Source: Pleomorphomonas carboxyditropha (lineage in GTDB: Bacteria > Pseudomonadota > Alphaproteobacteria > Rhizobiales > Pleomorphomonadaceae). Taken from it: a stretch of 64,000 nucleotides of DNA. The stretch is taken from the NCBI RefSeq assembly GCF_002770725.1, contig NZ_NQVN01000022.1:1-64000 (forward strand), in the 5' to 3' direction. Under the pieces are notes generated by a model. It was not told where the DNA came from, ran no database searches, and saw only the letters and a program-made list of their open reading frames with translations. Shown piece after piece: positions 1-64,000 of the stretch. The number at the start of each line of letters is the position of its first letter. Within the stretch, counting starts at the first letter, position 1. The translations under genes and the position numbers were made by a program.

Positions 1-99
1 TATATCCGCTACTACAACAATGACCGCATCAGGATGAAACTCAAAGGGCTGAGCCCCGTACAATACAGGACCCAGCCCTTAAATCGACCCAGCCTATGA
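1..99 (+). CDS. IS3-family transposase OrfB, C-terminal end (partial)
   Basis: Only the final 32 codons and the TGA stop at 97-99 are present. They read YIRYYNNDRIRMKLKGLSP and onwards, the characteristic end of the DDE (rve-type) integrase domain of IS3-family OrfB proteins, where a YYNxxRx-K-LSPxxYR pattern precedes the stop. The catalytic DDE residues lie outside the window, so activity cannot be judged. Confidence 0.8.
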   Translation, partial: YIRYYNNDRIRMKLKGLSPVQYRTQPLNRPSL

Positions 100-127
100 A
101 ACCGTCCAACTTAATGGGGTCAGTTCA
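1..127 (+). mobile_element. Right end of an IS3-family insertion sequence
   Basis: The window opens inside an insertion sequence. The last 32 codons of an IS3-type OrfB are followed by a terminus ending in GGGGTCAGTTCA at 116-127, which read outward from the other strand gives TGAACTGACCCC, a typical IS3/IS150-group tip. The rest of the element lies before the window. It is inserted next to the terminator of the aldose epimerase gene. Confidence 0.75.
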
Positions 128-160
128 CCAGCCCCGGCTTTTTTCTTTTCTTTCCACGAA

Positions 161-192
161 AAAGGCCGGGCTCCGTGAACTGCCCGGCCTTT
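161..192 (-). terminator. Rho-independent terminator downstream of galM
   Basis: A perfect 11-bp stem (AAAGGCCGGGC paired with GCCCGGCCTTT) encloses a 10-nt loop. On the minus strand it is followed by a T-rich run and begins about 20 nt after the galM stop. Confidence 0.75.
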
Positions 193-213
193 CGCATGTC
201 CCCCAGCCAGCTC

Positions 214-1176
214 TCAAAAGCCCGAGAAGCGCCACTCGATGCGGTGGCGGTAGGTTTCGCCCGGGCGCAGCACGGCGCTCGGATAGCTCGGCTCGTTGGG
301 GGCGTTGGGGAAGGTCTGCGGTTCGAGCGCGAAGCCGGCGTTCTTGATCTGCTCGGAGAAAGGCGCCTTGATCGCCGGCGTGAAATGCTCGCCGGTATAG
401 AGCTGGATGCCCGGCTCGGTGGTCCAGACCTCGAGCGCGCGGCCGGTGACCGGCTCGATGGCGCGGGCGCCGAGGTGCAGCGCGCCGCGGCCGGCATCGA
501 GCACGAAGTTGTGGTCGTAGGGGCCGGCGATCGGCCGCTTGTCGCGGAAGTCGAAGCGGGTGCCCACCACCTCCGCCAGCGGTCCGAGCGGGATCTTGTC
601 GGCGTCGACGGGCGTGTAGCGGCTGGCCGGAATCTGCAGGAGATGGCCGAGGATATCGCCCTTGCCGAGGAGGTTCCAGTAGACGTGGTGCGTGAGGTTG
701 ACCACCGTCGGCCTGGTCGTGGTCGCCGTCATCTCCAGGAACAGCGTATGGCCGTCGAAGCCGTAGGCCGCGGTGACGCCCAGCGCGCCGGGATAGCCCA
801 TGTCGCCGTCGGGCGAATCGAGGCGGAACACCACCTGGCCTCCGGCCTTTTCCCCCTGCCACGCCAGGTGCCCGAAGCCGCTGGCGCCGCCGTGCAACTG
901 CTTGGTCCCGTCGTTGGCCGGCAGCTTGTAGGCGACACCGTCGAGCGTGAAGCCGGCGCCGGCGATGCGGTTGGCATAGCGGCCGCAGATGGTGCCGGCC
1001 CAGCCGTCGCCATCGGGAGCGTCGAGACGGCCGGACGAGCCGATCACCGTCTGCACCGGCCCGCCGGAGCGCGTCGGAATGTAGAGCGCCACCAACTGGG
1101 CGCCGGCCGGGCTGAAGACGGCCTTGAGGCCGTCGCCGCCATCGAGCGTGATGAAGTCTTCCACCGGTTGTGTCAT
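214..1176 (-). CDS. galM: Aldose 1-epimerase (mutarotase)
   Basis: A cytosolic mutarotase of 320 aa that interconverts alpha and beta anomers of aldoses such as glucose and galactose. Family signatures are present in order: GRYANRI near residue 65, LHGG near 94, the catalytic-histidine segment NLTHHVYWNL at 160-169, and a C-terminal LEPQTFPNAPN segment carrying the catalytic glutamate. I chose the ATG at 1176 because GGGGAGAGAGGC lies just upstream. An alternative in-frame start at 1224 would add 16 residues but has no clear ribosome site. It faces away from the GntR regulator at 1382, which with the SMP-30 gene suggests a sugar-acid or aldose pathway. Confidence 0.9.
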   Translation of the reverse strand: MTQPVEDFITLDGGDGLKAVFSPAGAQLVALYIPTRSGGPVQTVIGSSGRLDAPDGDGWAGTICGRYANRIAGAGFTLDGVAYKLPANDGTKQLHGGASGFGHLAWQGEKAGGQVVFRLDSPDGDMGYPGALGVTAAYGFDGHTLFLEMTATTTRPTVVNLTHHVYWNLLGKGDILGHLLQIPASRYTPVDADKIPLGPLAEVVGTRFDFRDKRPIAGPYDHNFVLDAGRGALHLGARAIEPVTGRALEVWTTEPGIQLYTGEHFTPAIKAPFSEQIKNAGFALEPQTFPNAPNEPSYPSAVLRPGETYRHRIEWRFSGF

Positions 1177-1381
1177 GCCTCTCTCCCCTACGCTCTCGCG
1201 GAGCAACTTTTCGATATCGGTCAATCTCGCTCAAGTTCTCGAAAAACAAAAGGTTTTTTAGGCGTTGATCTTTCGGCCGACTTTCAAGACCCGGAGGTTG
1301 TGGCATAGTCGCACCAACCCTCGCGTTCGGCCGCCATGGCGCGATTCGCGGGGGACCGCCGGCGGTTCTGCGGGGTGACCG

Positions 1382-2098
1382 ATGACAGGAAGGACGGCTG
1401 TGAAGCGCTCGCGCCAGGATGAGATCGTGCGCGAGCTCGCCCATGAAATTATCGGTGGCCGCCGGCGCGAGGGCAGCCTTCTGCCGTCCGATGCCGAGCT
1501 GATGGCGCGCTTCGGCGTATCGCGGACGGTGCTTCGGGAAACGCTGAAGACACTGGCCGCCAAGGGCCTCATCCAGCCGAAAACCCGCGTCGGCACCCGC
1601 GTCGTCGAGCGGACGAACTGGAACCTGCTCGATCCGGACATGCTGCGCTGGCATCTCGATTGCGGCATCGGCCTGGAACTGCTCGCCCACCTGTCCGACG
1701 TTCGCCTCGCCCTCGAGCCGGTGGCGGCGTCGCTCGCCGCCCAGCGGCGGAGCATGACCGACATCGGCACCCTGGACGCCATCGTCGGCCGCATGGAGGC
1801 GCCCGAAGCCTCGCCCGAAGCCTTTGCCGCCGCCGATCTCGACTTCCACCTCGCCGTCGCCCGCCTCAGCGGCAATCCGTTCTTCCGGACGGCGTCGGCG
1901 CTGATCGAGGTGGCGCTGGCCGCCACCTTCGCCATCACCACGCCGGTCAACGATCCGACGGCCAAGGCCCTTTCCTGCGCCGCCCACCGCCGCGTCGTGA
2001 CGGCCATCGCCGCCGGCGACGGCGAGGCGGCGGCCGCCGCCATCGTCGAGACGATCCGCGCCGGCGCGGCGCGGGTCGCGGCGGCGGCGGGCCGCTGA
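1382..2098 (+). CDS. GntR-family (FadR subfamily, FCD domain) transcriptional regulator
   Basis: 238 aa. Residues about 10-75 form a winged helix-turn-helix of the GntR type (LLPSDAELMARFGVSRTVLRE, then KGLIQPKTRVGTRV). Residues about 95-230 form an all-helical FCD ligand domain with acidic/histidine metal-ligand candidates (DLDFHLAVARLSGNPFF, and HRRVVTAIAAGD). Such proteins repress sugar-acid or organic-acid genes until the ligand binds. It is divergent from galM and convergent with the SMP-30 lactonase, so galactonate- or gluconate-type sugar acids are plausible ligands. That is inferred from context only. ATG at 1382 gives a complete domain; an in-frame GTG lies seven codons in. Confidence 0.88.
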   Translation: MTGRTAVKRSRQDEIVRELAHEIIGGRRREGSLLPSDAELMARFGVSRTVLRETLKTLAAKGLIQPKTRVGTRVVERTNWNLLDPDMLRWHLDCGIGLELLAHLSDVRLALEPVAASLAAQRRSMTDIGTLDAIVGRMEAPEASPEAFAAADLDFHLAVARLSGNPFFRTASALIEVALAATFAITTPVNDPTAKALSCAAHRRVVTAIAAGDGEAAAAAIVETIRAGAARVAAAAGR

Positions 2099-2106
2099 CG
2101 ACGCAA

Positions 2107-2976
2107 TCAGCCGATCAGCACGGCCGGCTCCGGCAATCCGCGGAACGGCCCGTCGACCAGATAGGTCCAGCCGGCCTCCGGCTCGGCGGCGCGCTTTTCC
2201 GCGTCATAGCCCTCGTAGGCCGAGGTGACGATCAGGCGGTCGAGGCCCGGACCGGCGAAGGCCGGGCAGCTCACCTGGCGGGCCGGCAGCGAGATCGTCC
2301 GGACGACATGGCCGTCGGGATCGTAGGCATCGACGGCGGAGCCGCCCCAGCGGGCGTTCCAGAGCAGACCGTCGGCATCGACGGTGGCGCCGTCGGGCCC
2401 TCCCCCGCTCACCCGGCAGAATACCTGCCGCTCGCCCCGGGGCAGCCCGGTCGCCGGATCGAGGGCCTGTCGGTAGATGAGGTTCTCCGGCGTATCGGAA
2501 AAATAGGCGGTGCCGCCGTCGGGGGAGAAGGCGATGGCATTGGGGATGGTAAGTTCGTCGACGATCGGCCTGAGCTCACCGGCGCGATACCACCAGATGC
2601 GCCCGAATCCCGGCTCGAAGCGCCGGCCCATGGTGGAAATCCACAGCGCGCCCGCAGGATGCACGGCGCCGTCGTTGCTGCGCGTGCCGGGGCGGTCGTC
2701 CCAGAACGGCCGAAGCTCGGTCAACGCGCCATCGTCGATGGATCGCAGATGAAGGCCGCCGTCGCTGGCGATCAGGTGCCGGTCCTCATCGACACGGGCG
2801 GCGACGGTGGCGTGGAAGGGCAGGTCGTGGATGCGGGGCGCCGCGTCGTCGAGCCCCATTTCCAAGAGCTTGCGCTCGAGGATATCGAACCAGAACGCCC
2901 TGGCGCGCCCGGCGTGCCAGCTTGGCCCCTCGCCCAGATGGCAGGCATGGCTGGAGAGGACGGAAACCCTGGACAT
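2107..2976 (-). CDS. SMP-30/gluconolactonase family lactonase
   Basis: 289 aa, a single six-bladed beta-propeller of the SMP-30/Gnl/LRE family. These metal-dependent enzymes hydrolyse sugar lactones to sugar acids. Metal-ligand positions expected in the family are visible: Glu in LGEGPSWH near residue 17, Asn in RSNDGAVHPAG near 100, Asn in IPNAIAFSPDG near 145, and Asp in DGATVDADGLLW near 195. It ends 8 bp from the GntR gene and starts 13 bp downstream of the glutathione-transferase gene on the same strand, so the two may be co-transcribed. The exact lactone cannot be read from sequence. Confidence 0.88.
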   Translation of the reverse strand: MSRVSVLSSHACHLGEGPSWHAGRARAFWFDILERKLLEMGLDDAAPRIHDLPFHATVAARVDEDRHLIASDGGLHLRSIDDGALTELRPFWDDRPGTRSNDGAVHPAGALWISTMGRRFEPGFGRIWWYRAGELRPIVDELTIPNAIAFSPDGGTAYFSDTPENLIYRQALDPATGLPRGERQVFCRVSGGGPDGATVDADGLLWNARWGGSAVDAYDPDGHVVRTISLPARQVSCPAFAGPGLDRLIVTSAYEGYDAEKRAAEPEAGWTYLVDGPFRGLPEPAVLIG

Positions 2977-2989
2977 GCGTGCCTCTCCC

Positions 2990-3601
2990 CTATTCGTGCG
3001 GCCAGGCCCGGAACAGCGCCGTGGCCTCGGCCTCGGCGTTGAGCGCGGCGAGGCGTGGATAGTCGGCCAGCGTCACGACGTCGGGCACCATGGCGGCGAT
3101 GAAGGTTGCCGCCACCGCCAGCGTGATGCCGGCCTCGCTCAGCGGCGGTCCCAGCAGCCAATCGGCGCCGGCGATGTCGGCCTCGATCGCCGAAAGCGCC
3201 GCCCCGAGCTGGCCGGCGACGCGGTCGAGCCAGGGCTGGTGCTGCTTTTCGGCCGGACGGAGCTGGCGCTCGTAGACGGTCTGCACCGCCTTCTCGCAGG
3301 CGGCGAGGCCGAGGCCGGTGAGGCGAACGTCGAGGGCGGCGAGCCCCAAGTCGACCGGTCCGAGCGTCCGCCCGCCGGCGAGCGCCTTCAGGGCGTAATC
3401 GATGATCAAGGTGGAATCGAGCAGCACGACGCCGTCGCCGGTGACCGCCGTCGGCGCCTTGACCACCGGGTTGATGGCGGCGAACGCGTCGTATTGCCGG
3501 AACACCGAAAGCGGCTCGTGGGAAAAAGGAATCTCGAGGGCGGCGAGCGTCAGCGCGGTGCGGCGCACGTAAGGCGAATCGAGCATGCCGATCAGGCGCA
3601 T
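2990..3601 (-). CDS. Glutathione S-transferase family protein
   Basis: 203 aa. Residues 1-75 form a thioredoxin-like N-terminal domain (MRLIGMLDSPYVRRTALTL at the start, INPVVKAPTAV with the cis-Pro region, and LLDSTLIIDY matching the glutathione-binding E/D-S element). The remainder is an all-helical C-terminal GST domain. These cytosolic enzymes conjugate or reduce electrophiles with glutathione, but the substrate is not predictable. The N-terminal Ser in SPYVRR sits at the usual catalytic Ser/Cys position. I chose the ATG at 3601 because it begins exactly at the domain edge. Confidence 0.88.
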   Translation of the reverse strand: MRLIGMLDSPYVRRTALTLAALEIPFSHEPLSVFRQYDAFAAINPVVKAPTAVTGDGVVLLDSTLIIDYALKALAGGRTLGPVDLGLAALDVRLTGLGLAACEKAVQTVYERQLRPAEKQHQPWLDRVAGQLGAALSAIEADIAGADWLLGPPLSEAGITLAVAATFIAAMVPDVVTLADYPRLAALNAEAEATALFRAWPHE

Positions 3602-3662
3602 GGCAAACCTCGGAAAGGAAGCGGATCGCGATCCGCATGAAACGCCCGGCCAGCTTAAGGCA

Positions 3663-3689
3663 AAAGCCCGGCGGATCGAAGCGGGCTTT
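3663..3689. terminator. Stem-loop between the GGDEF-EAL and GST genes
   Basis: AAAGCCCG and CGGGCTTT form an 8-bp stem around an 11-nt loop, 29 nt past the stop of the minus-strand GGDEF-EAL gene. The flanking A and T bases make it plausible as a terminator for that gene. Confidence 0.6.
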
Positions 3690-3717
3690 CGCGGCGCGGG
3701 GTCGGTTTGGAAGGGCG

Positions 3718-5265
3718 TCAGCCGCCGGCGGCGCGGCGCTCTCTTTCCAGCGCGGCCGGCGACACCACCAGTTCCGGCAGCGCCGCCGGACGACCGAAGT
3801 AATAGCCCTGGAAGCGCTGGCAGCCGGCCGCCTTCATCAGGAGATACTGCTCCTCGGTCTCGACGCCTTCGGCCAGGACGCGGGTGCCGAGCGCGCGGGC
3901 AAGCTCGGTGATCGCCGTGACAAAGGTCATGTCGACATCGCTCGATCCGGCGGCGTGCACGTAGCTCTTGTCGATCTTCAGGCAGTCGAAGCGGAATTTC
4001 CGCAGGTATTGCAGCGAGGCGAAGCCGGAGCCGAAGTCGTCGAGGACGATCATCACGCCGGCCGCCCTCAGCCCCTCGAGATTGGCGCGCTCCACCGAAC
4101 CGAAGTCGAGGAAGACGGTCTCGGTGATCTCCAGCACCAGGCGGGTGGCCGGCAGGCCCGCCGCCTGGAGTTCGCCGGTCACGAAGGCGGCGAAGCCGGG
4201 CTGCTTCAACTGGACGGCCGAGACGTTGATGCCGAACTGATACTGGCCGTAGCGGACGGCGTCGCGGATGACGCGGCGGATCACCCACTCGCCCACTTCC
4301 TCGATCAGCGTCGACTGCTCGGCGACCGAGATGAATTCCGCCGGCGGGATGGTGCCGCGCAGCGGGTGATGCCAGCGGATCAGCGCCTCGAAGGCCGTCT
4401 GCTCGACGCCATCGGCGGCGACGATCGGCTGATAGTGCATGTCGAGCTGGTTGAGGTAGATGGCGGCCCGCAGCTCGCGGGCCAGCAGCCGGGTATAGCG
4501 GTCGTCCACCAGCATGCGGGCGTTGTAGGACAGCACCGTGCCGCGCGCCTGCTTGGCCTTGTAGAGGGCGAGGTCGGCGAGATTGACCAGCTCGAGGGCG
4601 ATATGCGTGTCGTCGGGCGCCATGGCGATGCCGGCCGTCGCCGACAGGCGCATGGTGCGGCCATTGATCTGCACCGGCTGGCGCAGCCGGTCGAGCAGCG
4701 CCTTCACCGCCTGCACCACCTCGCCGCGCGAGGCGCAGTCGGTGAGAAGCAGCGCGAACTCGTCGCCGCCGAGCCGGCCGACCACCGCCCCGGGCAGTTC
4801 GTCGTGGCAGATGCGCACCAGTTGGGCCAGCGCCTCGTCGCCGGCGGCGTGACCGAACGTGTCGTTGAGCGCCTTCAGATGGTCGAGGTCCAGCATCACG
4901 TAGGCGTGCCGGCGGTCGTCGGCGATCTGGACGCGCCGGCGCAGTTCGTCGAGAAAATCGGCGCGGGTCAGCGCCGAGGTGACGGGATCGATGCGAGCCG
5001 AGCTTTCGGCGTGCGCCTCGCCCTGCATCAAGGCCAGGCTCTTGCGCACCAGAACGAAGCCGATGACGACGATCAGCAGGAGGAGCATGGTCTCGGATAC
5101 AAGGCCGGCCAGCAAGCTCGGCTGCCACGAAGAGGGCAGCGCACCATGCAGGGCGAGCATCAACGCCAGTGCAATGGCAAGACAGGATGCTGCCAGCGCC
5201 CCCACCAGCAACGAAACGCGCCGGCTGACGCTCAGCGCGGTTTGAAGTTGTTTTCCGAGCGCCAT
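3718..5265 (-). CDS. Membrane-anchored GGDEF-EAL cyclic-di-GMP protein
   Basis: 515 aa. Two hydrophobic segments (about residues 17-40 and 53-73) bracket a short extracytoplasmic loop with no obvious sensor domain. A GGDEF domain follows with an intact GGDEF signature at 166-170, then an EAL domain with EALIRW at 293-298, an ITET metal-site segment near 390, DDFGSG at 409-414 and LAEGVETEEQ near the end. Both the synthase and phosphodiesterase active sites therefore look complete. No RxxD inhibitory site is visible at the usual position before GGDEF. It is monocistronic between stem-loops. Net activity, making or degrading cyclic-di-GMP, cannot be decided from sequence. Confidence 0.92.
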   Translation of the reverse strand: MALGKQLQTALSVSRRVSLLVGALAASCLAIALALMLALHGALPSSWQPSLLAGLVSETMLLLLIVVIGFVLVRKSLALMQGEAHAESSARIDPVTSALTRADFLDELRRRVQIADDRRHAYVMLDLDHLKALNDTFGHAAGDEALAQLVRICHDELPGAVVGRLGGDEFALLLTDCASRGEVVQAVKALLDRLRQPVQINGRTMRLSATAGIAMAPDDTHIALELVNLADLALYKAKQARGTVLSYNARMLVDDRYTRLLARELRAAIYLNQLDMHYQPIVAADGVEQTAFEALIRWHHPLRGTIPPAEFISVAEQSTLIEEVGEWVIRRVIRDAVRYGQYQFGINVSAVQLKQPGFAAFVTGELQAAGLPATRLVLEITETVFLDFGSVERANLEGLRAAGVMIVLDDFGSGFASLQYLRKFRFDCLKIDKSYVHAAGSSDVDMTFVTAITELARALGTRVLAEGVETEEQYLLMKAAGCQRFQGYYFGRPAALPELVVSPAALERERRAAGG

Positions 5266-5414
5266 CCTTCACCTTTATGCCTAGGCAAATTTAACGCGCC
5301 CATATGAATTTTTCGCAAATCCCAAGTGGCGATTTTGAAAGGACCGGGCGGAAGGTAAACGCTGGCGTCGGTTGGGCCGGAAGGCTTGGCCTTGTTGAGC
5401 CGCGCATAAAATTC

Positions 5415-5442
5415 GGACGGCTCCACGGCAATGGAGCCGTCC
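5415..5442 (-). terminator. Rho-independent terminator of the first DUF892 gene
   Basis: A perfect 11-bp stem, GGACGGCTCCA with TGGAGCCGTCC, closes a 6-nt loop. On the minus strand it is followed by AATTTTA, 70 nt past the DUF892 stop codon. Confidence 0.7.
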
Positions 5443-5514
5443 GCACCGGCGCGCGCCGCCCGAGGGAGGGGAACTGGCGCGTCCCGATAGGAAACCGAAT
5501 TGACAGGCCATGCG

Positions 5515-6012
5515 TCAGGCGGCTTTTACGGCCGCCTGGTTGGCCGAACCTTCGGCGATCTTCGTCAGGCCGGCATCGGTGGCCTCTTCCTCGGCGAGGG
5601 TCTCCTTCAGGAGCTTGGCCGCCTGCTTCTGGCCGATCAGTTCGGCCCAGCGGCACATGGTGCCGTAGCGGGCGATCTCGTAGTGCTCGACCGCCTGGGC
5701 GGCGGCGATCAGGCCGGCGTCGATGGCCTCCGAGCCGGCAAATTCCTCGAGCACTTCCTCGCCTTCCTCGATGATGCCTTCGATGGCCGGACAGGTCTTG
5801 CCGCGTGCCGGCTTGCCGATCAGTTCGAACACCTGCTGCAGGCGCTCGATCTGCATCTCGGTTTGCTCACGATGTTTCTCGAAGGCGGCCCGCAGCTCGG
5901 GCGACTGGGCGCCACGCGCCATTTTCGGCAATGCCTTCAGGATCTTGCGCTCGGCGTAATAGATGTCCTTGAGCATGTCCTGAAAAAGATCGTCAAGCGA
6001 TTTGGTTTTCAT
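5515..6012 (-). CDS. DUF892 ferritin-like stress protein (YciE/YciF type)
   Basis: 165 aa, predicted to be a four-helix ferritin-like bundle of the YciE/YciF (DUF892) family. Members are induced by osmotic and oxidative stress and bind a di-metal centre. Glu and His residues spaced for metal binding are visible in YYAERKILKALPKM near residue 18, KHREQT near 45, and AVEHYEIARYGTM near 107. The ATG at 6012 follows GGAGGTGAAGCC. An EcfG-type promoter (6052-6076) lies 40 nt upstream, so it belongs to the general-stress regulon. A second DUF892 gene lies at 8799-9305 under a matching promoter. Confidence 0.88.
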   Translation of the reverse strand: MKTKSLDDLFQDMLKDIYYAERKILKALPKMARGAQSPELRAAFEKHREQTEMQIERLQQVFELIGKPARGKTCPAIEGIIEEGEEVLEEFAGSEAIDAGLIAAAQAVEHYEIARYGTMCRWAELIGQKQAAKLLKETLAEEEATDAGLTKIAEGSANQAAVKAA

Positions 6013-6051
6013 GGCTTCACCTCCGCACTCTGGAGAAAGGTTGCGCGCTTC

Positions 6052-6076
6052 AACCGGGGGCGAGACGAATTGTTCC
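6052..6076 (-). promoter_or_regulatory. EcfG-type general-stress promoter (GGAAC-N17-GTT)
   Basis: Read on the minus strand, GGAAC (6076-6072) is followed by a 17-nt spacer and GTT (6054-6052), matching the alphaproteobacterial EcfG consensus. It drives the DUF892 gene at 6012. Confidence 0.7.
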
Positions 6077-6242
6077 CGGCTCGCCGGCAGGCCGATCGCC
6101 GCCGCGCGCATGGCCGGCCCGCGGGAACAATCGCCGCCCTCGGCGATTTCACCACCTCAGCACTCCGGACCGGAACCACTCGGCCGCAGCTTCATCGGCA
6201 ACGTGCGGCGACCCTCTGAATCGCCACTCAACACGGAGGTGA

Positions 6243-7133
6243 ATGATGAGCTCCCCTTCCGGGAAATCCCCCCGCTATCGCGACTATCCGAAGCCGCCCT
6301 TTCCCGAGCAGACGCAGGAGCTGCCCGGCAGCTTCAAGCCGATGGATCCGCCGCCCGACCACGGCGAGCAGAGCTGGCGCGGCGCCGGCCGGCTCGAAGG
6401 CTCGGTCGCCCTGATCACCGGCGGCGACAGCGGCATCGGCCGGGCCGTCGCCATCGCCTTTGCCCGCGAAGGCGCCGACGTCGCCCTGTCCTTCCTGAAG
6501 GAGCGGGAGGATGCCACCGACACGGCCCGCCTCGTTACCGAAAGCGGCCGCCGCTGCCTTCAGATCGCCGGCGACATCGCCGATCCCGCCCATTGCCGCG
6601 AGATCGTCGAGAAAGTGGTGGCGGAATTCGGCCGCATCGACATCCTGGTGAACAACGCGGCCCATCAGGACACCTTCGAAACGCTGGACGCCATTTCCGA
6701 CGAGGAATGGCAGCGCACCTTCGCGGTGAACATCCACGCCATGTTCTATCTGGCCAAGGCGGCGGTGCCGCACATGCAGCCGGGCGCGGCGATCATCAAC
6801 ACCGCCTCGATCAACGCCGACGCGCCCAATCCCGGCCTGCTCGCCTATGCCACCACCAAGGGCGCGATCCAGAACTTCACCGGCGGCCTGGCGCAACTGC
6901 TCGCCGAGAAGGGCATTCGCGTCAACTGCGTCGCCCCCGGCCCGGTGTGGACGCCGCTGATCCCGGCCAGCATGTCGGGCGAGAAGACCTCGAAGTTCGG
7001 CACCAACTACCCGATGAAGCGGCCGGCGCAGCCGGTGGAGCTCGCTTCGGCCTACGTGATGCTGGCTGAACCGATGTCGAGCTACGTATCCGGCGCCACC
7101 GTCGCCGTCACCGGCGGCAAGCCGCTGATCTGA
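6243..7133 (+). CDS. SDR-family oxidoreductase (YghA / general stress protein 39 type)
   Basis: 296 aa. It has a roughly 50-residue Pro-rich N-terminal extension (PKPPFPEQTQELPG) typical of the YghA/GSP39 branch, then a classical Rossmann fold: TGGDSGIGRA cofactor loop near residue 59, NNAA near 140, the catalytic serine region INTASI near 183, and the YATTK Tyr-Lys pair near 200. It is an NAD(P)-dependent reductase, probably acting on aldehydes or ketones, with unknown substrate. CGGAGG lies five to ten bases before the tandem ATGs at 6243 and 6246. It is divergent from the first DUF892 gene. GGAAC sequences occur upstream (6124, 6172), but neither has a GTT at the right spacing. Confidence 0.9.
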   Translation: MMSSPSGKSPRYRDYPKPPFPEQTQELPGSFKPMDPPPDHGEQSWRGAGRLEGSVALITGGDSGIGRAVAIAFAREGADVALSFLKEREDATDTARLVTESGRRCLQIAGDIADPAHCREIVEKVVAEFGRIDILVNNAAHQDTFETLDAISDEEWQRTFAVNIHAMFYLAKAAVPHMQPGAAIINTASINADAPNPGLLAYATTKGAIQNFTGGLAQLLAEKGIRVNCVAPGPVWTPLIPASMSGEKTSKFGTNYPMKRPAQPVELASAYVMLAEPMSSYVSGATVAVTGGKPLI

Positions 7134-7285
7134 GGCGGGCGGGCGTCCTCGCCGCAACCGCCGGCCCGCGCCGGTTTCGTCACCGAAACGCCGGGGCGCG
7201 GGCCTTTTCCCGAACTCGTCCGAAGGCCTTCATCGTCATGCGTCCCGCCGGACGCGGAGCGACGGTCCGGTCTTTCGGTCTCGCG

Positions 7286-7328
7286 TCGGAGCGTCCGAAA
7301 ACCGGATTCCACTTTTCGCTCCGATGCC
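7286..7328. repeat. Short intergenic palindromic repeat, copy A
   Basis: CGGAGCG and CGCTCCG bracket a core AAAACCGGATTCCACTTTT. The same core, AAAACCGGnnTCCACTTTT, occurs in copies at 8274, 14120 and 18154, always between genes. Confidence 0.6.
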
Positions 7329-7345
7329 TTAGCCGCTCCGCCGCC

Positions 7346-7370
7346 GGAACAATCGGCCGACCTGCTTGTT
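7346..7370 (+). promoter_or_regulatory. EcfG-type promoter for the BON-domain gene
   Basis: GGAAC at 7346-7350, a 17-nt spacer and GTT at 7368-7370, 53 nt before the ATG at 7424. Confidence 0.72.
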
Positions 7371-7423
7371 GTTGATCGAGACCGGCGCTCCCGACGCCGG
7401 CAATCAGCAGAGGAGGCTGGACG

Positions 7424-8272
7424 ATGGCATACGGACGAAACGATCGCGACTTTTCCTCTCGCGACCAGGATGACGATCGGCAGCGGCTGGCCGGCCGCTG
7501 GACCCAGGACGAGGATACCGGCTACCTGCGCCGGCGTTTCGAGGATTACGGCCAGGGCGACGAATCCTATCGCGGCGGCCGCGACCAGGAGCGCCGGGAT
7601 TACGACGACCGGCGGAACTGGGGCGAGTCCGGCGGCTACTATGGCGAAGCCGGTCGGAACCCCGACAGGAGCGGCGGCCACGCCTTCGACTTCGCCCGCC
7701 GCTCCGGCGGCTCTCCCGACCGGGGCGGCTACCGATCCTTTGCAGCGCAGGATCGGTTCAACGGTCCCGAGGGCTACGACGTGCGCTCAAGCGGCGGGTT
7801 CGACCGCGGCTACGGCGATCGCGGCGACCAGGGAGCTTCCGGCGGCTCGCCGCGGGGCGGATGGCCCCGGAAAGGCAACTGGATCAGCCGTTACGTCGCG
7901 GCCGAGGGACGCGCCGACGAAGGGCGTTCCGCCGCGCGCGCCGGTGCCGGTTCGTTTCGCGGCAAGGGCCCCAAGGGCTATGTCCGCTCGGACGAACGAA
8001 TCAAGGAGGATGTCAGCGATCGCCTCAGCGACGACGACACGCTGGACGCTTCCGACGTCACCGTCGAGGTCAGCGGCGGCGAAGTGACGCTTTCCGGCTA
8101 TGTCGACTCGCGGCAGGCCAAGCACGTCGCCGAGGACTGCGCCGAGCAATGCGTCGGTGTCAGCCACGTGCAGAACAATCTTCGGGTGCGCGCGGTCTCG
8201 GACGCCGAACGGGGCTCGACAGGCTCGGAAACCGGGCAATCCACCGACAAGGCGAAGCCGGTGGACTTCTAG
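7424..8272 (+). CDS. BON-domain protein with a Gly/Arg/Asp-rich N-terminal half
   Basis: 282 aa. Residues 1-170 are low-complexity and rich in Gly, Arg, Asp and Tyr (DRDFSSRDQDDDRQ, RGGRDQERRDYDDRR), probably disordered. Residues about 185-260 form a BON domain (GYVRSDERIKEDVSDRL, VTVEVSGGEVTLSGYV, then AEQCVGVSHVQNNLRV). BON domains bind phospholipid or other envelope surfaces and are common in OsmY-like osmotic-stress proteins. No signal peptide is visible, so the location is unclear. GAGGCTGGACG precedes the start, and the EcfG promoter at 7346 puts it in the stress regulon. Confidence 0.87.
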   Translation: MAYGRNDRDFSSRDQDDDRQRLAGRWTQDEDTGYLRRRFEDYGQGDESYRGGRDQERRDYDDRRNWGESGGYYGEAGRNPDRSGGHAFDFARRSGGSPDRGGYRSFAAQDRFNGPEGYDVRSSGGFDRGYGDRGDQGASGGSPRGGWPRKGNWISRYVAAEGRADEGRSAARAGAGSFRGKGPKGYVRSDERIKEDVSDRLSDDDTLDASDVTVEVSGGEVTLSGYVDSRQAKHVAEDCAEQCVGVSHVQNNLRVRAVSDAERGSTGSETGQSTDKAKPVDF

Positions 8273-8273
8273 G

Positions 8274-8318
8274 GCATCGGACCGAAAAGTGGACTCCGGT
8301 TTTCGGAAAATCCGATGC
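8274..8318. repeat. Short intergenic palindromic repeat, copy B
   Basis: GCATCGGA and TCCGATGC arms enclose the AAAAGTGGACTCCGGTTTT core. It begins one base after the BON gene's stop codon and is nearly the reverse complement of copy C at 14120. Confidence 0.65.
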
Positions 8319-8484
8319 GACAACAAAGAAATAGATCGTCGCCGGCCCGGACCGCTTGCGCGGACCGGGCCGGTCGAGGGGCGTGCAGGAAAGCCGCACT
8401 CGTCGGGTTTATGAGAAATCCCGGTTTCGCGGTGCTTCGTCAGGTAATAAGGTTTTCAGATGGTGTATCTATGCTGTAGCGATC

Positions 8485-8700
8485 ATGTGCCCGACCGATC
8501 CCTTCTCCGTTGACCCAGGTGGCGAACCAGCGCCGGAAAACGACCTGTCCTTCTTGCGGACGGCCGCGCGGCGCCTGATAGACGCCATCGCCGCCGAGCC
8601 GGTGCCCGAACGCTTGCGCGGCCTGGCGATCGAGCTCGGCAGGGCGCTCGATCACCAGCGTCGGACAGGGGCGGAGGAGGACTCGGCGCCGCAAGGCTGA
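8485..8700 (+). CDS. Small protein resembling the NepR anti-sigma factor
   Basis: 71 aa. The central segment RRLIDAIAAEPVPERLRGLA resembles the conserved helix of NepR, the anti-sigma factor that holds EcfG and whose signature is LRxxYxxVVxEPVPxRFxxLL. The key EPVP-x-R pattern is intact, but the Tyr is absent. It lies in the same stress cluster as an ECF sigma factor (9526-10002), although not adjacent to it as nepR usually is. The ATG at 8485 has a poor ribosome site. A strong terminator 41 nt after the stop supports the idea that it is a real gene. An unrelated small rhizobial protein is the alternative. Confidence 0.5.
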   Translation: MCPTDPFSVDPGGEPAPENDLSFLRTAARRLIDAIAAEPVPERLRGLAIELGRALDHQRRTGAEEDSAPQG

Positions 8701-8741
8701 GCCGCCGAACCGGCAGAAGACACACCCTTTTCAAATGGCTT

Positions 8742-8772
8742 GCCGCCACGCGACGCGTGGCGGCCTGTTTTT
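8742..8772 (+). terminator. Rho-independent terminator after the NepR-like gene
   Basis: A 9-bp stem, GCCGCCACG with CGTGGCGGC, around a 5-nt loop, followed by CTGTTTTTTT on the plus strand. Confidence 0.8.
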
Positions 8773-8798
8773 TTGCGGGCGATCGACAGCCGGCCGCC

Positions 8799-9305
8799 TC
8801 ACCGGCGAGCGGGAAGGCCGGCCTCGTCGCGGGCGAGGAAGATCCGCGTCGTCTGGTCCAGGTGATCGAACAGCCAATCGGCCATGTCCTGCTCCTCGGC
8901 AAGATTCTGCTCGAAGACGGGAATCGCCGTGGTGTCCTCGAGGACCGAGGCGGTGGAGATCAGCACCTTGTAGGCGGAGATTTCCATCTGTTCGAAGGTG
9001 TAGCTGGCCATGGCGCCCTTGACGACCTCGTCGTCGGCGAACATGCCGCTCAGCGCCTGCCCGAGGGCGGAGGCCTTGCCGAGCGTGTCCTTTACCACGG
9101 AGGCGCCGCTGTCGCGGCCTTCCAGCAGCTTGCGGAGAGCCTCGGCCTGCCGTTGGGTCTCCGTCACATGCTGCTCTATCCGCGCGCACAGGACCGGGTA
9201 GTTCTCGAGGCGCGACAGCATGCCGCGCATCATGGTGAGGGCCTGCTCCTCCATGGCATGGGCATCACGAAGCCATGCCAGATAGTGTTCACGGATATCG
9301 TCCAT
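8799..9305 (-). CDS. DUF892 ferritin-like protein, second copy
   Basis: 168 aa, another YciE/YciF-type helical bundle but quite different from the first copy. Candidate metal-ligand Glu/His positions are in AHAMEEQALTMM near residue 17, RIEQHVTETQRQAE near 42, FEQMEISAYKVL near 100, and NLAEEQDMADWL near 135. The ATG at 9305 follows AGGAGGGCGAGACC. A longer reading frame to 9539 has no matching domain or ribosome site and overlaps the promoter, so I rejected it. An EcfG-type promoter lies at 9453-9477. Two such proteins in one regulon suggest roles at different stages or in different metal/oxidant conditions. Confidence 0.85.
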   Translation of the reverse strand: MDDIREHYLAWLRDAHAMEEQALTMMRGMLSRLENYPVLCARIEQHVTETQRQAEALRKLLEGRDSGASVVKDTLGKASALGQALSGMFADDEVVKGAMASYTFEQMEISAYKVLISTASVLEDTTAIPVFEQNLAEEQDMADWLFDHLDQTTRIFLARDEAGLPARR

Positions 9306-9452
9306 TGGTCTCGCCCTCCTGGGATATGGCGACAAACTCTCGTCACGCGTCTCGGGAGGAAGGAGAGAGGCCGCCTCGCTTTCAGATCGTCCGCGCTCCA
9401 GGCGGACCGTTGCGGCTACCGCTCCCGCATCCTTACGGCATGTGAAGAATCC

Positions 9453-9477
9453 AACCGACAACGGCGGGAGAAGTTCC
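9453..9477 (-). promoter_or_regulatory. EcfG-type promoter for the second DUF892 gene
   Basis: On the minus strand GGAAC (9477-9473) is followed by 17 nt and GTT (9455-9453). This gives a 5' leader of about 140 nt before the ATG at 9305. Confidence 0.68.
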
Positions 9478-9525
9478 GTCCTCCTGACCCCGTCGTCGAA
9501 AATCGGCGCAGGATCATTGGTCTGG

Positions 9526-10002
9526 CTAGATTTCTTCACCGAGGGCGGCGCGCAGCATCCGGCGCCCGCGATTGATGCGGCTCTTGATCGTGCCGATGTC
9601 GCAATCGAGAATCTCGGCGGCGTGGGCGTAGCTCTCCTCGAGCACCACCACCAGCACGATGGCTTCCCGATAATGGACGGGCAGTTGCTCCAGGGCGCGC
9701 TCCAGCTCGTTGATCCGCACCTGCCACTCCTGATGCGCCGAGACCGCCGGCTGCTGCGACGCGCAGTCCTCGTCGCCCGTCCGCTCCCTCGCCCGCTTGA
9801 TGCAGTTGGAATAGAAGCGGTTGCGCATGATGGTGAACAGCCAGGCCCGCAAATTGGTGCCGGGGGTGTAGCTGGATATGTTTTCGATGGCTCTCAGCAG
9901 GGTTTCCTGCACCAGATCGTCGGCATCGGTGGCGTTGCCGCACAGGGAGCGCGCAAAGGCACGCATGGCAGGCAAATAGGTAAGAATATCATCGGACATC
10001 AT
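9526..10002 (-). CDS. ECF-type RNA polymerase sigma factor, EcfG-like
   Basis: 158 aa. Region 2 (residues about 10-75: AFARSLCGNATDADDLVQET, then LRAWLFTIMRNRFYSN) and region 4 (about 100-155: ALEQLPVHYREAIVLVVVLE, then YAHAAEILDCDIGTIKSRIN) are complete with no extra domains. The short two-domain layout and the LRAWLFTIMRNRFY motif fit the EcfG (ECF15) group, which directs the general stress response in Alphaproteobacteria. No PhyR gene is in the window. Four nearby GGAAC-N17-GTT promoters are its likely targets. Its own upstream region contains GGAAC but not with correct spacing. Start ATGATG at 10002. Confidence 0.82.
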   Translation of the reverse strand: MMSDDILTYLPAMRAFARSLCGNATDADDLVQETLLRAIENISSYTPGTNLRAWLFTIMRNRFYSNCIKRARERTGDEDCASQQPAVSAHQEWQVRINELERALEQLPVHYREAIVLVVVLEESYAHAAEILDCDIGTIKSRINRGRRMLRAALGEEI

Positions 10003-10340
10003 GATGCGCTTTGAGTATCGAGCCGATGTGAAACCAAGCGGGCGCTCCCGAAGAGGCCACCAGCTTAATCGGATGGAACACCCCCAACTGAATTCCTCAG
10101 ATACGAAACGGTTCCGTCGCCCGTCCCTTGCGTGCCGATTTTGATGCCGGACGCCGAGGACGGGCGGCACGGGCCGGTGGTTCGACGAACGGCTTGGGAA
10201 CTATTGCCGCTACGGAACGTTGAACAGCCGGAGCCGAGATGTCGCAGACGCCGTCTCCGCCCTTCTCCAAAGTCGCCGGCCGGTTGCCGTCTCCCGGCTC
10301 CGCTTGACCGGTACTGACCCCAACGTCCGAGGAGATCCCG
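10003..10340. other. Divergent intergenic region between the sigma factor and the PepSY-like gene
   Basis: 338 bp with no supportable gene. It holds the EcfG-type promoter at 10197-10221 reading right, and presumably the sigma factor promoter reading left, which I could not place. Confidence 0.4.
10197..10221 (+). promoter_or_regulatory. EcfG-type promoter for the 10341-11350 operon
   Basis: GGAAC at 10197-10201, a 17-nt spacer, GTT at 10219-10221. The first gene begins about 120 nt downstream. Confidence 0.65.
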
Positions 10341-10718
10341 ATGAAGCTCGCCTCACTCTGCATGGCCACGGTTATCGCCTTCGGCGGTAGCGCGCTTGCC
10401 CAGACGACCACGCCGGCGCCGGACGATCCGGCCGCGCCCATCGCGCCGACCGAGCCGGCAACGCCCGCTCCCGATCCGGCGGCTCCCACGGCGCCGAACA
10501 CGCCGCCGGCGCAGACGACACCGTCCGACGAAAACCTGACGCCGGGCGCCAACAGCTTCACCGAAGCGCAGGCCCGCTCCTGGCTCGAGGATGCCGGCTA
10601 CACCGACGTCAGCGGCCTCGTCCAGTCCGAGGACGGCATCTGGCGCGGCCACGCCCGCCGCAACGGTGCGACCGTCAGCGTCGGCGTCGACTACAAGGGC
10701 ACCATCAGCACGGATTGA
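10341..10718 (+). CDS. Secreted small protein with Pro/Ala linker and PepSY-like C-terminus
   Basis: 125 aa. A cleavable signal peptide (MKLASLCMATVIAFGGSALA, cleavage likely after ALA) is followed by a 50-residue Pro/Ala/Thr-rich linker. The C-terminal 60-residue domain (SFTEAQARSWLEDAGY, then VSGLVQSEDGIWRGHA, then VSVGVDYKGTI) resembles PepSY-like periplasmic domains common in rhizobia. The role is unknown, possibly sensing or inhibition in the envelope under stress. AGGAGATCCCG precedes the ATG. The upstream EcfG promoter and the next gene 53 bp downstream suggest a two-gene stress operon. Confidence 0.75.
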   Translation: MKLASLCMATVIAFGGSALAQTTTPAPDDPAAPIAPTEPATPAPDPAAPTAPNTPPAQTTPSDENLTPGANSFTEAQARSWLEDAGYTDVSGLVQSEDGIWRGHARRNGATVSVGVDYKGTISTD

Positions 10719-10771
10719 GGCGCCGCCTCCATCCCGAACGAAAATTCCGACCAACTGGGAAGGATAGCATC

Positions 10772-11350
10772 ATGAGCACCCATACCCGACTTTACGACAC
10801 GTGGTCAGACGCCATGGTGGTGGTGGACAGGCTCCGCGCTGCCCGAATTTCCAATGACGACATTTCCGTCATTTCGCCCGAAAGCGACGAGAACCGCGTC
10901 AGCGACGGCGCCGAGGCCACCGCGGCCGGCTCCGGCATCGGCGCCGTGCTGGGCGGCGGCGCCGGCGCGCTCGCCGGTGTCGGCCTGCTGGCCATCCCCG
11001 GCCTCGGTCCGATCGTGGCGACCGGCTGGTTCGTTTCGACCCTGGCGGGTCTCGCCGCCGGCGCGGTCGCCGGCGGCGTGGCCGGCGGCATCGTCGATGC
11101 GCTGACCAGCTCGGGCCTGTCGTCCGAGGAGGCGCAGGTCTACGCCGAGGCCATCCGCCGCGGCGGCACGATGGTCACCGTGCGTGCCGACGACAGTCAG
11201 GATGCGCTGGTGGCGCGCCTGCTCGACGAGACACCGCCCGTCGACATCGCGGAGCGGGAACGGGTTTATCGCGAGAGCGGCTGGACCGGCTACGACCCGG
11301 ACGTGGTGCCGCCGGTCGATGATCCGACGCGTCGCCCGCCGCTGATCTGA
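10772..11350 (+). CDS. General-stress protein with Gly-rich hydrophobic core (GSP17M-like)
   Basis: 192 aa. The N-terminus (residues 1-40: THTRLYDTWSDAMVVVDRLR) matches the general-stress GSP17M-like fold that probes a beta-alpha-beta surface. A long Gly/Ala-rich segment at about 55-110 (GIGAVLGGGAGALAGVGLLA) looks like a glycine-zipper membrane insertion. The region after about 120 contains EEAQVYAEAIRRGGTMVTVR. Such proteins accumulate under osmotic and heat stress; the molecular role is unclear. The ATG at 10772 follows GGAAGGA, and the longer frame from 10715 lacks support. Likely co-transcribed with 10341-10718. Confidence 0.75.
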   Translation: MSTHTRLYDTWSDAMVVVDRLRAARISNDDISVISPESDENRVSDGAEATAAGSGIGAVLGGGAGALAGVGLLAIPGLGPIVATGWFVSTLAGLAAGAVAGGVAGGIVDALTSSGLSSEEAQVYAEAIRRGGTMVTVRADDSQDALVARLLDETPPVDIAERERVYRESGWTGYDPDVVPPVDDPTRRPPLI

Positions 11351-11668
11351 TGCGTTTGCCTTTCGGCAAAAGTTGAACGCTGCCGTCCCTTCGGCCTCTC
11401 ACCGAGGCCGCAGCGGGCGGCAGTGCTTTATCGCGAACCGCCGATTGCGCGATCCAACTGCTGCCGGCCGTCGCCGTGGCCGCCAGTCGGCCGTTCGGAT
11501 CGCTCGCTCTCCCACATGATATTTAGCCGGCTTTTGATCGTAAGGGCGAACGGCTGTTCCACCGCGGGAGGGAACCCCGAGGCGCATGAAACGTTGACAC
11601 TCGTCACCGGCCACTTCCCGGTATTTCCGTCTTTTCCGGCTTTCGATCCCGCCGTTCGGGAGGATTTC
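11351..11668. other. Intergenic region
   Basis: 318 bp. It holds a weak stem-loop at 11355-11370 (TTTGCC/GGCAAA), possibly the end of the stress operon. I see no convincing gene or promoter otherwise. Confidence 0.35.
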
Positions 11669-12415
11669 ATGCGCCCAGAGTTCTTCGCAGGCGCCGACCG
11701 TCTCGACGCCATCCGCCGGGCCAATCGCCGCCGGCCCGTTTCGGTCGTCGAGGCCTTCGATCTCACGCCGCACATGCGCCGGGTGATCCTCCGGGAACTG
11801 GCGCCCTCCCCTGACGGGCCGGCAGGCGACGAGCCGGCGCGGCCGGCAGAGTGGATCAAGCTGCACGTGCCGTTTTCCGGCAGCGGTCGCAAGCACGGCC
11901 GCGCCTATACCATCCGCCAGCGGGCGGGCGGCACGCTCACCATCGACATGGCCGTCCACGGCGGTCTTTGTGCCGGTTGGGCCCGGCAGGCCCGCCCCGG
12001 CGACCGAGCGGAAATCTCCGGGCCGCGCCGGGGATTCAAGCTGGCCTGGCCACCCGGCGAGGTGCTGATGGGCGCCGACGAAACCGGCCTTGCCGCCGTC
12101 GCCAGCATCCTCGCCGGCCTGCCGCGCCAAACGCGAGGCGCCGTCTGGCTGGAGGTTCCCGACGAAGGCGATATCCAGCCGCTCGACGCGCCGCCCGCCG
12201 TCGCCATCCGCTTCCTGCCGCGCCGGACGGAGGCGCCCGGCCAGCCGCTGATGCGTGCGATGCGCGAGGCGCCGGTGGCGCCGGCGACGACGGTCTGGGT
12301 GGCGGCCGAACGCACCGCCGCGCTGGAGCTGCGCGAGCACTTCGAAGCGGCGCTGCCCGGCGAGCGGGTCTACACCTCCGGCTACTGGCGCCTGCCATGC
12401 GGCGTGCCGAGGTGA
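11669..12415 (+). CDS. Siderophore-interacting protein (NADPH-dependent ferric reductase family)
   Basis: 248 aa. A FAD-binding domain (residues about 15-110: VVEAFDLTPHMRRVILREL, then the flavin motif RAYTIR near 80) is followed by a SIP NAD(P)H domain (GADETGLAAVASILAGLP near 132) and a C-terminal SGYWR motif of the family. These cytosolic enzymes reduce ferric siderophore complexes to release iron. The ATG at 11669 is preceded by GGGAGGATTTC; upstream in-frame codons do not align with the family. The following gene on the opposite strand ends 8 bp away and has iron-box-like palindromes upstream, so this area may respond to iron. Confidence 0.85.
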   Translation: MRPEFFAGADRLDAIRRANRRRPVSVVEAFDLTPHMRRVILRELAPSPDGPAGDEPARPAEWIKLHVPFSGSGRKHGRAYTIRQRAGGTLTIDMAVHGGLCAGWARQARPGDRAEISGPRRGFKLAWPPGEVLMGADETGLAAVASILAGLPRQTRGAVWLEVPDEGDIQPLDAPPAVAIRFLPRRTEAPGQPLMRAMREAPVAPATTVWVAAERTAALELREHFEAALPGERVYTSGYWRLPCGVPR

Positions 12416-12422
12416 AGCAGGC

Positions 12423-13832
12423 TCACGGCCCGGCGAGGCCGCGCTGGCGCAGCCAGTCCCGCATTTCCGAGATTTCGCGCGTCTGCGTATCGATGATCTC
12501 GCGGGCGAAATGCTGGTTCTGCGGGTCCTTGCCGAATTCGAGCACGGTTTCCGCCATGTCGATCGCCCCCTGATGGTGCGGGATCATGCCGCGCACGAAG
12601 GCGACGTCCGGATCGGGATCGGCGATGCCGCTCATCATCGGACCGTGCATGCGGTCCATGGCGGCGCCATAGGCGGCCCCGGCGCTCACCGCATCGGCAA
12701 CGCCGTCGCTCATGCCGGTGACGCCGTGCGGATGCTCGGCGTTCGGCGTGTGGGTGAGACGCTCGACCGGTGCGGCGCCGACGTTGCCCTGCGCGCCGTA
12801 GATGGCGATGTGCAGGCCCCAGTAACCGGCAACGAAGACGACCAGCGCCGCCGCGAGGCCGGCCGGCACGCCGGCGAGCGCCCTTTTCACCGCCGGCAGG
12901 AAATGCACCTCGCGGGTGCGGTCGGCGGCGATCGCCACGATGATCGCCATGATCAGCGCGTGGCCGATCAGGTCGACGCGGCCGAAGGGATAGACGGCGG
13001 CATTGAAGATGACGAACAGGGCGATGGCCGACAGCCGGCGCACCAGCGGTGTCCAGATCAGGCCGAAGCCCATGGTGAACTCGGCGACGCCGGCCATCGG
13101 AATGAAGACGTCGCGCGGCATGCCGAAGGTCAGGAACGGCTTTTCCACGACCAGCGGATAGAACCAGTCGGGATAGGCGAACTTTTCGAGGCTCGACCAC
13201 ATCAGTGCGATGGCGACGCCCCAGCGCAGCACCTCGAAGCGGCGTTGGCGCCAGTCCGGATTCGGCAGCGCCTCCAGCACCAGGTAGCCGGCGACGCCGA
13301 CGCCGAGCGCCAGATAGTCCAGCAGATGGAAGATGTCGTAATCGCGGAGCGCCAGCAGCCACAGGCCGATGATGCCGGCGGCGGCGAGCGGCTGGGTACG
13401 GCGCGAGAAGATCAGCGCGGCGATCAGCAACTGCATCCACGACACCCATTCGGCCGGCGTCTTGAGGTCGGGCGTCAGATAGACGCCGCCGATGGCGAAG
13501 ATGGCGACGAAGAAGGCGCCGATGACCACGCGGACGAAATCGTCGAGCCGCAGCCACAGCGGATTGGTGGCGCGGTCGAGGCCCTGCAGGATCACTTCGC
13601 CGGCCGGCGAGCGCTCGACCAAGCGGGTGGCGATGAAGAAGACCAGCACGAGGACGATGCCGGTCCAGAACCAGGCGTTGGTCAGCGTCGCCGACACCGG
13701 CTGCGGCGGCGCGCCGACAATATAGGGCGCGAACCATTTGACGTGGGCGACGGCGGGCGAGGCGGCGAGCAGCGGCAGCACGGCCGCGCCGATAAGCGGT
13801 AGGGTGCTTCTAGAGGGAAATGGCATTCTCAT
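12423..13832 (-). CDS. Polytopic membrane protein fused to a C-terminal DUF305 domain
   Basis: 469 aa. A signal-like first segment (LPLIGAAVLPLLAASPAVA) is followed by about eight hydrophobic segments to residue 350. These include DoxX-like features (GVAEFTMGFGLIWTPLVRRL and PFGRVDLIGHALIM). The last 100 residues form a DUF305 domain (FVRGMIPHHQGAIDMAETVL), a helical ferritin-like or metal-binding fold usually found as a separate periplasmic protein with copper or silver genes. The start at 13832 is set by GGAGAGCTGCG. Two iron-box-like palindromes lie 155-210 bp upstream. The function is unknown; metal handling at the membrane is an inference. Confidence 0.75.
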   Translation of the reverse strand: MRMPFPSRSTLPLIGAAVLPLLAASPAVAHVKWFAPYIVGAPPQPVSATLTNAWFWTGIVLVLVFFIATRLVERSPAGEVILQGLDRATNPLWLRLDDFVRVVIGAFFVAIFAIGGVYLTPDLKTPAEWVSWMQLLIAALIFSRRTQPLAAAGIIGLWLLALRDYDIFHLLDYLALGVGVAGYLVLEALPNPDWRQRRFEVLRWGVAIALMWSSLEKFAYPDWFYPLVVEKPFLTFGMPRDVFIPMAGVAEFTMGFGLIWTPLVRRLSAIALFVIFNAAVYPFGRVDLIGHALIMAIIVAIAADRTREVHFLPAVKRALAGVPAGLAAALVVFVAGYWGLHIAIYGAQGNVGAAPVERLTHTPNAEHPHGVTGMSDGVADAVSAGAAYGAAMDRMHGPMMSGIADPDPDVAFVRGMIPHHQGAIDMAETVLEFGKDPQNQHFAREIIDTQTREISEMRDWLRQRGLAGP

Positions 13833-14163
13833 CGCAGCTCTCCATCGACACGCGGGCTCACGCCTTCCAGCGTCCCGACTGCGCGGACGACATCTGTTGT
13901 CCCGACCGGCCACCAACAGCCCAGTTTCAGCCGGAGCACGACCCCAAGTGATCGTCCACGTTGCCCACAGCTCGATTTATCGATAACTTGAGAATAATTC
14001 TCAAGTTAGCATTACACCGCACTTGATTAGAATCATTCCTAGTAGCGGGAGGTCCGGAAACCCTAGATCGTCGTGCGTCCTGACGGACGCAAGATGACGA
14101 TCTAGTCCCTTGTCGTTGCATCGGATTTTCCGAAAACCGGAGTCCACTTTTCGGTCCGGTGCT
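13833..14163. other. Intergenic region between the DUF305 fusion and the TetR gene
   Basis: About 330 bp with no gene. It contains the two iron-box-like palindromes (13986-14041) and palindromic repeat copy C (14120-14164). Confidence 0.5.
13986..14041 (-). promoter_or_regulatory. Two iron-box-like (Irr/Fur-family) palindromes
   Basis: A perfect 21-bp palindrome, ACTTGAGAATaATTCTCAAGT, at 13986-14006 and a second related site, TTAGAATCATTCCTA, at 14027-14041. Both resemble the TTnAGAAnnnTTCTnAA boxes bound by Irr/Fur-family regulators in rhizobia. They sit upstream of the membrane-DUF305 gene. Confidence 0.5.
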
Positions 14164-14164
14164 C
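14120..14164. repeat. Short intergenic palindromic repeat, copy C
   Basis: GCATCGGA and TCCGGTGC arms around AAAACCGGAGTCCACTTTT, in reverse orientation to copy B. It abuts the stop codon of the TetR gene. Confidence 0.65.
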
Positions 14165-14757
14165 TAGTGTTGCTTTGCGAGCAGGCCCGACGCCAAGGCC
14201 AGAAAAGCCTCCTGCGCTTTCGGCAGCACGTCTTCCGGCTTGTCGCTGGCGGCGATCCAAAGCGCAGCGTTGAGAGCGGCCCCACTGACGAGTCGCGCCG
14301 CCGCCTCCGCATCGAGCGGTTTCACCACTCCCTGTTCGACGAGGCGCTCCATCGCTTGCCTGGTGGCTTGCAGGCAGCGGCTCTGGCTCGGCCATTGCGA
14401 GGGATCGCCAAGTACCGCTGGGCCGTCGAGGAGAACGATGCGCTGGACCTCGGGATTGAGCGCCATTTCAATGTAGGCGGCGCCCTCCGCCAGCATACCT
14501 TGCCAATCGTCGCCCGACCGAGACCCAATCTCTTGGGCGCGCGAGGCCATTTCCGAGTCGATCTGATCGACGACGGCGGCGAGGAGGCCGCGCTTGTCGC
14601 CGAAGTTATGGTAGAGCGCACCGCGCGTCAGTCCGACACTGGCCGTCAGCTCGTCCATGGAGGCGGCGGAATAGCCCTTTTCTGCGAATGCCTTTCGGGC
14701 GGCCGCGACGAGCTTGGCGCGGTTCTCCTCCATGGTCTCTAGACGTCGCTTAGCCAT
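14164..14757 (-). CDS. TetR-family transcriptional regulator
   Basis: 197 aa. The N-terminal helix-turn-helix is clear (AARKAFAEKGYSAASMDELT, then GLTRGALYHNFGDKRGLLAA, residues about 17-65). The C-terminal 120 residues form a helical ligand domain of the AefR/TetR_C type with no recognisable ligand motif. It is divergent from the Rid protein at 14921. The 164-bp gap between them contains three copies of ATACG-N3-CGTAT (14778, 14802, 14828), one overlapping a TTGACA hexamer. It very likely represses both itself and the Rid gene. Confidence 0.9.
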   Translation of the reverse strand: MAKRRLETMEENRAKLVAAARKAFAEKGYSAASMDELTASVGLTRGALYHNFGDKRGLLAAVVDQIDSEMASRAQEIGSRSGDDWQGMLAEGAAYIEMALNPEVQRIVLLDGPAVLGDPSQWPSQSRCLQATRQAMERLVEQGVVKPLDAEAAARLVSGAALNAALWIAASDKPEDVLPKAQEAFLALASGLLAKQH

Positions 14758-14777
14758 TCTTCACGCCCATATTCACA

Positions 14778-14840
14778 TACGTTCCGTATATCAACTTGAC
14801 ATACGCAGCGTATGCGGATTAGCTCACATACGCAGCGTAT
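14778..14840. promoter_or_regulatory. Three TetR operators and overlapping promoter
   Basis: ATACG-NNN-CGTAT occurs at 14778-14790, 14802-14814 and 14828-14840, spaced 24 and 26 bp. TTGACA at 14797-14802 followed 17 nt later by TTAGCT forms a rightward promoter whose -35 box touches operator 2. Confidence 0.75.
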
Positions 14841-14920
14841 ATCAAACGATGGAATGCGAGAAGCTCCCGTGACGGCGGCGAGCCTGCCCAACCCCAGCAA
14901 TAATCAATGGAGAGATCGAA

Positions 14921-15325
14921 ATGGCCCAACGCGACGCCGTCTTCCCAGCCAACCGACACGCGCTCTATGAAGAGCACGGCTATTCCGCCGCGATCCGCAC
15001 GGGCGACCTGCTGTTCGTATCCGGACAGGTGAGCAGCCGCGCCGACGGATCGCCGGAGCCGGACTTCCGCCGCCAAGTCGAACTGGCCTTCGAAAATCTC
15101 GGCGCGACGCTGCAAGCGGCCGGCTGCACTTTCGACGATATCGTCGACGTGACGACCTTCCACACCGACCCGGAAAACCAGTTCGCGGCGATCATGGCCG
15201 TCAAGCAGCAGATCTTCAGCCAGCGCCCCTACCCCAACTGGACAGCCGTCGGCGTGAACTGGCTCGCCGGCTTCGATTTCGAGATCAAGGTGATCGCCCG
15301 GATTCCCGCTGCGGCAGAGGCGTGA
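14921..15325 (+). CDS. Rid-family (RidA/YjgF/YER057c) protein
   Basis: 134 aa, a single Rid domain (GDLLFVSGQVSSRADG, AFENLGATLQAAGCTFDDIV, VTTFHTDPENQF, FEIKVIARIP). Archetypal RidA hydrolyses reactive enamine/imine intermediates using an Arg in the segment before the final strands. Here that position reads PNWTAVGV with no Arg, so this is likely one of the Rid subfamilies with another or no deaminase activity. GGAGAGATCGAA precedes the ATG. It is divergent from a TetR gene and under three shared operators, suggesting induction by a small molecule that it may help degrade. Confidence 0.85.
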   Translation: MAQRDAVFPANRHALYEEHGYSAAIRTGDLLFVSGQVSSRADGSPEPDFRRQVELAFENLGATLQAAGCTFDDIVDVTTFHTDPENQFAAIMAVKQQIFSQRPYPNWTAVGVNWLAGFDFEIKVIARIPAAAEA

Positions 15326-15468
15326 CGCCCGGAGCTCCGGGCGCATCGTGGCCGTGACGCGATCGGCCTTCCGGTGCGCTGTAGGGGAGAGAAATTGACC
15401 GCTTGTTCCCGAACAGATCTAGGCAGGTGTCTTCCTGTGCCGCAGCTTGGCACCATTGCCGCGTAGGC

Positions 15469-15495
15469 AAAAAGAAACCCCGCCGAAGCGGGGTT
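15469..15495 (-). terminator. Rho-independent terminator of the toxin-antitoxin operon
   Basis: ACCCCGC/GCGGGGT forms a 7-bp GC-rich stem around a 4-nt loop. On the minus strand it is followed by TTCTTTTT, 35 nt past the antitoxin stop codon. Confidence 0.82.
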
Positions 15496-15528
15496 CAATC
15501 GGACACCAAAGCGCTATGCTCAGTCGAG

Positions 15529-15984
15529 CTACGCGGCAATCTTGTGCCAGCCATCCTGCTCTTTTCTGAGCCGAAGTTCATGCTCCGCAATCTCCGCATC
15601 CAACTTTGTTATACGGTTGATGATCGCGGAGAACTCAGTGTTGCCATCCAGATAGTTGATATAGGCGAGGCGAAGCAGACGCTCGGCAGACTTATTGGCA
15701 ACTGCTTTGTCTCGGCCCTTTTCCCATTTCGCGACGGCTTGTTCGGTAACTCCTAGAATGGCTCCGAGGGACTTTTGCGAAAGGTCGAGCTCGACCCGCA
15801 AAAACCTGAATTCAGCACCATTGAGCGTACGCGGCTGGGCAACTAGCCAGCGACCAATTGCCTCGTGAAGACCACGAACATTCTTGAACGAGATCAGCTC
15901 GCCGTAGCTCGGGTGGTTTTCGATGATGTAGCCGTCTTCCAGCCACACATTATCGAGGCCGGATTCGGTGTAGTGATAGCTCAT
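15529..15984 (-). CDS. Helix-turn-helix antitoxin of a DUF4258-type toxin-antitoxin pair
   Basis: 151 aa. The N-terminal 60 residues (YHYTESGLDNVWLEDGY) form a conserved segment found on antitoxins paired with DUF4258 toxins. Residues about 65-90 form an XRE-type helix-turn-helix (LDLSQKSLGAILGVTEQAVAKWE). The rest is helical. It starts 10 bp after the toxin stop codon, toxin first, as in higBA-like pairs. It should neutralise the toxin and autorepress the operon. Its base composition is lower in GC than neighbours, suggesting horizontal gain. Confidence 0.82.
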   Translation of the reverse strand: MSYHYTESGLDNVWLEDGYIIENHPSYGELISFKNVRGLHEAIGRWLVAQPRTLNGAEFRFLRVELDLSQKSLGAILGVTEQAVAKWEKGRDKAVANKSAERLLRLAYINYLDGNTEFSAIINRITKLDAEIAEHELRLRKEQDGWHKIAA

Positions 15985-15994
15985 TACCCGCTCC

Positions 15995-16321
15995 TTAAGG
16001 CTCGTACGCAGTCACGACGATAACCTGTTTTTCCCATTCAATCGCTGCAACGACGATCAGCTCTTGTCCCGCCATATGCCGGTAGACTTCGCTTTCCCAA
16101 TTCCCGAAACTGTTTACACTCGGGTCAGTTTGCACAGTCCCTTTCAGCAGGCACTTCTCAATTTGCGCCGGCGAGATATGGCGCTCCGGATGGTCGCGTT
16201 TCAAATGTCCCGAGATCTTGACGCATCCCGCTTCGACAAGCGCTACGATGCGTGCTTTGAATTGATCTCGCGACAATCGAGATGGCTGTCGCTGTTGCAG
16301 ATCGACGACGTTTGACACCAC
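15995..16321 (-). CDS. DUF4258-family putative toxin
   Basis: 108 aa. After a 25-residue lead the DUF4258 core follows (KISGHLKRDHPERHISPAQI, then KGTVQTDPS, then WESEVYRHMAGQELIVVAAI). DUF4258 proteins resemble RelE/BrnT-like ribonuclease toxins; HxxR-type residues (HLKRDHPERH) could be functional. The likely start is GTG at 16321; no ATG lies upstream in frame, and a second GTG follows directly. It is the upstream gene of a two-gene unit with the antitoxin at 15529. Confidence 0.8.
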   Translation of the reverse strand: MVSNVVDLQQRQPSRLSRDQFKARIVALVEAGCVKISGHLKRDHPERHISPAQIEKCLLKGTVQTDPSVNSFGNWESEVYRHMAGQELIVVAAIEWEKQVIVVTAYEP

Positions 16322-17010
16322 GTACCATCCAGCGTCATTGATTGCCTATCCATTATATAGGTAGAGCCTAACAGTCAATGAATAGCCGAGATGCAATTTT
16401 GCAGTTGGATTGGATTTGACCGGATTACGACGCGAATTCCGTATTGGAAGTTTCACCGCTTTTTTACGCGTCACCAGCGCGAATTCGGCTCTCGAAATGC
16501 GGCGCGAATTGCGCATTAGAATTTTCACAGCTCGCTAGCGCGCGTCCGTGTCGAATGCGGATATCGAATTACGAATTCAAAATTCGCCACTCCTATCGCG
16601 TCACGAGCGTTGATTGCGTAGCGTCCGCCTCGAATGGTGCCCGTCAGAACGATTGACGATGCAAAGCTAGCAGGCTGGGACAGTCTCGGCATTTGGTGCC
16701 GGGGGCGCTACACAACGTATGCCTCTCTTGGCGCCTGTTGAGGCTGACGAGATCCTGTTCGCGTTCGCTATTCAAGATATGGAATGCGTCCTGTGAGGGA
16801 GCAGTTCTATTGGCGCGGCGGCAGGAATGCGACGGAGGCGTTTGAGAAGACGATTCTGGAGACCACGGGCCGAACCTACAGCGCACTTCGGTGTGAACGA
16901 AGTGCCCACTTATGGCGCCCAAGCGCGCGGCGAAAGGTGGAGCAAAAGAGGGAAAGCAAGCGACACAAACGTCACTAAGTTATTGTTTTATCGTCACTTA
17001 ATTGAAAAAA
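16322..17010. other. Long non-coding stretch between the toxin gene and tRNA-Phe
   Basis: About 690 bp with lower GC than the chromosome and no credible gene; short frames here lack domains and ribosome sites. It contains a degenerate repeat array (16431-16610). Confidence 0.5.
16431..16610. repeat. Degenerate direct repeats (CGCGAATT...TTTCAC)
   Basis: Two units about 46 bp long start at 16431 and 16503 and share CGCGAATT, CG-ATT-GAA, TTTCAC and GCT in register. A third, more diverged unit begins near 16563. Spacing is about 60-72 bp. Confidence 0.45.
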
Positions 17011-17086
17011 TGGTGCCTGAGGGCGGAATTGAACCACCGACACTACGATTTTCAGTCGCATGCTCTACCAACTGAGCTACTCAGGC
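17011..17086 (-). tRNA. tRNA-Phe (GAA)
   Basis: A 76-nt cloverleaf on the minus strand. Acceptor GCCTGAG pairs with CTCAGGC, followed by A and an encoded CCA; D-arm AGCTCAGTTGGTAGAGC; anticodon loop CTGAAAA (GAA); T-arm GGTGG-TTCAATT-CCGCC. It follows yacG, the usual rhizobial arrangement. Confidence 0.96.
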
Positions 17087-17270
17087 ACTTGCCGCGTTCC
17101 ATCGGGCGTTTGGTCGCGTCCCAACGGCGAAGCTCCGGCCTTATAGATAGTCCGCGCCGGCCTGTCCAGTGGGTTTGGCGGGAAAAATCAATTACGCCGG
17201 CAAGGCGGGGAAAGGCGAGTTCTTTCAAAGGCGAAGCCCTGTCCCGGCCGTGTGGGTTTCCCCGGCCCGC

Positions 17271-17456
17271 TCAGGCGCGGTCGTCGCCCTCGTCGGGCGC
17301 CGGAAGATCGTCGTCCTCGACGACCGGGATCGAGTAGGCGCCCTTCAGCCACCTGTTGAGGTCGACGTCCTTGCAGCGCTTGCTGCAGAACGGCTTGAAG
17401 GCCGGATCGGTCGGCGCGCCGCAAACCGGGCAGCGGCTGCCCTTTTTGGCGGCCAT
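17271..17456 (-). CDS. yacG: DNA gyrase inhibitor YacG (zinc-finger protein)
   Basis: 61 aa. It has the YacG zinc finger CPVCG near residue 9 and CSKRCKDVDLNRWL near 24, which binds one Zn(II), and an acidic C-terminal tail. In E. coli YacG binds GyrB and blocks DNA binding by gyrase. The ATG at 17456 overlaps the maf stop codon (TGATG), indicating translational coupling. It is the last protein gene of the infA-maf-yacG block before tRNA-Phe. Confidence 0.92.
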   Translation of the reverse strand: MAAKKGSRCPVCGAPTDPAFKPFCSKRCKDVDLNRWLKGAYSIPVVEDDDLPAPDEGDDRA

Positions 17457-18085
17457 CAGGCGATCGCTCCTTCGGCCCAGCGCGTCCGCACCGGATAGCG
17501 CGCCGATTCGAGCAGATGGGCGGCCTCGTGGAGCGGCAGGCCGACCACCGACGAATAGGAGCCGGACACCGAGGCGACGAAGGCGCCGGCAAAGCCCTGC
17601 ACGGCATAGCCGCCGGCCTTGCCCTGCCATTCGCCGGAGGCGAGATAGTCGGCCATTTCCTGCGACGACAGGCGCTTGAAGCGGATGCGCGTCTCGACCA
17701 GCTTTTCCCTGAGCCCGGACGGCGTCGCCAACGCCAGGCCGGTGAACACGCGGTGCGACCGGCCGGACAGCAGCGCGATGCAGGCTTCCGCGTCGGCGAA
17801 GGTCTCGGCCTTCGGCAGGATGCGGCGGCCGACGGCGACCACCGTGTCGGCGGCCAGCACCAGCACCTCGCGGCCGGGATAATCCTGAAGCGGCACGCGG
17901 AGAGCGGCCACCTCGGCCTTGGCGCGGGCCAGGCGGCGGGCAAGCCGGCGCGGCAACTCGGCGCGGCCGGGGGTCTCGTCGACGTCGGCCGGCAGCAGCA
18001 GGTCGGGGGCGATGCCGAGCTGGTTGAGCAGCGCCACGCGGCGCGGGCTCGCGGACGCCAGGACCAGGACGGGACGATCGGTCAT
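17456..18085 (-). CDS. maf: Maf-family nucleotide pyrophosphatase
   Basis: 209 aa. Signatures in order: [16 protein letters not shown] at the N-terminus, [15 protein letters not shown] near 75 with the catalytic Asp, and [11 protein letters not shown] near 187. The last favours the YhdE type, a dTTP/UTP pyrophosphatase acting on non-canonical or modified nucleotides. I chose the ATG at 18085, which follows AGGGTGAGCCCG, over a GTG at 18094. It overlaps yacG by one base. The infA-maf-yacG order is conserved in Hyphomicrobiales. Confidence 0.92.
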
Positions 18086-18153
18086 CGGGCTCACCCTAGA
18101 GCATGTCCGGCGAACTCTGATTCGCCAGAAATTCTCTAACTGTTTTTTTCACC

Positions 18154-18197
18154 GCAATTTCGGACGCAAAACCGGTTCCCACTTTTGCTGAAATTGC
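18154..18197. repeat. Short intergenic palindromic repeat, copy D
   Basis: GCAATTTC and GAAATTGC arms enclose AAAACCGGTTCCCACTTTT. The core matches copies A-C; the arms differ. It lies between infA and maf. Confidence 0.6.
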
Positions 18198-18273
18198 TCT
18201 CGGCGGCTCGGCACGGAGACGGCCGCCCGCATCCCGGATCGGGTCGGGGCGGTTCGCCGCCTCCCTTTACCGC

Positions 18274-18492
18274 TCACTTGAAGCGATAGGTGATGCGGCC
18301 CTTGGTGAGGTCGTAGGGCGTCATCTCGACCAGCACCTTGTCACCGGCCAGCACGCGGATGCGGTTCTTGCGCATGCGGCCGGCGGTGTGGGCGATGATT
18401 TCGTGGTCGTTCTCGAGACGAACGCGGAAAGTCGCGTTGGGCAGAAGTTCCGAAACGACGCCTGGAAACTCCAGGACTTCTTCCTTGGTCAT
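18274..18492 (-). CDS. infA: Translation initiation factor IF-1
   Basis: 72 aa, full length, a single S1/OB-fold domain ([52 protein letters not shown]). IF-1 binds the A site of the 30S subunit during initiation. The sequence is almost entirely the universally conserved bacterial core. It lies between the low-Mr phosphatase and maf in the conserved rhizobial order. Confidence 0.97.
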
Positions 18493-18625
18493 GCGGGCAT
18501 TGATCCGTTTTCGGGAATTGGTGGCGGATAACTATCCGAAATGCGCCGCAAAATAAACCACCCCGGCCGAAAAACGCTGAGAAAAGCGAGCGGATGGCCG
18601 GCCGCGGCGATCGGCGGCGCGCCGA

Positions 18626-19141
18626 TCAGTCGTTGTCCGCCGCCGCCCCCTCCTCCCGGACGTCTTCGCGGCGCGCTTCGAACGACGGTTTCCAGCCGAG
18701 TCGCGCCTTGATGCGGGCCATCAACTGGTCGCGGACGGCGCGGTATTCGTCGAGAATATGCTCGCGCGAGCCGGTGGCCAGCGTCGGATCGGCGGTGGGC
18801 CAGTATTCGGCCTCCACCGAATTGTAGCGCGTATATTCGAGCGCCTTGTGGTGGGCTTCCGGGGCGAGCGATATGATCAGGTCGAAGTTGCTGTCCTCGA
18901 GGTCTTCGAAGGTCTGGGGACGGTGGCGGGAGATGTCGAGGCCGATCTCGTCCATCACCGTCACGGCGAAGGGGTCGAGCTCGCCGCGGCGGGCGCCGGC
19001 GGAGTCGACGAAGATCCTGCCGGGAAACAGATGACGGGCGATGGCCGCCGCCATCGGCGAGCGCACCGCGTTGAACGAACAGGCGAACAGCACCGCACCG
19101 GGCTGCTTCACCTCCGTCGCTGTGTCCACCTCGTCCGTCAT
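18626..19141 (-). CDS. Low-molecular-weight phosphotyrosine phosphatase-like protein
   Basis: 171 aa. The phosphate-binding loop CSFNAVRSP near residue 25 fits C-x5-R-S of the LMW-PTP/ArsC superfamily, and a second conserved segment (SLAPEAHHKALEYT, then EYWPTADPT) supplies the general-acid Asp. In this conserved genomic position, between UPF0262 and infA, rhizobia carry a gene usually named low molecular weight phosphatase or ArsC-like; the physiological substrate is not known. Start ATG at 19141, close to GGGAGG. A TTG at 19159 would add six residues and cannot be excluded. There are no arsenic genes nearby. Confidence 0.88.
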   Translation of the reverse strand: MTDEVDTATEVKQPGAVLFACSFNAVRSPMAAAIARHLFPGRIFVDSAGARRGELDPFAVTVMDEIGLDISRHRPQTFEDLEDSNFDLIISLAPEAHHKALEYTRYNSVEAEYWPTADPTLATGSREHILDEYRAVRDQLMARIKARLGWKPSFEARREDVREEGAAADND

Positions 19142-19179
19142 GGGCCTCCCATCAGGCAACCCGAGCCTCGGCTTCCGCC

Positions 19180-19665
19180 TCAGCCTTTCCAGTGCAATAC
19201 GGCGATCAGCGTGAACAGGCGCCGCGCCGTCAGCTTGTCGATGACGATCTTGTCCGCCAGCTTGTCGGCGAGGATCTGGGCGCCCTCGTCGTGCAGCGCC
19301 CGCCGGCCCATGTCGATCGCCTCGATCTGGCTGGGCGTCGACACCTTGATCGCCTCGTAATAGCTGTCGCAGACGAGATAATAGTCGCGGATGATGCGGC
19401 GGAAGGGCGTCAGCGACAGGATATGGGTGGTGACGGGCTCGCCGTCGGCGCGGAAGATCTGCAGCACCAGCCGGTTGGAGACCAGCGACAGGCGCAGCGC
19501 GAACTCGCCGGCCGGCTCGCCGACTGGCTCGAAGGAATTCTGCTCCAGAAGGTCGAAGATCGCCACCTGCCGCTCATGGTCGACCTCGCGCGAAATCTGG
19601 CCGATCGATGCCGCGTCGAGGGTCACCGATATGAGGCGCCCGGAAATACTGGCGGTGTCGGTCAC
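19180..19665 (-). CDS. UPF0262 family protein
   Basis: 161 aa. It matches the UPF0262 family, found almost only in Alphaproteobacteria, with conserved blocks ISREVDHERQVAIFDLLEQN, LRLSLVSNRLVLQI, SLTPFRRIIRDYYLVCDSYY and IEAIDMGRRALHDEGAQIL. The function is unknown. The GTG start at 19665 is preceded by GCGGAGGACAGTC, a near-ideal ribosome site; the upstream ATG at 19770 would include non-conserved residues. It normally sits between hisD and the phosphatase gene, but here htpG and other genes separate it from hisD. Confidence 0.9.
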   Translation of the reverse strand: MTDTASISGRLISVTLDAASIGQISREVDHERQVAIFDLLEQNSFEPVGEPAGEFALRLSLVSNRLVLQIFRADGEPVTTHILSLTPFRRIIRDYYLVCDSYYEAIKVSTPSQIEAIDMGRRALHDEGAQILADKLADKIVIDKLTARRLFTLIAVLHWKG

Positions 19666-19814
19666 GACTGTCCTCCGCAAAATGGTCGCCGAGGCATAGC
19701 ACGGCGGTCCCGCCCCACGAAGCCGGCAAAGGTCGACCCGGACAGGAGTTTTACGCATGCCTCGGCGCACGGTCCATCATCGCTCGACCATCGTCCCGGT
19801 GGGCTCGGCACCGC

Positions 19815-19843
19815 TTGACTCCGGTCGCGCCCGGCAACACATA
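19815..19843 (+). promoter_or_regulatory. Candidate heat-shock-type promoter of htpG
   Basis: CTTGACT with a 17-nt spacer and CACATA, 39 nt before the htpG ATG. This resembles alphaproteobacterial RpoH promoters, but sigma-70 cannot be excluded. Confidence 0.4.
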
Positions 19844-19881
19844 GCGAACGCGCGCCGGCTTTCCGGCCCTTATCATCTCAT

Positions 19882-21750
19882 ATGAGCGAGACCATGACGC
19901 AAACGGAACGTCACAGCTTCGAGGCCGAGGTTTCCCGCCTGCTGCACCTCATGGTGCATTCGGTCTATTCCAACAAGGACATCTTCCTGCGCGAGCTGAT
20001 CTCCAACGCCGCCGATGCCTGCGAGAAGCTGCGCTATCTCGCCATCGCCGAGCCGCAGCTCGCCGGCGAAGGCGGCTTTGCCATCACGCTCAGCGCCGAC
20101 AAGGAAAAGAAGACGCTGGTCGTCGCCGACAACGGCATCGGCATGAGCCACGACGAGCTCAAGGACAATCTCGGCACCATCGCCCGCTCGGGCACCCGCG
20201 CCTTCCTGGAGAACCTTGCCGACAAGGGCGAGGGACAGGCGCTGATCGGCCAGTTCGGCGTCGGCTTCTATTCGGCCTTCATGGTGGCCGACCGGGTGCG
20301 CGTCGTCTCCCGCCGGGCCGGCAGCGACGAGGCCTGGGCCTGGGAATCGGGCGGCGCTGGCACCTTCGACCTGACGCCAGTCGACCTCGCCGAGGCGCCG
20401 GCGCGCGGCACGATCGTCGAGCTGCACCTCAACGACAGCTCGCTCGCCTATGCCGAGGAGCACACGCTCGAACGCATCGTCCACGAATATTCGGCGCACG
20501 TGCCGGTGCCGATCCGGCTCGACAAGGGCGAAGAGACGCGCGAGCTCGCCGACGGCTCGGCGCTCTGGGTGAAGCCGAAGTCGGCGGTGACGGCCGACGA
20601 GTACAAGGAGTTCTACCACCACGTCGCCATGGCCTGGGATGAGCCGGCGCTGACGCTGCACTACCGCGCCGAAGGACGGCAGGAATACAACGTGCTGCTG
20701 TTCGTGCCGCGCGAAAAGCCGTTCGACCTGTTCGATCCCAGCCGCAAGGGCCGGGTGAAGCTCTACGTGCGGCGCGTGTTCATCACCGACGAGGCGGAGA
20801 TCCTGCCGGCCTGGCTGCGCTTCGTGCGCGGCGTGATCGACAGCGAGGACCTGCCGCTCAACATGTCGCGCGAGATGCTGCAGAAGAACCCGGTGATCGA
20901 GACGATCGCCAAGGGCGTCACCGGCCGCGTGCTGGGCGAATTGTCGAAGCTCGCCGAGACCGACGCCGAGCTGTTCCAGAAGGTATGGTCGTCGTTCGGC
21001 GCGGTGATCAAGGAGGGCCTCTACGAGGCGCCGGAGCGCCGCGACGAGCTGTTCAAGGTCGTCCGCTTCAAGACCACTACATCCGGCGACGGCTGGCGGT
21101 CGCTCGCCGACGTGGTCAAGGACTTCAAGGAGAACCAGACGGCGATCTACTACGCCCTCGGCGAGGACGAGAAGCAGGTGCTGGCCTCGCCGCATCTCGA
21201 AGGCTACGCGGCGCGCGGCCTCGAAGTGCTGATCCTCACCGATCCGGTCGACGCCTTCTGGGTGCGCACCGCCCTCGGCTTCGAGGGCAAGCCGTTCAAG
21301 TCGGTGACGCAGGGCGAGGCCGATCTCGACGGCGTCAAGCCGCTCGACGAGGACAAGGCCGACGAGCCGGGCGCCGAGGTGGCCGGTCTCGTCGCCACGC
21401 TGAAGGAGGCGCTGAAGGACGACGTCGCCGACGTCCGCACCTCGGTCCGGCTCGCCACGAGCCCGGTCTGCCTCGTCGCCTCCGACTTCGGCCTCGACCG
21501 GATGACCGAGAAGCTGGTCGCCCGCCAGGAAGGCAAGTCGGCTCTCGGCAAGCCGGTGCTGGAGCTCAACGCCGGGCATAGCCTGATCAAGGCACTGGCG
21601 GCCAAGGCGGCGGCCGGCGACACGGCGGCGGTGACGGCGGCGGCGCCGCTGCTGGTGGGGCAGGCGCGCATCCTCGACGGCGAGGCGCCGAGCGATCCGG
21701 CGGCCTTCGCGGCCTCCGTCGCCACGCTGCTCGAAAAGAGCCTCGCCTGA
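19882..21750 (+). CDS. htpG: Hsp90-family molecular chaperone HtpG
   Basis: 622 aa, full length for bacterial Hsp90. The N-terminal GHKL ATPase domain carries LRELISNAADACEKLRY (catalytic Glu and nucleotide-binding Asn), VADNGIGMS, GTIARSG and GQFGVGFYSAF. The middle domain contains the catalytic-loop region NMSREMLQKNP, and a C-terminal dimerisation domain follows. This cytosolic ATP-dependent chaperone matures client proteins. The ATG at 19882 fits the family start. It is flanked by a possible RpoH-type promoter and a stem-loop and is inserted between UPF0262 and hisD, an arrangement not usual for the conserved block. Confidence 0.97.
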   Translation: MSETMTQTERHSFEAEVSRLLHLMVHSVYSNKDIFLRELISNAADACEKLRYLAIAEPQLAGEGGFAITLSADKEKKTLVVADNGIGMSHDELKDNLGTIARSGTRAFLENLADKGEGQALIGQFGVGFYSAFMVADRVRVVSRRAGSDEAWAWESGGAGTFDLTPVDLAEAPARGTIVELHLNDSSLAYAEEHTLERIVHEYSAHVPVPIRLDKGEETRELADGSALWVKPKSAVTADEYKEFYHHVAMAWDEPALTLHYRAEGRQEYNVLLFVPREKPFDLFDPSRKGRVKLYVRRVFITDEAEILPAWLRFVRGVIDSEDLPLNMSREMLQKNPVIETIAKGVTGRVLGELSKLAETDAELFQKVWSSFGAVIKEGLYEAPERRDELFKVVRFKTTTSGDGWRSLADVVKDFKENQTAIYYALGEDEKQVLASPHLEGYAARGLEVLILTDPVDAFWVRTALGFEGKPFKSVTQGEADLDGVKPLDEDKADEPGAEVAGLVATLKEALKDDVADVRTSVRLATSPVCLVASDFGLDRMTEKLVARQEGKSALGKPVLELNAGHSLIKALAAKAAAGDTAAVTAAAPLLVGQARILDGEAPSDPAAFAASVATLLEKSLA

Positions 21751-21756
21751 ACCTTC

Positions 21757-21785
21757 AACCGGCGGCGGCACGGTCGCCGCCGGTT
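21757..21785 (+). terminator. Stem-loop downstream of htpG
   Basis: An 11-bp GC-rich stem (AACCGGCGGCG/CGCCGCCGGTT) with a 7-nt loop, 6 nt after the stop codon. Only a weak T run follows. Confidence 0.6.
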
Positions 21786-21800
21786 CTCATTCACGTATCC

Positions 21801-22226
21801 GGGGCAAATTTCCGGGCCAGCTTGAGAAACGCCGCTCGGAAAGCGGCGGCAATGTTCATCAGGCAATTGAAATGGCCTAATCTCGCCCATGCGAGACCAG
21901 ATAATATTGCGCCAGCGTGCCCGGTATTTGCCTCGGGGGCGACAGTGTGCCGGCCCTCCCTTTGTTCCCCATATATATAATTCTGTCATCCTCGCGCAGG
22001 CGAGGACCTCAGGCAGAACAAGGCTCAACGCGGATATAGCGCTCCGGCAACGCTGGGGCGCCTGATACACCTCTCATCATCTTCTCGTCCCGAGGTCCTC
22101 GCCTGCGCGAGGATGACGATCCACGGGAGCGATGCGCTCGGCGATGACGGCGTGACAGGAACGTTCGCTTACCCGGAGCAACCTTCCGGGCCAGCTCGAG
22201 AAACAGCGTGCCCGGGAATTTGCCCC
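21801..22226. repeat. Nested repeat element (MITE-like), non-coding
   Basis: The ends are a near-perfect 17-bp inverted repeat, GGGGCAAATTTCCGGGC at 21801-21817 and its complement with one mismatch at 22210-22226. Inside, a 21-bp direct repeat with one mismatch (TTCCGGGCCAGC...) lies at 21810 and 22184, and a 26-bp perfect inverted repeat (GTCATCCTCGCGCAGGCGAG...) lies at 21986-22011 and 22091-22116. There is no gene. It fills the gap between htpG and the DUF2892 gene. Confidence 0.6.
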
Positions 22227-22358
22227 GGTGCCTCATTCACATTGGCAGCCGGCCATTTGGCGGGCGAGAGGGCACGCCCATTGGCGCGTTGCCCCCTGTC
22301 ACGGGCGGGTCTACCCTTTGGTCGCGGAGGAGTTTCCGTGGCAGACAGGGAGGATGCC

Positions 22359-22583
22359 ATGATCAAGAACGTTGGCTCGACCGATCGCCTCATCCGGCTC
22401 ATCGCCGGCGTCATTCTTCTCATCATCGCCGTACCGTCGCTCGCCGGCATGGCCTTCGTCGGCCTCGGCGGCTGGGCGTGGCTGGTCGGTCTCATCGGCC
22501 TCGGCCTGTTGGCGAGCGGGCTGCTCAACTTCTGCGCGGTCTATTCGCTCCTCGGCATCAATACCTCGAAGATCGCCGACTGA
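22359..22583 (+). CDS. DUF2892 small membrane protein (YgaP-type transmembrane domain)
   Basis: 74 aa. The opening (IKNVGSTDRLIRLIAGVILL) matches DUF2892, the two-helix membrane unit also found at the end of YgaP rhodaneses. Two hydrophobic helices cover about residues 14-32 and 36-58, the latter ending before NFCAVYSLLGINTSK. The inner-membrane location is clear and the role is unknown. GGGAGGATGCC precedes the ATG. It converges on hisD with a 6-bp gap. Confidence 0.82.
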   Translation: MIKNVGSTDRLIRLIAGVILLIIAVPSLAGMAFVGLGGWAWLVGLIGLGLLASGLLNFCAVYSLLGINTSKIAD

Positions 22584-22589
22584 CGCCGG

Positions 22590-23879
22590 TCACTCGAGCC
22601 TGATCGACACGCTTCGCGCATGGCCGCCGAGGCCCTCGACTTCGGCGAGAGCGATGGCGGCCGGGCCGATCTGTCTGAGCGCGGCCGGCGGCACCTTCAG
22701 GATCGAGGTGCGCTTCATGAAATCGAGCACGCCGAGGCCGGACGAGAAGCGGGCCGAGCGGGCGGTGGGCAACACGTGGTTGGAGCCGCCGACGTAGTCG
22801 CCGACCGCTTCCGGCGTGTGGTGGCCGACGAAGACGGCGCCGGCGTTGCGGATGCGGGCGAGCATGGCCTCGGGATCGGCGACGGCCAGTTCCAGATGCT
22901 CGGGCGCCACGCGGTCGCTGAGCGGCGCGGCGGCGTCGAGGCTTTCAACGAGAATGACGGCGCCATAGTCGCGCCAGGACTCGGCGGCGATGGCGCCGCG
23001 CGGCAGCGCGGCGAGCTGATGCTCCACCGCCTTTTCCACCGCATCGGCCAGCGCCGCGTCGTCGGTGATCAGGATCGACTGCGCCGCCTTGTCGTGCTCG
23101 GCCTGGGCGATGAGATCGGCGGCCAGCCAGTCGGGATCGTTGTCGCGGTCGGCGATGACCAGCACCTCCGACGGACCGGCGATCATGTCGATGCCGACGG
23201 CGCCGAACACGCGCCGCTTGGCGGCGGCGACATAGGCGTTGCCGGGGCCGACGATCTTGGCGACCGGCCGGATGGTCTCGGTGCCGTAGGCGAGCGCCGC
23301 CACCGCCTGGGCGCCGCCGACGCGGTAGACCTCGTCGACGCCGGCGAGCCGGGCCGCCGCCAGCACCAGCGGATTGATCTCGCCGCCGGGCGTCGGCACC
23401 ACCATGACCAGGCGGTCGACGCCGGCCACCTTGGCCGGCACGGCGTTCATCAGCACGCTCGACGGATAGCTCGCCGTGCCGCCCGGCACGTAGAGGCCGA
23501 CCGCCTCGATGGCCGTCCACAGCGAGCCCAGCTCGACGCCGATGGCGTCGGTATAGCGGTCGTCGCGCGGCTTCTGGCGGGCGTGGTGGCTTTCGATGCG
23601 GTCGCGGGCGAGCTTCAGGGCATCCATCACCTCGGGCTTCACCGCCGCCACGGCCGCGTCGATCTCCGCTTCCGAGACGCGCAGGCCGCGCGTCCGCGTG
23701 GCGAAGCGGTCGAGCTTCTCCGTCCAGTCGTGGAGCGCGGCATCGCCGCGCGCCCTGACGTCGGCGATGATGTCGGCGACCGCGGCGTCGACATCGGCCG
23801 ACACCTCGCGCTTGGTGGTCAGGAAGGCGGAAAAGCGGGCCTCGAAATCGGGCGCGCGGTCGTCGAGGCGGATGGCCAC
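22590..23879 (-). CDS. hisD: Histidinol dehydrogenase
   Basis: 429 aa, full length. HisD carries out the last two steps of histidine synthesis, oxidising L-histidinol to L-histidine with two NAD+ and one Zn(II). Family signatures are present: LYVPGGTASYPSSVLMNAVP near residue 118, RVGGAQAVAALAYGTETI near 190, IAGPSEVLVIADRDNDPDWL near 240 and GSNHVLPTARSARFSSGLG near 370, which includes the Zn-ligand His. In rhizobia hisD usually precedes UPF0262 directly; here htpG and DUF2892 intervene. Confidence 0.97.
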   Translation of the reverse strand: MAIRLDDRAPDFEARFSAFLTTKREVSADVDAAVADIIADVRARGDAALHDWTEKLDRFATRTRGLRVSEAEIDAAVAAVKPEVMDALKLARDRIESHHARQKPRDDRYTDAIGVELGSLWTAIEAVGLYVPGGTASYPSSVLMNAVPAKVAGVDRLVMVVPTPGGEINPLVLAAARLAGVDEVYRVGGAQAVAALAYGTETIRPVAKIVGPGNAYVAAAKRRVFGAVGIDMIAGPSEVLVIADRDNDPDWLAADLIAQAEHDKAAQSILITDDAALADAVEKAVEHQLAALPRGAIAAESWRDYGAVILVESLDAAAPLSDRVAPEHLELAVADPEAMLARIRNAGAVFVGHHTPEAVGDYVGGSNHVLPTARSARFSSGLGVLDFMKRTSILKVPPAALRQIGPAAIALAEVEGLGGHARSVSIRLE

Positions 23880-23915
23880 GGGTCTCTCCAGCGGAAAATC
23901 GAAAGGCGGGGCGGG

Positions 23916-24347
23916 TCAGTCGAGATCGTGGGCCGGCTGGTGCTCGGTGGACCAGGCGGCGCCGAGATCGGTGAGGCTCGCCTCGATGCACTCGACGTCG
24001 AGCCGCATCGAGCCGCCGCCGGCGAACTCCAGGAAGACCTGGCCCGACGGATCGTCGTCCCGGCCTTCGAAGCGGATGGTGAGCAGGCTGACGATGGCGT
24101 CGGGAAAGTCGCGGCGGATATGCGCCGACTTGACCGCCTCGACCCGGGCGAAGTGCAGGAGGCTGCGCCGGCGCTCCTTGCTGCGGCCGCCGGCCTTCTC
24201 CCAGGCGTAGCGATTGAGCTCGAGGGTCAGGCGGTGCTCGGCCGGCCGCCAGACGATGTCGCCGACCTTGCCGACGGCATCCTGCGCGTGGGCGGCGATC
24301 ACCTTGAGGTCTTCGGCGTCGAGGGCCGCAAGTTTCAGCATGTCCAT
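23916..24347 (-). CDS. DUF2948 family protein
   Basis: 143 aa. DUF2948 proteins are conserved next to murA and hisD in Alphaproteobacteria; their function is unknown. Diagnostic blocks: LKLAALDAEDLKVIAAHAQD at the start, RRSLLHFARVEAVKS mid-protein and MRLDVECIEASLTDLG near the end. Either the ATG at 24347 or the one at 24341 could be the start (MDMLKLAAL); neither has a strong ribosome site. It lies 36 bp upstream of hisD and is probably co-transcribed with it. Confidence 0.9.
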   Translation of the reverse strand: MDMLKLAALDAEDLKVIAAHAQDAVGKVGDIVWRPAEHRLTLELNRYAWEKAGGRSKERRRSLLHFARVEAVKSAHIRRDFPDAIVSLLTIRFEGRDDDPSGQVFLEFAGGGSMRLDVECIEASLTDLGAAWSTEHQPAHDLD

Positions 24348-24503
24348 GGAGGGCTGTCCGCTCCTGTCAGGGCGGCGGGATGCTGGAAAACCCACCCCGC
24401 CGGGGTTGCCTTGAGATAGGGCGGATGAGCCGGCGAAGCAAGGCTTCGCCGCCGTTCATCCCGGTGGAAACGGGCCGCTTCGCTCCGATAACGCCGGCAG
24501 CCG

Positions 24504-25001
24504 TCAGGCCTCGTCCGCCATGGCCTCGACGAGTTGATCGAGCGCCGTGCTCCAGCCGTCGTGAAAGCCCATGTCTTCGTGCCGCTGGCGCGCCTTGGCC
24601 GTGGCGTGCATGCCGTGCGCCCGATAGCGGGTGCCGCCGGCTTCCTCGCTGAAGGTCAGGACGGCGGTGAAGACGAAATCGGTATCGCTGGTCGGCTGGG
24701 CATGCGGCCGGAACCCGGCGGTGAGCGCCGTCGTCCAGACCAGCCGGCTGTCCGGCTCGACCAGAAGATAGCAGCCGGCGCCGGCTACCTCGGTGCCTTC
24801 GGGCGAGCGCATCACCGTTGCGAAGCCGCCGCCGGGCCGGAGGTCGATCTCGCAGCGCACCGTCGCCCAGGGACGGGGACAGAACCACTTCATCAGGCGC
24901 TCGGGCTCGGTCCAGGCCTTCCAGACGAGCCGCCGCGGCGTCGGCACGACGCGCTCCAGCAGGAGATCGAGTTCGGGATCGAAGGCGTCGATGGCGATCA
25001 T
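24504..25001 (-). CDS. SRPBCC/AHSA1-family protein
   Basis: 165 aa, a START-like helix-grip fold of the AHSA1 type (LERVVPTPRRLVWKAWTEPE, then LMKWFCPRPWATV, then FATVMRSPEGTEV, ending HDGWSTALDQLVEAM). Such small proteins bind hydrophobic ligands or act as Hsp90 co-factors; htpG is in the same neighbourhood, but a link is only speculative. I chose the ATG at 25001 because the domain begins a few residues later. It is not part of the conserved murA-yacG block and looks like an insertion with the two genes upstream. Confidence 0.85.
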   Translation of the reverse strand: MIAIDAFDPELDLLLERVVPTPRRLVWKAWTEPERLMKWFCPRPWATVRCEIDLRPGGGFATVMRSPEGTEVAGAGCYLLVEPDSRLVWTTALTAGFRPHAQPTSDTDFVFTAVLTFSEEAGGTRYRAHGMHATAKARQRHEDMGFHDGWSTALDQLVEAMADEA

Positions 25002-25045
25002 GCGTCCGGTCCTCCCAGAACGCCGCGTCGGGGTCGACGGGCATA

Positions 25046-25540
25046 TCAACCGTCCCGCAGTAAACCGCCAAACCGCGCAAGGATTATGGCGACGATCTCG
25101 TCGACGCCCGGCGCCCCGGTGACGATGACGTCGCTGAAGGCGCGCCGGTGATAGCCCTCGTCATACATCTCGCGGATGCGGGCGCGCTCCCAATCGTCGA
25201 GCGTACGAAGGCCCCGGTCGCCGAGGGCCACCTCGGGCGGCGGCGCCAGCGTCACCGTCAACAGCCGGGTTGCGTGGGCCTCGGCGACCGCGAGGAGGCG
25301 CGCGTGGTCTACCTCGCGCAAGGGATAGGCGATGACGAGCCGCTCGGCCGGATTGCCGGCGATCTCGGCCGCAAGCCGGCGGAGAGCCGCCTCGATGCGC
25401 AGGGCGAGCGGAGCGTCCGCCGGCGCGTCGTGGTCGTCGCCGTCGATGAAGATCGCACCGTCGATGGCGAGGGCGAGCGCCCGGCCGATGGTCGTCTTGC
25501 CGTCGTTGATCGGCCCGTTGACGACGACGACGGTTCTCAC
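25046..25540 (-). CDS. P-loop kinase-like protein
   Basis: 164 aa. The N-terminus has a Walker A loop, VVVVNGPINDGKTTIGRALA, followed by an acidic strand FIDGDDHDAPAD that could supply substrate or Mg2+ ligands. The pattern fits small-molecule kinases of the shikimate/gluconate-kinase or AAA_18 kind, but I cannot assign a substrate. The GTG start at 25540 overlaps the stop of the GNAT gene (GTGA), so the two are translationally coupled. The longer frame upstream lies entirely inside the GNAT gene in another frame and was discarded. Confidence 0.7.
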   Translation of the reverse strand: MRTVVVVNGPINDGKTTIGRALALAIDGAIFIDGDDHDAPADAPLALRIEAALRRLAAEIAGNPAERLVIAYPLREVDHARLLAVAEAHATRLLTVTLAPPPEVALGDRGLRTLDDWERARIREMYDEGYHRRAFSDVIVTGAPGVDEIVAIILARFGGLLRDG

Positions 25541-25977
25541 GGCGTCAGCTTGTAGACGATCATGCCGCTCGCCGGGGCGAAGCCGTCGTAGAGGCGGCGG
25601 GCGGGGTTGTCCTCGCGGGTGTGCCAGTAGAGCCGGTTCCAGCCTTTGGTCCTGGCGAGAACGCGGATATCCTCGATCAGCGCCCGGCCGGCGCCGCGGC
25701 TGCGCCTTTGCGGATCGACGTAGAGATCCTCGAGATAGCAATGCGGCGTCAGCGCCCAGCTCCCCTCGTGCAGCAGGCAGACCGCGAAGCCGACGATGGC
25801 GTCGTCCGCCACGGCGAGGCGGCAGAACACCGGGCTCGCCGGGTCGAGGATGCGCGCCCAGGTGTGGGCGGTGACCTCGTCCGGCACCGTGGCGCCGAGA
25901 TGGGCGAGATAGCCGGCCCAGAGGCGGCGCCAGGCGCCCTCGTCGCTCGCCTCGGCCTCGCGGATCGCCACGTCCAT
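25537..25977 (-). CDS. GNAT-family N-acetyltransferase
   Basis: 146 aa. The acetyl-CoA binding motif is clear: LEDLYVDPQRRSRGAGRALI at about residues 82-101 (R/Q-x-x-G-x-G/A). It then continues with HTREDNPARRLYDGFAP and a final strand MIVYKL typical of the GNAT fold. The substrate is unknown. It lies 5 bp downstream of murA on the same strand and overlaps the kinase-like gene by 4 bp, so murA, GNAT and kinase probably form one transcript. Confidence 0.87.
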   Translation of the reverse strand: MDVAIREAEASDEGAWRRLWAGYLAHLGATVPDEVTAHTWARILDPASPVFCRLAVADDAIVGFAVCLLHEGSWALTPHCYLEDLYVDPQRRSRGAGRALIEDIRVLARTKGWNRLYWHTREDNPARRLYDGFAPASGMIVYKLTP

Positions 25978-25982
25978 GGCGG

Positions 25983-27272
<1,290 letters not shown>

Positions 27273-27326
27273 CTTCACCTCGGGCCGGCGGTGCCGGCGA
27301 TCTCGTGTTCTGTCGCGTGGGACGCG

Positions 27327-27536
27327 TCACTCCTGGCCGGAACCGTCCGGCTTATGGTCGTCCGGCCGGGCGGCGGCAAGCCCGGCGCGCTGGTCGGCCT
27401 CGCCGGCGCGGCGGCCGCGCGCCTGCGCCTTGCGCTTCATGAGGTTCCGGCGCAGCGCCTCGGCGAGGCGCCGCTCCCGTTCCGCCTTGGCGTCGCGCCC
27501 CGCGCCGCCCCTTGCCGTGCCGTCGTCGCTCGCCAT
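27327..27536 (-). CDS. Small basic hypothetical protein upstream of murA
   Basis: 69 aa, rich in Arg, Ala and Lys (KAERERRLAEALRRNLMKRK). It looks like a helical, probably disordered peptide. Small proteins with this LRRNLxxRKAQxR pattern are common just upstream of murA in rhizobia, which is my reason for calling it; I do not know a function. The start is uncertain: ATG at 27536 or an upstream in-frame GTG at 27584. Confidence 0.6.
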   Translation of the reverse strand: MASDDGTARGGAGRDAKAERERRLAEALRRNLMKRKAQARGRRAGEADQRAGLAAARPDDHKPDGSGQE

Positions 27537-27761
27537 GATGCCGCGCCGTCCCTTTCCGGCCTTCCTTGCGATCCTTTTCTCCACCTTTCAAGGGATTTCG
27601 TCGGCAAAGCCGGCTTTTCCCGCGACCGTGGCCCCGCGCCCACCGACGGACGCCTTTTTAGCGGTCGATTTCCTCTTCTATGGGGTTGCGTGGTGGGCAG
27701 AACTATGGCAGGAGAACGCCCGTCCACGACGACCGCTTCGGCCGCCTTCCCGGACAACGAT

Positions 27762-27838
<77 letters not shown>

Positions 27839-27899
27839 AATTCCTTGAAATAACTGAGCTTTTCCTAGGAATTCCGCAGGTTTTCGGGACAAAACGGGC

Positions 27900-27990
27900 T
27901 AGCACGCTGTTAGCACGAGGTTGTCCTGCTTATTATTTTTCAATAAGTTAGCGGTAGCGTGCAGCGTGCTATTAGCACGCACCTAGCACA
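27900..27990. repeat. Left-end integrase arm-type sites (TAGCACG/TAGCACA)
   Basis: TAGCACG occurs at 27900, 27911 and 27973, and TAGCACA at 27984. The last two, 11 bp apart, are mirrored by a pair with the same spacing at the right end (55563 and 55574). Confidence 0.65.
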
Positions 27991-28024
27991 CCGACGCAGC
28001 ACAGTAACTCGCTGGTGGCGACCC

Positions 28025-29338
28025 ATGGATCTGCCCAAACTGCCCTATGTCGTATTTTCCCGGGTGGATAGCCCGAGCCTCTGGGTTCGATTCTCCATAC
28101 CCGGCCAAGGGCAGAAACGGATTTGCCTGAAGACCGACAACGAAGAAGAAGCCAAGCGGCGCGCCGAGATCGAATACCAACGCGCCCTCTGGAGCGCCGA
28201 GCAAGGCACACTTCCGGGAAGGACATCCTTCGACAAGGTCGCTCGCCAATATCTTGAAAGCGCCCAACTGGAAGCCGGAAGCAATGCGTCCAAACTCTCC
28301 AAGGTCGCAGCCGACCGAGGCGTGCTTGACCGCTATATGGTCCCCTTCTTCGGTAGAAGCCCCATAACAGCCATTAGCGTCCCGAAGCTTCACAGCTACA
28401 TGGAATGGCGGAGAAGCTACTGGACGAGCGGTCCTGGGGCAAAACAGACGCATATCGCCTACGAGCGAAAGGGACGCCGGGTAATCCGTCCCGCCCAGCA
28501 CATTGAGGCGACGCTCAGCACGCTACGCCGAGAAGCCGTCACCATGCGGTCGGTGTTCAAGCACGCTGTTCGGCTTGGCTATCTCAAAGCCTCGGATATT
28601 CCCAAGATCGACTTGGTTGCGGAGGAACGGAACAAGCGACCTTCCTTCACCGATGCCGAGGTTGCCAAGCTCATGCAGGTCGCAGAGCAACGGATGATCG
28701 ACGTTCTCGCTCCCCAGCGCCGAGGCAAGCAACAGCCGAACTCCTGGAAGGACATGGACGGCAAAGAGATCACGCCTTCGGTCAGCCGCGTCGCCTATGA
28801 GCGAACGGTGCTCTACTGGTTCATCAACATCGCGCTCGAAACAGGCATGCGACCGACCGAGCTATTCAACCTCGATTGGGGGCATATCGTTGGCTTCAAG
28901 GAAGAGCGCGACAAGCCAATCGTTGAGCAGCGCATTCGCATCCTGGCCTACGGCAAAGGCAAGAAGCCGCAACAACTCGTGCCGAATATCGGTGCTGCGA
29001 CGAGTTTCGCCGCCCTTTGGGACGCTTTTAAAAAAGTTCACGGACGGGAACCGAGAGACGACGAGCCGGTGTTCGTCAATGCCTCTGGTGAACGAGCACA
29101 ATCTTACAAGAAGAGCCTCAATGCCCTTCTGGAAGCGGCCAAGCTCAAGACCGACGTGTTCGGTCAGGTTCGCTCGGCCTACAGCTTCCGACATACATAT
29201 GCGACGCGGCAGCTCAGAAAGGGAACCGACGTCTACACGTTGGCGATCAACATGCGGACGTCGGTGCGCATGATCGAGATGTACTATTCCGACGTGGTGC
29301 CGGAGGATTTGGCGAGGCAGCTTGAGGGGAGCTATTAG
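28025..29338 (+). CDS. int: Tyrosine-type site-specific integrase of the island
   Basis: 437 aa. The N-terminal segment (residues 1-60) resembles an arm-binding domain; a SAM-like core-binding domain follows to about 190. The catalytic domain keeps Arg in TGMRPTELFNLDW, HxxR in FRHTYATRQLRKG and the nucleophile Tyr in IEMYYSDVVPEDL. It catalyses integration and, with an excisionase, excision at tRNA-Thr. I chose the ATG at 28025 after the TAGCAC arm sites; the frame opens earlier at 27959 but runs through those repeats. It ends 61 bp before thsB, which converges on it. Confidence 0.92.
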   Translation: MDLPKLPYVVFSRVDSPSLWVRFSIPGQGQKRICLKTDNEEEAKRRAEIEYQRALWSAEQGTLPGRTSFDKVARQYLESAQLEAGSNASKLSKVAADRGVLDRYMVPFFGRSPITAISVPKLHSYMEWRRSYWTSGPGAKQTHIAYERKGRRVIRPAQHIEATLSTLRREAVTMRSVFKHAVRLGYLKASDIPKIDLVAEERNKRPSFTDAEVAKLMQVAEQRMIDVLAPQRRGKQQPNSWKDMDGKEITPSVSRVAYERTVLYWFINIALETGMRPTELFNLDWGHIVGFKEERDKPIVEQRIRILAYGKGKKPQQLVPNIGAATSFAALWDAFKKVHGREPRDDEPVFVNASGERAQSYKKSLNALLEAAKLKTDVFGQVRSAYSFRHTYATRQLRKGTDVYTLAINMRTSVRMIEMYYSDVVPEDLARQLEGSY

Positions 29339-29399
29339 GTATAACACGTTAAGCGCGTCACTACTCCCCTCCCCACACAGTGCGTATCCCCAACTACTC

Positions 29400-29999
29400 T
29401 CAGCGTCCTGCTATATTTGCGGCAGTCTCGATCCAACCACCAATATTCTTATGGCCATCCTGCCCCGCGTAGTCATAAGCCAAGCAGTGATCCGACAGCT
29501 TAACTACAGTATTACTTGTTGGCGCTGGAAACCAGAGAACGCCGGTCGGAATGGCAAGGGTGTAATCAGCATACTTCTTCCACTCACCTCCAATTCGTTC
29601 GGCCAGATAAATACCATCGTTAGCTTTGTACACCCCCATAGAGGCGAGTGGGTCTTCGCCTTTCGACGCAGTATATCCATCCATATTCTTTATCCCATGG
29701 ATGTACACTGTCAGTATACCGTTACCTTTTATAACACTTCTGGCAATCTCATATCTCACCCACCGCCTCTCCGAGGTTTTAGAACCCGCCAAAACGCATG
29801 TGACTGAAGTGTTTTCTACCCCCTCCCGCAAGAACCTCTTCAACGCGTCCTCGCTCTCTTTGCGCGAAGCCTCAAATACGCTCGCATCAAAGAAGCCATT
29901 TGGCTGTTGTTCGGCTGGCTTAACGACCCAGGAATTTCTTACAACGTAAGCGCGAGTCACGTCAGGCTGGTAATGAAAGGAAAAGAACGTACGGCGCAT
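29400..29999 (-). CDS. thsB: Thoeris ThsB: TIR-domain (DUF1863) phage sensor and cyclase
   Basis: 199 aa. The N-terminal 120 residues match the DUF1863/MTH538 TIR-like fold of ThsB (RRTFFSFHYQPDVTRAYVVR, GFFDASVFEASRKESEDALK, TSVTCVLAGSKTSERRWVRY). Catalytic-type residues include the Ser in FFSFHY and acidic residues later. On phage infection ThsB makes a cyclic ADP-ribose isomer that activates ThsA. GAGGGGGTT precedes the ATG at 29999. It is transcribed away from thsA with 138 bp between the starts; most known loci are co-directional. The C-terminal 80 residues are less conserved. Confidence 0.88.
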   Translation of the reverse strand: MRRTFFSFHYQPDVTRAYVVRNSWVVKPAEQQPNGFFDASVFEASRKESEDALKRFLREGVENTSVTCVLAGSKTSERRWVRYEIARSVIKGNGILTVYIHGIKNMDGYTASKGEDPLASMGVYKANDGIYLAERIGGEWKKYADYTLAIPTGVLWFPAPTSNTVVKLSDHCLAYDYAGQDGHKNIGGWIETAANIAGR

Positions 30000-30137
30000 A
30001 ACTTAACCCCCTCATGAATGTTTCTCATCCTTATTCAATCAGGGGTTCCAGCTTATTCCTAGTTGAAATCCAGCGGACGTTATGTGAGTGCTAAACGAAT
30101 TCACAGAAAACAGAGACCCAGCTCCAGGAAGTTGCTG

Positions 30138-31574
30138 ATGCCCCTCTCTTCGGATGTAACGGCGTTCTGCCGGAAGTTTGCAAAGGAGCTCGCGGAAGGT
30201 ACGGCTGCAATCTTCGCAGGAGCCGGCCTATCAGCCTCGGCAGGGTTCGTGAACTGGCGACAGCTGCTAGAGCCCTTTGCGACAGAACTTGGCTTGAGCG
30301 TAGATAAAGAAAGCGACCACCTCGTCAGATTTGCTCAGTACTCGCAGAATTATAAGGGAGGCAACCGAGCGCATCTTAATGAGGCTCTTATCACAGCGTT
30401 TCCTAGCTTGGCATCGCCGGCAATCAACCACCAGATTCTAGCGCGATTGCCAATCCAAACTTTCTGGACAACTAATTACGACAAGCTGATCGAGACTGCA
30501 CTGGTAGATGCGAGGAAGACCCCTGACGTCAAACACACTGATAGTCAGCTCCCCATCACCAAGCCGAAACGAGACGCAGTTGTTTACAAGATGCATGGTG
30601 ATGTTGATCGCCCCCAAGAAGCAGTACTCACGCGAGACGATTACGAGGCATACGCCCAGAAGCATATAGGGTTCGTAAACGCACTCGTGGGTGACTTGAC
30701 TGGGAAGACGTTTTTATTCATTGGCTTTAGTTTTTCCGATCCGAATCTAGATCAAGTTTTAACGCAACTAAGACTTAGATACCAATCCGGGCAACGCGAG
30801 CATTATTGTTTCGTGCGCATACCCGACAGCAATGATTTCAAAAACAACGAGGACTTTATTTACGCCAAAGCGCGGCATCGGCACTTTGTCAATGACCTGA
30901 AACGCTACAATGTTACAACTTTGGAGATAAGCGACTATTCTGAGATAACCGAAGCGCTCTCGGCGATTGAACGCCTCTATCGTCGAAGGTTGATATTCGT
31001 GTCAGGCAGCGCCTCAGATTTTGCCCCCTGGGGCGAAAGTGCGGTCAATGCATTCTTTCGTGACCTTGGTGCAATTCTTATCGATAATGACTTTCAGATT
31101 GTAACTGGCTTTGGGCTTGGTGTGGGCAACTCATTAATAAGTGGGGCGATTGAGAAAGCCTATTCAAGAAAAAACCTGCGGCTAGATAACTTCCTTCAAG
31201 TTCGTCCTTTCCCGCGCGACATCGCCGATCCCATGCAGCGGGCTGTCATATGGAAAAAGTATCGAGAAGAACTTCTATCCCTTCCAGGGATCGCGCTATT
31301 TTTATTTGGTAATAAGCTTGAAAATGATCAAATTGTTCCAGCCGACGGTGTTAGAAAAGAATTCGAGATCGCGAGGATGCAGGGGGTCGAGGTTTTACCT
31401 GTTGGCGCCACTGGGAGTATGGCCGCAACACTTGCCGTCGAAATACTAAAAGAACCTAGCGGGCTCAGCCCAACTGTCATTGACGCGCTAACTAGGCTCA
31501 ATGAGAAAGTAACCGATATTAAGATGCTGCTCCAACCTATAACTGATGCGCTCAAAGCCCTCGCGGCCGAGTGA
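30138..31574 (+). CDS. thsA: Thoeris ThsA: SIR2 NADase with C-terminal SLOG domain
   Basis: 478 aa. The SIR2-like domain (residues about 1-280) has FAGAGLSASAGFVNWRQLL near 26 and the catalytic pair Asn113 (FWTTNYDKLIE) and His153 (KMHGDVD), almost at the same positions as in the characterised Bacillus cereus ThsA (Asn112, His152). A SLOG domain (about 290-450: LIFVSGSASDFAPWGESAVN, then IVTGFGLGVGNSLISGAI) should bind the cyclic ADP-ribose signal and switch on NAD+ degradation, causing abortive infection. The ATG at 30138 follows AGGAAG; earlier in-frame codons lie outside the domain. Confidence 0.92.
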   Translation: MPLSSDVTAFCRKFAKELAEGTAAIFAGAGLSASAGFVNWRQLLEPFATELGLSVDKESDHLVRFAQYSQNYKGGNRAHLNEALITAFPSLASPAINHQILARLPIQTFWTTNYDKLIETALVDARKTPDVKHTDSQLPITKPKRDAVVYKMHGDVDRPQEAVLTRDDYEAYAQKHIGFVNALVGDLTGKTFLFIGFSFSDPNLDQVLTQLRLRYQSGQREHYCFVRIPDSNDFKNNEDFIYAKARHRHFVNDLKRYNVTTLEISDYSEITEALSAIERLYRRRLIFVSGSASDFAPWGESAVNAFFRDLGAILIDNDFQIVTGFGLGVGNSLISGAIEKAYSRKNLRLDNFLQVRPFPRDIADPMQRAVIWKKYREELLSLPGIALFLFGNKLENDQIVPADGVRKEFEIARMQGVEVLPVGATGSMAATLAVEILKEPSGLSPTVIDALTRLNEKVTDIKMLLQPITDALKALAAE

Positions 31575-31802
31575 GTGCTCTATGGAGTCTTTCGATGCCG
31601 CCTAGGCAGCCGCTATCTAGAGACGAGCCTACAAGCACGTGAGTTCGGCAATCTCTCCATGAGACTACACAACCCGAAAGGAGCCAATGGCCTTCCTTTC
31701 GCACAGCCGTAAGGACGTCTTCCGACCGACGTACTCGATTGAGTTCGTTCCGCCTATGGATTCCGACACACCTGTGCGCCATAGCATCTTCGCGAGGTCA
31801 CC

Positions 31803-32453
31803 CTACGCCCGCCTCAAAGTCATCTTGCCAGCGGTGTTCAGGCCAAGATGCCAATTGCGATTTGTCCAGTATACGCCCTCTAGCCAGATATTATCTCCTT
31901 GCCGTTCAACGCAAAGATTCGCAGCACCGTAATGTGAGCTGCTGTCAGTAGTTTCTGGCACCTTTGTAGTGTTTTCATAATGGCAGTGAAGCGTCACAGA
32001 TCCATCTTCAGGATCACGCGTTGCTCGGACAAATATTGTCTTCGATGTCGAGTAACGACTGTCCGAGATCAGGTTCATCCGTATGTAGAACAACCGAGCA
32101 ATGATCGTCACCGTTGCCGGTACTGCGACTAGCGGCACTGATGCGGCTCCCGGGCATGCACGTTGCTGTATAGCTGGCCAGTTAGATTCTAGTATAGCCT
32201 TCCACTCCCCGTCGATCGGCGGAAACCAGTTTCGAACCAGCGGCAAACGGCATAGGAGTGCAAAAAAGGGGCTTTGCCCAACCAACGTGACCGCTGTTCC
32301 GCAAGCAAATACGGCCTCCGATGCAATCTGCCACCACCCCACAAACGACGACTGATCGGTGGGCGGCGCTAGTATCGCCCATGCTGTAAAAACCAAAGCA
32401 CAAAGCAGGCCAAAAAGAGATAGCGAGCGGCGTATGCCGAGAATCTGATACAT
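31803..32453 (-). CDS. cap15: CBASS effector Cap15 (two-TM, beta-barrel cyclic-dinucleotide receptor)
   Basis: 216 aa. Two N-terminal transmembrane helices (residues about 7-60: SLSLFGLLCALVFTAWAILA, then a second) precede a soluble beta-barrel (PPIDGEWKAILESNWPAI, TRDPEDGSVTLHCHYEN, HYGAANLCVERQGDNIWLEG, ending GLNTAGKMTLRR) that matches the Cap15/S-2TM-beta family. Cap15 binds the CD-NTase product and disrupts the inner membrane, killing the infected cell. The ATG at 32453 follows CAGGAGCAACGG. It is divergent from the CD-NTase gene with an 80-bp gap, whereas the effector usually lies in the same operon. Confidence 0.85.
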   Translation of the reverse strand: MYQILGIRRSLSLFGLLCALVFTAWAILAPPTDQSSFVGWWQIASEAVFACGTAVTLVGQSPFFALLCRLPLVRNWFPPIDGEWKAILESNWPAIQQRACPGAASVPLVAVPATVTIIARLFYIRMNLISDSRYSTSKTIFVRATRDPEDGSVTLHCHYENTTKVPETTDSSSHYGAANLCVERQGDNIWLEGVYWTNRNWHLGLNTAGKMTLRRA

Positions 32454-32533
32454 CCGTTGCTCCTGCCTTGTTTCTGCTGGTGGTTGTTCCAATATAGATG
32501 CAAACTGCTGGGCTACGAAGGGGGATTAAGGTA

Positions 32534-33787
32534 ATGACGCTCAATGCACATCGCGTTTTCACTGGCCCCGCAGACGCTGATCACTTTTTGGCCGCGCTCA
32601 CGCTGGAGCCTGCGACAGAGCAACTTTTGAGGGCAGCGAGAGAGACCTGCCGGGAAGCGATCCGCTCAGGTTTGCGAACTTGGTCGACGATTCTTCAGAA
32701 ATCGATGCTGTTCGAAGCGGCGCAGGTAAACATCGCACCGGCTTCTCTGAAGCCTAAATTCAAGATGCAGGGCAGTTTTGCCTACCGTACCCTCAACAGG
32801 CCGGCGCATACGCCGCCACAGGAGATAGACCTAGACGATGGTGTCTTTGTTCCAGTCTCCTTCCTCAATGACAACGGACGCGCGCATCCTGCGCTAATCA
32901 GTTCTGGCTACTTCCAAGCCGTCGAGGCGACGTTAATACCAGTCTGTCAGGAAAAGGGCTGGACGCTAGTCACTGACAAGCCGTCTTGCGTGCGTGTCGA
33001 GCTTAATGACGAAGCCCATATCGACTTTGCTCTCTATGCCATCCCCGACGATGAGTTCGGCCAGTTGATTGAGACCGAAGCGCTGGCTAAGGCGATGAAC
33101 GCGCAAGACCGCGCCCTGTTGAATGAGCAGATCGAACTCGCCGAAGACCTCTACCGGGGTTTGCGCGAAGATCAAATCATGCTGGCGCACCGGAAAGAGG
33201 GATGGAAGCCGTCCGATCCGCGAAAGCTGGAGGACTGGTTCCGCGCCGCGCTGCGCACTCACGGCGAGCAGCTTCGACGAGTTTGCCGCTACTTAAAGGG
33301 ATGGCGCGACCACCACTGGGAGGCTTGCCGTTTGTCTTCGATCGCGTTGATGTCCTGCGTGATCACTACTTACGATGAGGCCGCAGCGAAGCCAGCTGAC
33401 GACCGTGATGATCTCGCATTACTGGCGGTTGCCGATCGATTGCCGAACTTGCTTCAAGGACGCATCGTTAATCCCGTGGTCGATGACCAGTATCTCGACG
33501 AAGGTTGGGAAGAAGAGGATCGTACGCGCTTCGTTAACGAAGCTCAGGCCTTACGAGACCGACTGCACGAAGCGATCGTCGATACCGACAGCGCGCCGCG
33601 CGCGCTGGCCAGTCTTGTGAGCGCCTTTGGCGATCGGCTTCCGGATGATTATAACCTAATCAAATCAGAGGATAGTGCCACACTTGCAGCACCTGCTGTC
33701 CTGACCTCAGGCCTTGTCAAGCAGATGGGAGGCGACCGCGAGCCGCAACAGGCGGTAAAACGCGAGGGCGACAGACGTTATGGTTGA
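32534..33787 (+). CDS. CBASS cyclic oligonucleotide synthase (CD-NTase)
   Basis: 417 aa. Residues about 55-190 carry the nucleotidyltransferase core: the GS motif in KMQGSFAYRTLN, the DxD metal site in EIDLDDGVFVPV, and a third acidic residue in HIDFALYAIP. A helical C-terminal domain follows. It resembles DncV-like CD-NTases of type II CBASS and should make a cyclic dinucleotide or trinucleotide on infection; the product cannot be read from sequence. The ATG at 32534 is favoured over an upstream in-frame start. Its stop overlaps the cap2 start by 8 bp. The C-terminal tail would be the part conjugated by Cap2. Confidence 0.9.
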   Translation: MTLNAHRVFTGPADADHFLAALTLEPATEQLLRAARETCREAIRSGLRTWSTILQKSMLFEAAQVNIAPASLKPKFKMQGSFAYRTLNRPAHTPPQEIDLDDGVFVPVSFLNDNGRAHPALISSGYFQAVEATLIPVCQEKGWTLVTDKPSCVRVELNDEAHIDFALYAIPDDEFGQLIETEALAKAMNAQDRALLNEQIELAEDLYRGLREDQIMLAHRKEGWKPSDPRKLEDWFRAALRTHGEQLRRVCRYLKGWRDHHWEACRLSSIALMSCVITTYDEAAAKPADDRDDLALLAVADRLPNLLQGRIVNPVVDDQYLDEGWEEEDRTRFVNEAQALRDRLHEAIVDTDSAPRALASLVSAFGDRLPDDYNLIKSEDSATLAAPAVLTSGLVKQMGGDREPQQAVKREGDRRYG

Positions 33788-35603
33788 TGACCTCAATCTC
33801 GGCGCCCTGATGATGCGCTGGGACGAGGCTGTTGCGAAGGTTGATCGATGGCTCGCCACATCGGCGGGTGGCGTCGAGCGCCTTAAGTGCCGAGCGACAG
33901 GTCTATACCCAACTCGCCAGAGCAGGGATGGCTGGCGAGTCCCGGTTGAGTTCGACTCGGGAACGCGGCGGTTTGACATTCTGATCGGTGAAAGCTTCCC
34001 GTTTGAACCGCCACGGTTTGCACTAGTTGACCGGCCGCCGCACTTGACTTGGCCACATGTAGAGTCAGATGGGGTACTTTGCTTGTTGCCGAGCGCAGCG
34101 GCAGTATCTGGCTCTGACCCAGTGGCACTCGTCAAGTATTTGCTGGGCGAGGCCGTTAATCTTGTCGAGACGTCGGAAAGAGGAGCCAACGCGGATGATT
34201 TCCGGGCCGAGTTCCTCTCTTACTGGCCTAACGACTCCGACGCTCCTCTAGTACGTAGCCTTCTTGAGCCACACGGTCCCTCCCGGCTGGTGAGCGTTCA
34301 TCGCCTGAAAGGTCTCTATGTCGTCGCTGAAACTAGCGAGTCGCTTACTTCCTGGCTGGACCACGCCGTTCCTGTAAAAGACACTAGAATACGGGAGATC
34401 GATCCCGCACTTCTGGTATGGCTTGAGCTGCCGATGCTGCCGGCAGAGTACCCCAAGTCCGCGAAGGATGTTGTTACCCTCGTTCAGCGGGCGGGGCTCG
34501 GCCCACACCTGGATCGGCTCGGCGCCGAGCAATGTCAGCGAATCGTCGTTATTATTGGGGCGCTGTCAGTGAATGGTCCCGCCCTAGCGGCCATAGTTCT
34601 CAAACCAGAGAAGTCTGTACGAGCAGGACCGGGGTGGCGAAGCAGGGCTGGCGTCGAGCGTGGATTTCGACCAGGGCATGCACCTGCGGCCTTGGTTGCC
34701 CAACGCTTCCTAGCTACCACGCGACCGGCCAAGGCAAGCGTGGAGCGGGTCGATACAGCTTGGATCCATGGGCGAGATAATGATCCAGATCTGTCACGCC
34801 TGCAAAGGGCTAAGGTCGCCATCGTCGGGTGTGGCTCTCTCGGTGGAGCACTCGCCTTAGGTCTTGCGCAGGCCGGGGTCGGCTCACTTGAATTAATCGA
34901 TCCCGAGCTACTAACGACAGCGAACGTCGGTCGGCACCCGCTTGGCTCGTCCGAGGTCGGCCTCTCAAAGGCTAAAGCACTGGCAGCACGCATTCGGACG
35001 GACTACCCTCACATTCAGCGGTGCGAGGGCGTGCTCGCAAGTTGGCAGCAGACGGTAGCGCGTACTCCGGATCATTTTCTTGCGGCCGACCTTATAGTCT
35101 CCACTATCGGTGAATGGGGGCCAGAAGCCACACTAAACGCGTGGCGCCATGATAGTCACCCTAGACCAAACGTCTTGTTCGGCTGGACGGAGCCGCATGC
35201 GGTCGCTGGCCACGTTGTGGGACTTGTCGGAGGGCAGGGATGCCTCGCGTGCGGTGTCACCGAATGGGGCGAACCATTATCTCCCGTTGCCTCTTGGCCG
35301 AACGGAACTGGCCAACGCGGAGAGCCAGCTTGTGGTGTCTTGTACCAACCATATGGGCCGGTCGAGATCGTGCATATAGTTGCATTGATCACAGAGGCCG
35401 CTATCGATGTTCTCATTGGCCGCGCCACCGAGCCATTCCATCGGATCTGGGTGGCGCGCGAAATGATTCTAGAAAGAGCTGGCGGGGTGTGGAGCGACTC
35501 ATGGAAGGCGGACAACAAACTCGACCCGAAGGGAGCCCGCATTGAGGAACGGTCCTGGAGGCCGCGATCGGATTGCCCAATCTGTGGTGGAGGCACGAGG
35601 TGA
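33780..35603 (+). CDS. cap2: CBASS Cap2: E2-E1 ubiquitin-transfer-like fusion
   Basis: 607 aa. The N-terminal E2-like domain (residues about 10-160) has its catalytic Cys101 in SDGVLCLLP. A linker/adenylation region follows, then an E1-type ThiF fold with the nucleotide loop VAIVGCGSLGGALALGLA at about 346-363, LELIDPELLTTANVGRHPLG, and Cys-rich loops (GCLACGVTEW, PACGVLY) for thioester and Zn functions, ending in a CxxC (CPICGG). Cap2 conjugates the CD-NTase C-terminus to a target and primes signalling. It overlaps both neighbours (8 and 4 bp), a tight operon. Confidence 0.92.
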   Translation: MVDDLNLGALMMRWDEAVAKVDRWLATSAGGVERLKCRATGLYPTRQSRDGWRVPVEFDSGTRRFDILIGESFPFEPPRFALVDRPPHLTWPHVESDGVLCLLPSAAAVSGSDPVALVKYLLGEAVNLVETSERGANADDFRAEFLSYWPNDSDAPLVRSLLEPHGPSRLVSVHRLKGLYVVAETSESLTSWLDHAVPVKDTRIREIDPALLVWLELPMLPAEYPKSAKDVVTLVQRAGLGPHLDRLGAEQCQRIVVIIGALSVNGPALAAIVLKPEKSVRAGPGWRSRAGVERGFRPGHAPAALVAQRFLATTRPAKASVERVDTAWIHGRDNDPDLSRLQRAKVAIVGCGSLGGALALGLAQAGVGSLELIDPELLTTANVGRHPLGSSEVGLSKAKALAARIRTDYPHIQRCEGVLASWQQTVARTPDHFLAADLIVSTIGEWGPEATLNAWRHDSHPRPNVLFGWTEPHAVAGHVVGLVGGQGCLACGVTEWGEPLSPVASWPNGTGQRGEPACGVLYQPYGPVEIVHIVALITEAAIDVLIGRATEPFHRIWVAREMILERAGGVWSDSWKADNKLDPKGARIEERSWRPRSDCPICGGGTR

Positions 35604-36100
35604 TCGTCTACCCAGTTGGCACGTCGGGTCAGACCTTGCTGTTCCACGCTAAGGTCATTGGATGGTTCGAACGACATCAACAGCTTCGGTGGTGGCAGCG
35701 CGAAGCTGGCGGGCAGCTCTTCGCTCGCTTCGAAGGCGACGTGATCCATGTGGTGGAAGCGACAGGTCCGCGTCGTACCGACCGGAGAGGTAGATCTAGC
35801 TACGAACCTGACCGTCGGGCAGAGCAGCGGGAAATTGACGAGCGTTTCCCGCTTGGGCTGCACTTCATCGGGGACTGGCACACCCATCCCGAAGATCACC
35901 CCATCCCTTCCTATCTCGATTTGAGAAGTACCGCAGAGGGAGTTCGGCGTTCGCATCACGTCCTGAATGCTTTTGTGATGGCTATCGTCGGACGTGTGTC
36001 GCTGCCTAGTGGGTTATTGATCTCGCTGCACGACGGCGTCACACAGCACGACTTGCGGCCAGCCCCTCCCGCATTTGGAAATCCACCCGACCGAGGCTGA
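35600..36100 (+). CDS. cap3: CBASS Cap3: JAB/JAMM isopeptidase
   Basis: 166 aa. JAB-domain metalloprotease with the Zn site GDWHTHPEDHPIPSYLDLRS (HxH-P-x7-S-x2-D) near residues 90-109 and the upstream acidic residue in REAGGQLFA. Cap3 cleaves the bond that Cap2 makes between the CD-NTase and its target, balancing the priming. The GTG start at 35600 overlaps the cap2 stop codon (GTGA). Its presence with Cap2 defines this as a type II CBASS locus. Confidence 0.9.
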   Translation: MIVYPVGTSGQTLLFHAKVIGWFERHQQLRWWQREAGGQLFARFEGDVIHVVEATGPRRTDRRGRSSYEPDRRAEQREIDERFPLGLHFIGDWHTHPEDHPIPSYLDLRSTAEGVRRSHHVLNAFVMAIVGRVSLPSGLLISLHDGVTQHDLRPAPPAFGNPPDRG

Positions 36101-36115
36101 ACAGTCTTAGCAAAC

Positions 36116-36269
36116 GTCATAAAACATTGCTTTTATGACGTTTCCGGATTTCCTCGCCCTAACCTATTGGCGTAACATTGGAATTTTAGCTAGGCACTTT
36201 TCGGTAGCGAAGTCGAGCATATGGAAACATCATAAAAGCTGAGCAATTACAGCATTTTGTGAGGTTTCC
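36116..36269. repeat. Direct repeat, left copy: palindrome plus recombinase 5' region
   Basis: It begins with the palindrome GTCATAAAA-N6-TTTTATGAC (36116-36139) and continues to the recombinase ATG. From 36192 on it is essentially identical to 43634-43711, offset 7442 bp. The first part (36116-36191) is more diverged. Confidence 0.8.
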
Positions 36270-36668
36270 ATGCGCCAAGCCCGCGTCTTGACCGAACCGG
36301 AATTCAAACGGCTGCTGGCCGTCGTGGCACAGACCAAGCATGCCGAACGCAATCGGTTGGCTTTCATGTTGTCCCATCTCGCCGGACTACGCGTCGGCGA
36401 AATCGCCGGATTGCTGGTCGGCGATGTGCTGGAGGCCGAGGGCGCCATCCGAGAGCGCTTGGTCGTCCGTGCCTCGATCGCCAAGGGGGGCCATGAACGA
36501 GTGATCTTCCTGAACGACCGTCTGCGACATGAGATCGAACGGTTTCGTCGTTCGGTGGATGACAGTCATCGTGGACGCAAAGCCAGCGCCCCGCTGCTAG
36601 TCACGCAGAAGCGCACGGCGTTCTCGCCCAACACGCTCTTCCAAAGCTTAAGCTGGCTCCATACCTGA
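36270..36668 (+). pseudogene. Truncated copy of the small tyrosine recombinase
   Basis: The first 124 codons match the intact gene at 43712 (same LRVGEIAGLLVGDVLEAEGA with the first catalytic Arg). After the codons for SPNTL at about 36640 the sequence diverges and a stop follows at 36666. The second Arg, both His boxes and the nucleophile Tyr are lost, so it cannot be catalytic. A small stretch (SVDDSHRGRKASAP) also differs from the intact copy. It marks the left edge of the metal-resistance unit. Confidence 0.88.
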
Positions 36669-36688
36669 CATTTGCAGTATCGCGAATA

Positions 36689-37363
36689 TCAATCAGTCAT
36701 GTCACCGTCGACCTGCTCAGGCAGGCCGTCCCGCTCCCATTCCTGACGAGGGATTGGCCTACCAAGTGTAAAAGTAAAGGTCGCAACACGACCAAGATCA
36801 GACGTTGCATTGCAGCTAAACGCCAACCGATACCATTTACCGCCAGCATAGACTGCAGCCCCGGTTGCGATGAGCGAAGTATCTGTTAGCGAAGGATCGG
36901 CGGTTGCATAGGCCACAACATGGTCTGGAACGAAACCGGCCTTCCAACGCCTGAGTTGCTCTATGGCTTCAATGTTGCAGAGCTGGATCAATCGCTCATC
37001 GTTACTCAGCGTTGCAAGCCTCTGTTTGGTTTCTTGATTGCGAGGATCGTCCAATACGGTTCCGGAGTAATACTCAGTTGCGGTAATCCGTAAGCCGGGT
37101 GACGGACGAACTGCTGGGATTGGTGGGGGCGACGGCCGATCGCTGACCTCTGATTGCGTCGTCACAGCCGGGCTGGGACGAGCGGCGGAGGTCGGGTTTG
37201 GTCGCCTCTCCGGTCGAGCGACTATAATCACTTCAACCGCGGCAGGCGGTTGGACAACAACCTTGCGGCGGGGTGCTTCGATGGCGAGAAGTGTGAGGAG
37301 AACAGCATGACCCAATATCGAAAATGCCGTTGCCGGCCGTGGCCAAGTCAGCGCAAACCTCAC
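36689..37363 (-). CDS. DUF930 domain protein
   Basis: 224 aa. An N-terminal hydrophobic helix (FSILGHAVLLTLLAIEA) anchors a Pro-rich linker (residues about 40-85), a TonB-like layout. The C-terminal 130 residues are a DUF930 domain (LDDPRNQETKQRLATLSNDE, then LIQLCNIEAIEQLRRW, then KWYRLAFSCN), found in rhizobial secreted or periplasmic proteins of unknown function. The start codon is GTG at 37363, preceded by GGTGAGGA. It lies next to the recombinase remnant and on the same strand as the dsbA-like gene, with no obvious link to metal resistance. Confidence 0.78.
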   Translation of the reverse strand: MRFALTWPRPATAFSILGHAVLLTLLAIEAPRRKVVVQPPAAVEVIIVARPERRPNPTSAARPSPAVTTQSEVSDRPSPPPIPAVRPSPGLRITATEYYSGTVLDDPRNQETKQRLATLSNDERLIQLCNIEAIEQLRRWKAGFVPDHVVAYATADPSLTDTSLIATGAAVYAGGKWYRLAFSCNATSDLGRVATFTFTLGRPIPRQEWERDGLPEQVDGDMTD

Positions 37364-37505
37364 TCCTCACCCTCTCGCTATCAACATCCATCGCCGGCGT
37401 TAGCGGCAATTTGGCGGTCCGGTCTCGCACCTCTAAATTCTCGACGACTTTCTCGCGCGTGTGCCAACTAATCGCTGACTTCACTTCCTAATCGAACGTC
37501 TACGA

Positions 37506-38156
37506 CTAAAGCATTGCCCTTATTTTTGTAGACATCTCCTCCACGGACATGAACCCCACCTCACGCGTGCCATTAATAAAGAAAGTAGGAGTTCCTGTAA
37601 CTCCAAACTCTTTAGATCCACGCTCACGCGACGCATTAAGTCCGTCTAAAAGCTTCTGGTCAGTCAATGTTGCTTCAAAAGTAGCCGGCGAGTAGCCGAA
37701 CTGTTTGGAGACATTACGCAGCCCCGCCAGAGGATCAGCAACAAAGGCCCACTCCGACTGCGTCTTGAATAAAATCGAAACGACATCGAAATATTTCCCG
37801 CCAGGAGCATTGCGTGCAAGCATGAATCCGGCGGCAGCCAATGGGTCTAGAGGGTATTCTCTAATTATAAAATACACCTTCCCCGTATCTATATAATCAA
37901 GCCTTATTGATTCAAAAGTTTTATTGTGAAAATTTGCACAGTGACTGCAGGTCATAGACATATATTCCACTATTCGAACCTTTGCGTTGGGGTTCCCAAG
38001 TGCTTGATCAGGCAGAATACCTGGAACGAGGAGTTTCGCCTCATCGACCGCTGCATCACGTGATTGGGCAAAAGATGCAAATGGAAAAGCAACACTCGTT
38101 GCTAAGCCCATCGTCACGGCATTTGCCGTCGCGAGGAGGTGGCGGCGATTCAGCAT
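37506..38156 (-). CDS. DsbA-family thiol oxidoreductase
   Basis: 216 aa. A twin-arginine-like signal (NRRHLLATANAVTMGLATSV) precedes a thioredoxin fold of the DsbA/DsbG type, with active-site CSHC in EYMSMTCSHCANFHN near residue 80 and the cis-Pro loop GVTGTPTFFINGTREVGF near 188. It should act in the periplasm, forming or isomerising disulphides. The ATG at 38156 follows AAGGAAAGAGC. Thiol oxidoreductases of this sort often travel with metal-resistance genes, and the efflux ATPase is on the same strand nearby. Confidence 0.88.
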   Translation of the reverse strand: MLNRRHLLATANAVTMGLATSVAFPFASFAQSRDAAVDEAKLLVPGILPDQALGNPNAKVRIVEYMSMTCSHCANFHNKTFESIRLDYIDTGKVYFIIREYPLDPLAAAGFMLARNAPGGKYFDVVSILFKTQSEWAFVADPLAGLRNVSKQFGYSPATFEATLTDQKLLDGLNASRERGSKEFGVTGTPTFFINGTREVGFMSVEEMSTKIRAML

Positions 38157-38646
38157 GCTCTTTCCTTTCAATTATCCGAGTTGGACACGAAACATCGCTG
38201 ATGCTCGTGCGATTTGAACGCTTCGACTGAGCCCACGCCCAACTGCGTTTCTGCACGTTGGAACAAGCCCTTCGGTTTCGAATTGGCTGCACTGGTGAAA
38301 GCGCCTTTTCCAACGCGTCGACCGACAATATGCGGAAGCGCAGAAAAGAAAGTACTATGCACAGCCCGACATATTATGACTCCATCAAAACCGGCAGAAT
38401 CACAGTATCTAACCAGAAAAAAGCACATATTATCCGAAATTATTAAATAAAAATGTACGACATGCCCAAACGACAATAGTATTTTTCTCTTTTTGTCTTT
38501 ATTTTGCCACATTTTATATTATATTCCGATAAGAAATGCTCAATAAATGAGTATTTAAACGCATGATTATTTGCGTAAACCGCGGAATTGGCGAGAGTGG
38601 CAAGCATGTCCTCTTGCCAGAATTGTAGGATAGAGAGTACTCGCGC
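38157..38646. other. Intergenic region
   Basis: About 490 bp, AT-rich toward the right. A minus-strand frame at 38168-38512 has no domain or ribosome site and I do not call it. I see no clear promoter for the transpeptidase gene. Confidence 0.35.
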
Positions 38647-39339
38647 ATGATGTCCCTGAGCCGCAGAGCGTTCCTGCTTGCCGTCCCTGTGGGGGTTGCT
38701 GGTTGCGCAACAAATTCCCCACCCGCGCCCCCGACTCCGATAGTTGCTACCCCGCCACAGAGATTTCCGACGCCCGCGCCTGAGGTGAAGGCGCTCTACG
38801 AAGGGATGAAAGATGGTGATTGGGAACTGCCGGCGGTGGACCTTACCTTGGTGGACCCCCGCTACTTGCGCCAAAAGGTCACCTACTCCAGCCCCTACCC
38901 GGTAGGAACAATCGTTGTGGATACCCCGCAGCATTTTCTCTATTTGGTTCAGGAGAACGAGACGGCGCTCCGCTACGGAATAGGAGTCGGGCGTGAGGGA
39001 TTCGCATGGAGTGGCGAAGCGCAGATCGCACGCAAAGCCGCTTGGCCGTTCTGGTATCCGCCGGTGGAGATGCAGGCTCGGGACGAAAAAGCTCGCCGTT
39101 GGGCTGGCGGAATGCCAGGAGGACTGGACAATCCGCTCGGGGCTCGCGCTCTTTACCTCTATCAGGATGGCCGTGATACGCTTTATCGCATTCACGGCAC
39201 CGCCGAGGCACGGACCATTGGCCGCAATGTCTCGTCGGGCTGCATTCGGATGATCAATCATGACGTTATCGACCTCTCCGCGCGTGTGCCTGTAGGAACC
39301 AACGTTGTCGTGTTGGAAGTACAGACCGGCGAAAGTTGA
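38647..39339 (+). CDS. L,D-transpeptidase (YkuD domain) lipoprotein
   Basis: 230 aa. A Tat-like lipoprotein signal (SRRAFLLAVPVGVAGC, lipobox VAGC at about residues 17-20) is followed by a Pro-rich spacer and a YkuD domain starting near PVGTIVVDTPQHFLYLV, with the catalytic signature HGT...RNVSSGCIRM (His near 180, Cys near 199). Such enzymes cross-link meso-DAP residues in peptidoglycan or attach lipoproteins. Rhizobia carry many copies. It is the only plus-strand gene in the metal unit. Confidence 0.9.
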   Translation: MMSLSRRAFLLAVPVGVAGCATNSPPAPPTPIVATPPQRFPTPAPEVKALYEGMKDGDWELPAVDLTLVDPRYLRQKVTYSSPYPVGTIVVDTPQHFLYLVQENETALRYGIGVGREGFAWSGEAQIARKAAWPFWYPPVEMQARDEKARRWAGGMPGGLDNPLGARALYLYQDGRDTLYRIHGTAEARTIGRNVSSGCIRMINHDVIDLSARVPVGTNVVVLEVQTGES

Positions 39340-39398
39340 TCCGCGTGAGGCCGGTCTCGAAAGTGGCTGGCCTCATACTGCCCTAGCCAAGACCAACT

Positions 39399-41645
39399 TT
39401 ACCGGCGACCAGGAGACAACAGTCGGAGAGCGTTGATTGTCACGAGCACCGTCGCACCAGTATCGGCAAGGATGGCGGGCCACAGACCTGTGATACCGGC
39501 GATCGTCGTGATCAGGAACACGCCTTTCAGGCCTATCGCGATGACAATGTTCTGACCGATATTGGTCATCGTTCGCTTTGAAAGGCTAATCATCTCGGCA
39601 ATATCGCTGACCCGACCGTGCAAGATCGCCGCATCTGCCGTTTCAAGCGCAACATCCGTTCCGCCGCCCATGGCAATGCCTACATCCGCCGCCGCTAGCG
39701 CTGGCGCATCATTGATGCCATCCCCGACCTTGGCAACCCTGGAGTCTTTGCCTTTTAGCTCGTTGACGATACGTTGCTTGTCTGCAGGCAGCAGCTCAGC
39801 ACGTACTTCTATGCCCAACTGCTTTCCAATCGCTTCGGCGGTGCGACCATTATCTCCAGTTAACATGACGGTCTTGATGCCAATGTTGGTCAGCGCCTTG
39901 AGGCCTACTGCAGCGTCTGGCCTGGGCTCGTCGCGCATGGCTAGAATGCCGGCAATCTCGCGACCGACAATAAGTATCGAAACCGTTTTGCCTTCGTCGT
40001 TGAACGCAGCAATTTGACGCGTCAGATCGTCGGAGAACGACACATGCTCCGCTGCTGCCTTAGGTGAGCCAAGGAAAATGTTGGCCCCTTCGACAACGCC
40101 AATTACTCCTCTTCCGCCCAAGGCCTTTGCACCTTCCGCCATAGGCAGGTCGATACCATCCGAGGCTGCACGCCCTAATATTGCTCGGGCGAGGGGGTGA
40201 CTTGAACCAATCTCAAGTGCGGCCGCCAGCCTAACCACCTCGGTCTCGGTTTTTGAATAACCTATGACATCGGTAACAACAGGCTTGCCCTCGGTGAGCG
40301 TCCCTGTCTTGTCCAGAGCAACTATGGTGACTTTACCAATGTTCTCCAGAACAGCTCCGCCCTTAAGCAATAGCCCACGACGGGCACCTGCCGATAGCGA
40401 GGCGGCGATGGCAGCGGGCGTCGAAATTACTAAGGCGCACGGACACCCGATCAGCAAAATGGCGAGACCTTTGTAAATCCACTCCCCCCATACCCCACCC
40501 ACTAGAAGAGGTGGCAGCACCGCAACGAGGGCACCCAACACAACCACACCAGGCGTGTAGTATCGCGAGAACCGATCTATGAAGCGCTCGGTTGGCGCCT
40601 TGGATTCCTGAGCTTCTTCAACAAGCTTGATCACTCGAGCAATGGTGTTGTCCGCCGCCGCCGCCGTAACCTTGACGCGCAAAGCCGCTTCTCCGTTTAC
40701 GGTGCCAGCATAGACGTTCGATTCTACCTCCTTACGAACAGGGGTACTCTCGCCGGTTACAGGCGCCTCGTCCACAGCACTCTCGCCCGAGATCACGACA
40801 CCGTCAGCGGGAATGCGGTCGCCGGGGCGAACCAGGATGACGGCCCCCACCGCGAGCGTCTCGGCCGGCACCTCGCGTGTCTTCCCAGACTCTTCGATCA
40901 GCGCCATCTTCGGCACCAGATTGGCCAACGACTGAATACTTGCCCGCGCGCGTCCAGCCGCCACCCCTTCGAGAAGCTCTCCAATCAGAAATAAAAATAC
41001 GACGGCGGCGGCCTCCTCGCTGGCGCCGATGATCACCGCACCGACTGCGGCAATTGTCATCAACATTTCGATGGAAAAGGGCGTGCCGACTAGCGCGGCC
41101 ATTGCAGCGCGGCGAGCGATCGGCAGCAAGCCGACCAACATTGCAGCGGTGAATATCCATTGTTCATAATTCGGAACAAACTGACCAATACCCCATGCCA
41201 AGGCAAGCGCAGCGCCAGCAACAATTGTCAGCCGTCCCTTCTCTGACCTCCACCAAGGGCCGTTGGACGGACCATGATCGTGGCCGTGGAGACCCGGCAC
41301 TTCCTTTTTGTGGGAATGCTCCGCGTGAGATCGCTCATCCTCACCGTGATCATCATGATCGTGGTGTCCGTCTTCATCGCCGGCTTCGACCTCGTCCATC
41401 TCGTTTTGATTGGCCGCCGGTACCACGCGCGTGATTTTGAACCCAAGGCCGGTGACACGCTTCGTTATTGTTGGTGCTAGCGTCTCGGCACCGGAATGTG
41501 TCACCGTCATCGTGCCAGCCGTTACTGACACTGATACGTCTTTAACCCCGGGCAGCTTACGCACCGCTGTGTCGATCTTCTGCGCGCAGGATGCGCAATC
41601 CATGCCACCAATACGATATCGGTCCTGCTGAGCTGCTTTTGTCAT
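39399..41645 (-). CDS. Heavy-metal P-type ATPase (Zn/Cd/Pb exporter, ZntA/CadA type)
   Basis: 748 aa. An N-terminal heavy-metal-associated domain has GGMDCASCAQKI. A His/Asp-rich stretch follows (HHDHDDHGEDERSHAEHSHK), then eight predicted membrane helices with the CPC ion site (GCPCALVIST), the phosphorylated Asp in DKTGTLTEGKP, and GDGINDAPALA. The CPC motif plus a DVGIAMGGGTDVALETADAA end fits the P1B-2 group that exports Zn2+, Cd2+ and Pb2+ from the cytosol. The ATG at 41645 follows GGAG; an earlier in-frame start at 41669 is weaker. A MerR operator lies 33-54 bp upstream. Confidence 0.94.
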   Translation of the reverse strand: MTKAAQQDRYRIGGMDCASCAQKIDTAVRKLPGVKDVSVSVTAGTMTVTHSGAETLAPTITKRVTGLGFKITRVVPAANQNEMDEVEAGDEDGHHDHDDHGEDERSHAEHSHKKEVPGLHGHDHGPSNGPWWRSEKGRLTIVAGAALALAWGIGQFVPNYEQWIFTAAMLVGLLPIARRAAMAALVGTPFSIEMLMTIAAVGAVIIGASEEAAAVVFLFLIGELLEGVAAGRARASIQSLANLVPKMALIEESGKTREVPAETLAVGAVILVRPGDRIPADGVVISGESAVDEAPVTGESTPVRKEVESNVYAGTVNGEAALRVKVTAAAADNTIARVIKLVEEAQESKAPTERFIDRFSRYYTPGVVVLGALVAVLPPLLVGGVWGEWIYKGLAILLIGCPCALVISTPAAIAASLSAGARRGLLLKGGAVLENIGKVTIVALDKTGTLTEGKPVVTDVIGYSKTETEVVRLAAALEIGSSHPLARAILGRAASDGIDLPMAEGAKALGGRGVIGVVEGANIFLGSPKAAAEHVSFSDDLTRQIAAFNDEGKTVSILIVGREIAGILAMRDEPRPDAAVGLKALTNIGIKTVMLTGDNGRTAEAIGKQLGIEVRAELLPADKQRIVNELKGKDSRVAKVGDGINDAPALAAADVGIAMGGGTDVALETADAAILHGRVSDIAEMISLSKRTMTNIGQNIVIAIGLKGVFLITTIAGITGLWPAILADTGATVLVTINALRLLSPGRR

Positions 41646-41677
41646 GACATGGCTCCTTTGTTTCCCCAAGACGGCTA

Positions 41678-41699
41678 CTTCCTCTAGCCGCTATAGAAG
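41678..41699 (-). promoter_or_regulatory. MerR-type operator/promoter for the efflux ATPase
   Basis: An imperfect dyad (CTTCTATAGC-GGCTAGAGGAAG on the minus strand) resembling CadR/ZntR sites, placed between the MerR gene and the ATPase ATG. Confidence 0.55.
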
Positions 41700-41809
41700 C
41701 AAGGACTTTCTCGGCGTTTGAAGCCGCTTCTAGTCTGTCGCCAAATCAGAACATCTGAGCCACCGCCCGGCGCGACAGGGAATAAATCTCTGGGATAGAA
41801 GTGTTGGGG

Positions 41810-42295
41810 TCACGAGCCCCCTTCCCGCCGCTTGTCTAGCTGCTCGTCTAGGGGGGACAAGCGTGCGTGGCTGGAGTGATCGCTCCGGCACAGGGCGTGG
41901 TCGGCGAGCACTTCGATAACATGACACTCTCCCACCCGTCCGTGCGGCCCACTTTCAATCATCGCTTCGAGATCTGCTTTCAGCGTTACAAGACCCGCTA
42001 TACGAGCCTCGATCTCCTCAAGCCGCGCCTGCGCAATTGCGTCCGCATTTCTGCACGGCTGATCCCTCCTGTCTCGAAGGAGCAGCAATGCTCGGATTGC
42101 CCCAATCTCGAATCCCAATTCGCGCGCATGTCGGATGAAGGCAAGACGCCGCAAATCCTCTTGATCGAAGGCTCTGCGATTGCTCTCGGTTCGCGATGGG
42201 CGTGGCAGTAGGCCAATCCTTTCGTAATAGCGAATCGTCGGGACCTTGACCCCAGTGATCCGCGCGGCCTCGCCTATGGTTGTTTCGGTTCGCAT
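41810..42295 (-). CDS. MerR-family heavy-metal regulator (CadR/PbrR/ZntR-like)
   Basis: 161 aa. The N-terminal winged helix is typical (TIGEAARITGVKVPTIRYYE, then GLLPRPSRTESNRRAF). A dimerisation helix follows and the metal-binding loop holds CRNAD near residue 80, ECHVIEVLADHALCRSDH near 125-142, and a His-rich C-terminus. Cys and His at these positions fit divalent soft-metal sensing. It lies upstream of the ATPase on the same strand with the operator in between. The ATG at 42295 follows GGAGAGTGCA. Confidence 0.9.
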   Translation of the reverse strand: MRTETTIGEAARITGVKVPTIRYYERIGLLPRPSRTESNRRAFDQEDLRRLAFIRHARELGFEIGAIRALLLLRDRRDQPCRNADAIAQARLEEIEARIAGLVTLKADLEAMIESGPHGRVGECHVIEVLADHALCRSDHSSHARLSPLDEQLDKRREGGS

Positions 42296-42430
42296 TGCAC
42301 TCTCCAGCGTAGAAAGCAAAGAGGAGCGGCGGTGGTCTAGACCGCTTGCCAGAATATCCCGCTCCCAACAGACGCCCAACGCGAATGCAGCAGTTAGGAT
42401 TAAAGCTAACGAAGGGCGCAGAAGCGCGGA

Positions 42431-42718
42431 TCAGTCAAACAATCTGCCGAGCAACCCGCGACCATGGCCACCAGGCCGCCCATGCGACGAACCGTGATGA
42501 TCGAAACGCTGAGATGATGCATGCTCGCCTGCTCCCCACGCTGACGCTGGTTGCTGCGGCGTAGGAGCCAGGCTTTTCTCGATGATCTTGTCGAGCTCAC
42601 CTCGGTCCAGCCAAACACCACGGCATTTGGGGCAGTAGTCTATTTCGACATTCTGCCGCTCCGTCATGACGAGATCCACGCGGCAGACAGGACAAAGAAG
42701 GGCAGCATCAGCGGTCAT
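42431..42718 (-). CDS. TFIIB-type zinc-finger protein
   Basis: 95 aa. A zf-TFIIB domain, LLCPVCRVDLVMTERQNVEI, then YCPKCRGVWLDRGELDKII, gives two CxxC pairs binding one Zn(II). The tail is rich in Gly, His and Arg (HHGSSHGRPGGHGRGLLGRL). Proteins of this family occur widely in bacteria, often beside metal or stress genes; the role is not established. The His-rich tail might bind metal. Confidence 0.85.
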   Translation of the reverse strand: MTADAALLCPVCRVDLVMTERQNVEIDYCPKCRGVWLDRGELDKIIEKSLAPTPQQPASAWGAGEHASSQRFDHHGSSHGRPGGHGRGLLGRLFD

Positions 42719-42839
42719 TATCGTGTCTCCTTCAGATGCTTCGAAAAGCTACCCAATGAGGCTACGACCTGTAGCGACTGGAGGAGCAAGCCCTTTTTTA
42801 CCTCTCCCCGTCTGGCCAAGCAGAGGCGTAGCTGATTCA

Positions 42840-43268
42840 TCAAGAACCGTGAGATCGAGCCTCGGGAAGCGTCACGTATGGTGTGGTGATGCGCTCGCCA
42901 GTATTCAGAACAATGAGGGCGTTGCCACTTGAGGGAAAACCTCGCCCCGCCGGAAAGAGGACTCTGGGACCATGCACGGAATCCATCTTCAGTTCCGCAT
43001 GCCTTGGTAGGCGCAAGCTTGGTACGCGCGTCCAAGTCAACCTATTCTGCAACTCCAGCACGCCCTTACGAGCTTCGATCTCGACAGCGACAATCTCGAC
43101 GTCCATGTCGCGCTGATTGAGGACGTTTACTACAAACGTGACTTCCTTGCCGTTCATCTGCAGAACTGCCGAAAGCACCGCAATTCCATCGGCTGCCGCA
43201 GCTGGCCACGCGAGCAGGAGTAGAATGGCAACCAACCCCCTCCGAAATAACGCGCGAATACTTTTCAT
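42840..43268 (-). CDS. Predicted periplasmic protein, unknown function
   Basis: 142 aa. A signal peptide (LVAILLLLAWPAAAADG) is followed by a compact beta-rich domain with VTFVVNVLNQRDMDVEIVAV and PRHAELKMDSVHGPRVLFP. I do not recognise the family. AGGAGG precedes the ATG by 10 nt. It is the last gene of the metal unit before the intact recombinase and faces the same way as the efflux genes. Confidence 0.65.
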   Translation of the reverse strand: MKSIRALFRRGLVAILLLLAWPAAAADGIAVLSAVLQMNGKEVTFVVNVLNQRDMDVEIVAVEIEARKGVLELQNRLTWTRVPSLRLPRHAELKMDSVHGPRVLFPAGRGFPSSGNALIVLNTGERITTPYVTLPEARSHGS

Positions 43269-43557
43269 CGCGTATATTCCTCCTTACCGACAATAAGGTT
43301 TGAGCGTCGACATGTTCTACTGAAAGCAGATCAGGCACTCATAATTCTGCATGCCAATCGCCACTGCCAACCTTAACCGGGGAGACAATTAAGCAGCTGG
43401 GCATACCGCCTCAGCCCACCATCCATCCCTCAAGGTGAGAAGGATACATGCTGTAGCGACTTGAGAAGCAAGTTGAAACCACCGGCTACGTTTCTTACGT
43501 ATTTCTACCACTTGGTAGTAACCAATCTCCGGCTGTGCGGAAGCAGAAGCGACAAAT

Positions 43558-43711
43558 GTCACAAAATACTGCTTTTATGACATTTTCAGATTTCCCCGCC
43601 CTAACCTATTGGCACTACGCAGGAATTCTACTCAGGCACTTTTCGGTAGCGAAGTCGAGCATATGGAAACATCATAAAAGCTGAGCAATTACAGCATTTT
43701 GTGAGGTTTCC
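43558..43711. repeat. Direct repeat, right copy: palindrome plus recombinase 5' region
   Basis: GTCACAAAA-N6-TTTTATGAC (43558-43581) then the region identical to 36192-36269. Together the two copies bracket a 7.4-kb segment with the metal genes. Confidence 0.8.
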
Positions 43712-44281
43712 ATGCGCCAAGCCCGCGTCTTGACCGAACCGGAATTCAAACGGCTGCTGGCCGTCGTGGCACAGACCAAGCATGCCGAACGCAATCGGTT
43801 GGCTTTCATGTTGTCCCATCTCGCCGGACTACGCGTCGGCGAAATCGCCGGATTGCTGGTCGGCGATGTGCTGGAGGCCGAGGGTGCCATTCGACAGCGC
43901 ATGGTCGTCCGTGCCTCGATTGCCAAGGGCGGCCACGAGCGGGTGGTGTTCCTGAACGATCGGCTGCGGCATGAAATCGAGCGGTTTCGGCTTTCAGACC
44001 AGCGAAAGCGCAAACTAGACGACCCGTTGCTGATGACGCAGAAGCGCACGGCATTCTCGCCCAACACTCTCTGCCAGTTGATGAACCGCCTCTACGACGC
44101 TGCTGGCTTGGATGGCGCGACGTCCCATAGCGGTCGCCGTTGGTTCATCACCAAATTGGCAAACTCCGGCGTTGGTACGAAGGTCATCATGACGTTGGCC
44201 GGCCATAAGCACATGACCACAACGCAGAGGTATATCGATGTAAGGGAGGATATGATGCGAGCGGCCGTTGAGAATCTGTGA
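43712..44281 (+). CDS. Small tyrosine recombinase (catalytic domain only, FimB-like size)
   Basis: 189 aa. It lacks an N-terminal core-binding domain; the catalytic residues are all present: Arg in LAGLRVGEIAGL near 40, Lys in SIAKGGHERVVF, His/Arg in TSHSGRRWFITKL near 145, His in LAGHKHMTTTQ near 170 and Tyr in QRYIDV. It resembles short phase-variation recombinases in size and the XerC/D type in sequence. A truncated copy lies 7.4 kb to the left in the same orientation. Its target may be the palindrome found upstream of both copies. Confidence 0.9.
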   Translation: MRQARVLTEPEFKRLLAVVAQTKHAERNRLAFMLSHLAGLRVGEIAGLLVGDVLEAEGAIRQRMVVRASIAKGGHERVVFLNDRLRHEIERFRLSDQRKRKLDDPLLMTQKRTAFSPNTLCQLMNRLYDAAGLDGATSHSGRRWFITKLANSGVGTKVIMTLAGHKHMTTTQRYIDVREDMMRAAVENL

Positions 44282-44362
44282 AAGGGCCGGCGTATTCGCG
44301 ACCCGAGTTCACGCCAGGAGATGGACGAAACAACAGAATCCAGCGGATTCCGGCACTCTATG

Positions 44363-44381
44363 TTTTCCTCTTTGAGGAAAA
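44363..44381. promoter_or_regulatory. 19-bp palindrome TTTTCCTC-TTT-GAGGAAAA (site 1)
   Basis: Perfect 8+3+8 palindrome 55 bp upstream of the leader promoter. A near copy overlaps the ribosome site of the TGT-like gene (46691-46709), and a related palindrome is at 50440-50454. Possible operator of an island regulator. Confidence 0.5.
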
Positions 44382-44435
44382 TCGGTTCCATAAATGAGAA
44401 TTAACCATTTATTAAATATATATTATTCACTTCCA

Positions 44436-44465
44436 TTGACTCCGCAGAAATTTGTTGGATAAATT
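44436..44465 (+). promoter_or_regulatory. Sigma-70-type promoter of the structured leader
   Basis: TTGACT (44436-44441), 18-nt spacer, TAAATT (44460-44465), preceded by an AT-rich stretch (ATTTATTAAATATATATTAT) that could act as an UP element. Transcription would begin near 44472. Confidence 0.65.
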
Positions 44466-44471
44466 AATAGC

Positions 44472-44884
44472 TATTGCGGCCTCGACCAATGCCGTCGAGG
44501 TGTTACCCCTTCGGGAGTAACCAGTGAAAAGGAGCGGCTAGCTCCGAAACATCGCTACGTGTTGGAGCTTCGCCTCGGCGGAGTTCCATTGGGGTTCTTT
44601 CGCGGACGCGGTGAAGGAACTGGGCTTCGGCCACCCTCGTAGTGCAGGCAGGTGCGACCCGAGAGGGTCCGGTTCGAAAAGAATGGGTTTCATAGCCGAG
44701 CGTCGGCTAACTGAAATTCGTCCCGGCGGGGCTATCGGTAACGATAGGAACTGGCAGTCTGGAGGCGGCACCGACACGAGACCGTTCTGCAATACGGCTC
44801 ACCAACACCCGGGAATTCCGGGGGGTGAGCCGCTATGCCTGAAGGAAAGAACGGCGCGGCTCACCTCAGTACGAGGTGTAAATC
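44472..44884 (+). ncRNA. Structured 5' leader with riboswitch-like switching stems
   Basis: A ~410-nt GC-rich leader of the 44885 gene. Hairpins seen in order: CCTCGAC/GTCGAGG (44480-44500), GTTAC...UUCG...GTAAC (44502-44521), GGAGC/GCTCC (44531-44545), a 10-bp stem at 44564-44587, GGC-UUCG-GCC near 44614, GACCC-GAGA-GGGTC (44656-44669), TAGCCGA/TCGGCTA (44693-44709) and CTATCG-GTAA-CGATAG (44732-44747). The 3' part can switch. GGTGAGCC (44824) can pair with GGCTCACC upstream (44796-44803) or downstream (44858-44865). The downstream copy shares CACC with CACCTC (44862-44867), which can pair with the ribosome site GAGGTG (44873-44878). The class is not recognised. Confidence 0.75.
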
Positions 44885-46648
44885 ATGGTAATAGCCGTCT
44901 CTGCCAATTTGGCACCAGCCCCAACCAGCACAGACACGAACGACCTTGGACTCGCGTTCAAGGGCGTCCCTGCGTTCGGCAAGAGCCTGAACGCCAGTCA
45001 AGCCATTATCTGGCGTCAAAAGACTCAGGAATGCGCCGGCACAGCTACAGACTTCGCAGCGAAGAAGCGAGTTGCCGTTCGCCAGCTTGTCGCCATGGTG
45101 GTCATGGACGCACAGCTCGCTCCGGCAGGCTTCTTTGAGGGTGAACTCAAAAACGCGGGGCTAGGTATCCCTCGCTCCAAAAATCCTCTCGCGGCAGCAT
45201 TCGCCTACCATCTCAAGCTAGACGTAGCGAACGCCGACAAGAAGAAAAAGGCCGACGACTCGAAGGCGCTCAACCGCTATGCCTCGGCGGGGGTACGATT
45301 GCTTGAACTGGCCCGCAATGCGATGCCGGCTCAGGATGGTGGAATCGACATCACCTACGACAGCGCTGGGGTGACGATGTTGATGGACATCATCGAGAGC
45401 GAAGGTGGCGTCAACAAGATGGCGCTGGACTCTGCCGCGGACAGTTCCGAGCACGCCGAGGTCATTCCTCTGTCATCCGACGCCCACACCATTCGGCAGT
45501 CAGCAATGGCGAAATCTCTGCTGGGTGGGGCGCAGGGAGGAGGAAGCGGCAGTCTCATCTTTGCCCTCGCGCTCCAATCAGGCGGCGAAGAGCCAAAGAT
45601 CGCCCGAACTCTTGATTTGCCTCCAGAGGCCATGCCGCTCGTCTACTCCGCACTGGATCTGGCTGACGAGCGCATCAAGCTTCTTGCCGAACTCTTTGAA
45701 GTCGGTGAGGCGCTCGTCGAGGAAAAAACCAACATCCTGGTCAACCACGAAGACGACCCGAATGACTCAGCGTCACCTCGTCGCTTGGCATCACGCCAGT
45801 TCGTGTTCCATCCCGATGGGAAGATGACGATCTCCCCTATCCTCAATCAGAGCGGCGTCATCATCAAGGTCGCGCCCTCGGTTGATTTATTGGGCGAGCC
45901 GATCCAGGGGCATGTGCGTTTTCAGACCTATGGTCGACGTCGAGCTGCGGCTAACATCAAGGACAGGAAGCGGCGCGATGCGTTCGACCTCGAGGTCACC
46001 GGCCCTGGCGACACGGAAGGGATCAAGCGGATCAAGCTGACGACATCGGTGGCGAAGGACGAGCAAGACAGGGTCGCGGATGTCGGCATGCTCATCGAGC
46101 AGGTGAGGTCGCGGACTAACAACTTTCCGACCATAGTCAGCGACTCATTCAGGCCAACCATCCAGACTGGCAATCTGCAGGGCCTCATCGACAAGATGGT
46201 AGAGATCGTTCCGACCGTGAAGAAATTCCGCAAGGACGGCGCTCCGGTGCAGTTGACGCTAGCGGCGCAAAGCTTGTCGATTGCATGCCACAAGAAGATT
46301 GTATCCGTGCCCGCGCTGTCTGCCCCGGTATGCGGTACAGTAAATGTTCATCCTGACGACTTTGTTGCCGTCACCGAAGCGCTAGCTCAACTCCCACTTA
46401 AGGGAACGATCAGTGCATCCATGGATGAGCATATGGTGGTGTTCCGGTTCGCGACGGCGCTTGCGAGCTACGAAGTTCATCTACCCTCGGTCTCTGACAA
46501 GCTTCAACGGTCCAACCGCCATATCGTCAAGATGTCGCCCGTGACATGGCCACGCATCGGCGAGCCATTGGCGAACGACGGCCGGCCGAACGACGAGTTG
46601 CCGAGCGACTCCACGCAGGCGAGCAACGACGAGTTGCCGAACGTCTGA
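44885..46648 (+). CDS. Unrecognised 587-aa island protein, paralogue of 50824-52563
   Basis: 587 aa, soluble, no transmembrane segments. I do not recognise a named family. It shares a layout with the 579-aa protein at 50824: a helical N-terminal half (AGLGIPRSKNPLAAAFAYHL against LGIGSANIKSKFRTAMAVV; GVTMLMDIIESEGGV against GIDKLSQVLKANGGV), SRQFV at 303-307, and a C-terminal beta-rich region (VFRFATALASYEVHLPS against VSFETSLATYELYAPV) that loosely resembles sliding-clamp folds. The C-terminus has a repeated NDELP. The ATG at 44885 is 7 nt after GAGGTG, which the leader can sequester. The next gene is the TGT-like enzyme. Confidence 0.75.
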   Translation: MVIAVSANLAPAPTSTDTNDLGLAFKGVPAFGKSLNASQAIIWRQKTQECAGTATDFAAKKRVAVRQLVAMVVMDAQLAPAGFFEGELKNAGLGIPRSKNPLAAAFAYHLKLDVANADKKKKADDSKALNRYASAGVRLLELARNAMPAQDGGIDITYDSAGVTMLMDIIESEGGVNKMALDSAADSSEHAEVIPLSSDAHTIRQSAMAKSLLGGAQGGGSGSLIFALALQSGGEEPKIARTLDLPPEAMPLVYSALDLADERIKLLAELFEVGEALVEEKTNILVNHEDDPNDSASPRRLASRQFVFHPDGKMTISPILNQSGVIIKVAPSVDLLGEPIQGHVRFQTYGRRRAAANIKDRKRRDAFDLEVTGPGDTEGIKRIKLTTSVAKDEQDRVADVGMLIEQVRSRTNNFPTIVSDSFRPTIQTGNLQGLIDKMVEIVPTVKKFRKDGAPVQLTLAAQSLSIACHKKIVSVPALSAPVCGTVNVHPDDFVAVTEALAQLPLKGTISASMDEHMVVFRFATALASYEVHLPSVSDKLQRSNRHIVKMSPVTWPRIGEPLANDGRPNDELPSDSTQASNDELPNV

Positions 46649-46656
46649 CCGTGACA

Positions 46657-46690
46657 GGCCGGGAACCCAGTTTCCCGGCCACCCCCTTAT
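46657..46690 (+). terminator. Intergenic stem-loop (terminator or attenuator)
   Basis: GGCCGGGAA/TTCCCGGCC forms a 9-bp stem (46657-46680), followed by ACCCCCTTATTTTT. It sits between the 587-aa and TGT-like genes and may reduce read-through. Confidence 0.6.
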
Positions 46691-46709
46691 TTTTCCTCAA
46701 AGAGGAACG
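46691..46709. promoter_or_regulatory. Palindrome TTCCTC-AAA-GAGGAA overlapping the ribosome site (site 2)
   Basis: The right arm GAGGAA is also the Shine-Dalgarno of the gene at 46714, so this could act as a DNA operator or as an RNA hairpin hiding the ribosome site. Similar to site 1 at 44363. Confidence 0.5.
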
Positions 46710-46713
46710 CTCC

Positions 46714-47982
46714 ATGATAAATTTTGCGTCTCTATGGGCTGACTATGCCCTTTATCTTCCTGCGCTGAGCAATGGCTATTCTGTCTTCGCCGCACAGCGG
46801 TCCAACGCGCAAATAAAAGCTCGGCTGCCATCTGGCGTTCGACCAACCGACTTCAACTTCCTGAGCGCTAGGTCCAAGCTCTATCATTGGCCCAACGCCC
46901 TCTATTCGGCCGCGCTTGGCTTTGAAGATGCACGGCCGGACATCGTCAAAACGCGGGACCGCCAGAACACGTTTGCCATGGCAGATAGCGGCGGCTTCTC
47001 ACTGATCAGCGGGGCGGTCAAATACTCTGAAGCCTCGTTTCGCGCAAAAGTGCTGCAGTGGCAGGAAGCTCACTTCGACGTGGGTCTCATCCTCGATGTG
47101 CCGACGCGTGCGCTCAGCGTCCATGCAAGCGGCGTTAAGTCCTTCGCTGAGTGTCTCAACCGAACCATCGACAATCTCAAGTTCGCCGAGAACAATCGCA
47201 GCGCTTCCAGTCTGCGCCTCCTGTCGGTCTATCAAGGACGAGACCACAAGGAGGCCGAGTATTGGAGAGAGCAGATCGCGCCATATCCTCTTGAGGGCTT
47301 AGCGATCGCCGGACACACGCGTCTCGATATGTGGTTCTGGGCAGAGCAGTTTTTGAAGATGCTCGACGCAGGCACGTTTGACCGCGTGACACATATTCAT
47401 TTTCTGGGAACTAGCCGTCCAGCCTTCGCAGTCTTGGCCACGGCCTTGCAGCGAGCATTGAGACGGCATGTAAATGACAAAATCACGGTCAGCTTCGATA
47501 GTTCGCGAAGCTTCAGCATCGTCCAGCGTTATGGGCAGATCACAACGGGGCTGGATGTGAAAGGAGGCGAGTTCCGATTACTCTCTCATACGCTTCCACA
47601 ACATGGTGGCGATTTCCACCCTCACTCACCGTTTCCGTTTTCCAGCCCGCTTGGCGATGGTTGCAGGACGGGAGACTTCATGTCTGGACGCAACCCCGCC
47701 GATCCCGCAGCCGACACTCTCGGCAAGCTGATGCTCACCAATCACTCCGTTTATGCGGAGCTGTCGGGGATTTTACAGGCCAATCGCTTGGTCGATATGG
47801 CGCAGAACGACAAAAATACCTCGGTGCCATGGGGAATTTGGAAAAGCGTTGAAGCGTTGGACAAAGTCTTCTCTGGCAGCGATGTGGCAAACGGTCTCAA
47901 GGCGCTGCGAACACATGGACGAAAATTAAACGTCGATGTATCCGGCGAGAACGAGCGTTCTGAGGAAGGAGGCGAGACGTAG
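46714..47982 (+). CDS. tRNA-guanine-transglycosylase-like enzyme (DpdA-like)
   Basis: 422 aa. The order of TGT active-site elements is visible: Asp91 in MADSGGFSLISG (TGT: DSGGF/YQ), Asp128 in LILDVPT, Gln174 in SVYQGRDHKEAEYW (TGT: VQGG), EGLAIAG at 194-200 (TGT: GYAVGGL), the nucleophile-type Asp262 in FDSSRSFS (TGT: FDCVLPTR) and His344 in MLTNHSVY (TGT: LTWHNLH). The CxC-x2-C zinc cluster is missing; a single Cys317 remains. TGT-family enzymes exchange guanine for 7-deazaguanines in tRNA, and DpdA relatives do so in DNA. No other dpd or queuosine genes are nearby. This assignment is from motifs only. Confidence 0.68.
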   Translation: MINFASLWADYALYLPALSNGYSVFAAQRSNAQIKARLPSGVRPTDFNFLSARSKLYHWPNALYSAALGFEDARPDIVKTRDRQNTFAMADSGGFSLISGAVKYSEASFRAKVLQWQEAHFDVGLILDVPTRALSVHASGVKSFAECLNRTIDNLKFAENNRSASSLRLLSVYQGRDHKEAEYWREQIAPYPLEGLAIAGHTRLDMWFWAEQFLKMLDAGTFDRVTHIHFLGTSRPAFAVLATALQRALRRHVNDKITVSFDSSRSFSIVQRYGQITTGLDVKGGEFRLLSHTLPQHGGDFHPHSPFPFSSPLGDGCRTGDFMSGRNPADPAADTLGKLMLTNHSVYAELSGILQANRLVDMAQNDKNTSVPWGIWKSVEALDKVFSGSDVANGLKALRTHGRKLNVDVSGENERSEEGGET

Positions 47983-48258
47983 AAGTTTAGCATCTTATTT
48001 CAAATGTTAATTTCCATATCAAAAAATTGATATCTTGGTCTTGTATCTATATCATATTGTATTTGTGAATTTTTATATCCCGTCTTTCTTCTTATGTTCC
48101 TAGAACTATGAGAATTTAATATCTTGTAATTCTATTATTTTCATTCACAAATATCCCATTGTCAGGTCTCGCACCTGTTCTGTGGATTATCAGAAATACC
48201 TGCTCGGATTTTCCTGGCCGCGAGATTCGCAAGCCTGATAGCCGAGCAGGATCAGCGA
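47983..48258. other. AT-rich intergenic region
   Basis: About 275 bp between two genes that end toward it, with several T-rich runs. It includes the 9-bp inverted repeat at 48199-48250. There is no supportable gene. Confidence 0.4.
48199..48250. repeat. Inverted repeat CCTGCTCGG / CCGAGCAGG beside the Rep-like gene
   Basis: A 9-bp perfect stem with a 34-nt loop, just past the stop of the HUH-like gene. It may be its terminator or a nick-site hairpin. Confidence 0.45.
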
Positions 48259-48747
48259 TTACTTGCCGACGAAGTCCTTGAACAAGATGACCTGTTTCAG
48301 ATCGTCGTGTTCCCAATTCTCAAATTCCTTAGTGGCGTAGCGCGCTGGGCTCTTTTCGCCTTGGCGCTGCACCGTCACCTCACCACCCGGACAAACCTCA
48401 CGCCAAACTGAGTGACATATGTTCTGCAACTCTGCCTCGGATCTGCTGCCGGCGAAGTTCACCAAGGCGTGGCCGTGGATATGGCTGGTAATCTGCTCCA
48501 AGAACATGATGCCCTGCGTCCGCTCGTCCCATGCCTTCCTATAGTAGCTGCGACCCAAAAGGCTGCGGTCGAGGCGCTTATGGAACTCCCGGATCAGATT
48601 GTGGAAGTCCGAGACCGGCAGGCAAACACTGCTGGCTAGCGTCAGGAAGTGACCGTCGAACTGCCTTGCGTATTCAACGTAAACTGGCCGCATGGTTCGA
48701 TTGTAAAACTGCGCCGCCTGCATTTCTTTATATTCATTTACATCCAT
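48259..48747 (-). CDS. Small HUH-endonuclease/Rep-like protein
   Basis: 162 aa. A hydrophobic-HxH motif occurs at 88-94 (SHIHGHA), after MFLEQIT, and a Tyr-x2-Lys element at 137-140 (SPARYATKEFEN), the order and spacing expected of single-Tyr HUH nickases that start rolling-circle replication or transposition. Cys residues follow the HUH motif. It is shorter than most Rep proteins. The ATG at 48747 has only a weak ribosome site; a TTG four codons upstream is possible. Nothing else in the island looks like a replicon. Confidence 0.55.
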   Translation of the reverse strand: MDVNEYKEMQAAQFYNRTMRPVYVEYARQFDGHFLTLASSVCLPVSDFHNLIREFHKRLDRSLLGRSYYRKAWDERTQGIMFLEQITSHIHGHALVNFAGSRSEAELQNICHSVWREVCPGGEVTVQRQGEKSPARYATKEFENWEHDDLKQVILFKDFVGK

Positions 48748-48834
48748 GTATAAAACCAATCCAAAATATAAATAAACGTGCAGCAGCGCCCATTGCGTTA
48801 CTGCTAAAGCTATTTATCTTTGGAGGCTTGGAAT

Positions 48835-49230
48835 ATGAATAAGGAGATCAAACTGCTGGAAGACGTTTATAAGCAGCTTCGTGTTGCTGAGCTTGTTAGA
48901 TCGAAGGGCGAATTTTCCAAAAAGTTCTTGGGAAAATCAAAAAGCTACCTGACATCAATGGCAGCTCGACAGCGCCACATCTCCAGCGATGTGATGGTGG
49001 ATTTAAGCGAGGCGATCATCGCCGAGATCAGAGCCAAGAGAGATGACCGCTACGTGGCCGATCGCATTGCGTTGCGTCACGCCATGATCGCGGTGAACGG
49101 ATATCTAGCAGAGCAGACCATACCTCCCTGCTTGAAGAAAAGCGCACCATCTTTGCCAGCCCAAATCCAACCCGCGCCATTTCCAAAAATCAGCTGGATG
49201 AACTCATTAATCGGCATTTGGCAAGTGTGA
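48835..49230 (+). CDS. Small island protein, DUF6626-like
   Basis: 131 aa. The first 70 residues (LLEDVYKQLRVAELVRSKGE, then FSKKFLGKSKSYLTSMAARQ) form a helical segment resembling a helix-turn-helix, as in small rhizobial proteins annotated DUF6626; that match is from memory and only moderately sure. The tail is Pro-rich (PPCLKKSAPSLPAQIQPAPF). GGAGG lies 12 nt before the ATG. It is divergent from the HUH-like gene with an 87-bp gap, so it may regulate that gene. Confidence 0.6.
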   Translation: MNKEIKLLEDVYKQLRVAELVRSKGEFSKKFLGKSKSYLTSMAARQRHISSDVMVDLSEAIIAEIRAKRDDRYVADRIALRHAMIAVNGYLAEQTIPPCLKKSAPSLPAQIQPAPFPKISWMNSLIGIWQV

Positions 49231-49422
49231 GACTGAGGCGGAGAACCCAATCAATAGAATGCAGCTCGTTGGCATGAAGGCTGACAGGTCAAGGCTTCCC
49301 TATGATCTCGGAGGCTTTCTCAGTGAGAATGAACAGCACGCCTGATGCGAGACCGAGTTTTCTGCATGGCTATTCGCGCCGATGCAGGCCCTCCCCATCT
49401 TCTGAGAAGACGCAGCGCGACT

Positions 49423-49692
49423 CTATGACCGCTTTTCCTTTGGCTTTCGACCTGCCGGCACCTGCATAAGTTTCTCTCCATCAACCGGCTCAAGCAGCAG
49501 CTCCGATACATGAGCGCCGAGAGTATTGGCGATCTTTTCAAGGATGCCGATAGACGGGTTTTCCTTCATGCGCTCAAGCCGACTGACATAGGTACGATCA
49601 ACGCCAGCTTCGTTGGCCAGACGCTCCTGTGAGATGCCCTTTTCGCCCCTTAGGCGGCGCATATTCCAGGAGATGAGTTCACGGCCATTCAT
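49423..49692 (-). CDS. XRE-family transcriptional regulator
   Basis: 89 aa, nearly all a single Cro/C1 helix-turn-helix (NMRRLRGEKGISQERLANEA, then GVDRTYVSRLERMKENPSIG) with a short basic tail. The ATG at 49692 begins the domain. It lies 13 bp downstream of a second XRE gene, so the two are probably co-transcribed and might bind the TTCCTC-type palindromes of the island. Confidence 0.88.
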   Translation of the reverse strand: MNGRELISWNMRRLRGEKGISQERLANEAGVDRTYVSRLERMKENPSIGILEKIANTLGAHVSELLLEPVDGEKLMQVPAGRKPKEKRS

Positions 49693-49705
49693 GAGCGCAA
49701 AGGCA

Positions 49706-49999
49706 TCACAAATCGTCGGCGATATCCACGGACACTGGTCCCATGATTTGATCCTCGCCGGCATCAAACAGATCTATCAACCGGACCTTTAGAACGCTTG
49801 CCAAACCGTCCAACAGATCGATGGCTGGATCATGCTGCCCACCTTCGATCGCAAACAGCACGATCGTTGGAATGCCTGATCGCTGAGCCAACTGCTCGAC
49901 GGTTAATCCCCTTCGATTCCGCCACCGGGCAACTCCCCTAGCGGCCTCCGCAACAGCGCTGCGCTTGCCCTGCTGCTGCCCCATGCCCTCTGAACTCAT
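49706..49999 (-). CDS. XRE-family transcriptional regulator
   Basis: 97 aa. Helix-turn-helix in ARWRNRRGLTVEQLAQRSGI, then PTIVLFAIEGGQHDPAID, near residues 25-65, then a short acidic C-terminus. Its spacing with 49423-49692 suggests a pair working together. The start is either ATG at 49999 or GTG at 50011. Confidence 0.82.
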   Translation of the reverse strand: MSSEGMGQQQGKRSAVAEAARGVARWRNRRGLTVEQLAQRSGIPTIVLFAIEGGQHDPAIDLLDGLASVLKVRLIDLFDAGEDQIMGPVSVDIADDL

Positions 50000-50099
50000 A
50001 GGCCTGTACACACACTTAACAGTTCATTAATATGAGGACAGTACGCCTCAGAATCACTCCCGTGAAGAGCCGGCCAGCAGCTTTTTGGGAAGGGATCGC

Positions 50100-50390
50100 A
50101 TGTCCAGCATTTCGCTTTCGAAACCTCAGCGCGTGACAGCAGCAGCGCACAGGAAGGAAGCCTCGGCCCGACAATGCGACCCGACGAGCACGGTGGCGAG
50201 TGGCGTTCAGGATCGCCCGGCAACGGGAAACGGCAAGATCGGTCCCTCGTTATTCTGGAAGGTCATTATTTGTCTGGCGGCGACCTCGCTTGTCGGCAAC
50301 GCCATCGGCATGACCGAGTTTGGCGCCAGTTGGTTTACCGCCTATTGGGATACCCTCGCCTACTGGTGCAGCAGCGGATATTGCCGGTAG
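50100..50390 (+). CDS. Small single-pass membrane protein, unknown function
   Basis: 96 aa. A 45-residue basic/polar N-terminus precedes one hydrophobic helix (FWKVIICLAATSLVGNAIGM) and a short Trp/Tyr-rich tail. No family is recognised. The start at 50100 or 50085 is not settled by a ribosome site. It is divergent from the XRE pair. Confidence 0.5.
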   Translation: MSSISLSKPQRVTAAAHRKEASARQCDPTSTVASGVQDRPATGNGKIGPSLFWKVIICLAATSLVGNAIGMTEFGASWFTAYWDTLAYWCSSGYCR

Positions 50391-50823
50391 GTTCAAGTCC
50401 GCGCCGAGCCCGTCCGAGATATTCCGACGTATCGGCACTTTCTCTTAAAGAGAAGACGGTTCTCCCCGCGCAAAACTGTGACTTTTTCTTTCGGCACCCT
50501 TTGTAACCTGAGGCTTATTTCGCGAGCGCAGCAGCCAATCAATTTGTAATGATCATCTCGCTGACTTGTTAACCAACATCTTTGTTCCGGGATTGACTTG
50601 TAAAAAATCACTCTTGATTTGCTTGACAGATAGAAAAACTGTGAGACTATCCGCCTCGCCCAGCAATATCCGAAGCAAATTGCGCAGTTTTCAACGAATA
50701 CTTCTGGGTCGGGCCGTATAGGCCCAGGGCAAACGCCCAATCACCATAAGCAACATACGTTGTTTGCTGCCAGACCATCCTGGTTTGGCGGTCTTATCAA
50801 TACGCTCAAAACAGGAGTTTCCT
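50391..50823 (+). promoter_or_regulatory. Leader and promoter region of the second paralogue
   Basis: 433 bp without a gene. It holds the palindrome TTCTCTT-A-AAGAGAA (50440-50454), a TTGACA (50623-50628) with GACTAT 16 nt on as a candidate promoter, and tandem hairpins GGGCC/GGCCC and GGGC/GCCC at about 50710-50740. AGGAG precedes the ATG. The leader would be about 170 nt. Confidence 0.5.
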
Positions 50824-52563
50824 ATGAGCAATATCAATGTTACCCCCACCACCCAGTCCGAGCTTCAGCCGGCCGCGCCAGCCAACGTCAATGGGATTGC
50901 AGCCATCGAGACCAACGAGCCGGCGCAGTCGGTTGGCGTCTCTACTAGCAAGGCTCCGACGGTCGACAACCTTCACCAGCTCGACGATGCCACCCGCACC
51001 AAGCTCGGCAACGACTGGGCTGATCGCTGCCAGAAGGCAGGCCATGACTTCCAGGAGATGAAAGCCCGCCAAGACTCCTATCTCCTGCGTGCCATTGCTG
51101 CGCTTGCGCTGTCGATTGTCTTCTTCCCGCAAACGGACTGGGCGGCGAAGGTCAACGCCTTGGGCATCGGGTCGGCAAACATCAAGAGCAAGTTTAGAAC
51201 GGCCATGGCGGTCGTCGGCACCTTTGGTCTCAACCCGTACCAGACCGACTCCGTGAAAGCCAAGCTCGACGGTCAGGCGCTCGGCCGCAATGCGCTGGCG
51301 ACCGAATGGTTGGCTGACTACATCATCAATCTCGACGCGAACGGCAGGGCTACGCTCACGCTGGACGAAGCCGGCATTGACAAGCTCAGCCAAGTGCTGA
51401 AGGCCAATGGCGGCGTTATCGCGGTCGGCGATCTTCAGCGCGTCGCCTACCGAGAGACGGTCGCTGCCAGCCGCCTCCGCGTATCGATCGATACGAAAGG
51501 CGCCGCTGCCATCATCGCTGAGCGTGGCGAGCGGCGTATTCGCGCGCAGAACGGTCTTGATAAGGATGCGCCGGTTCCGTTCGTCGTTGACGTCAAGGTC
51601 GGCAATGCGCAGACAGCCTACGCGGTCCCGGACGCACTTCTTGACGTCATCAAGACCGGGATCTTCAAGGCGGCCGCTAGTGTCGACCCGCTCGTCGACA
51701 CCTTTGGCGAGTTGACGAAGGTTAGTGCCATCGCCCCGCACCAGCTTGTCGGTGCTACGGCGGGTGCCAACCCGGAGATGGGCGCAGGCTCACGGCAGTT
51801 CGTTCTCCGCGCCGATCGGTCGATCCAGGTTTCAACGATCCCGGCAAGCAACGAAGTGAACCCGGTGCTGATCGCTCGTCCGGCGACGCAGATCATCGAG
51901 CCATGGCCGGCGGCAGCTTGTCGCATGTCGACCAAGGGGTGGCAGTTTGCGGAAGCAAACCTGATCGACACTGACCGCCGCATCTATTTCGATGCATCAG
52001 TGTCGGCTAGCGCGGGTTCCACGCCTTCGGTCACGCTCAGCACCGTTGCGACCGGTGAGAGCATTGGCTCCGAGACTATCGTACTTGAGCCTCTCGTACC
52101 GGGCATGCCTGTCTATCCCGTCGAGTTCGATGCGTCTTCCCTACAGACCGACTTCGAGTTTGAGGTGGATGTCAAGGACCTGACCGAGTGGTGTAACAAA
52201 GCCGCGAGCAAGCTCCGCGATACCGAAAGCCTCGTCACGCTCGTGGCAGACGGCTCCAGGGCCTCTCTCGGGGCCGGCAAGCATCCTCAGGCGGGCAAGA
52301 ATCCTCTCAAGATCACTCTGACTGGCCGAGCAACGGCCGGCATCGTGCATCTGCGTGCCATCGACTTCGGCGCGCTTGCCAAGACTGTCGAAGGGCTGAC
52401 CCTGACGGGCAATGCTAAGGTTTCCTTCAAGATCGATGAGCGAGCAGCAATGAGAGTCAGCTTCGAGACCAGCCTCGCGACCTACGAGCTTTATGCTCCG
52501 GTGCTTCAGCCAGGCAGCTTCAAGCCGTACACTCAGTGCTTCCGTCCGATGGCGGTGGCGTGA
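50824..52563 (+). CDS. Unrecognised 579-aa island protein, paralogue of 44885-46648
   Basis: 579 aa, soluble, no named family recognised. It aligns in patches with the 587-aa protein across its length (LGIGSANIKSKF, GIDKLSQVLKANGGV, SRQFV at 323-327, ending ATYELYAP), so the two are anciently duplicated. A disordered Pro/Thr/Ala N-terminus covers the first 45 residues. The C-terminal 150 residues are beta-rich (FEFEVDVKDLTEWCNKAASK, GLTLTGNAKVSFKIDE). ATG at 50824 follows AACAGGAG. It stands alone on the plus strand with its own leader. Confidence 0.75.
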   Translation: MSNINVTPTTQSELQPAAPANVNGIAAIETNEPAQSVGVSTSKAPTVDNLHQLDDATRTKLGNDWADRCQKAGHDFQEMKARQDSYLLRAIAALALSIVFFPQTDWAAKVNALGIGSANIKSKFRTAMAVVGTFGLNPYQTDSVKAKLDGQALGRNALATEWLADYIINLDANGRATLTLDEAGIDKLSQVLKANGGVIAVGDLQRVAYRETVAASRLRVSIDTKGAAAIIAERGERRIRAQNGLDKDAPVPFVVDVKVGNAQTAYAVPDALLDVIKTGIFKAAASVDPLVDTFGELTKVSAIAPHQLVGATAGANPEMGAGSRQFVLRADRSIQVSTIPASNEVNPVLIARPATQIIEPWPAAACRMSTKGWQFAEANLIDTDRRIYFDASVSASAGSTPSVTLSTVATGESIGSETIVLEPLVPGMPVYPVEFDASSLQTDFEFEVDVKDLTEWCNKAASKLRDTESLVTLVADGSRASLGAGKHPQAGKNPLKITLTGRATAGIVHLRAIDFGALAKTVEGLTLTGNAKVSFKIDERAAMRVSFETSLATYELYAPVLQPGSFKPYTQCFRPMAVA

Positions 52564-52670
52564 CCAATGCAGAAGGCGGGCTTTCGAGCCCGCCCCTCCC
52601 TTCCTCGACGTATTCAGGGGCGACGGTCACTTCGGTGACTGCCGCTCTATTTGTTCGAGGGCGCTGTGGG

Positions 52671-53846
52671 TTACTGGCCTTCAGGTGTCAGCTTGGGCGA
52701 TCTATCCTGGACATGCTCGATGATCTCCGAAGCAATCTCCACGAAGCCGTCCCAGTTCTCCCGCCGGACGAGATCAGCCAGAGCGAACGATGGCCAACCG
52801 TCAGGTGCCTTTGATGACACGGCAAGATTCGCAGCCCTGAGACAATGAGCGATCCTATCGACAAGCGCTCGACGATTGTCGAACAAGCTGTAGAAGGGGG
52901 TCATTCTCGTGTTCTGTAAGGCGAACTCAAACCTCCCGGTATTGTAGCGAATGAAGAAGGGCCAACACTCTTTTCCATCTGTGCGCGGGATCATCACGCA
53001 TGCTGAAGAGCCGGAGCGTGCCTGTGTGAACTCGAATCCTTGGGCTTCGAACCAAGCGATGGCTTTCTTTGCCCCAGCCTTGGCGTCGTCGCCAAAGTTC
53101 CGCGCCATCTCCGTCAAGTTGTCTTCAATGGAACCAACCGGTTTTCCGTCGGGCGCGGCCGCTTTCGCCGTCTCGGCCCGCTCTGTTGCCCCAATCAGTC
53201 GAGGAACAATCATTCGGACCTCGGAGCCGTCGTTGTAGTGTTCCAGCTCTATGGCGAGCACCTCGGCGGACCGCATCTGTTCATTGAGGAACTCAACGAT
53301 CCGCGCGAGTTCCTTGGGTATCTTGTCGGCCACAAAGAGCAGACGGACGCGCCCCGCTCGGAGATTGGTTTCGACCCGCTTCCAAAAGGTTTCAACAGCT
53401 CCCTCGGGCTCGACAGTCGCCCCTATGAAACTCAGGAGCTCTTCATCAGGGTTCTTGCCTTCTTCGTTTGCCGAGGACTGATAGGCCGAGATCAGGCCAC
53501 CGATCTGCCAGAAGGCAATACCATTGGCCGCATAGTCGAGCATCTGCGCGACCACCTCTCGGCGAGTTCGGGTGTCGGTCGCGCGCTTGACCTCGACAAA
53601 GACGGGGACACCTTCGGAATCGACGAACAGGTGATCGAGAGACCATCTGCCATAGCCGCCCATTTCCTCTGGGATGCCGAGCTCGCGGGTTATCAGCAAC
53701 AAACGCCCGCCGGCGCCAGCCGCCTTCTTCAATAGGCCGGGATGACGGCTCAGCAGCGCTTGAAAAAGGTCTTCTGTATCGAAGCCAGAGCGCGTCATCT
53801 CGCGCAGGCTTCCGTCTCGATCAAGGACGAAAATGTTGTCTTCCAC
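52671..53846 (-). CDS. Predicted PD-(D/E)XK-type nuclease
   Basis: 391 aa. The segment WSLDHLFVDSEGVPVFVEVK (residues about 68-87) followed by RRREVVAQMLDYAAN-like helix matches the D-x(n)-E-x-K active site of the PD-(D/E)XK superfamily, seen in restriction and repair nucleases. A second domain (about 250-380) contains AIAWFEAQGFEFTQARSGS and may bind DNA or protein. The GTG start at 53846 follows AGGGGGCACACC and begins VEDNIFVLD; the ATG at 53927 lacks a ribosome site. It has no methylase partner. Possible roles are defence or island maintenance. Confidence 0.72.
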   Translation of the reverse strand: MEDNIFVLDRDGSLREMTRSGFDTEDLFQALLSRHPGLLKKAAGAGGRLLLITRELGIPEEMGGYGRWSLDHLFVDSEGVPVFVEVKRATDTRTRREVVAQMLDYAANGIAFWQIGGLISAYQSSANEEGKNPDEELLSFIGATVEPEGAVETFWKRVETNLRAGRVRLLFVADKIPKELARIVEFLNEQMRSAEVLAIELEHYNDGSEVRMIVPRLIGATERAETAKAAAPDGKPVGSIEDNLTEMARNFGDDAKAGAKKAIAWFEAQGFEFTQARSGSSACVMIPRTDGKECWPFFIRYNTGRFEFALQNTRMTPFYSLFDNRRALVDRIAHCLRAANLAVSSKAPDGWPSFALADLVRRENWDGFVEIASEIIEHVQDRSPKLTPEGQ

Positions 53847-53919
53847 GGTGTGCCCCCTGTCACCGAACCCTAGGCTCGGAACAGTTTCCGGTTGGTAAGG
53901 GCACGTGCACTCGCCTCTA

Positions 53920-54243
53920 TCAGCCAAGCATGCGCAGTCCGTGTTTCTGTACGATACCGAGCAGCTTCAACGCCGGGCCGCTCGGTCGCTTGGCACCGCT
54001 CTCCCACTTCTGCACCGTCGACTCGCTGGTGTTGAGGTAACGGGCGAATACCGGCTGGCTGACACGGTTCTGTTCCCTCAGCGCCTTGATCTCGTCAGGA
54101 GAGAGTTCGGCCGGAACAGACAGGCAGGTCTCATCGAAAGTCCTCAGCGTCTCCTTGTCGACGGTCCCTGCCTCAAACATGCCTTCGACGGCGTTGTGGA
54201 TGGCCTCGAAGGCGTCGCTCTTGAACTTACGCTTCGTCGTCAT
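53920..54243 (-). CDS. Helix-turn-helix antitoxin-like protein (NadS/HigA type), toxin apparently lost
   Basis: 107 aa. The C-terminal half holds an XRE fold (LSPDEIKALREQNRVSQPVF, then ARYLNTSESTVQKWESGAKR) typical of YiaG/NadS antitoxins that are encoded after a RelE-like toxin. GGAG sits 8 nt before the ATG at 54243. Upstream only about 25 in-frame codons (ARIREDLEAELSIGALLEIC) remain that resemble the end of such a toxin, beginning after a stop codon, so the toxin gene seems truncated. Confidence 0.75.
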   Translation of the reverse strand: MTTKRKFKSDAFEAIHNAVEGMFEAGTVDKETLRTFDETCLSVPAELSPDEIKALREQNRVSQPVFARYLNTSESTVQKWESGAKRPSGPALKLLGIVQKHGLRMLG

Positions 54244-54317
54244 GGCAAATCTCCAACAAGGCACCGATGCTCAGCTCGGCCTCCAAGTCCTCCCGTATTC
54301 TGGCTGGGACTAATCGC

Positions 54318-54611
54318 CTAGCCGATTACTCGACCCAGCACAATTACGCAGATTAGCCAAACAAAAAGAGAGATGATTCCTGAAAGTAAAAAGCGATACG
54401 CCCTGCGAAGTGCATCCGCATAGTCCGCAGGAAGCCTTGATAGTTCGTGGGGAGTGAAGAACATATAACGATTTATGGCCCGGCTTTTTGCCTTTGCATA
54501 CCGCATATGGGGATCGTACTTGCCTTCTATGTTACCAATCCAGAGAAGACTTACAAATATGGCCGCGAAGGAAGCATAGGCCCATATGCCGAATATGATT
54601 CTTAACAGCAT
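54318..54611 (-). CDS. Small two-helix membrane protein, unknown function
   Basis: 97 aa. Two hydrophobic helices (residues about 3-25, IIFGIWAYASFAAIFVSLLW, and 74-95, LLSGIISLFVWLICVIVLG) flank a basic loop with SRAINRYMFFTPHELSRLPA. The family is unknown. It is separated from its neighbours by 75-300 bp and is probably monocistronic. Confidence 0.6.
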   Translation of the reverse strand: MLLRIIFGIWAYASFAAIFVSLLWIGNIEGKYDPHMRYAKAKSRAINRYMFFTPHELSRLPADYADALRRAYRFLLSGIISLFVWLICVIVLGRVIG

Positions 54612-54914
54612 TTCCGGCGACTCTATCTACCTACCGACAGTCGAAGCAAAGCGGAGAAGCGCCCCCCTCGGCGCCACCATATCCCTGATGCATTTAGCCT
54701 AAGGCCAGTGAAAAACTCAACCTACTAACGGCGGTAGCAACCCTAGATATAGCACTCGGGTGCGCTTCATTTTCCTAAAGAGACAGTAACGACCCACATT
54801 GACGCGGATGTGAAATTCCCCTGAGGAATTCACCTGCTTCAGCGATTGCCTGAAAAGCCGGGATCGGCATCGGCACCATTCCCGGCCTTTTCGTTGCAAT
54901 GATCGTGCTTTGGG

Positions 54915-55361
54915 TCAGCCAGCCTTGCGGAGCATCGAGCCGCGTTCGGCCGAGGCCTGAGCAAGCTGATCATCCAGCTCACCAGCACGAACAGCCTCGA
55001 CCAGTTTGTCGATGATACCGGGCAGGTTCGCGAACTCGCCAATGGTCACCGCATTCTTGTCCTTGGCGAACTCAATGGTCTTGCCGGCGTAGCGGAGGCC
55101 GAAGAAGAACTGGCCGGACGCATCGGTGAACCAGCCAGCACGCAGACGCTTCGGAGCCTCGACCTGGACACGCTGACCATCAGTACCCTTTCGCCAGACC
55201 TTATGCGTCGGCGCAAAATGCTGACCGGCGATCTTGGCTTCGGCCATAGCCTTCTGCTCGGCGAGTGCGGAAATCACCTTGTCGCGGGCACGCTCGACGG
55301 GATTGTCGCTCGAACGGACGGGCTTGGCGTTGGTCAGCTTCAGGCTCTTCAGGATACTCAT
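54915..55361 (-). CDS. DUF6641-like protein
   Basis: 148 aa. It opens MSILKSLKLTNAKPVRSSDN and includes ERARDKVISALAEQKAMAEA and GQFFFGLRYAGKTIEFAKDK, which I associate with DUF6641, small proteins common on alphaproteobacterial plasmids and islands; the function is unknown. GGAGGTCCCGACA precedes the ATG at 55361, a strong ribosome site. It is the last gene before the right attachment site. Confidence 0.7.
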   Translation of the reverse strand: MSILKSLKLTNAKPVRSSDNPVERARDKVISALAEQKAMAEAKIAGQHFAPTHKVWRKGTDGQRVQVEAPKRLRAGWFTDASGQFFFGLRYAGKTIEFAKDKNAVTIGEFANLPGIIDKLVEAVRAGELDDQLAQASAERGSMLRKAG

Positions 55362-55562
55362 TGTCGGGACCTCCGTGTGGACAGTTCCCGTCCCATCTAC
55401 AGCCGTTTTCCAAACTCGCAACCTAACCCGCCAATAACTCAAACTTCAACGCTGACTGATTTTCCTGCTCCAGTGTATTCTACCGAGTCATCGAACTATT
55501 TCCTAAGATTTCACAGCGCGATCTATTCAAGAAATACCTTCACGCTCGGCAAAGGCCCAAAC

Positions 55563-55580
55563 TAGCACGTACCTAGCACA
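55563..55580. repeat. Right-end integrase arm-type sites (TAGCACG, TAGCACA)
   Basis: TAGCACG at 55563 and TAGCACA at 55574, the same pair and 11-bp spacing as at 27973/27984. Confidence 0.65.
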
Positions 55581-55629
55581 ACAGGAACGATATTCTGATT
55601 TTACTGACGATTTTCCTTCTCAACCGTAA

Positions 55630-55676
55630 TTGGTAAGGGAGAGGTCGAGAGTTCAATCCTCTCTCGCAGCACCATT
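55630..55676 (+). other. Attachment site attR (tRNA-Thr 3' end copy)
   Basis: 47 bp identical to 27792-27838. The upstream half of the tRNA is missing, so this is not a functional tRNA gene. A second integrase begins 90 bp further on and may use the same site. Confidence 0.9.
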
Positions 55677-55765
55677 TTTTCTTTTACAAATCAGAAAGAT
55701 GCGTGTTTAGAAGCCCTTGGGTTGACTTCGGTGCTACACCGGGGTGTTACACAGTGGTCCTTCAG

Positions 55766-57291
55766 ATGGCGCGTCCCTACAAGCATCCCAGAACCGGCGG
55801 CTACTATTTTCGTCAGCGCGTCCCGGCGGACCTTCGGCCTTTGCTTGGGGATAAAATCGTCAGTCGATCCCTAAAAACCAAGGACCCGGCCGAAGCGAAA
55901 ACCCGCAACATCGAGGAAGTCCGCAAGCAAGCCATGATCTGGGAGGCCCGGCGCAAGGCTCCGGAGCCACTGCCATACCGCCAGATTGTTGCCTTATCCG
56001 GCATCCTCTACCGCGATCTAATGGCTCCTCGCGAGGAAGAGCCGGGAGAAGCGAAGGTGTGGATGGAGACCCTTGCGCTCCTCGGGCGATTGCAGGGAAC
56101 CGAAGACGGGCTTGAACGCTGGTATGGTTCGTACGTCGACAATCTCTTCCTTGAGAACGGCATCGTGACGGATGCGGTCAGCCGTCAGCGTCTTATTGCC
56201 GAAGTCGACCGAACATTCGGACAGGTGTCGGAGCAACAGCTCAAACACGCGGGCGGTGATTACAGCCCCGACCCGAACGCCAACCGTTTCCCTCAAGTCG
56301 CCTCAACTGGGGAGCAAGCGGGGAGCAAGCGGGTCTCCATACGGTCACTGTTTGCCCTTTGGGAGCGTGATCATCTTGCAGACGGAAAGTCCGCCCGAAC
56401 GGTTGGAGACTCCGGCAAAAAGTCGAGAGCTTGATCGAGTTTCTGAAACACGACGACGCCCTCCTAGTGACTTCCGACCTGATTGCCGACTGGTGCGAGC
56501 ATCTGCGTCATGAGAAAGGTCTGAGCGCTCGCACCGTCGCGCAGAAATATCTCGCCGCCGCTAAGCTGGTCTTCACTGTCGCGGTCGAGAAGCGCCGCTT
56601 GAGGGACAACCCCGCCAAGGATGTCATGGTGCGCTACACCAAGAAGAGGCGGCGCGGCCGGGCAAAGGGGTACACTGATGATGAGGCTCGTTTGGTTCTG
56701 TCCGTCGCCCTCTCCGGAAGCGGCGTTGACAACTGGTCCGACCTCAACCGCCGCGCTGTCACTTGGGCACCTTGGATATGTGCTTTGACCGGAGCGCGTA
56801 TTAACGAAATCACGCAGTTGCGGCGGGAAGACTTGTTGGTGGAGGCCGGTATTCCGTGCATCCGGATTACGCCCGACGCCGGTTCGGTGAAGACTAACCA
56901 GTTCCGTATTGTGCCCCTGCATCCGCAACTCGTCGAACTAGGTCTGGTCGATTTCATCCGACAACAAAAGGCTGGACCACTGTTCTTCAGTCTGCGCCCC
57001 GGCGCTCAACCTCAAACTATGGCCCAGAATGTTGGGAAGAAGGTCGTGAAGTGGATTCGCGAAGTCGTCGGTATCACTGACCGCCGGGTTCAGCCGAACC
57101 ATGCTTGGCGTCACAGGTTCAAGACGCTGGCGCGGGATGTGGATATGAACCCGGAGTACCGGGACGCCATCCAAGGGCACGAAGACGGTCGGTCCGCCAC
57201 GGATTACGGCGAGAACACAGTGAAGGCGCTTTATCGGGAAATCTGCAAACTGCCCCGGTATGACCTTTCGGCGATTGCAGCCGGACGCTAA
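55766..57291 (+). pseudogene. Second tyrosine integrase, frameshifted
   Basis: N-terminal DUF6538-type segment (GGYYFRQRVPADLRPLLGDK, then SRSLKTKDPAEAKTRN) runs to a stop at 56434. The frame is resumed from about 56420 (ESLIEFLKHDDALLVTSDLI) with a core-binding region and a catalytic domain: Arg in CALTGARINEITQLRRED, HxxR-like in NHAWRHRFKTLARD, and a late Tyr in SATDYGENTV. A single missing A in the run after GGC at 56417 explains the break. If real, the integrase is dead. It lies directly after attR, the usual place for an integrase, so it belongs to a second element. Confidence 0.85.
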
Positions 57292-57544
57292 CCCTGCGCT
57301 ACACACGTGGTAGCATGAGCGGGCAGCACCACGACGCTCTTGTTGTGCTTCATACAGGCACCGGAATTGGCGTTCCAATACACCAAGTTGCCCGTGTCTC
57401 GGACACCTAGCGGTTCTATCTGCGACCGGCTAATTGTTTCCAATACACTTTTTGCTAGCGCAAAGATTCGCGGGCTGCAACGAATGCGCTTGCCTGTAGC
57501 AACCTGTGCGCTAAGTCTTAATGGCGCACAGCAGGGGGCGGTGA

Positions 57545-58480
57545 ATGGTTCGGCAGAAGAATGAGGCGGTTACAGCCACTTTTCACTATCTGGTTCGCTT
57601 CGTGAAGCAGGAGAATGGCCAAGAACGGCGTTTACCGCTTACCCAAGCGGACTTTGACACGCTCGTCACCAGACTTGAGCATCAACGGCCGGTCGACCTG
57701 ACGGACGAGGAACAAAAGGACATCCTCAGATATAGAAATTTTGTGCCCGTCGATAACATTACGAGGATCAATAACCGAACAATATTCGGGCGCTTTAGGG
57801 CGACATATTGGGGTCACGCATTTGATAATACAGACCGCGGGAAGATACCGGCCACGAGCATAAATTTGCGACCGTTTTATTTTCTTCTCTATCTGTCCGA
57901 GACTGGCAAAATATACGTTGGATGTCAGTATTTGGGCCTCTATGGCGGGTACACGCCGCTATCAAAAACTCTAATATCGGCTATTCCAAACGGAGACACG
58001 GTTCGCGCTGTATCGTTTCGGTTGCCTGCCGCCTATTATCGTGACGCTCTCGCAAAAGAGGTGCGCATCTCGTTCTCCAAAAATAATCCCAACATCGCGC
58101 GTGGCAACGTCTTCCAAAGTGGGGCCACTATTGCTTTCAAGAAGCAAAGTAAGGACGATGGATTTGAAGGGGTAGTTGCCGAACGACTGCTGCCACATAT
58201 CGGCCGTCCTATGCGAGAGGTTCGTGCAGCGGTGGCCGATTTATTGAGGGAAAACGAGCTTGTCGCCGTCGCGGACGACGAGATTATGGATTGCTCGGTG
58301 GTGGCCGTCGTCAATGGAAACCGCAAGGTTATACATATGATCGAGAGCGGGCAATTTGCCACAAAATTTGACCTGGATGTTCGTCTAAATGAGGACGGGC
58401 ACCCACTGCCGGTAGATGCCCAACGCGAGATGATGAAAGTCTTAACAGACGACATAATTGCCCGGAATGAAGATGTTTAG
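57545..58480 (+). CDS. Hypothetical 311-aa protein, first gene of a two-gene unit
   Basis: 311 aa, soluble, no recognised domain. Visible features: PFYFLLYLSETGKIYVGCQY, TVRAVSFRLPAAYYRDALAK, VRISFSKNNPNIARGN, and an acidic C-terminus. Its lower GC, its place beside an integrase and its overlap with a four-helix membrane protein gene resemble two-gene defence units (for example Kiwa, whose partner KwaB is of about this size), but I cannot establish homology. ATG at 57545. Confidence 0.6.
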   Translation: MVRQKNEAVTATFHYLVRFVKQENGQERRLPLTQADFDTLVTRLEHQRPVDLTDEEQKDILRYRNFVPVDNITRINNRTIFGRFRATYWGHAFDNTDRGKIPATSINLRPFYFLLYLSETGKIYVGCQYLGLYGGYTPLSKTLISAIPNGDTVRAVSFRLPAAYYRDALAKEVRISFSKNNPNIARGNVFQSGATIAFKKQSKDDGFEGVVAERLLPHIGRPMREVRAAVADLLRENELVAVADDEIMDCSVVAVVNGNRKVIHMIESGQFATKFDLDVRLNEDGHPLPVDAQREMMKVLTDDIIARNEDV

Positions 58481-59087
58481 CGCTTCAGAGATCATACGAA
58501 ACAATAACAACACATTTTATAACTACGCTTCTAGTCAAAAGACTAGCCAGCGCAGACGAATAATCACGCTTCTTATAATCTCCTCGCTTCTGATTTGGGC
58601 CATACCGGTCCAATCAAACGACTTCCTAAATGCGGTTATTACTGCCCAGGCGATTCTGGTTGGCTTCAGTTTTAGCGTTCTATTCTTCCTTCTGTCCAAT
58701 TCTGATATACAAGCACTTCCCGGAGAGAGCATTGAGCGCAGTCTGAGAAGAGCGAAGCTCAACAAACTATGCAGAGAGATATTTCATAACGTATCTTACT
58801 ATAATTTTGTCTCTATAATTTCTGTTGTACTATCTTTACTATTCATGTCTGAACATCCTAACAGAAAATTCATATGCGGAATACTATCATTTATTAATAA
58901 GTTTATATCGCTAGATACCTCATATGCATTTGAATTAATCCGCTATTCGTGGTCTTTCTTGTATATAATAGTTGGCTTCTTCCTATACGCGTCTCTTGCG
59001 GAGAGCATCTATACGTTTTTCAGAACAACTCTGAGAGTTGGCTTTTATTTTCAGGAGAAACTCAAACTTACGGACGCCGCTCCCTAA
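58467..59087 (+). CDS. Four-helix membrane protein, second gene of a two-gene unit
   Basis: 206 aa. Predicted membrane segments at about 32-50 (RIITLLIISSLLIWAIPV), 55-80 (AVITAQAILVGFSFSVLFFL), 112-135 (NFVSIISVVLSLLFM) and 165-190 (SWSFLYIIVGFFLYASLAES), with a basic N-terminal cytosolic part. Its ATG overlaps the upstream stop by 14 bp, showing coupled translation. No family is recognised. AT-rich, unlike the chromosome. Confidence 0.65.
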   Translation: MKMFSASEIIRNNNNTFYNYASSQKTSQRRRIITLLIISSLLIWAIPVQSNDFLNAVITAQAILVGFSFSVLFFLLSNSDIQALPGESIERSLRRAKLNKLCREIFHNVSYYNFVSIISVVLSLLFMSEHPNRKFICGILSFINKFISLDTSYAFELIRYSWSFLYIIVGFFLYASLAESIYTFFRTTLRVGFYFQEKLKLTDAAP

Positions 59088-59307
59088 TCGTTAGACAAAA
59101 GCTCCTCAGTAGCAAGACAAGAGAAGGGGGGATGGGGGTCTTCGCCGAAGCAGCATAGTTATTGACCTGTGGCGACCATGGGCGACCAGCCAACTCCTCG
59201 GGGTTCGCTTGTCCGCACCGCTCCGCTACCCTGGACTGCATTGGGCATCCGGTTTGCTCCACATAGGAGCATCAGGTGTCAAAGTGTTTCAGAGAGGGGC
59301 ATTTCCA

Positions 59308-59667
59308 ATGTTTGACCGGCGCAGGGAGCGTCGTGGCCGTACCTATTTGGGAGGTCAGATCGCTTTCAACAACCGTTGGTGTACGATCGATTGCCTGGTA
59401 CGGAACATATCCCAGAGCGGCGCGAGGATTGAGTTTCCCCAGCCGGTGCTTGTACCGAGCGAGCTGGATCTGATCATCCCTCTCAGGGGATACAGCCGCC
59501 GGGTGCACGTCGTCTGGAAACGAGCGAAGGCGCTGGGCGTCTCATTTGCAGATGCCAACGACGGTACCGTCGTTCCGATCGAACTGGCGCGCCAGATACG
59601 CAAGCTGAAGGAAGAGCGCGACATGCTGGCGCGGCGGGTCAGGGACCTGAGCGAGCCAGTGATATGA
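59308..59667 (+). CDS. PilZ-domain protein
   Basis: 119 aa. The N-terminus FDRRRERRGRTYLGGQIAF gives the RxxxR switch, and the domain continues with DCLVRNISQSGARIEF (the D/NxSxxG motif), the two parts of the c-di-GMP binding site. A C-terminal helix (ELARQIRKLKEERDMLARRV) may form a coiled coil. It is probably a c-di-GMP effector; a GGDEF-EAL enzyme is at 3718. GAGAGGGG precedes the ATG. It overlaps the next small gene (ATGA). Confidence 0.88.
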   Translation: MFDRRRERRGRTYLGGQIAFNNRWCTIDCLVRNISQSGARIEFPQPVLVPSELDLIIPLRGYSRRVHVVWKRAKALGVSFADANDGTVVPIELARQIRKLKEERDMLARRVRDLSEPVI

Positions 59668-59843
59668 TCAGGCGGGCCCTGACGTTCATCGTGAATCGGC
59701 TCGTCTTCATGGCGGTTTTCCTGCTGGCCTTGAACGCCTTCACGCAAGGCTCCAGTTGCCAGTCCGGCAACGCGCACGGAATCGCGCAGACGCTGGGCGG
59801 CTTGCCGGAGGCGCTCAGGGTCCTGAGCAATTCATTCCGCTGA
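59664..59843 (+). CDS. Small hydrophobic protein coupled to the PilZ gene
   Basis: 59 aa. Its ATG overlaps the PilZ stop (ATGA). A signal-anchor or signal peptide (RLVFMAVFLLALNAFTQG) is followed by a short polar tail with one Cys. No family is recognised. Coupling with PilZ suggests a shared role, perhaps at the envelope. Confidence 0.5.
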   Translation: MIRRALTFIVNRLVFMAVFLLALNAFTQGSSCQSGNAHGIAQTLGGLPEALRVLSNSFR

Positions 59844-59903
59844 TGGGCCGCCCTCCCCCGGCGGTTGAAGTGGCCGCGTGGAGGCGGATGGCCGGCCGTC
59901 CCC

Positions 59904-60236
59904 GAAATCCGCCGCTTGCCGAGGTGGGCGGCGAGTTGCATCAACGGCGTTTCGACCGGCGGCGCCACCACGTCGAACACCGCGTCCGAGGCGATCGGTT
60001 TCTTCGGGGAAGGCCAGGACGTCGGCGCCCCTCCATCGCGCGGGCAAGGCTGTCCTCGTCATCGAAATCGCCTTGCACAAGCCCGACACCGCGCCGCGCG
60101 CTTCCCTGACGCTTCGATTGCCGATCAAGTACAGGCGCGCGGACCAAGACATTCTTCATGAGAAGCGCGTCGATGGTGGTGGCGCCCTGAGCGCCAGTCG
60201 CACCGGTGACGAGGATGGGCCCTCGGCCGTCCTCGC
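59904..60236 (-). pseudogene. Fused remnants of an aroE-like and an NmrA-like gene
   Basis: The part at about 59904-60028 matches 63299-63425 of the shikimate-dehydrogenase gene (about 85-90% by eye), encoding FDVVAPPVETPLMQLAAHLG. The part from about 60030 to 60236 encodes the start of an NmrA protein (ILVTGATGAQGATTIDALLM, then GVGLVQGDFDDEDSLARAME). Frames do not join and neither is complete. The fragments directly precede a full NmrA gene. Confidence 0.75.
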
Positions 60237-60248
60237 CGATCACCAAGG

Positions 60249-61184
60249 TCAGCGCGGTCCGACCACCGCCTTGAGCACGTCCACATGGCGCTCTGCCCAT
60301 GAGCGCACGCTTTCCAGCGGGATACCCCACGCAGCGGCCTTCTCCAGGTCGACCTTGTAGCCCTCGACATTGTCCCATGCCTGCGACTCGGCGACGGGCC
60401 GGGTCATGCCGCGCGCGACCATCTCATCGACCGTGACGTGCTCGACCGGGATGGGTTTGCCGGTGACCTCGGAGAAGATGCCGGCCAGTTCCTCCATGGT
60501 CAGCGCATCCGTGGCCAGCGAGATCTCCTGCCGGTCGAAGCGCGACGGGTCGGAGAACATGGCGGCGGCGAACGCGGCGACGTCGTCCATCGCGACCAGA
60601 TGCTGCCTCACGCCCGGCTCGATGGCGGTCTCCCAGCGGCCCCGCGCCAGCGACGGGCAGACATAATCGACCTTCGGAGGCAGCCAGGTTTCGAGGATCG
60701 ACGCGGGTTTGAGGACCAGCCAATGCGCGAAACCGGCGACCTTCACCGCCTCGTTGACGCAGCTTTTGCTGACCCAATAGTCGGGATGCCAGCGGCCCTC
60801 ATCCCAGCCGACGAATTCCTTATACTCGCCGGTGCGGGCGACCGAGGAATGGACGAAGGTGGAGACGCCGGCAGCGTATGCGGCCTGAACGAGATTGAGG
60901 CCCTGGCGCAACTCGCCCAGCGGATCGTCGGGCAGTTTCGACGGCACCTGCACGGAGAACACTCCGGAAGCGCCCGTCGCCGCGCGCTTCAGGCTGTCGC
61001 GATCCCCCAGGTCGCCCTGAAAAAGGTCCGCGCCGGCATCCGCCAGGCGCCGCGCGGCAGGCGAGTCCATATCGCTCCACACCAGGGCGCGTATCTTGAT
61101 GCCGCGCCGAAGGAGGGCATGGGCGACGAAGCCGCCCTGCATGCCGGTCGCACCGGTGACGAGAATGAAGTCCTGCTCGGTCAT
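60249..61184 (-). CDS. NmrA-family NAD(P)-binding protein
   Basis: 311 aa. An atypical SDR/NmrA fold: ILVTGATGMQGGFVAHALLR at the N-terminus (dinucleotide loop), DLFQGDLGDRDSLKRAATGA, VSTFVHSSVARTG, and DDVAAFAAAMFSDPSRFD. NmrA proteins either sense the NAD(P) redox state or reduce small substrates; no catalytic YxxxK is evident (YWVSKS is the nearest). The ATG at 61184 is favoured over 61271. It is in the same orientation as the MDR gene, possibly one operon under the TetR regulator. Confidence 0.85.
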   Translation of the reverse strand: MTEQDFILVTGATGMQGGFVAHALLRRGIKIRALVWSDMDSPAARRLADAGADLFQGDLGDRDSLKRAATGASGVFSVQVPSKLPDDPLGELRQGLNLVQAAYAAGVSTFVHSSVARTGEYKEFVGWDEGRWHPDYWVSKSCVNEAVKVAGFAHWLVLKPASILETWLPPKVDYVCPSLARGRWETAIEPGVRQHLVAMDDVAAFAAAMFSDPSRFDRQEISLATDALTMEELAGIFSEVTGKPIPVEHVTVDEMVARGMTRPVAESQAWDNVEGYKVDLEKAAAWGIPLESVRSWAERHVDVLKAVVGPR

Positions 61185-61310
61185 GCTGTCATAGTCCTTT
61201 TCTGATTGCGGAAACCTGTCCGAAAACCTCGGATGAGGAAGGAGCACAGGCCAGCAAGCGCACCTCAGCAAGGCGAGCGGAACTGCGCAGGGCCATCGGC
61301 GGTCGCAGCT

Positions 61311-62342
61311 TCATCCGTGCCGGATCACGACCTTGCCGGCCTGCTTGCCGTGCTCGAAATATTCGAACGCGGCAGGCACTTCGTCGAAATCAAAGATGCG
61401 ATCGATCACCGGGCGCATGCCGTGATATTCCATCGCGCGATTCATCTGCTCAAAATGGAGCCGACTCCCAACCCGCGTTGGATGCAGATGCAGTCCTCGT
61501 ATCATGAACTCAAAGCTCATGGCCTTATCCCGGCCGCCCAGGGCACCGACCATGCTGATGCGACCGTTTTCACGGGTTGCCGCGACTGCGTCATCCCAGT
61601 TTGCCGGTCCACCGACTTCGACCGTCACGTCCACGCCGCGGCCATGGGTGGCGGCGAGTACCTCCTTGTACCAGCCAGGGCCCCGTGAAGCGTCAATCAC
61701 GACATCCGCGCCCAGGGCACGTAAGGTCTCCATCTTGGCGGGAGAGGTCGTCGTTGCAATAACGCGCGCGCCGGAGATCTTGGCAAACTGAAGGGCGAAG
61801 ACCGATACACCACCGGTCCCTTCCACCAGCACATCTTCGCCGGGCACAAGGGGCGTATCTCCATGAAGGGCGTACCAGGCGGTCACCCCCGCGCACGGCA
61901 GCGTCGCGCCTTCCTCGAAAGACAAGTGCTCGGGCAAGAGCACAAGTTCGCTCTCGTCCACGAGCGCCAGTTCCGCCAACATGCCGTCATTGCCCTTGGT
62001 CCCACGGCCATAGGTATTGAGGGAGTAGGGAATCGGGCCTGCGATCCAGTCCCAATGGAAGATCGCGGCCACATGCTCGCCGGGTTTGACGCGGGTTACA
62101 CCGCGTCCGACGGCCACAACTTCACCAGCGCCGTCGCACAGCGGAAACCGGCCGGCATTCACGATATATTGGGCCGGAATACCGTTTTTCAGCGATAACA
62201 GGTCACGGAAATTCAAAGAGGAAGCACGAACGCGCATCAAAACCTGCCGCCCAGCGGGCGATGGCGGATTCGGCTCGTCGAATTGCTGGAGGCCCTCCAG
62301 GCCAAGAGAGGTCTGCCGATAGACTTTCATTGCCGTTGTCAT
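61311..62342 (-). CDS. MDR-family (zinc-type alcohol dehydrogenase-like) oxidoreductase
   Basis: 343 aa. A GroES-like N-terminal domain (VLMRVRASSLNFRDLLSLKN, then DGAGEVVAVGRGVTRVKPGE) and a Rossmann cofactor domain (EDVLVEGTGGVSVFALQFAK near 168). The catalytic-Zn cysteine and GHE motif of true alcohol dehydrogenases are absent, pointing to the quinone-oxidoreductase or enoyl-reductase branch, with NADPH. AGGAGGCA precedes the ATG at 62342. It is divergent from the TetR gene with tandem operators in between. Confidence 0.88.
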   Translation of the reverse strand: MTTAMKVYRQTSLGLEGLQQFDEPNPPSPAGRQVLMRVRASSLNFRDLLSLKNGIPAQYIVNAGRFPLCDGAGEVVAVGRGVTRVKPGEHVAAIFHWDWIAGPIPYSLNTYGRGTKGNDGMLAELALVDESELVLLPEHLSFEEGATLPCAGVTAWYALHGDTPLVPGEDVLVEGTGGVSVFALQFAKISGARVIATTTSPAKMETLRALGADVVIDASRGPGWYKEVLAATHGRGVDVTVEVGGPANWDDAVAATRENGRISMVGALGGRDKAMSFEFMIRGLHLHPTRVGSRLHFEQMNRAMEYHGMRPVIDRIFDFDEVPAAFEYFEHGKQAGKVVIRHG

Positions 62343-62445
62343 TGCCTCCTATGACGCTTCCGACCCGTCTCGCCGGGCGAGCGCATGCCGTTCGTCGTTC
62401 ATGATGACATTCGCAGCCCGTTCTGATATCGACGCCGGAGTAGGC

Positions 62446-62479
62446 GGAGCGATGTTCCGTTTATGTGGAGCACTGCTCC
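62446..62479. promoter_or_regulatory. Tandem TetR operators (GGAGC-N3-GYTCC)
   Basis: GGAGCGATGTTCC (62446-62458) and GGAGCACTGCTCC (62467-62479), related palindromes 21 bp apart, between the MDR and TetR starts. Confidence 0.6.
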
Positions 62480-62497
62480 GATTGTCAAGAGGATGAA

Positions 62498-63112
62498 ATG
62501 ATCGCTTCGCCAAAGGAAGCAGCCCCGGCCATGCGGGCCGATGCGCGCAAGAACTACGAGCAGTTGCTTGCGGTCGCCCGCCTGGCCGTGACGAAGGATG
62601 GCGCGGACGCCTCGCTGCGCGACATCGCGCGCAAGGCGGGCGTCGGGCTTGGCACGCTCTACCGCCACTTCCCGACGCGCGAGGCACTGCTGGAAACGCT
62701 GCTGCGCACCGCTTGGGATGAACTGGCCGCCAAGGCGCATGAACTGGAAACCGCGAGCGCGCCCGATGAAGCGCTCGTGTCCTGGCTGCGCGACTTTATC
62801 GCAAGCGTTCGAACCTATCGTGGCGTCGTCGCGGTGATGATGTCTGCGCTTAACGACAAAGAGTCGGCGCTTTACGCCTCATGCGCCGAAATGCGCGCCT
62901 CAGGCACCAGGCTTCTTGCTCGGGCGCAGGCCGAAGGAACGGCACGGACCGACATCGACGGAACGGACTTGATAGCGCTGGCCGGTGCCTTGGCATGGAT
63001 CGGTGACCAACCGGCAATCGAGTCACGGGCAGAACGTCTTTTCGACGTCGTCATGAGCGCCGTGCGCGAGTGCCCCGCCACCGATGAACATTGCAAGCAG
63101 CGAGGAAAATGA
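62498..63112 (+). CDS. TetR-family transcriptional regulator
   Basis: 204 aa. Helix-turn-helix in VTKDGADASLRDIARKAGVG, then LGTLYRHFPTREALLETLLR (residues about 33-75), and a C-terminal ligand domain of the TetR_C_33-like kind. It probably represses the MDR and NmrA genes through the tandem palindromes at 62446-62479. The ATG at 62498 follows AGAGGATGAA; the frame is open to 62465, but that lies over the operators. Confidence 0.88.
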   Translation: MIASPKEAAPAMRADARKNYEQLLAVARLAVTKDGADASLRDIARKAGVGLGTLYRHFPTREALLETLLRTAWDELAAKAHELETASAPDEALVSWLRDFIASVRTYRGVVAVMMSALNDKESALYASCAEMRASGTRLLARAQAEGTARTDIDGTDLIALAGALAWIGDQPAIESRAERLFDVVMSAVRECPATDEHCKQRGK

Positions 63113-63188
63113 AATGAGCCAAACCCCGTTCTGCCTGAGCTGTTCGAGGAGCATGGCCGGATCGGGAGGTTGAACCGGATCGCCCGGG

Positions 63189-64000
63189 TCAGGCGGAGCG
63201 GGCGAAGGCGGCGGCCTGTTCCACCTCGGCGATATCCGGCCGCACGCCGGTATAGAGCACGAACTGCTCCAGGGCCTGGATGATCGCCACGTCCCCGCCG
63301 GAAATCCGCCGCTTGCCGAGGCGGGCGGCGAGTTGCATCAGCGGCGTTTCCACCGGCAGCGCCACCACGTCGAACACCACGTCCGAGGCGGCGACGGTTT
63401 CTTCGGGGAAGGCCAGGGCTTCGGCGTCCGGTCCCTTCATGCCGAGCGGCGTGACGTTGATGATCAGCGAGCCGGCCAGCCCGGCGGCATCGGCGCGCCA
63501 GTCGAAGCCGTAGAGGTCGGCGAGCGGCCGTCCCGTCGCCTCGTTACGGGCGACGATGGTGCCGTTGCGGTGGCCGCGATCGCGCAGCGCCGCCGCCACC
63601 GCCTTGGCCATGCCGCCCGAGCCGCGCAGGACGAACGGCGCCTCGCGCGATAGCTCGGCCTTGTCCAAGAGTTCGGCGATGGCGATGTAGTCGGTGTTGT
63701 AGCCGGTCAGGCGGCCGGCGTCGTTGACAATGGTGTTGACGCTGTCGATGGCGGCGGCCGATCCTTCCAAACCGTCGAGCAGCGGGATGACGTCCTCCTT
63801 GAACGGCATCGAAATGGCGCAGCCGCGGATGCCGAGGGCACGGACACCGCCGATGGCGGCGGCAAGATCGGTGGTGGTGAACGCCTTGTAGACGAAGTCG
63901 AGCCCGAGCCGATCGTAGAGACGGTTATGGAAGCGGGAGCCGAATTTTCCCGGCCGCGCCGCCAGCGACATGCACAACCTGGTATCGGGACCGATCGGAG
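63189..64000 (-). CDS. Shikimate 5-dehydrogenase-like protein (5' end beyond the window)
   Basis: At least 270 aa with the start outside the window: the frame remains open to the edge, encoding PIGPDTRLCMSLAARPGKFG, which is the normal N-terminus of this subgroup. The substrate domain has KAFTTTDLAAAIGGVRALGI, SMPFKEDVIPLLD (shikimate site Lys near 62 of the visible part) and DSVNTIVNDAGRLTGYNTDY. The NADP domain has VLRGSGGMAKAVAAAL, and the end includes SGGDVAIIQALEQFVLYTG. AroE reduces 3-dehydroshikimate; paralogues may act on quinate. A fragment of a close copy lies at 59904. Confidence 0.9.
   Translation of the reverse strand, partial: PIGPDTRLCMSLAARPGKFGSRFHNRLYDRLGLDFVYKAFTTTDLAAAIGGVRALGIRGCAISMPFKEDVIPLLDGLEGSAAAIDSVNTIVNDAGRLTGYNTDYIAIAELLDKAELSREAPFVLRGSGGMAKAVAAALRDRGHRNGTIVARNEATGRPLADLYGFDWRADAAGLAGSLIINVTPLGMKGPDAEALAFPEETVAASDVVFDVVALPVETPLMQLAARLGKRRISGGDVAIIQALEQFVLYTGVRPDIAEVEQAAAFARSA

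Follow-up and report, generated by a model that had tools for sequence, protein, structure and literature searches.

What does a structured stretch of roughly 410 nucleotides do directly in front of the first gene of an operon: does it govern that operon, does it have work of its own, or is it a DNA structure? The question arises from the window, the whole 64,000-nt stretch of Pleomorphomonas carboxyditropha DNA analysed here (contig NZ_NQVN01000022.1), in which a sequence-only reading had pointed to an unrecognised leader with riboswitch-like stems and guessed at a 7-deazaguanine or nucleotide ligand. The leader and its neighbours, which lie together in a mobile element, are as follows.

43712 to 44281, + strand: tyrosine recombinase, 189 aa (PF00589, E 1.2e-24)
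44436 to 44465, + strand: promoter-like site, TTGACT, spacer and TAAATT by scan, 9/12 matches
44472 to 44884, + strand: whole structured leader (RNA), from its fold (z -5.40) and the folds of homologues
44885 to 46648, + strand: protein A, 587 aa, with a predicted sliding-clamp fold in part
46714 to 47982, + strand: TGT-like enzyme, in an open frame from 46546, on weak but agreeing evidence
48259 to 48759, - strand: small HUH-like protein, 166 aa, tentative replication initiator (FLTL, HIH and YATKE by eye)
48820 to 49230, + strand: DUF6626 protein (PF20331, E 5.8e-9)

Positions 44472-44900 fold at -195.7 kcal/mol, a stability equalled by none of 100 dinucleotide shuffles, while homologous leaders give z -4.39 in Rhizobium sp. 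Leaf262 and z -5.52 in genome G527. Read directly from the letters, the elements first reported are all exactly in place: GGCTCACC at 44796-44803 and again at 44858-44865, GGTGAGCC at 44824-44831, CACCTC at 44862-44867, GAGGTG at 44873-44878 and the ATG at 44885. A repeated word with its reverse complement between the two copies, within 110 nt, occurred in 30 of 2000 shuffles as a 7-mer, in 2 of 2000 as an 8-mer and in 0 of 2000 as a 9-mer. Two UUCG and two GNRA loops had been claimed, and two CUUCGG and one GUAA do sit in hairpins of the minimum-energy fold (one UUCG being drawn with a closing pair inside the loop), but GAGA is paired otherwise in that fold and is instead the loop of hairpin P7 of the comparative structure given below.

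None of the 4227 models of Rfam matches the leader. At gathering scores Rfam 15 detects just a pair of tRNAs in other parts of the window, and in permissive scans the copies of the window, Leaf262 and G527 stayed far below the thresholds, with 18.5 bits against a cut-off of 45 and 12.6 against 50, and with 17.5 against 37 and 10.4 against 45 on the other strand; the preQ1 families are among those without a match in all three. The description of the leader as unrecognised is thereby borne out. Absence from Rfam is nevertheless no proof of novelty, since the candidate-motif table of PMC2864571 includes motifs without Rfam numbers, among them Rhizobiales-1. Neither such a mobile element nor such an RNA was found in the titles and abstract openings of the literature searched.

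Six copies of the RNA are known, in the window, in G605 and G528 (both Pleomorphomonas), in Rhizobium sp. Leaf262, and in G527 and G1186 of one Devosia-family genus; the leader is single-copy in its own genome. BLAST over 20 genomes of the family found it in three, its own, G605 (91%) and G528 (89%). Leaf262 (L022) was reached by scanning genome contigs with the TGT-like protein, and its leader has a blastn alignment of 249 columns at 73% (E 9e-33) and scores 124.6 bits with covariance model R1 of the 189-nt core. Model R2, the core including Leaf262, was run on 397 genomes of the order and returned its own genome, G605, G528, the new copy in G527 (89.4 bits, E 7.9e-23) and four weak matches. 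All four were dropped. Three of these (G592, G427 and G557, 21.1-22.6 bits) have broken or very partial alignments; the fourth, in G537 (25.5 bits, E 2.8e-4 per genome), aligns at P7-P10 only and is unproven, because about 0.1 such match is expected by chance in 397 genomes. Model R3 found two of 136 genomes in the family of G527 (G527 and G1186), one of 199 in that of Leaf262 (Leaf262 itself) and one of 152 in the class (its own). Stretch 44795-44904 also matches in antisense (R1 18.3 bits, R3 17.5; 12.4 in L021), which reflects the repeat hairpins; the E limit of the model searches excludes this match. BLAST of the leader returned nothing from plasmids and, with the window copy as query, nothing from phages, and two exact leader patterns gave nothing in viral contigs. 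The RNA is rare among the genomes searched, where searches over 40 genomes use stricter filters that lose weak matches, so that absence there is soft.

The comparative structure and the parts of the window fold around it can be set out in window coordinates.

44479 to 44501, + strand: hairpin P1, 7-nt loop in 6/6 copies; 4/7 pairs changed on both sides, four rows
44502 to 44521, + strand: hairpin P2, UUCG loop; 3/5 outer pairs changed on both sides, four rows
44531 to 44545, + strand: hairpin P3, loop GGCUA; 2/5 pairs changed on both sides, one broken in G528
44563 to 44632, + strand: variable hairpins P4 and P5 and a UUCG hairpin, in the window fold; not kept in Leaf262 (MAFFT)
44644 to 44832, + strand: conserved core, used for covariance models R1-R3
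44651 to 44772, + strand: closing helix P6, GGUGC 44651-44655 with GCACC 44768-44772, without covariation
44656 to 44669, + strand: hairpin P7, GAGA loop invariant; one pair changed on both sides
44670 to 44753, + strand: helix P8, 44670-44675 with 44748-44753; two pairs changed on both sides
44683 to 44721, + strand: long hairpin P9; 11/17 pairs changed on both sides
44722 to 44747, + strand: hairpins P10 (invariant) and P11 (two pairs changed on both sides)
44795 to 44832, + strand: hairpin P12, copy 1 CGGCTCACC 44795-44803 with the middle element 44824-44832
44857 to 44865, + strand: repeat copy 2 (CGGCTCACC), alternative partner of the middle element
44862 to 44878, + strand: ribosome-site hairpin over GAGGTG, formed in 6/6 copies with differing letters

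The leader is a real conserved RNA whose helices are kept by compensatory changes. Over the six copies of the 189-nt core, in an alignment fitted to the covariance-model structure and with related rows that inflate such counts, 18 of 56 pairs show both-side changes, and pairing is standard in 97.1% of 307 cells. Slid controls reach 31.4-49.5% paired with 0 to 3 both-side pairs, and neither the paired fraction nor the both-side count was reached by any of 500 shuffles. Eleven of the 18 pairs lie in P9, two each in P8, P11 and the inner part of P12, and one in P7. For P1-P3 a structure-free MAFFT alignment of four copies was used, in which 9 of 17 pairs changed on both sides and 98.5% of 68 cells pair, against 28.4-50.7% when slid; the 5' half of the leader keeps its pairing more than its letters. 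Counting further pair types is a weak measure, reached by 14 of 500 shuffles for the core and by 249 of 500 for the 5' hairpins. G-U accounts for 21 of the 298 standard core cells, which fits pairing as RNA. Homologous leaders with compensatory changes in several stems were thus found, as the sequence-only reading had hoped; the covariation that it sought in all three competing stems was not, the pairing of copy 1 with the middle element varying on one side only.

Conservation differs from helix to helix. In the MAFFT alignment A6, Leaf262 retains little of the window fold outside P1-P3, with changed pairs staying canonical in 2 of 11 cases in P9, 4 of 10 in P5, 0 of 9 in P4 (mostly gaps), 6 of 10 in the P6-P8 stretch of the window fold, 0 of 4 at 44523-44556 and 2 of 6 in the outer stem 44635-44876. 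P4, P5 and the outer stem, which are not kept in Leaf262, therefore lack covariation support, and given this result P7-P9 rest mainly on the model-fitted alignment. P9 is short or absent in G527 and G1186, and its covariation is partly visible, gap-free, among the three Pleomorphomonas copies. P6 is invariant apart from one broken pair in G528, the outermost pair of P7 is lost in two of six copies, and all lettered cells of outer P12 pair, with two pairs varying on one side only and one gap (G528). The P1 loops of the six copies read CAATGCC, CAACGCC, AAATGCC, TATTGCC, TGATGCT and CAATGCC, and the P3 loop GGC..A is retained in Leaf262, G527 and G1186. As a separate observation, the 7-nt P1 loop (44487-44493), which contains UGCC in most copies, might form pairs with GGC in the P3 loop (44536-44540) or, alternatively, with GGCA in the core (44647-44650). 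We judge it uncommon for an uncatalogued RNA of 400 nt to covary to this degree, and with six copies in three families its structure can be tested immediately.

Transcription would start near 44472, as suggested by the promoter-like site at 44436-44465, the one site found in the scan against a shuffle mean of 0.3. By eye, TTGACT or TTGACA stands at the equivalent place in G605, G528 and Leaf262, and TTGCRC...TATTTC at the promoter place in G527 and G1186. The window site can also be read by eye with ATAAAT and 17-nt spacing. Three simpler accounts of the leader were set aside. It is not protein-coding, with at least one stop in all six frames of all six leaders; it is not an intrinsic terminator, both terminator-like sites lying on the - strand and none being found on the + strand; and a group I or II intron was rejected for want of an Rfam match and of a 5' exon, none being visible since the leader apparently begins just past the promoter-like site.

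The genes behind the leader bear on the ligand that had been guessed. The predicted model of protein A (pLDDT 70.2, pTM 0.52, 149 of 587 residues below 50) matches PCNA and 9-1-1 clamps including RAD1 in the 50 PDB matches listed, at E 3.9e-7 to 1.1e-5 over about 260-320 columns, with TM 0.56-0.65 by target length and 0.28-0.32 by query length. Its strand pattern suggests a sliding-clamp fold in the C-terminal part, and family searches gave no family match. The following gene matches TIGR00432 at E 0.0019 (16.7 bits against a cut-off of 350) and has no Pfam match; with a low-confidence model (pLDDT 46.3) Foldseek finds TGT structures at E 5.5e-4 and DpdA 7ui4 at E 0.016. The element would join a sliding-clamp fold with a TGT-like enzyme, a pairing not found in the literature searched. 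In Leaf262 a third gene (325 aa, L022:9376-10353, no Pfam match) stands behind the TGT-like gene. A TGT-like gene follows an A-like gene in the window, G605, Leaf262, G508, G590, G766 and G893, and on the Azospirillum plasmid pAB510d (L028) a relative lies beside the same small recombinase.

A riboswitch sensing 7-deazaguanine or a nucleotide and feeding the TGT-like enzyme would agree with the TGT-like gene after protein A in the window, G605 and Leaf262. Both Devosia-family copies lead another operon, however, and a tblastn search of 20 kb surrounding the G1186 copy was negative for TGT. Nor is there an RNA-model match before the TGT operons of G508, G590, G766 and G893 or at the Azospirillum TGT locus, and the preQ1 families are no better than the rest of Rfam. 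The Devosia-family copies and the four TGT operons argue against a link with TGT, and the ligand guess is not supported; we regard this reading as very improbable.

Six A-related loci (window 50824, G508, G590, G465, G766 and G893), four of which carry a TGT-like gene, were unmatched by R3, R1 having covered four of the six, and their leaders were on that account rejected as the same RNA. The last 214 nt before these genes fold at z -0.81 to -3.49 (40 shuffles each, the G465 start being uncertain). A protein A profile run on 394 genomes from the family of Leaf262 recovered Leaf262 and two loci of the other type. The window paralogue of A, at 50824-52563, is 23% identical to it; both are about 580 aa and are encoded by the mobile element, and neither has a Pfam match. 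The second protein type is preceded by short leaders of a different kind (window 50560-50826 and L018:8800-9016 of Devosia soli), and these two share AGGAGTTT(T)CCTATG, with a possible small hairpin over the ribosome site.

An exclusive link between the RNA and protein A was likewise ruled out. The RNA of G527 and G1186 precedes a gene for a 280-aa protein without detectable similarity to A (hhalign probability 0.14%, E 0.41). This bears on a second possibility, that the leader is bound by the product of the operon's first gene, as in ribosomal-protein leaders. A clamp-like protein might bind nucleic acid, and GGCTCACC is present as two identical sites, but the two groups have the same core and yet unrelated first proteins, and autoregulation of this kind appears quite improbable.

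What does accompany the RNA is the rest of the element. A relative of the 189-aa tyrosine recombinase is found near all six copies, and the HUH-like and DUF6626 proteins recur in G605, Leaf262 and G1186. The HIH and YATKE motifs of the 48259-48759 protein are ones that we take to be HUH-like; PF23343 (REP_ORF2-G2P) scores E 0.08, below its cut-off, and does not match the relatives in G508, G590 and G1186. On the single contig of G1186 the recombinase, RNA, 280-aa, 195-aa, HUH-like and DUF6626 genes lie within about 4.3 kb; the G527 contig stops shortly past the second gene. In Leaf262 the leader follows about 350 nt after the end of the HUH-like gene, and the recombinase is 2.1 kb away. The RNA accompanies the element, and not one particular protein.

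This company raises a third possibility, a single-stranded DNA structure serving as a replication origin or recombination site for the HUH-like protein or the recombinase. Origins of single-stranded DNA are likewise rich in hairpins, and besides the recombinase an HUH-like gene lies near all four copies examined for it (window, G605, Leaf262 and G1186). Against it stand the G-U cells, the UUCG and GNRA loops and the ribosome-site hairpin, together with the promoter-like site just upstream and the distance of the Leaf262 recombinase; elements with a recombinase relative in G508, G465, G766 and G893 have no RNA-model match. A DNA site is, in our estimation, improbable.

A weightier alternative is suggested by the conservation of the core. 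Between the window and Leaf262 the RNA core is 70.7% identical (133/188), against 66.5% for the recombinase gene, 63.1% for the whole leader, 59.3% for the TGT gene, 54.3% for the leader 5' half and 53.0% for the A gene; third codon positions stand at 32.9 to 41.8% across the genes compared, the lowest value being that of A, and the out-of-frame TGT row of L021 was left out. Core identity above that of the genes suggests strong selection on the core, more than on the gene behind it. Of the gap-free core columns, 41 of 68 unpaired and 52 of 83 paired are invariant in six copies, most conspicuously in GAGGCGGCACC and in copy 1 CGGCTCACC. Such conservation of core and unpaired columns, with the size and the many helices, would suit an RNA acting in trans or in an RNP, that is, a leader cut off or a stable RNA bound by a protein of the element, whose place before the cargo operon would mean co-expression and whose ribosome-site hairpin would be secondary. 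The RNA could then be a working part of the element (recombinase, HUH-like, DUF6626), an RNP or a sensor kept during cargo swaps, the cargo of one lineage being for example a DpdA/TGT-like enzyme beside a sliding-clamp protein, and that of another consisting of unrelated proteins. The RNA is retained by the element even where the cargo is a different one. In G528 (L016/L023) the clamp-like gene is broken by stops, a transposase gene adjoins, and the RNA has lost one P6 pair, one P3 pair and a base of the middle element, with copy 2 changed, as if leader and operon were decaying together. Yet the 3' end overlaps the ribosome site in 6/6 copies, the + strand has no terminator-like site, and the two kinds of first protein are dissimilar, so that no common partner is seen in the operon. 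We hold this reading to be unlikely; if true, it would describe a new kind of element RNA.

In each of the six copies a start codon on the RNA's own strand follows at once, the gene behind it being broken further on in G528, and a ribosome-site hairpin is well supported in all six by predicted pairing and folding. Its stem is CACCUC/GAGGUG or near it in Pleomorphomonas, UCACCUUUC/GAAGGGUGA in Leaf262 and CCUUUCAAA/UUUGAAAGG in the Devosia-family copies, one pair shorter in G1186. Copy 2 stays CGGCYCACC (CGGCTCGCC in G528) despite differing flanks, although the Devosia-family hairpin uses only its last two letters, which would suit a role for copy 2 apart from that hairpin.

The three-way switch proposed for these elements is possible on the folding models. 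Both copies of GGCTCACC are largely conserved, and the middle element could pair with copy 2 over 9 of 9 positions in the window, G605, Leaf262 and G1186 and over 8 of 9 in G527, the middle element of G528 not being intact. Energies favour copy 1 with the middle element (0.84 to 0.998 in the five copies whose middle element is intact), and the alternative is minor, with p of 0.13 in the window, 0.056 in G605, 0.0017 in Leaf262, 4e-7 in G527 and 0.003 in G1186. Forcing it costs 1.2 to 9.0 kcal/mol (9 in G527) and moves the modelled openness of the ribosome site from 0.12 to 0.12 in the window, 0.00 to 0.19 in G605, 0.00 to 0.27 in Leaf262, 0.03 to 0.18 in G1186 and 0.19 to 0.75 in G527. Of the claim that one fold blocks translation and the other frees it, the hiding hairpin therefore stands, while the freeing is modest except in G527.

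Given its constant position and the ribosome-site hairpin, the leader is best explained by translational control of the cargo operon, and we think it rather probable that it is the 5' UTR of that operon, controlling translation of the first gene, and, taken jointly with this, that it belongs to a new RNA family. In the default state the ribosome site would be hidden by the 3' hairpin; the folded body (P1-P3 and the closed core P6-P12) would be the sensing or binding part, and a factor bound there would shift the 3' end and expose the site, possibly by the middle GGTGAGCC moving from copy 1 to copy 2 of GGCTCACC. About 410 nt is large for a leader with a translational task alone, the operon behind it is not constant, related operons lack the leader, the whole leader and still more its 5' half are less alike between the window and Leaf262 than the recombinase gene is, and neither outer P12 nor P6 has a both-side change, all of which tell against the 5'-UTR reading. 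Should the leader answer a cell signal, it would tell when the element switches its cargo on.

Among known systems, the STAXI motif of PMC2864571 is likewise a candidate structured RNA, found close to integrase genes and genes for DNA-handling proteins, but it is a pseudoknot repeated two or usually three times. The leader here is a single large RNA with many hairpins. In their way of working, translational riboswitches and ribosomal-protein leaders share with it a structured 5' UTR, a hairpin over the ribosome site and possible competing pairing; it differs from them in having no known aptamer or protein site, in its about 410 nt with many hairpins, and in its tie to a mobile element and two unrelated operons. 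A preQ1 riboswitch is what one would expect ahead of a TGT-like gene, whereas this RNA is present without TGT (G1186) and was not found before other TGT operons. OLE, GOLLD, ROOL and HEARO are large, ornate bacterial RNAs, partly from phage or mobile contexts, and resemble the leader in their size and many conserved unpaired bases; in contrast to them, each copy described here runs directly into a start codon.
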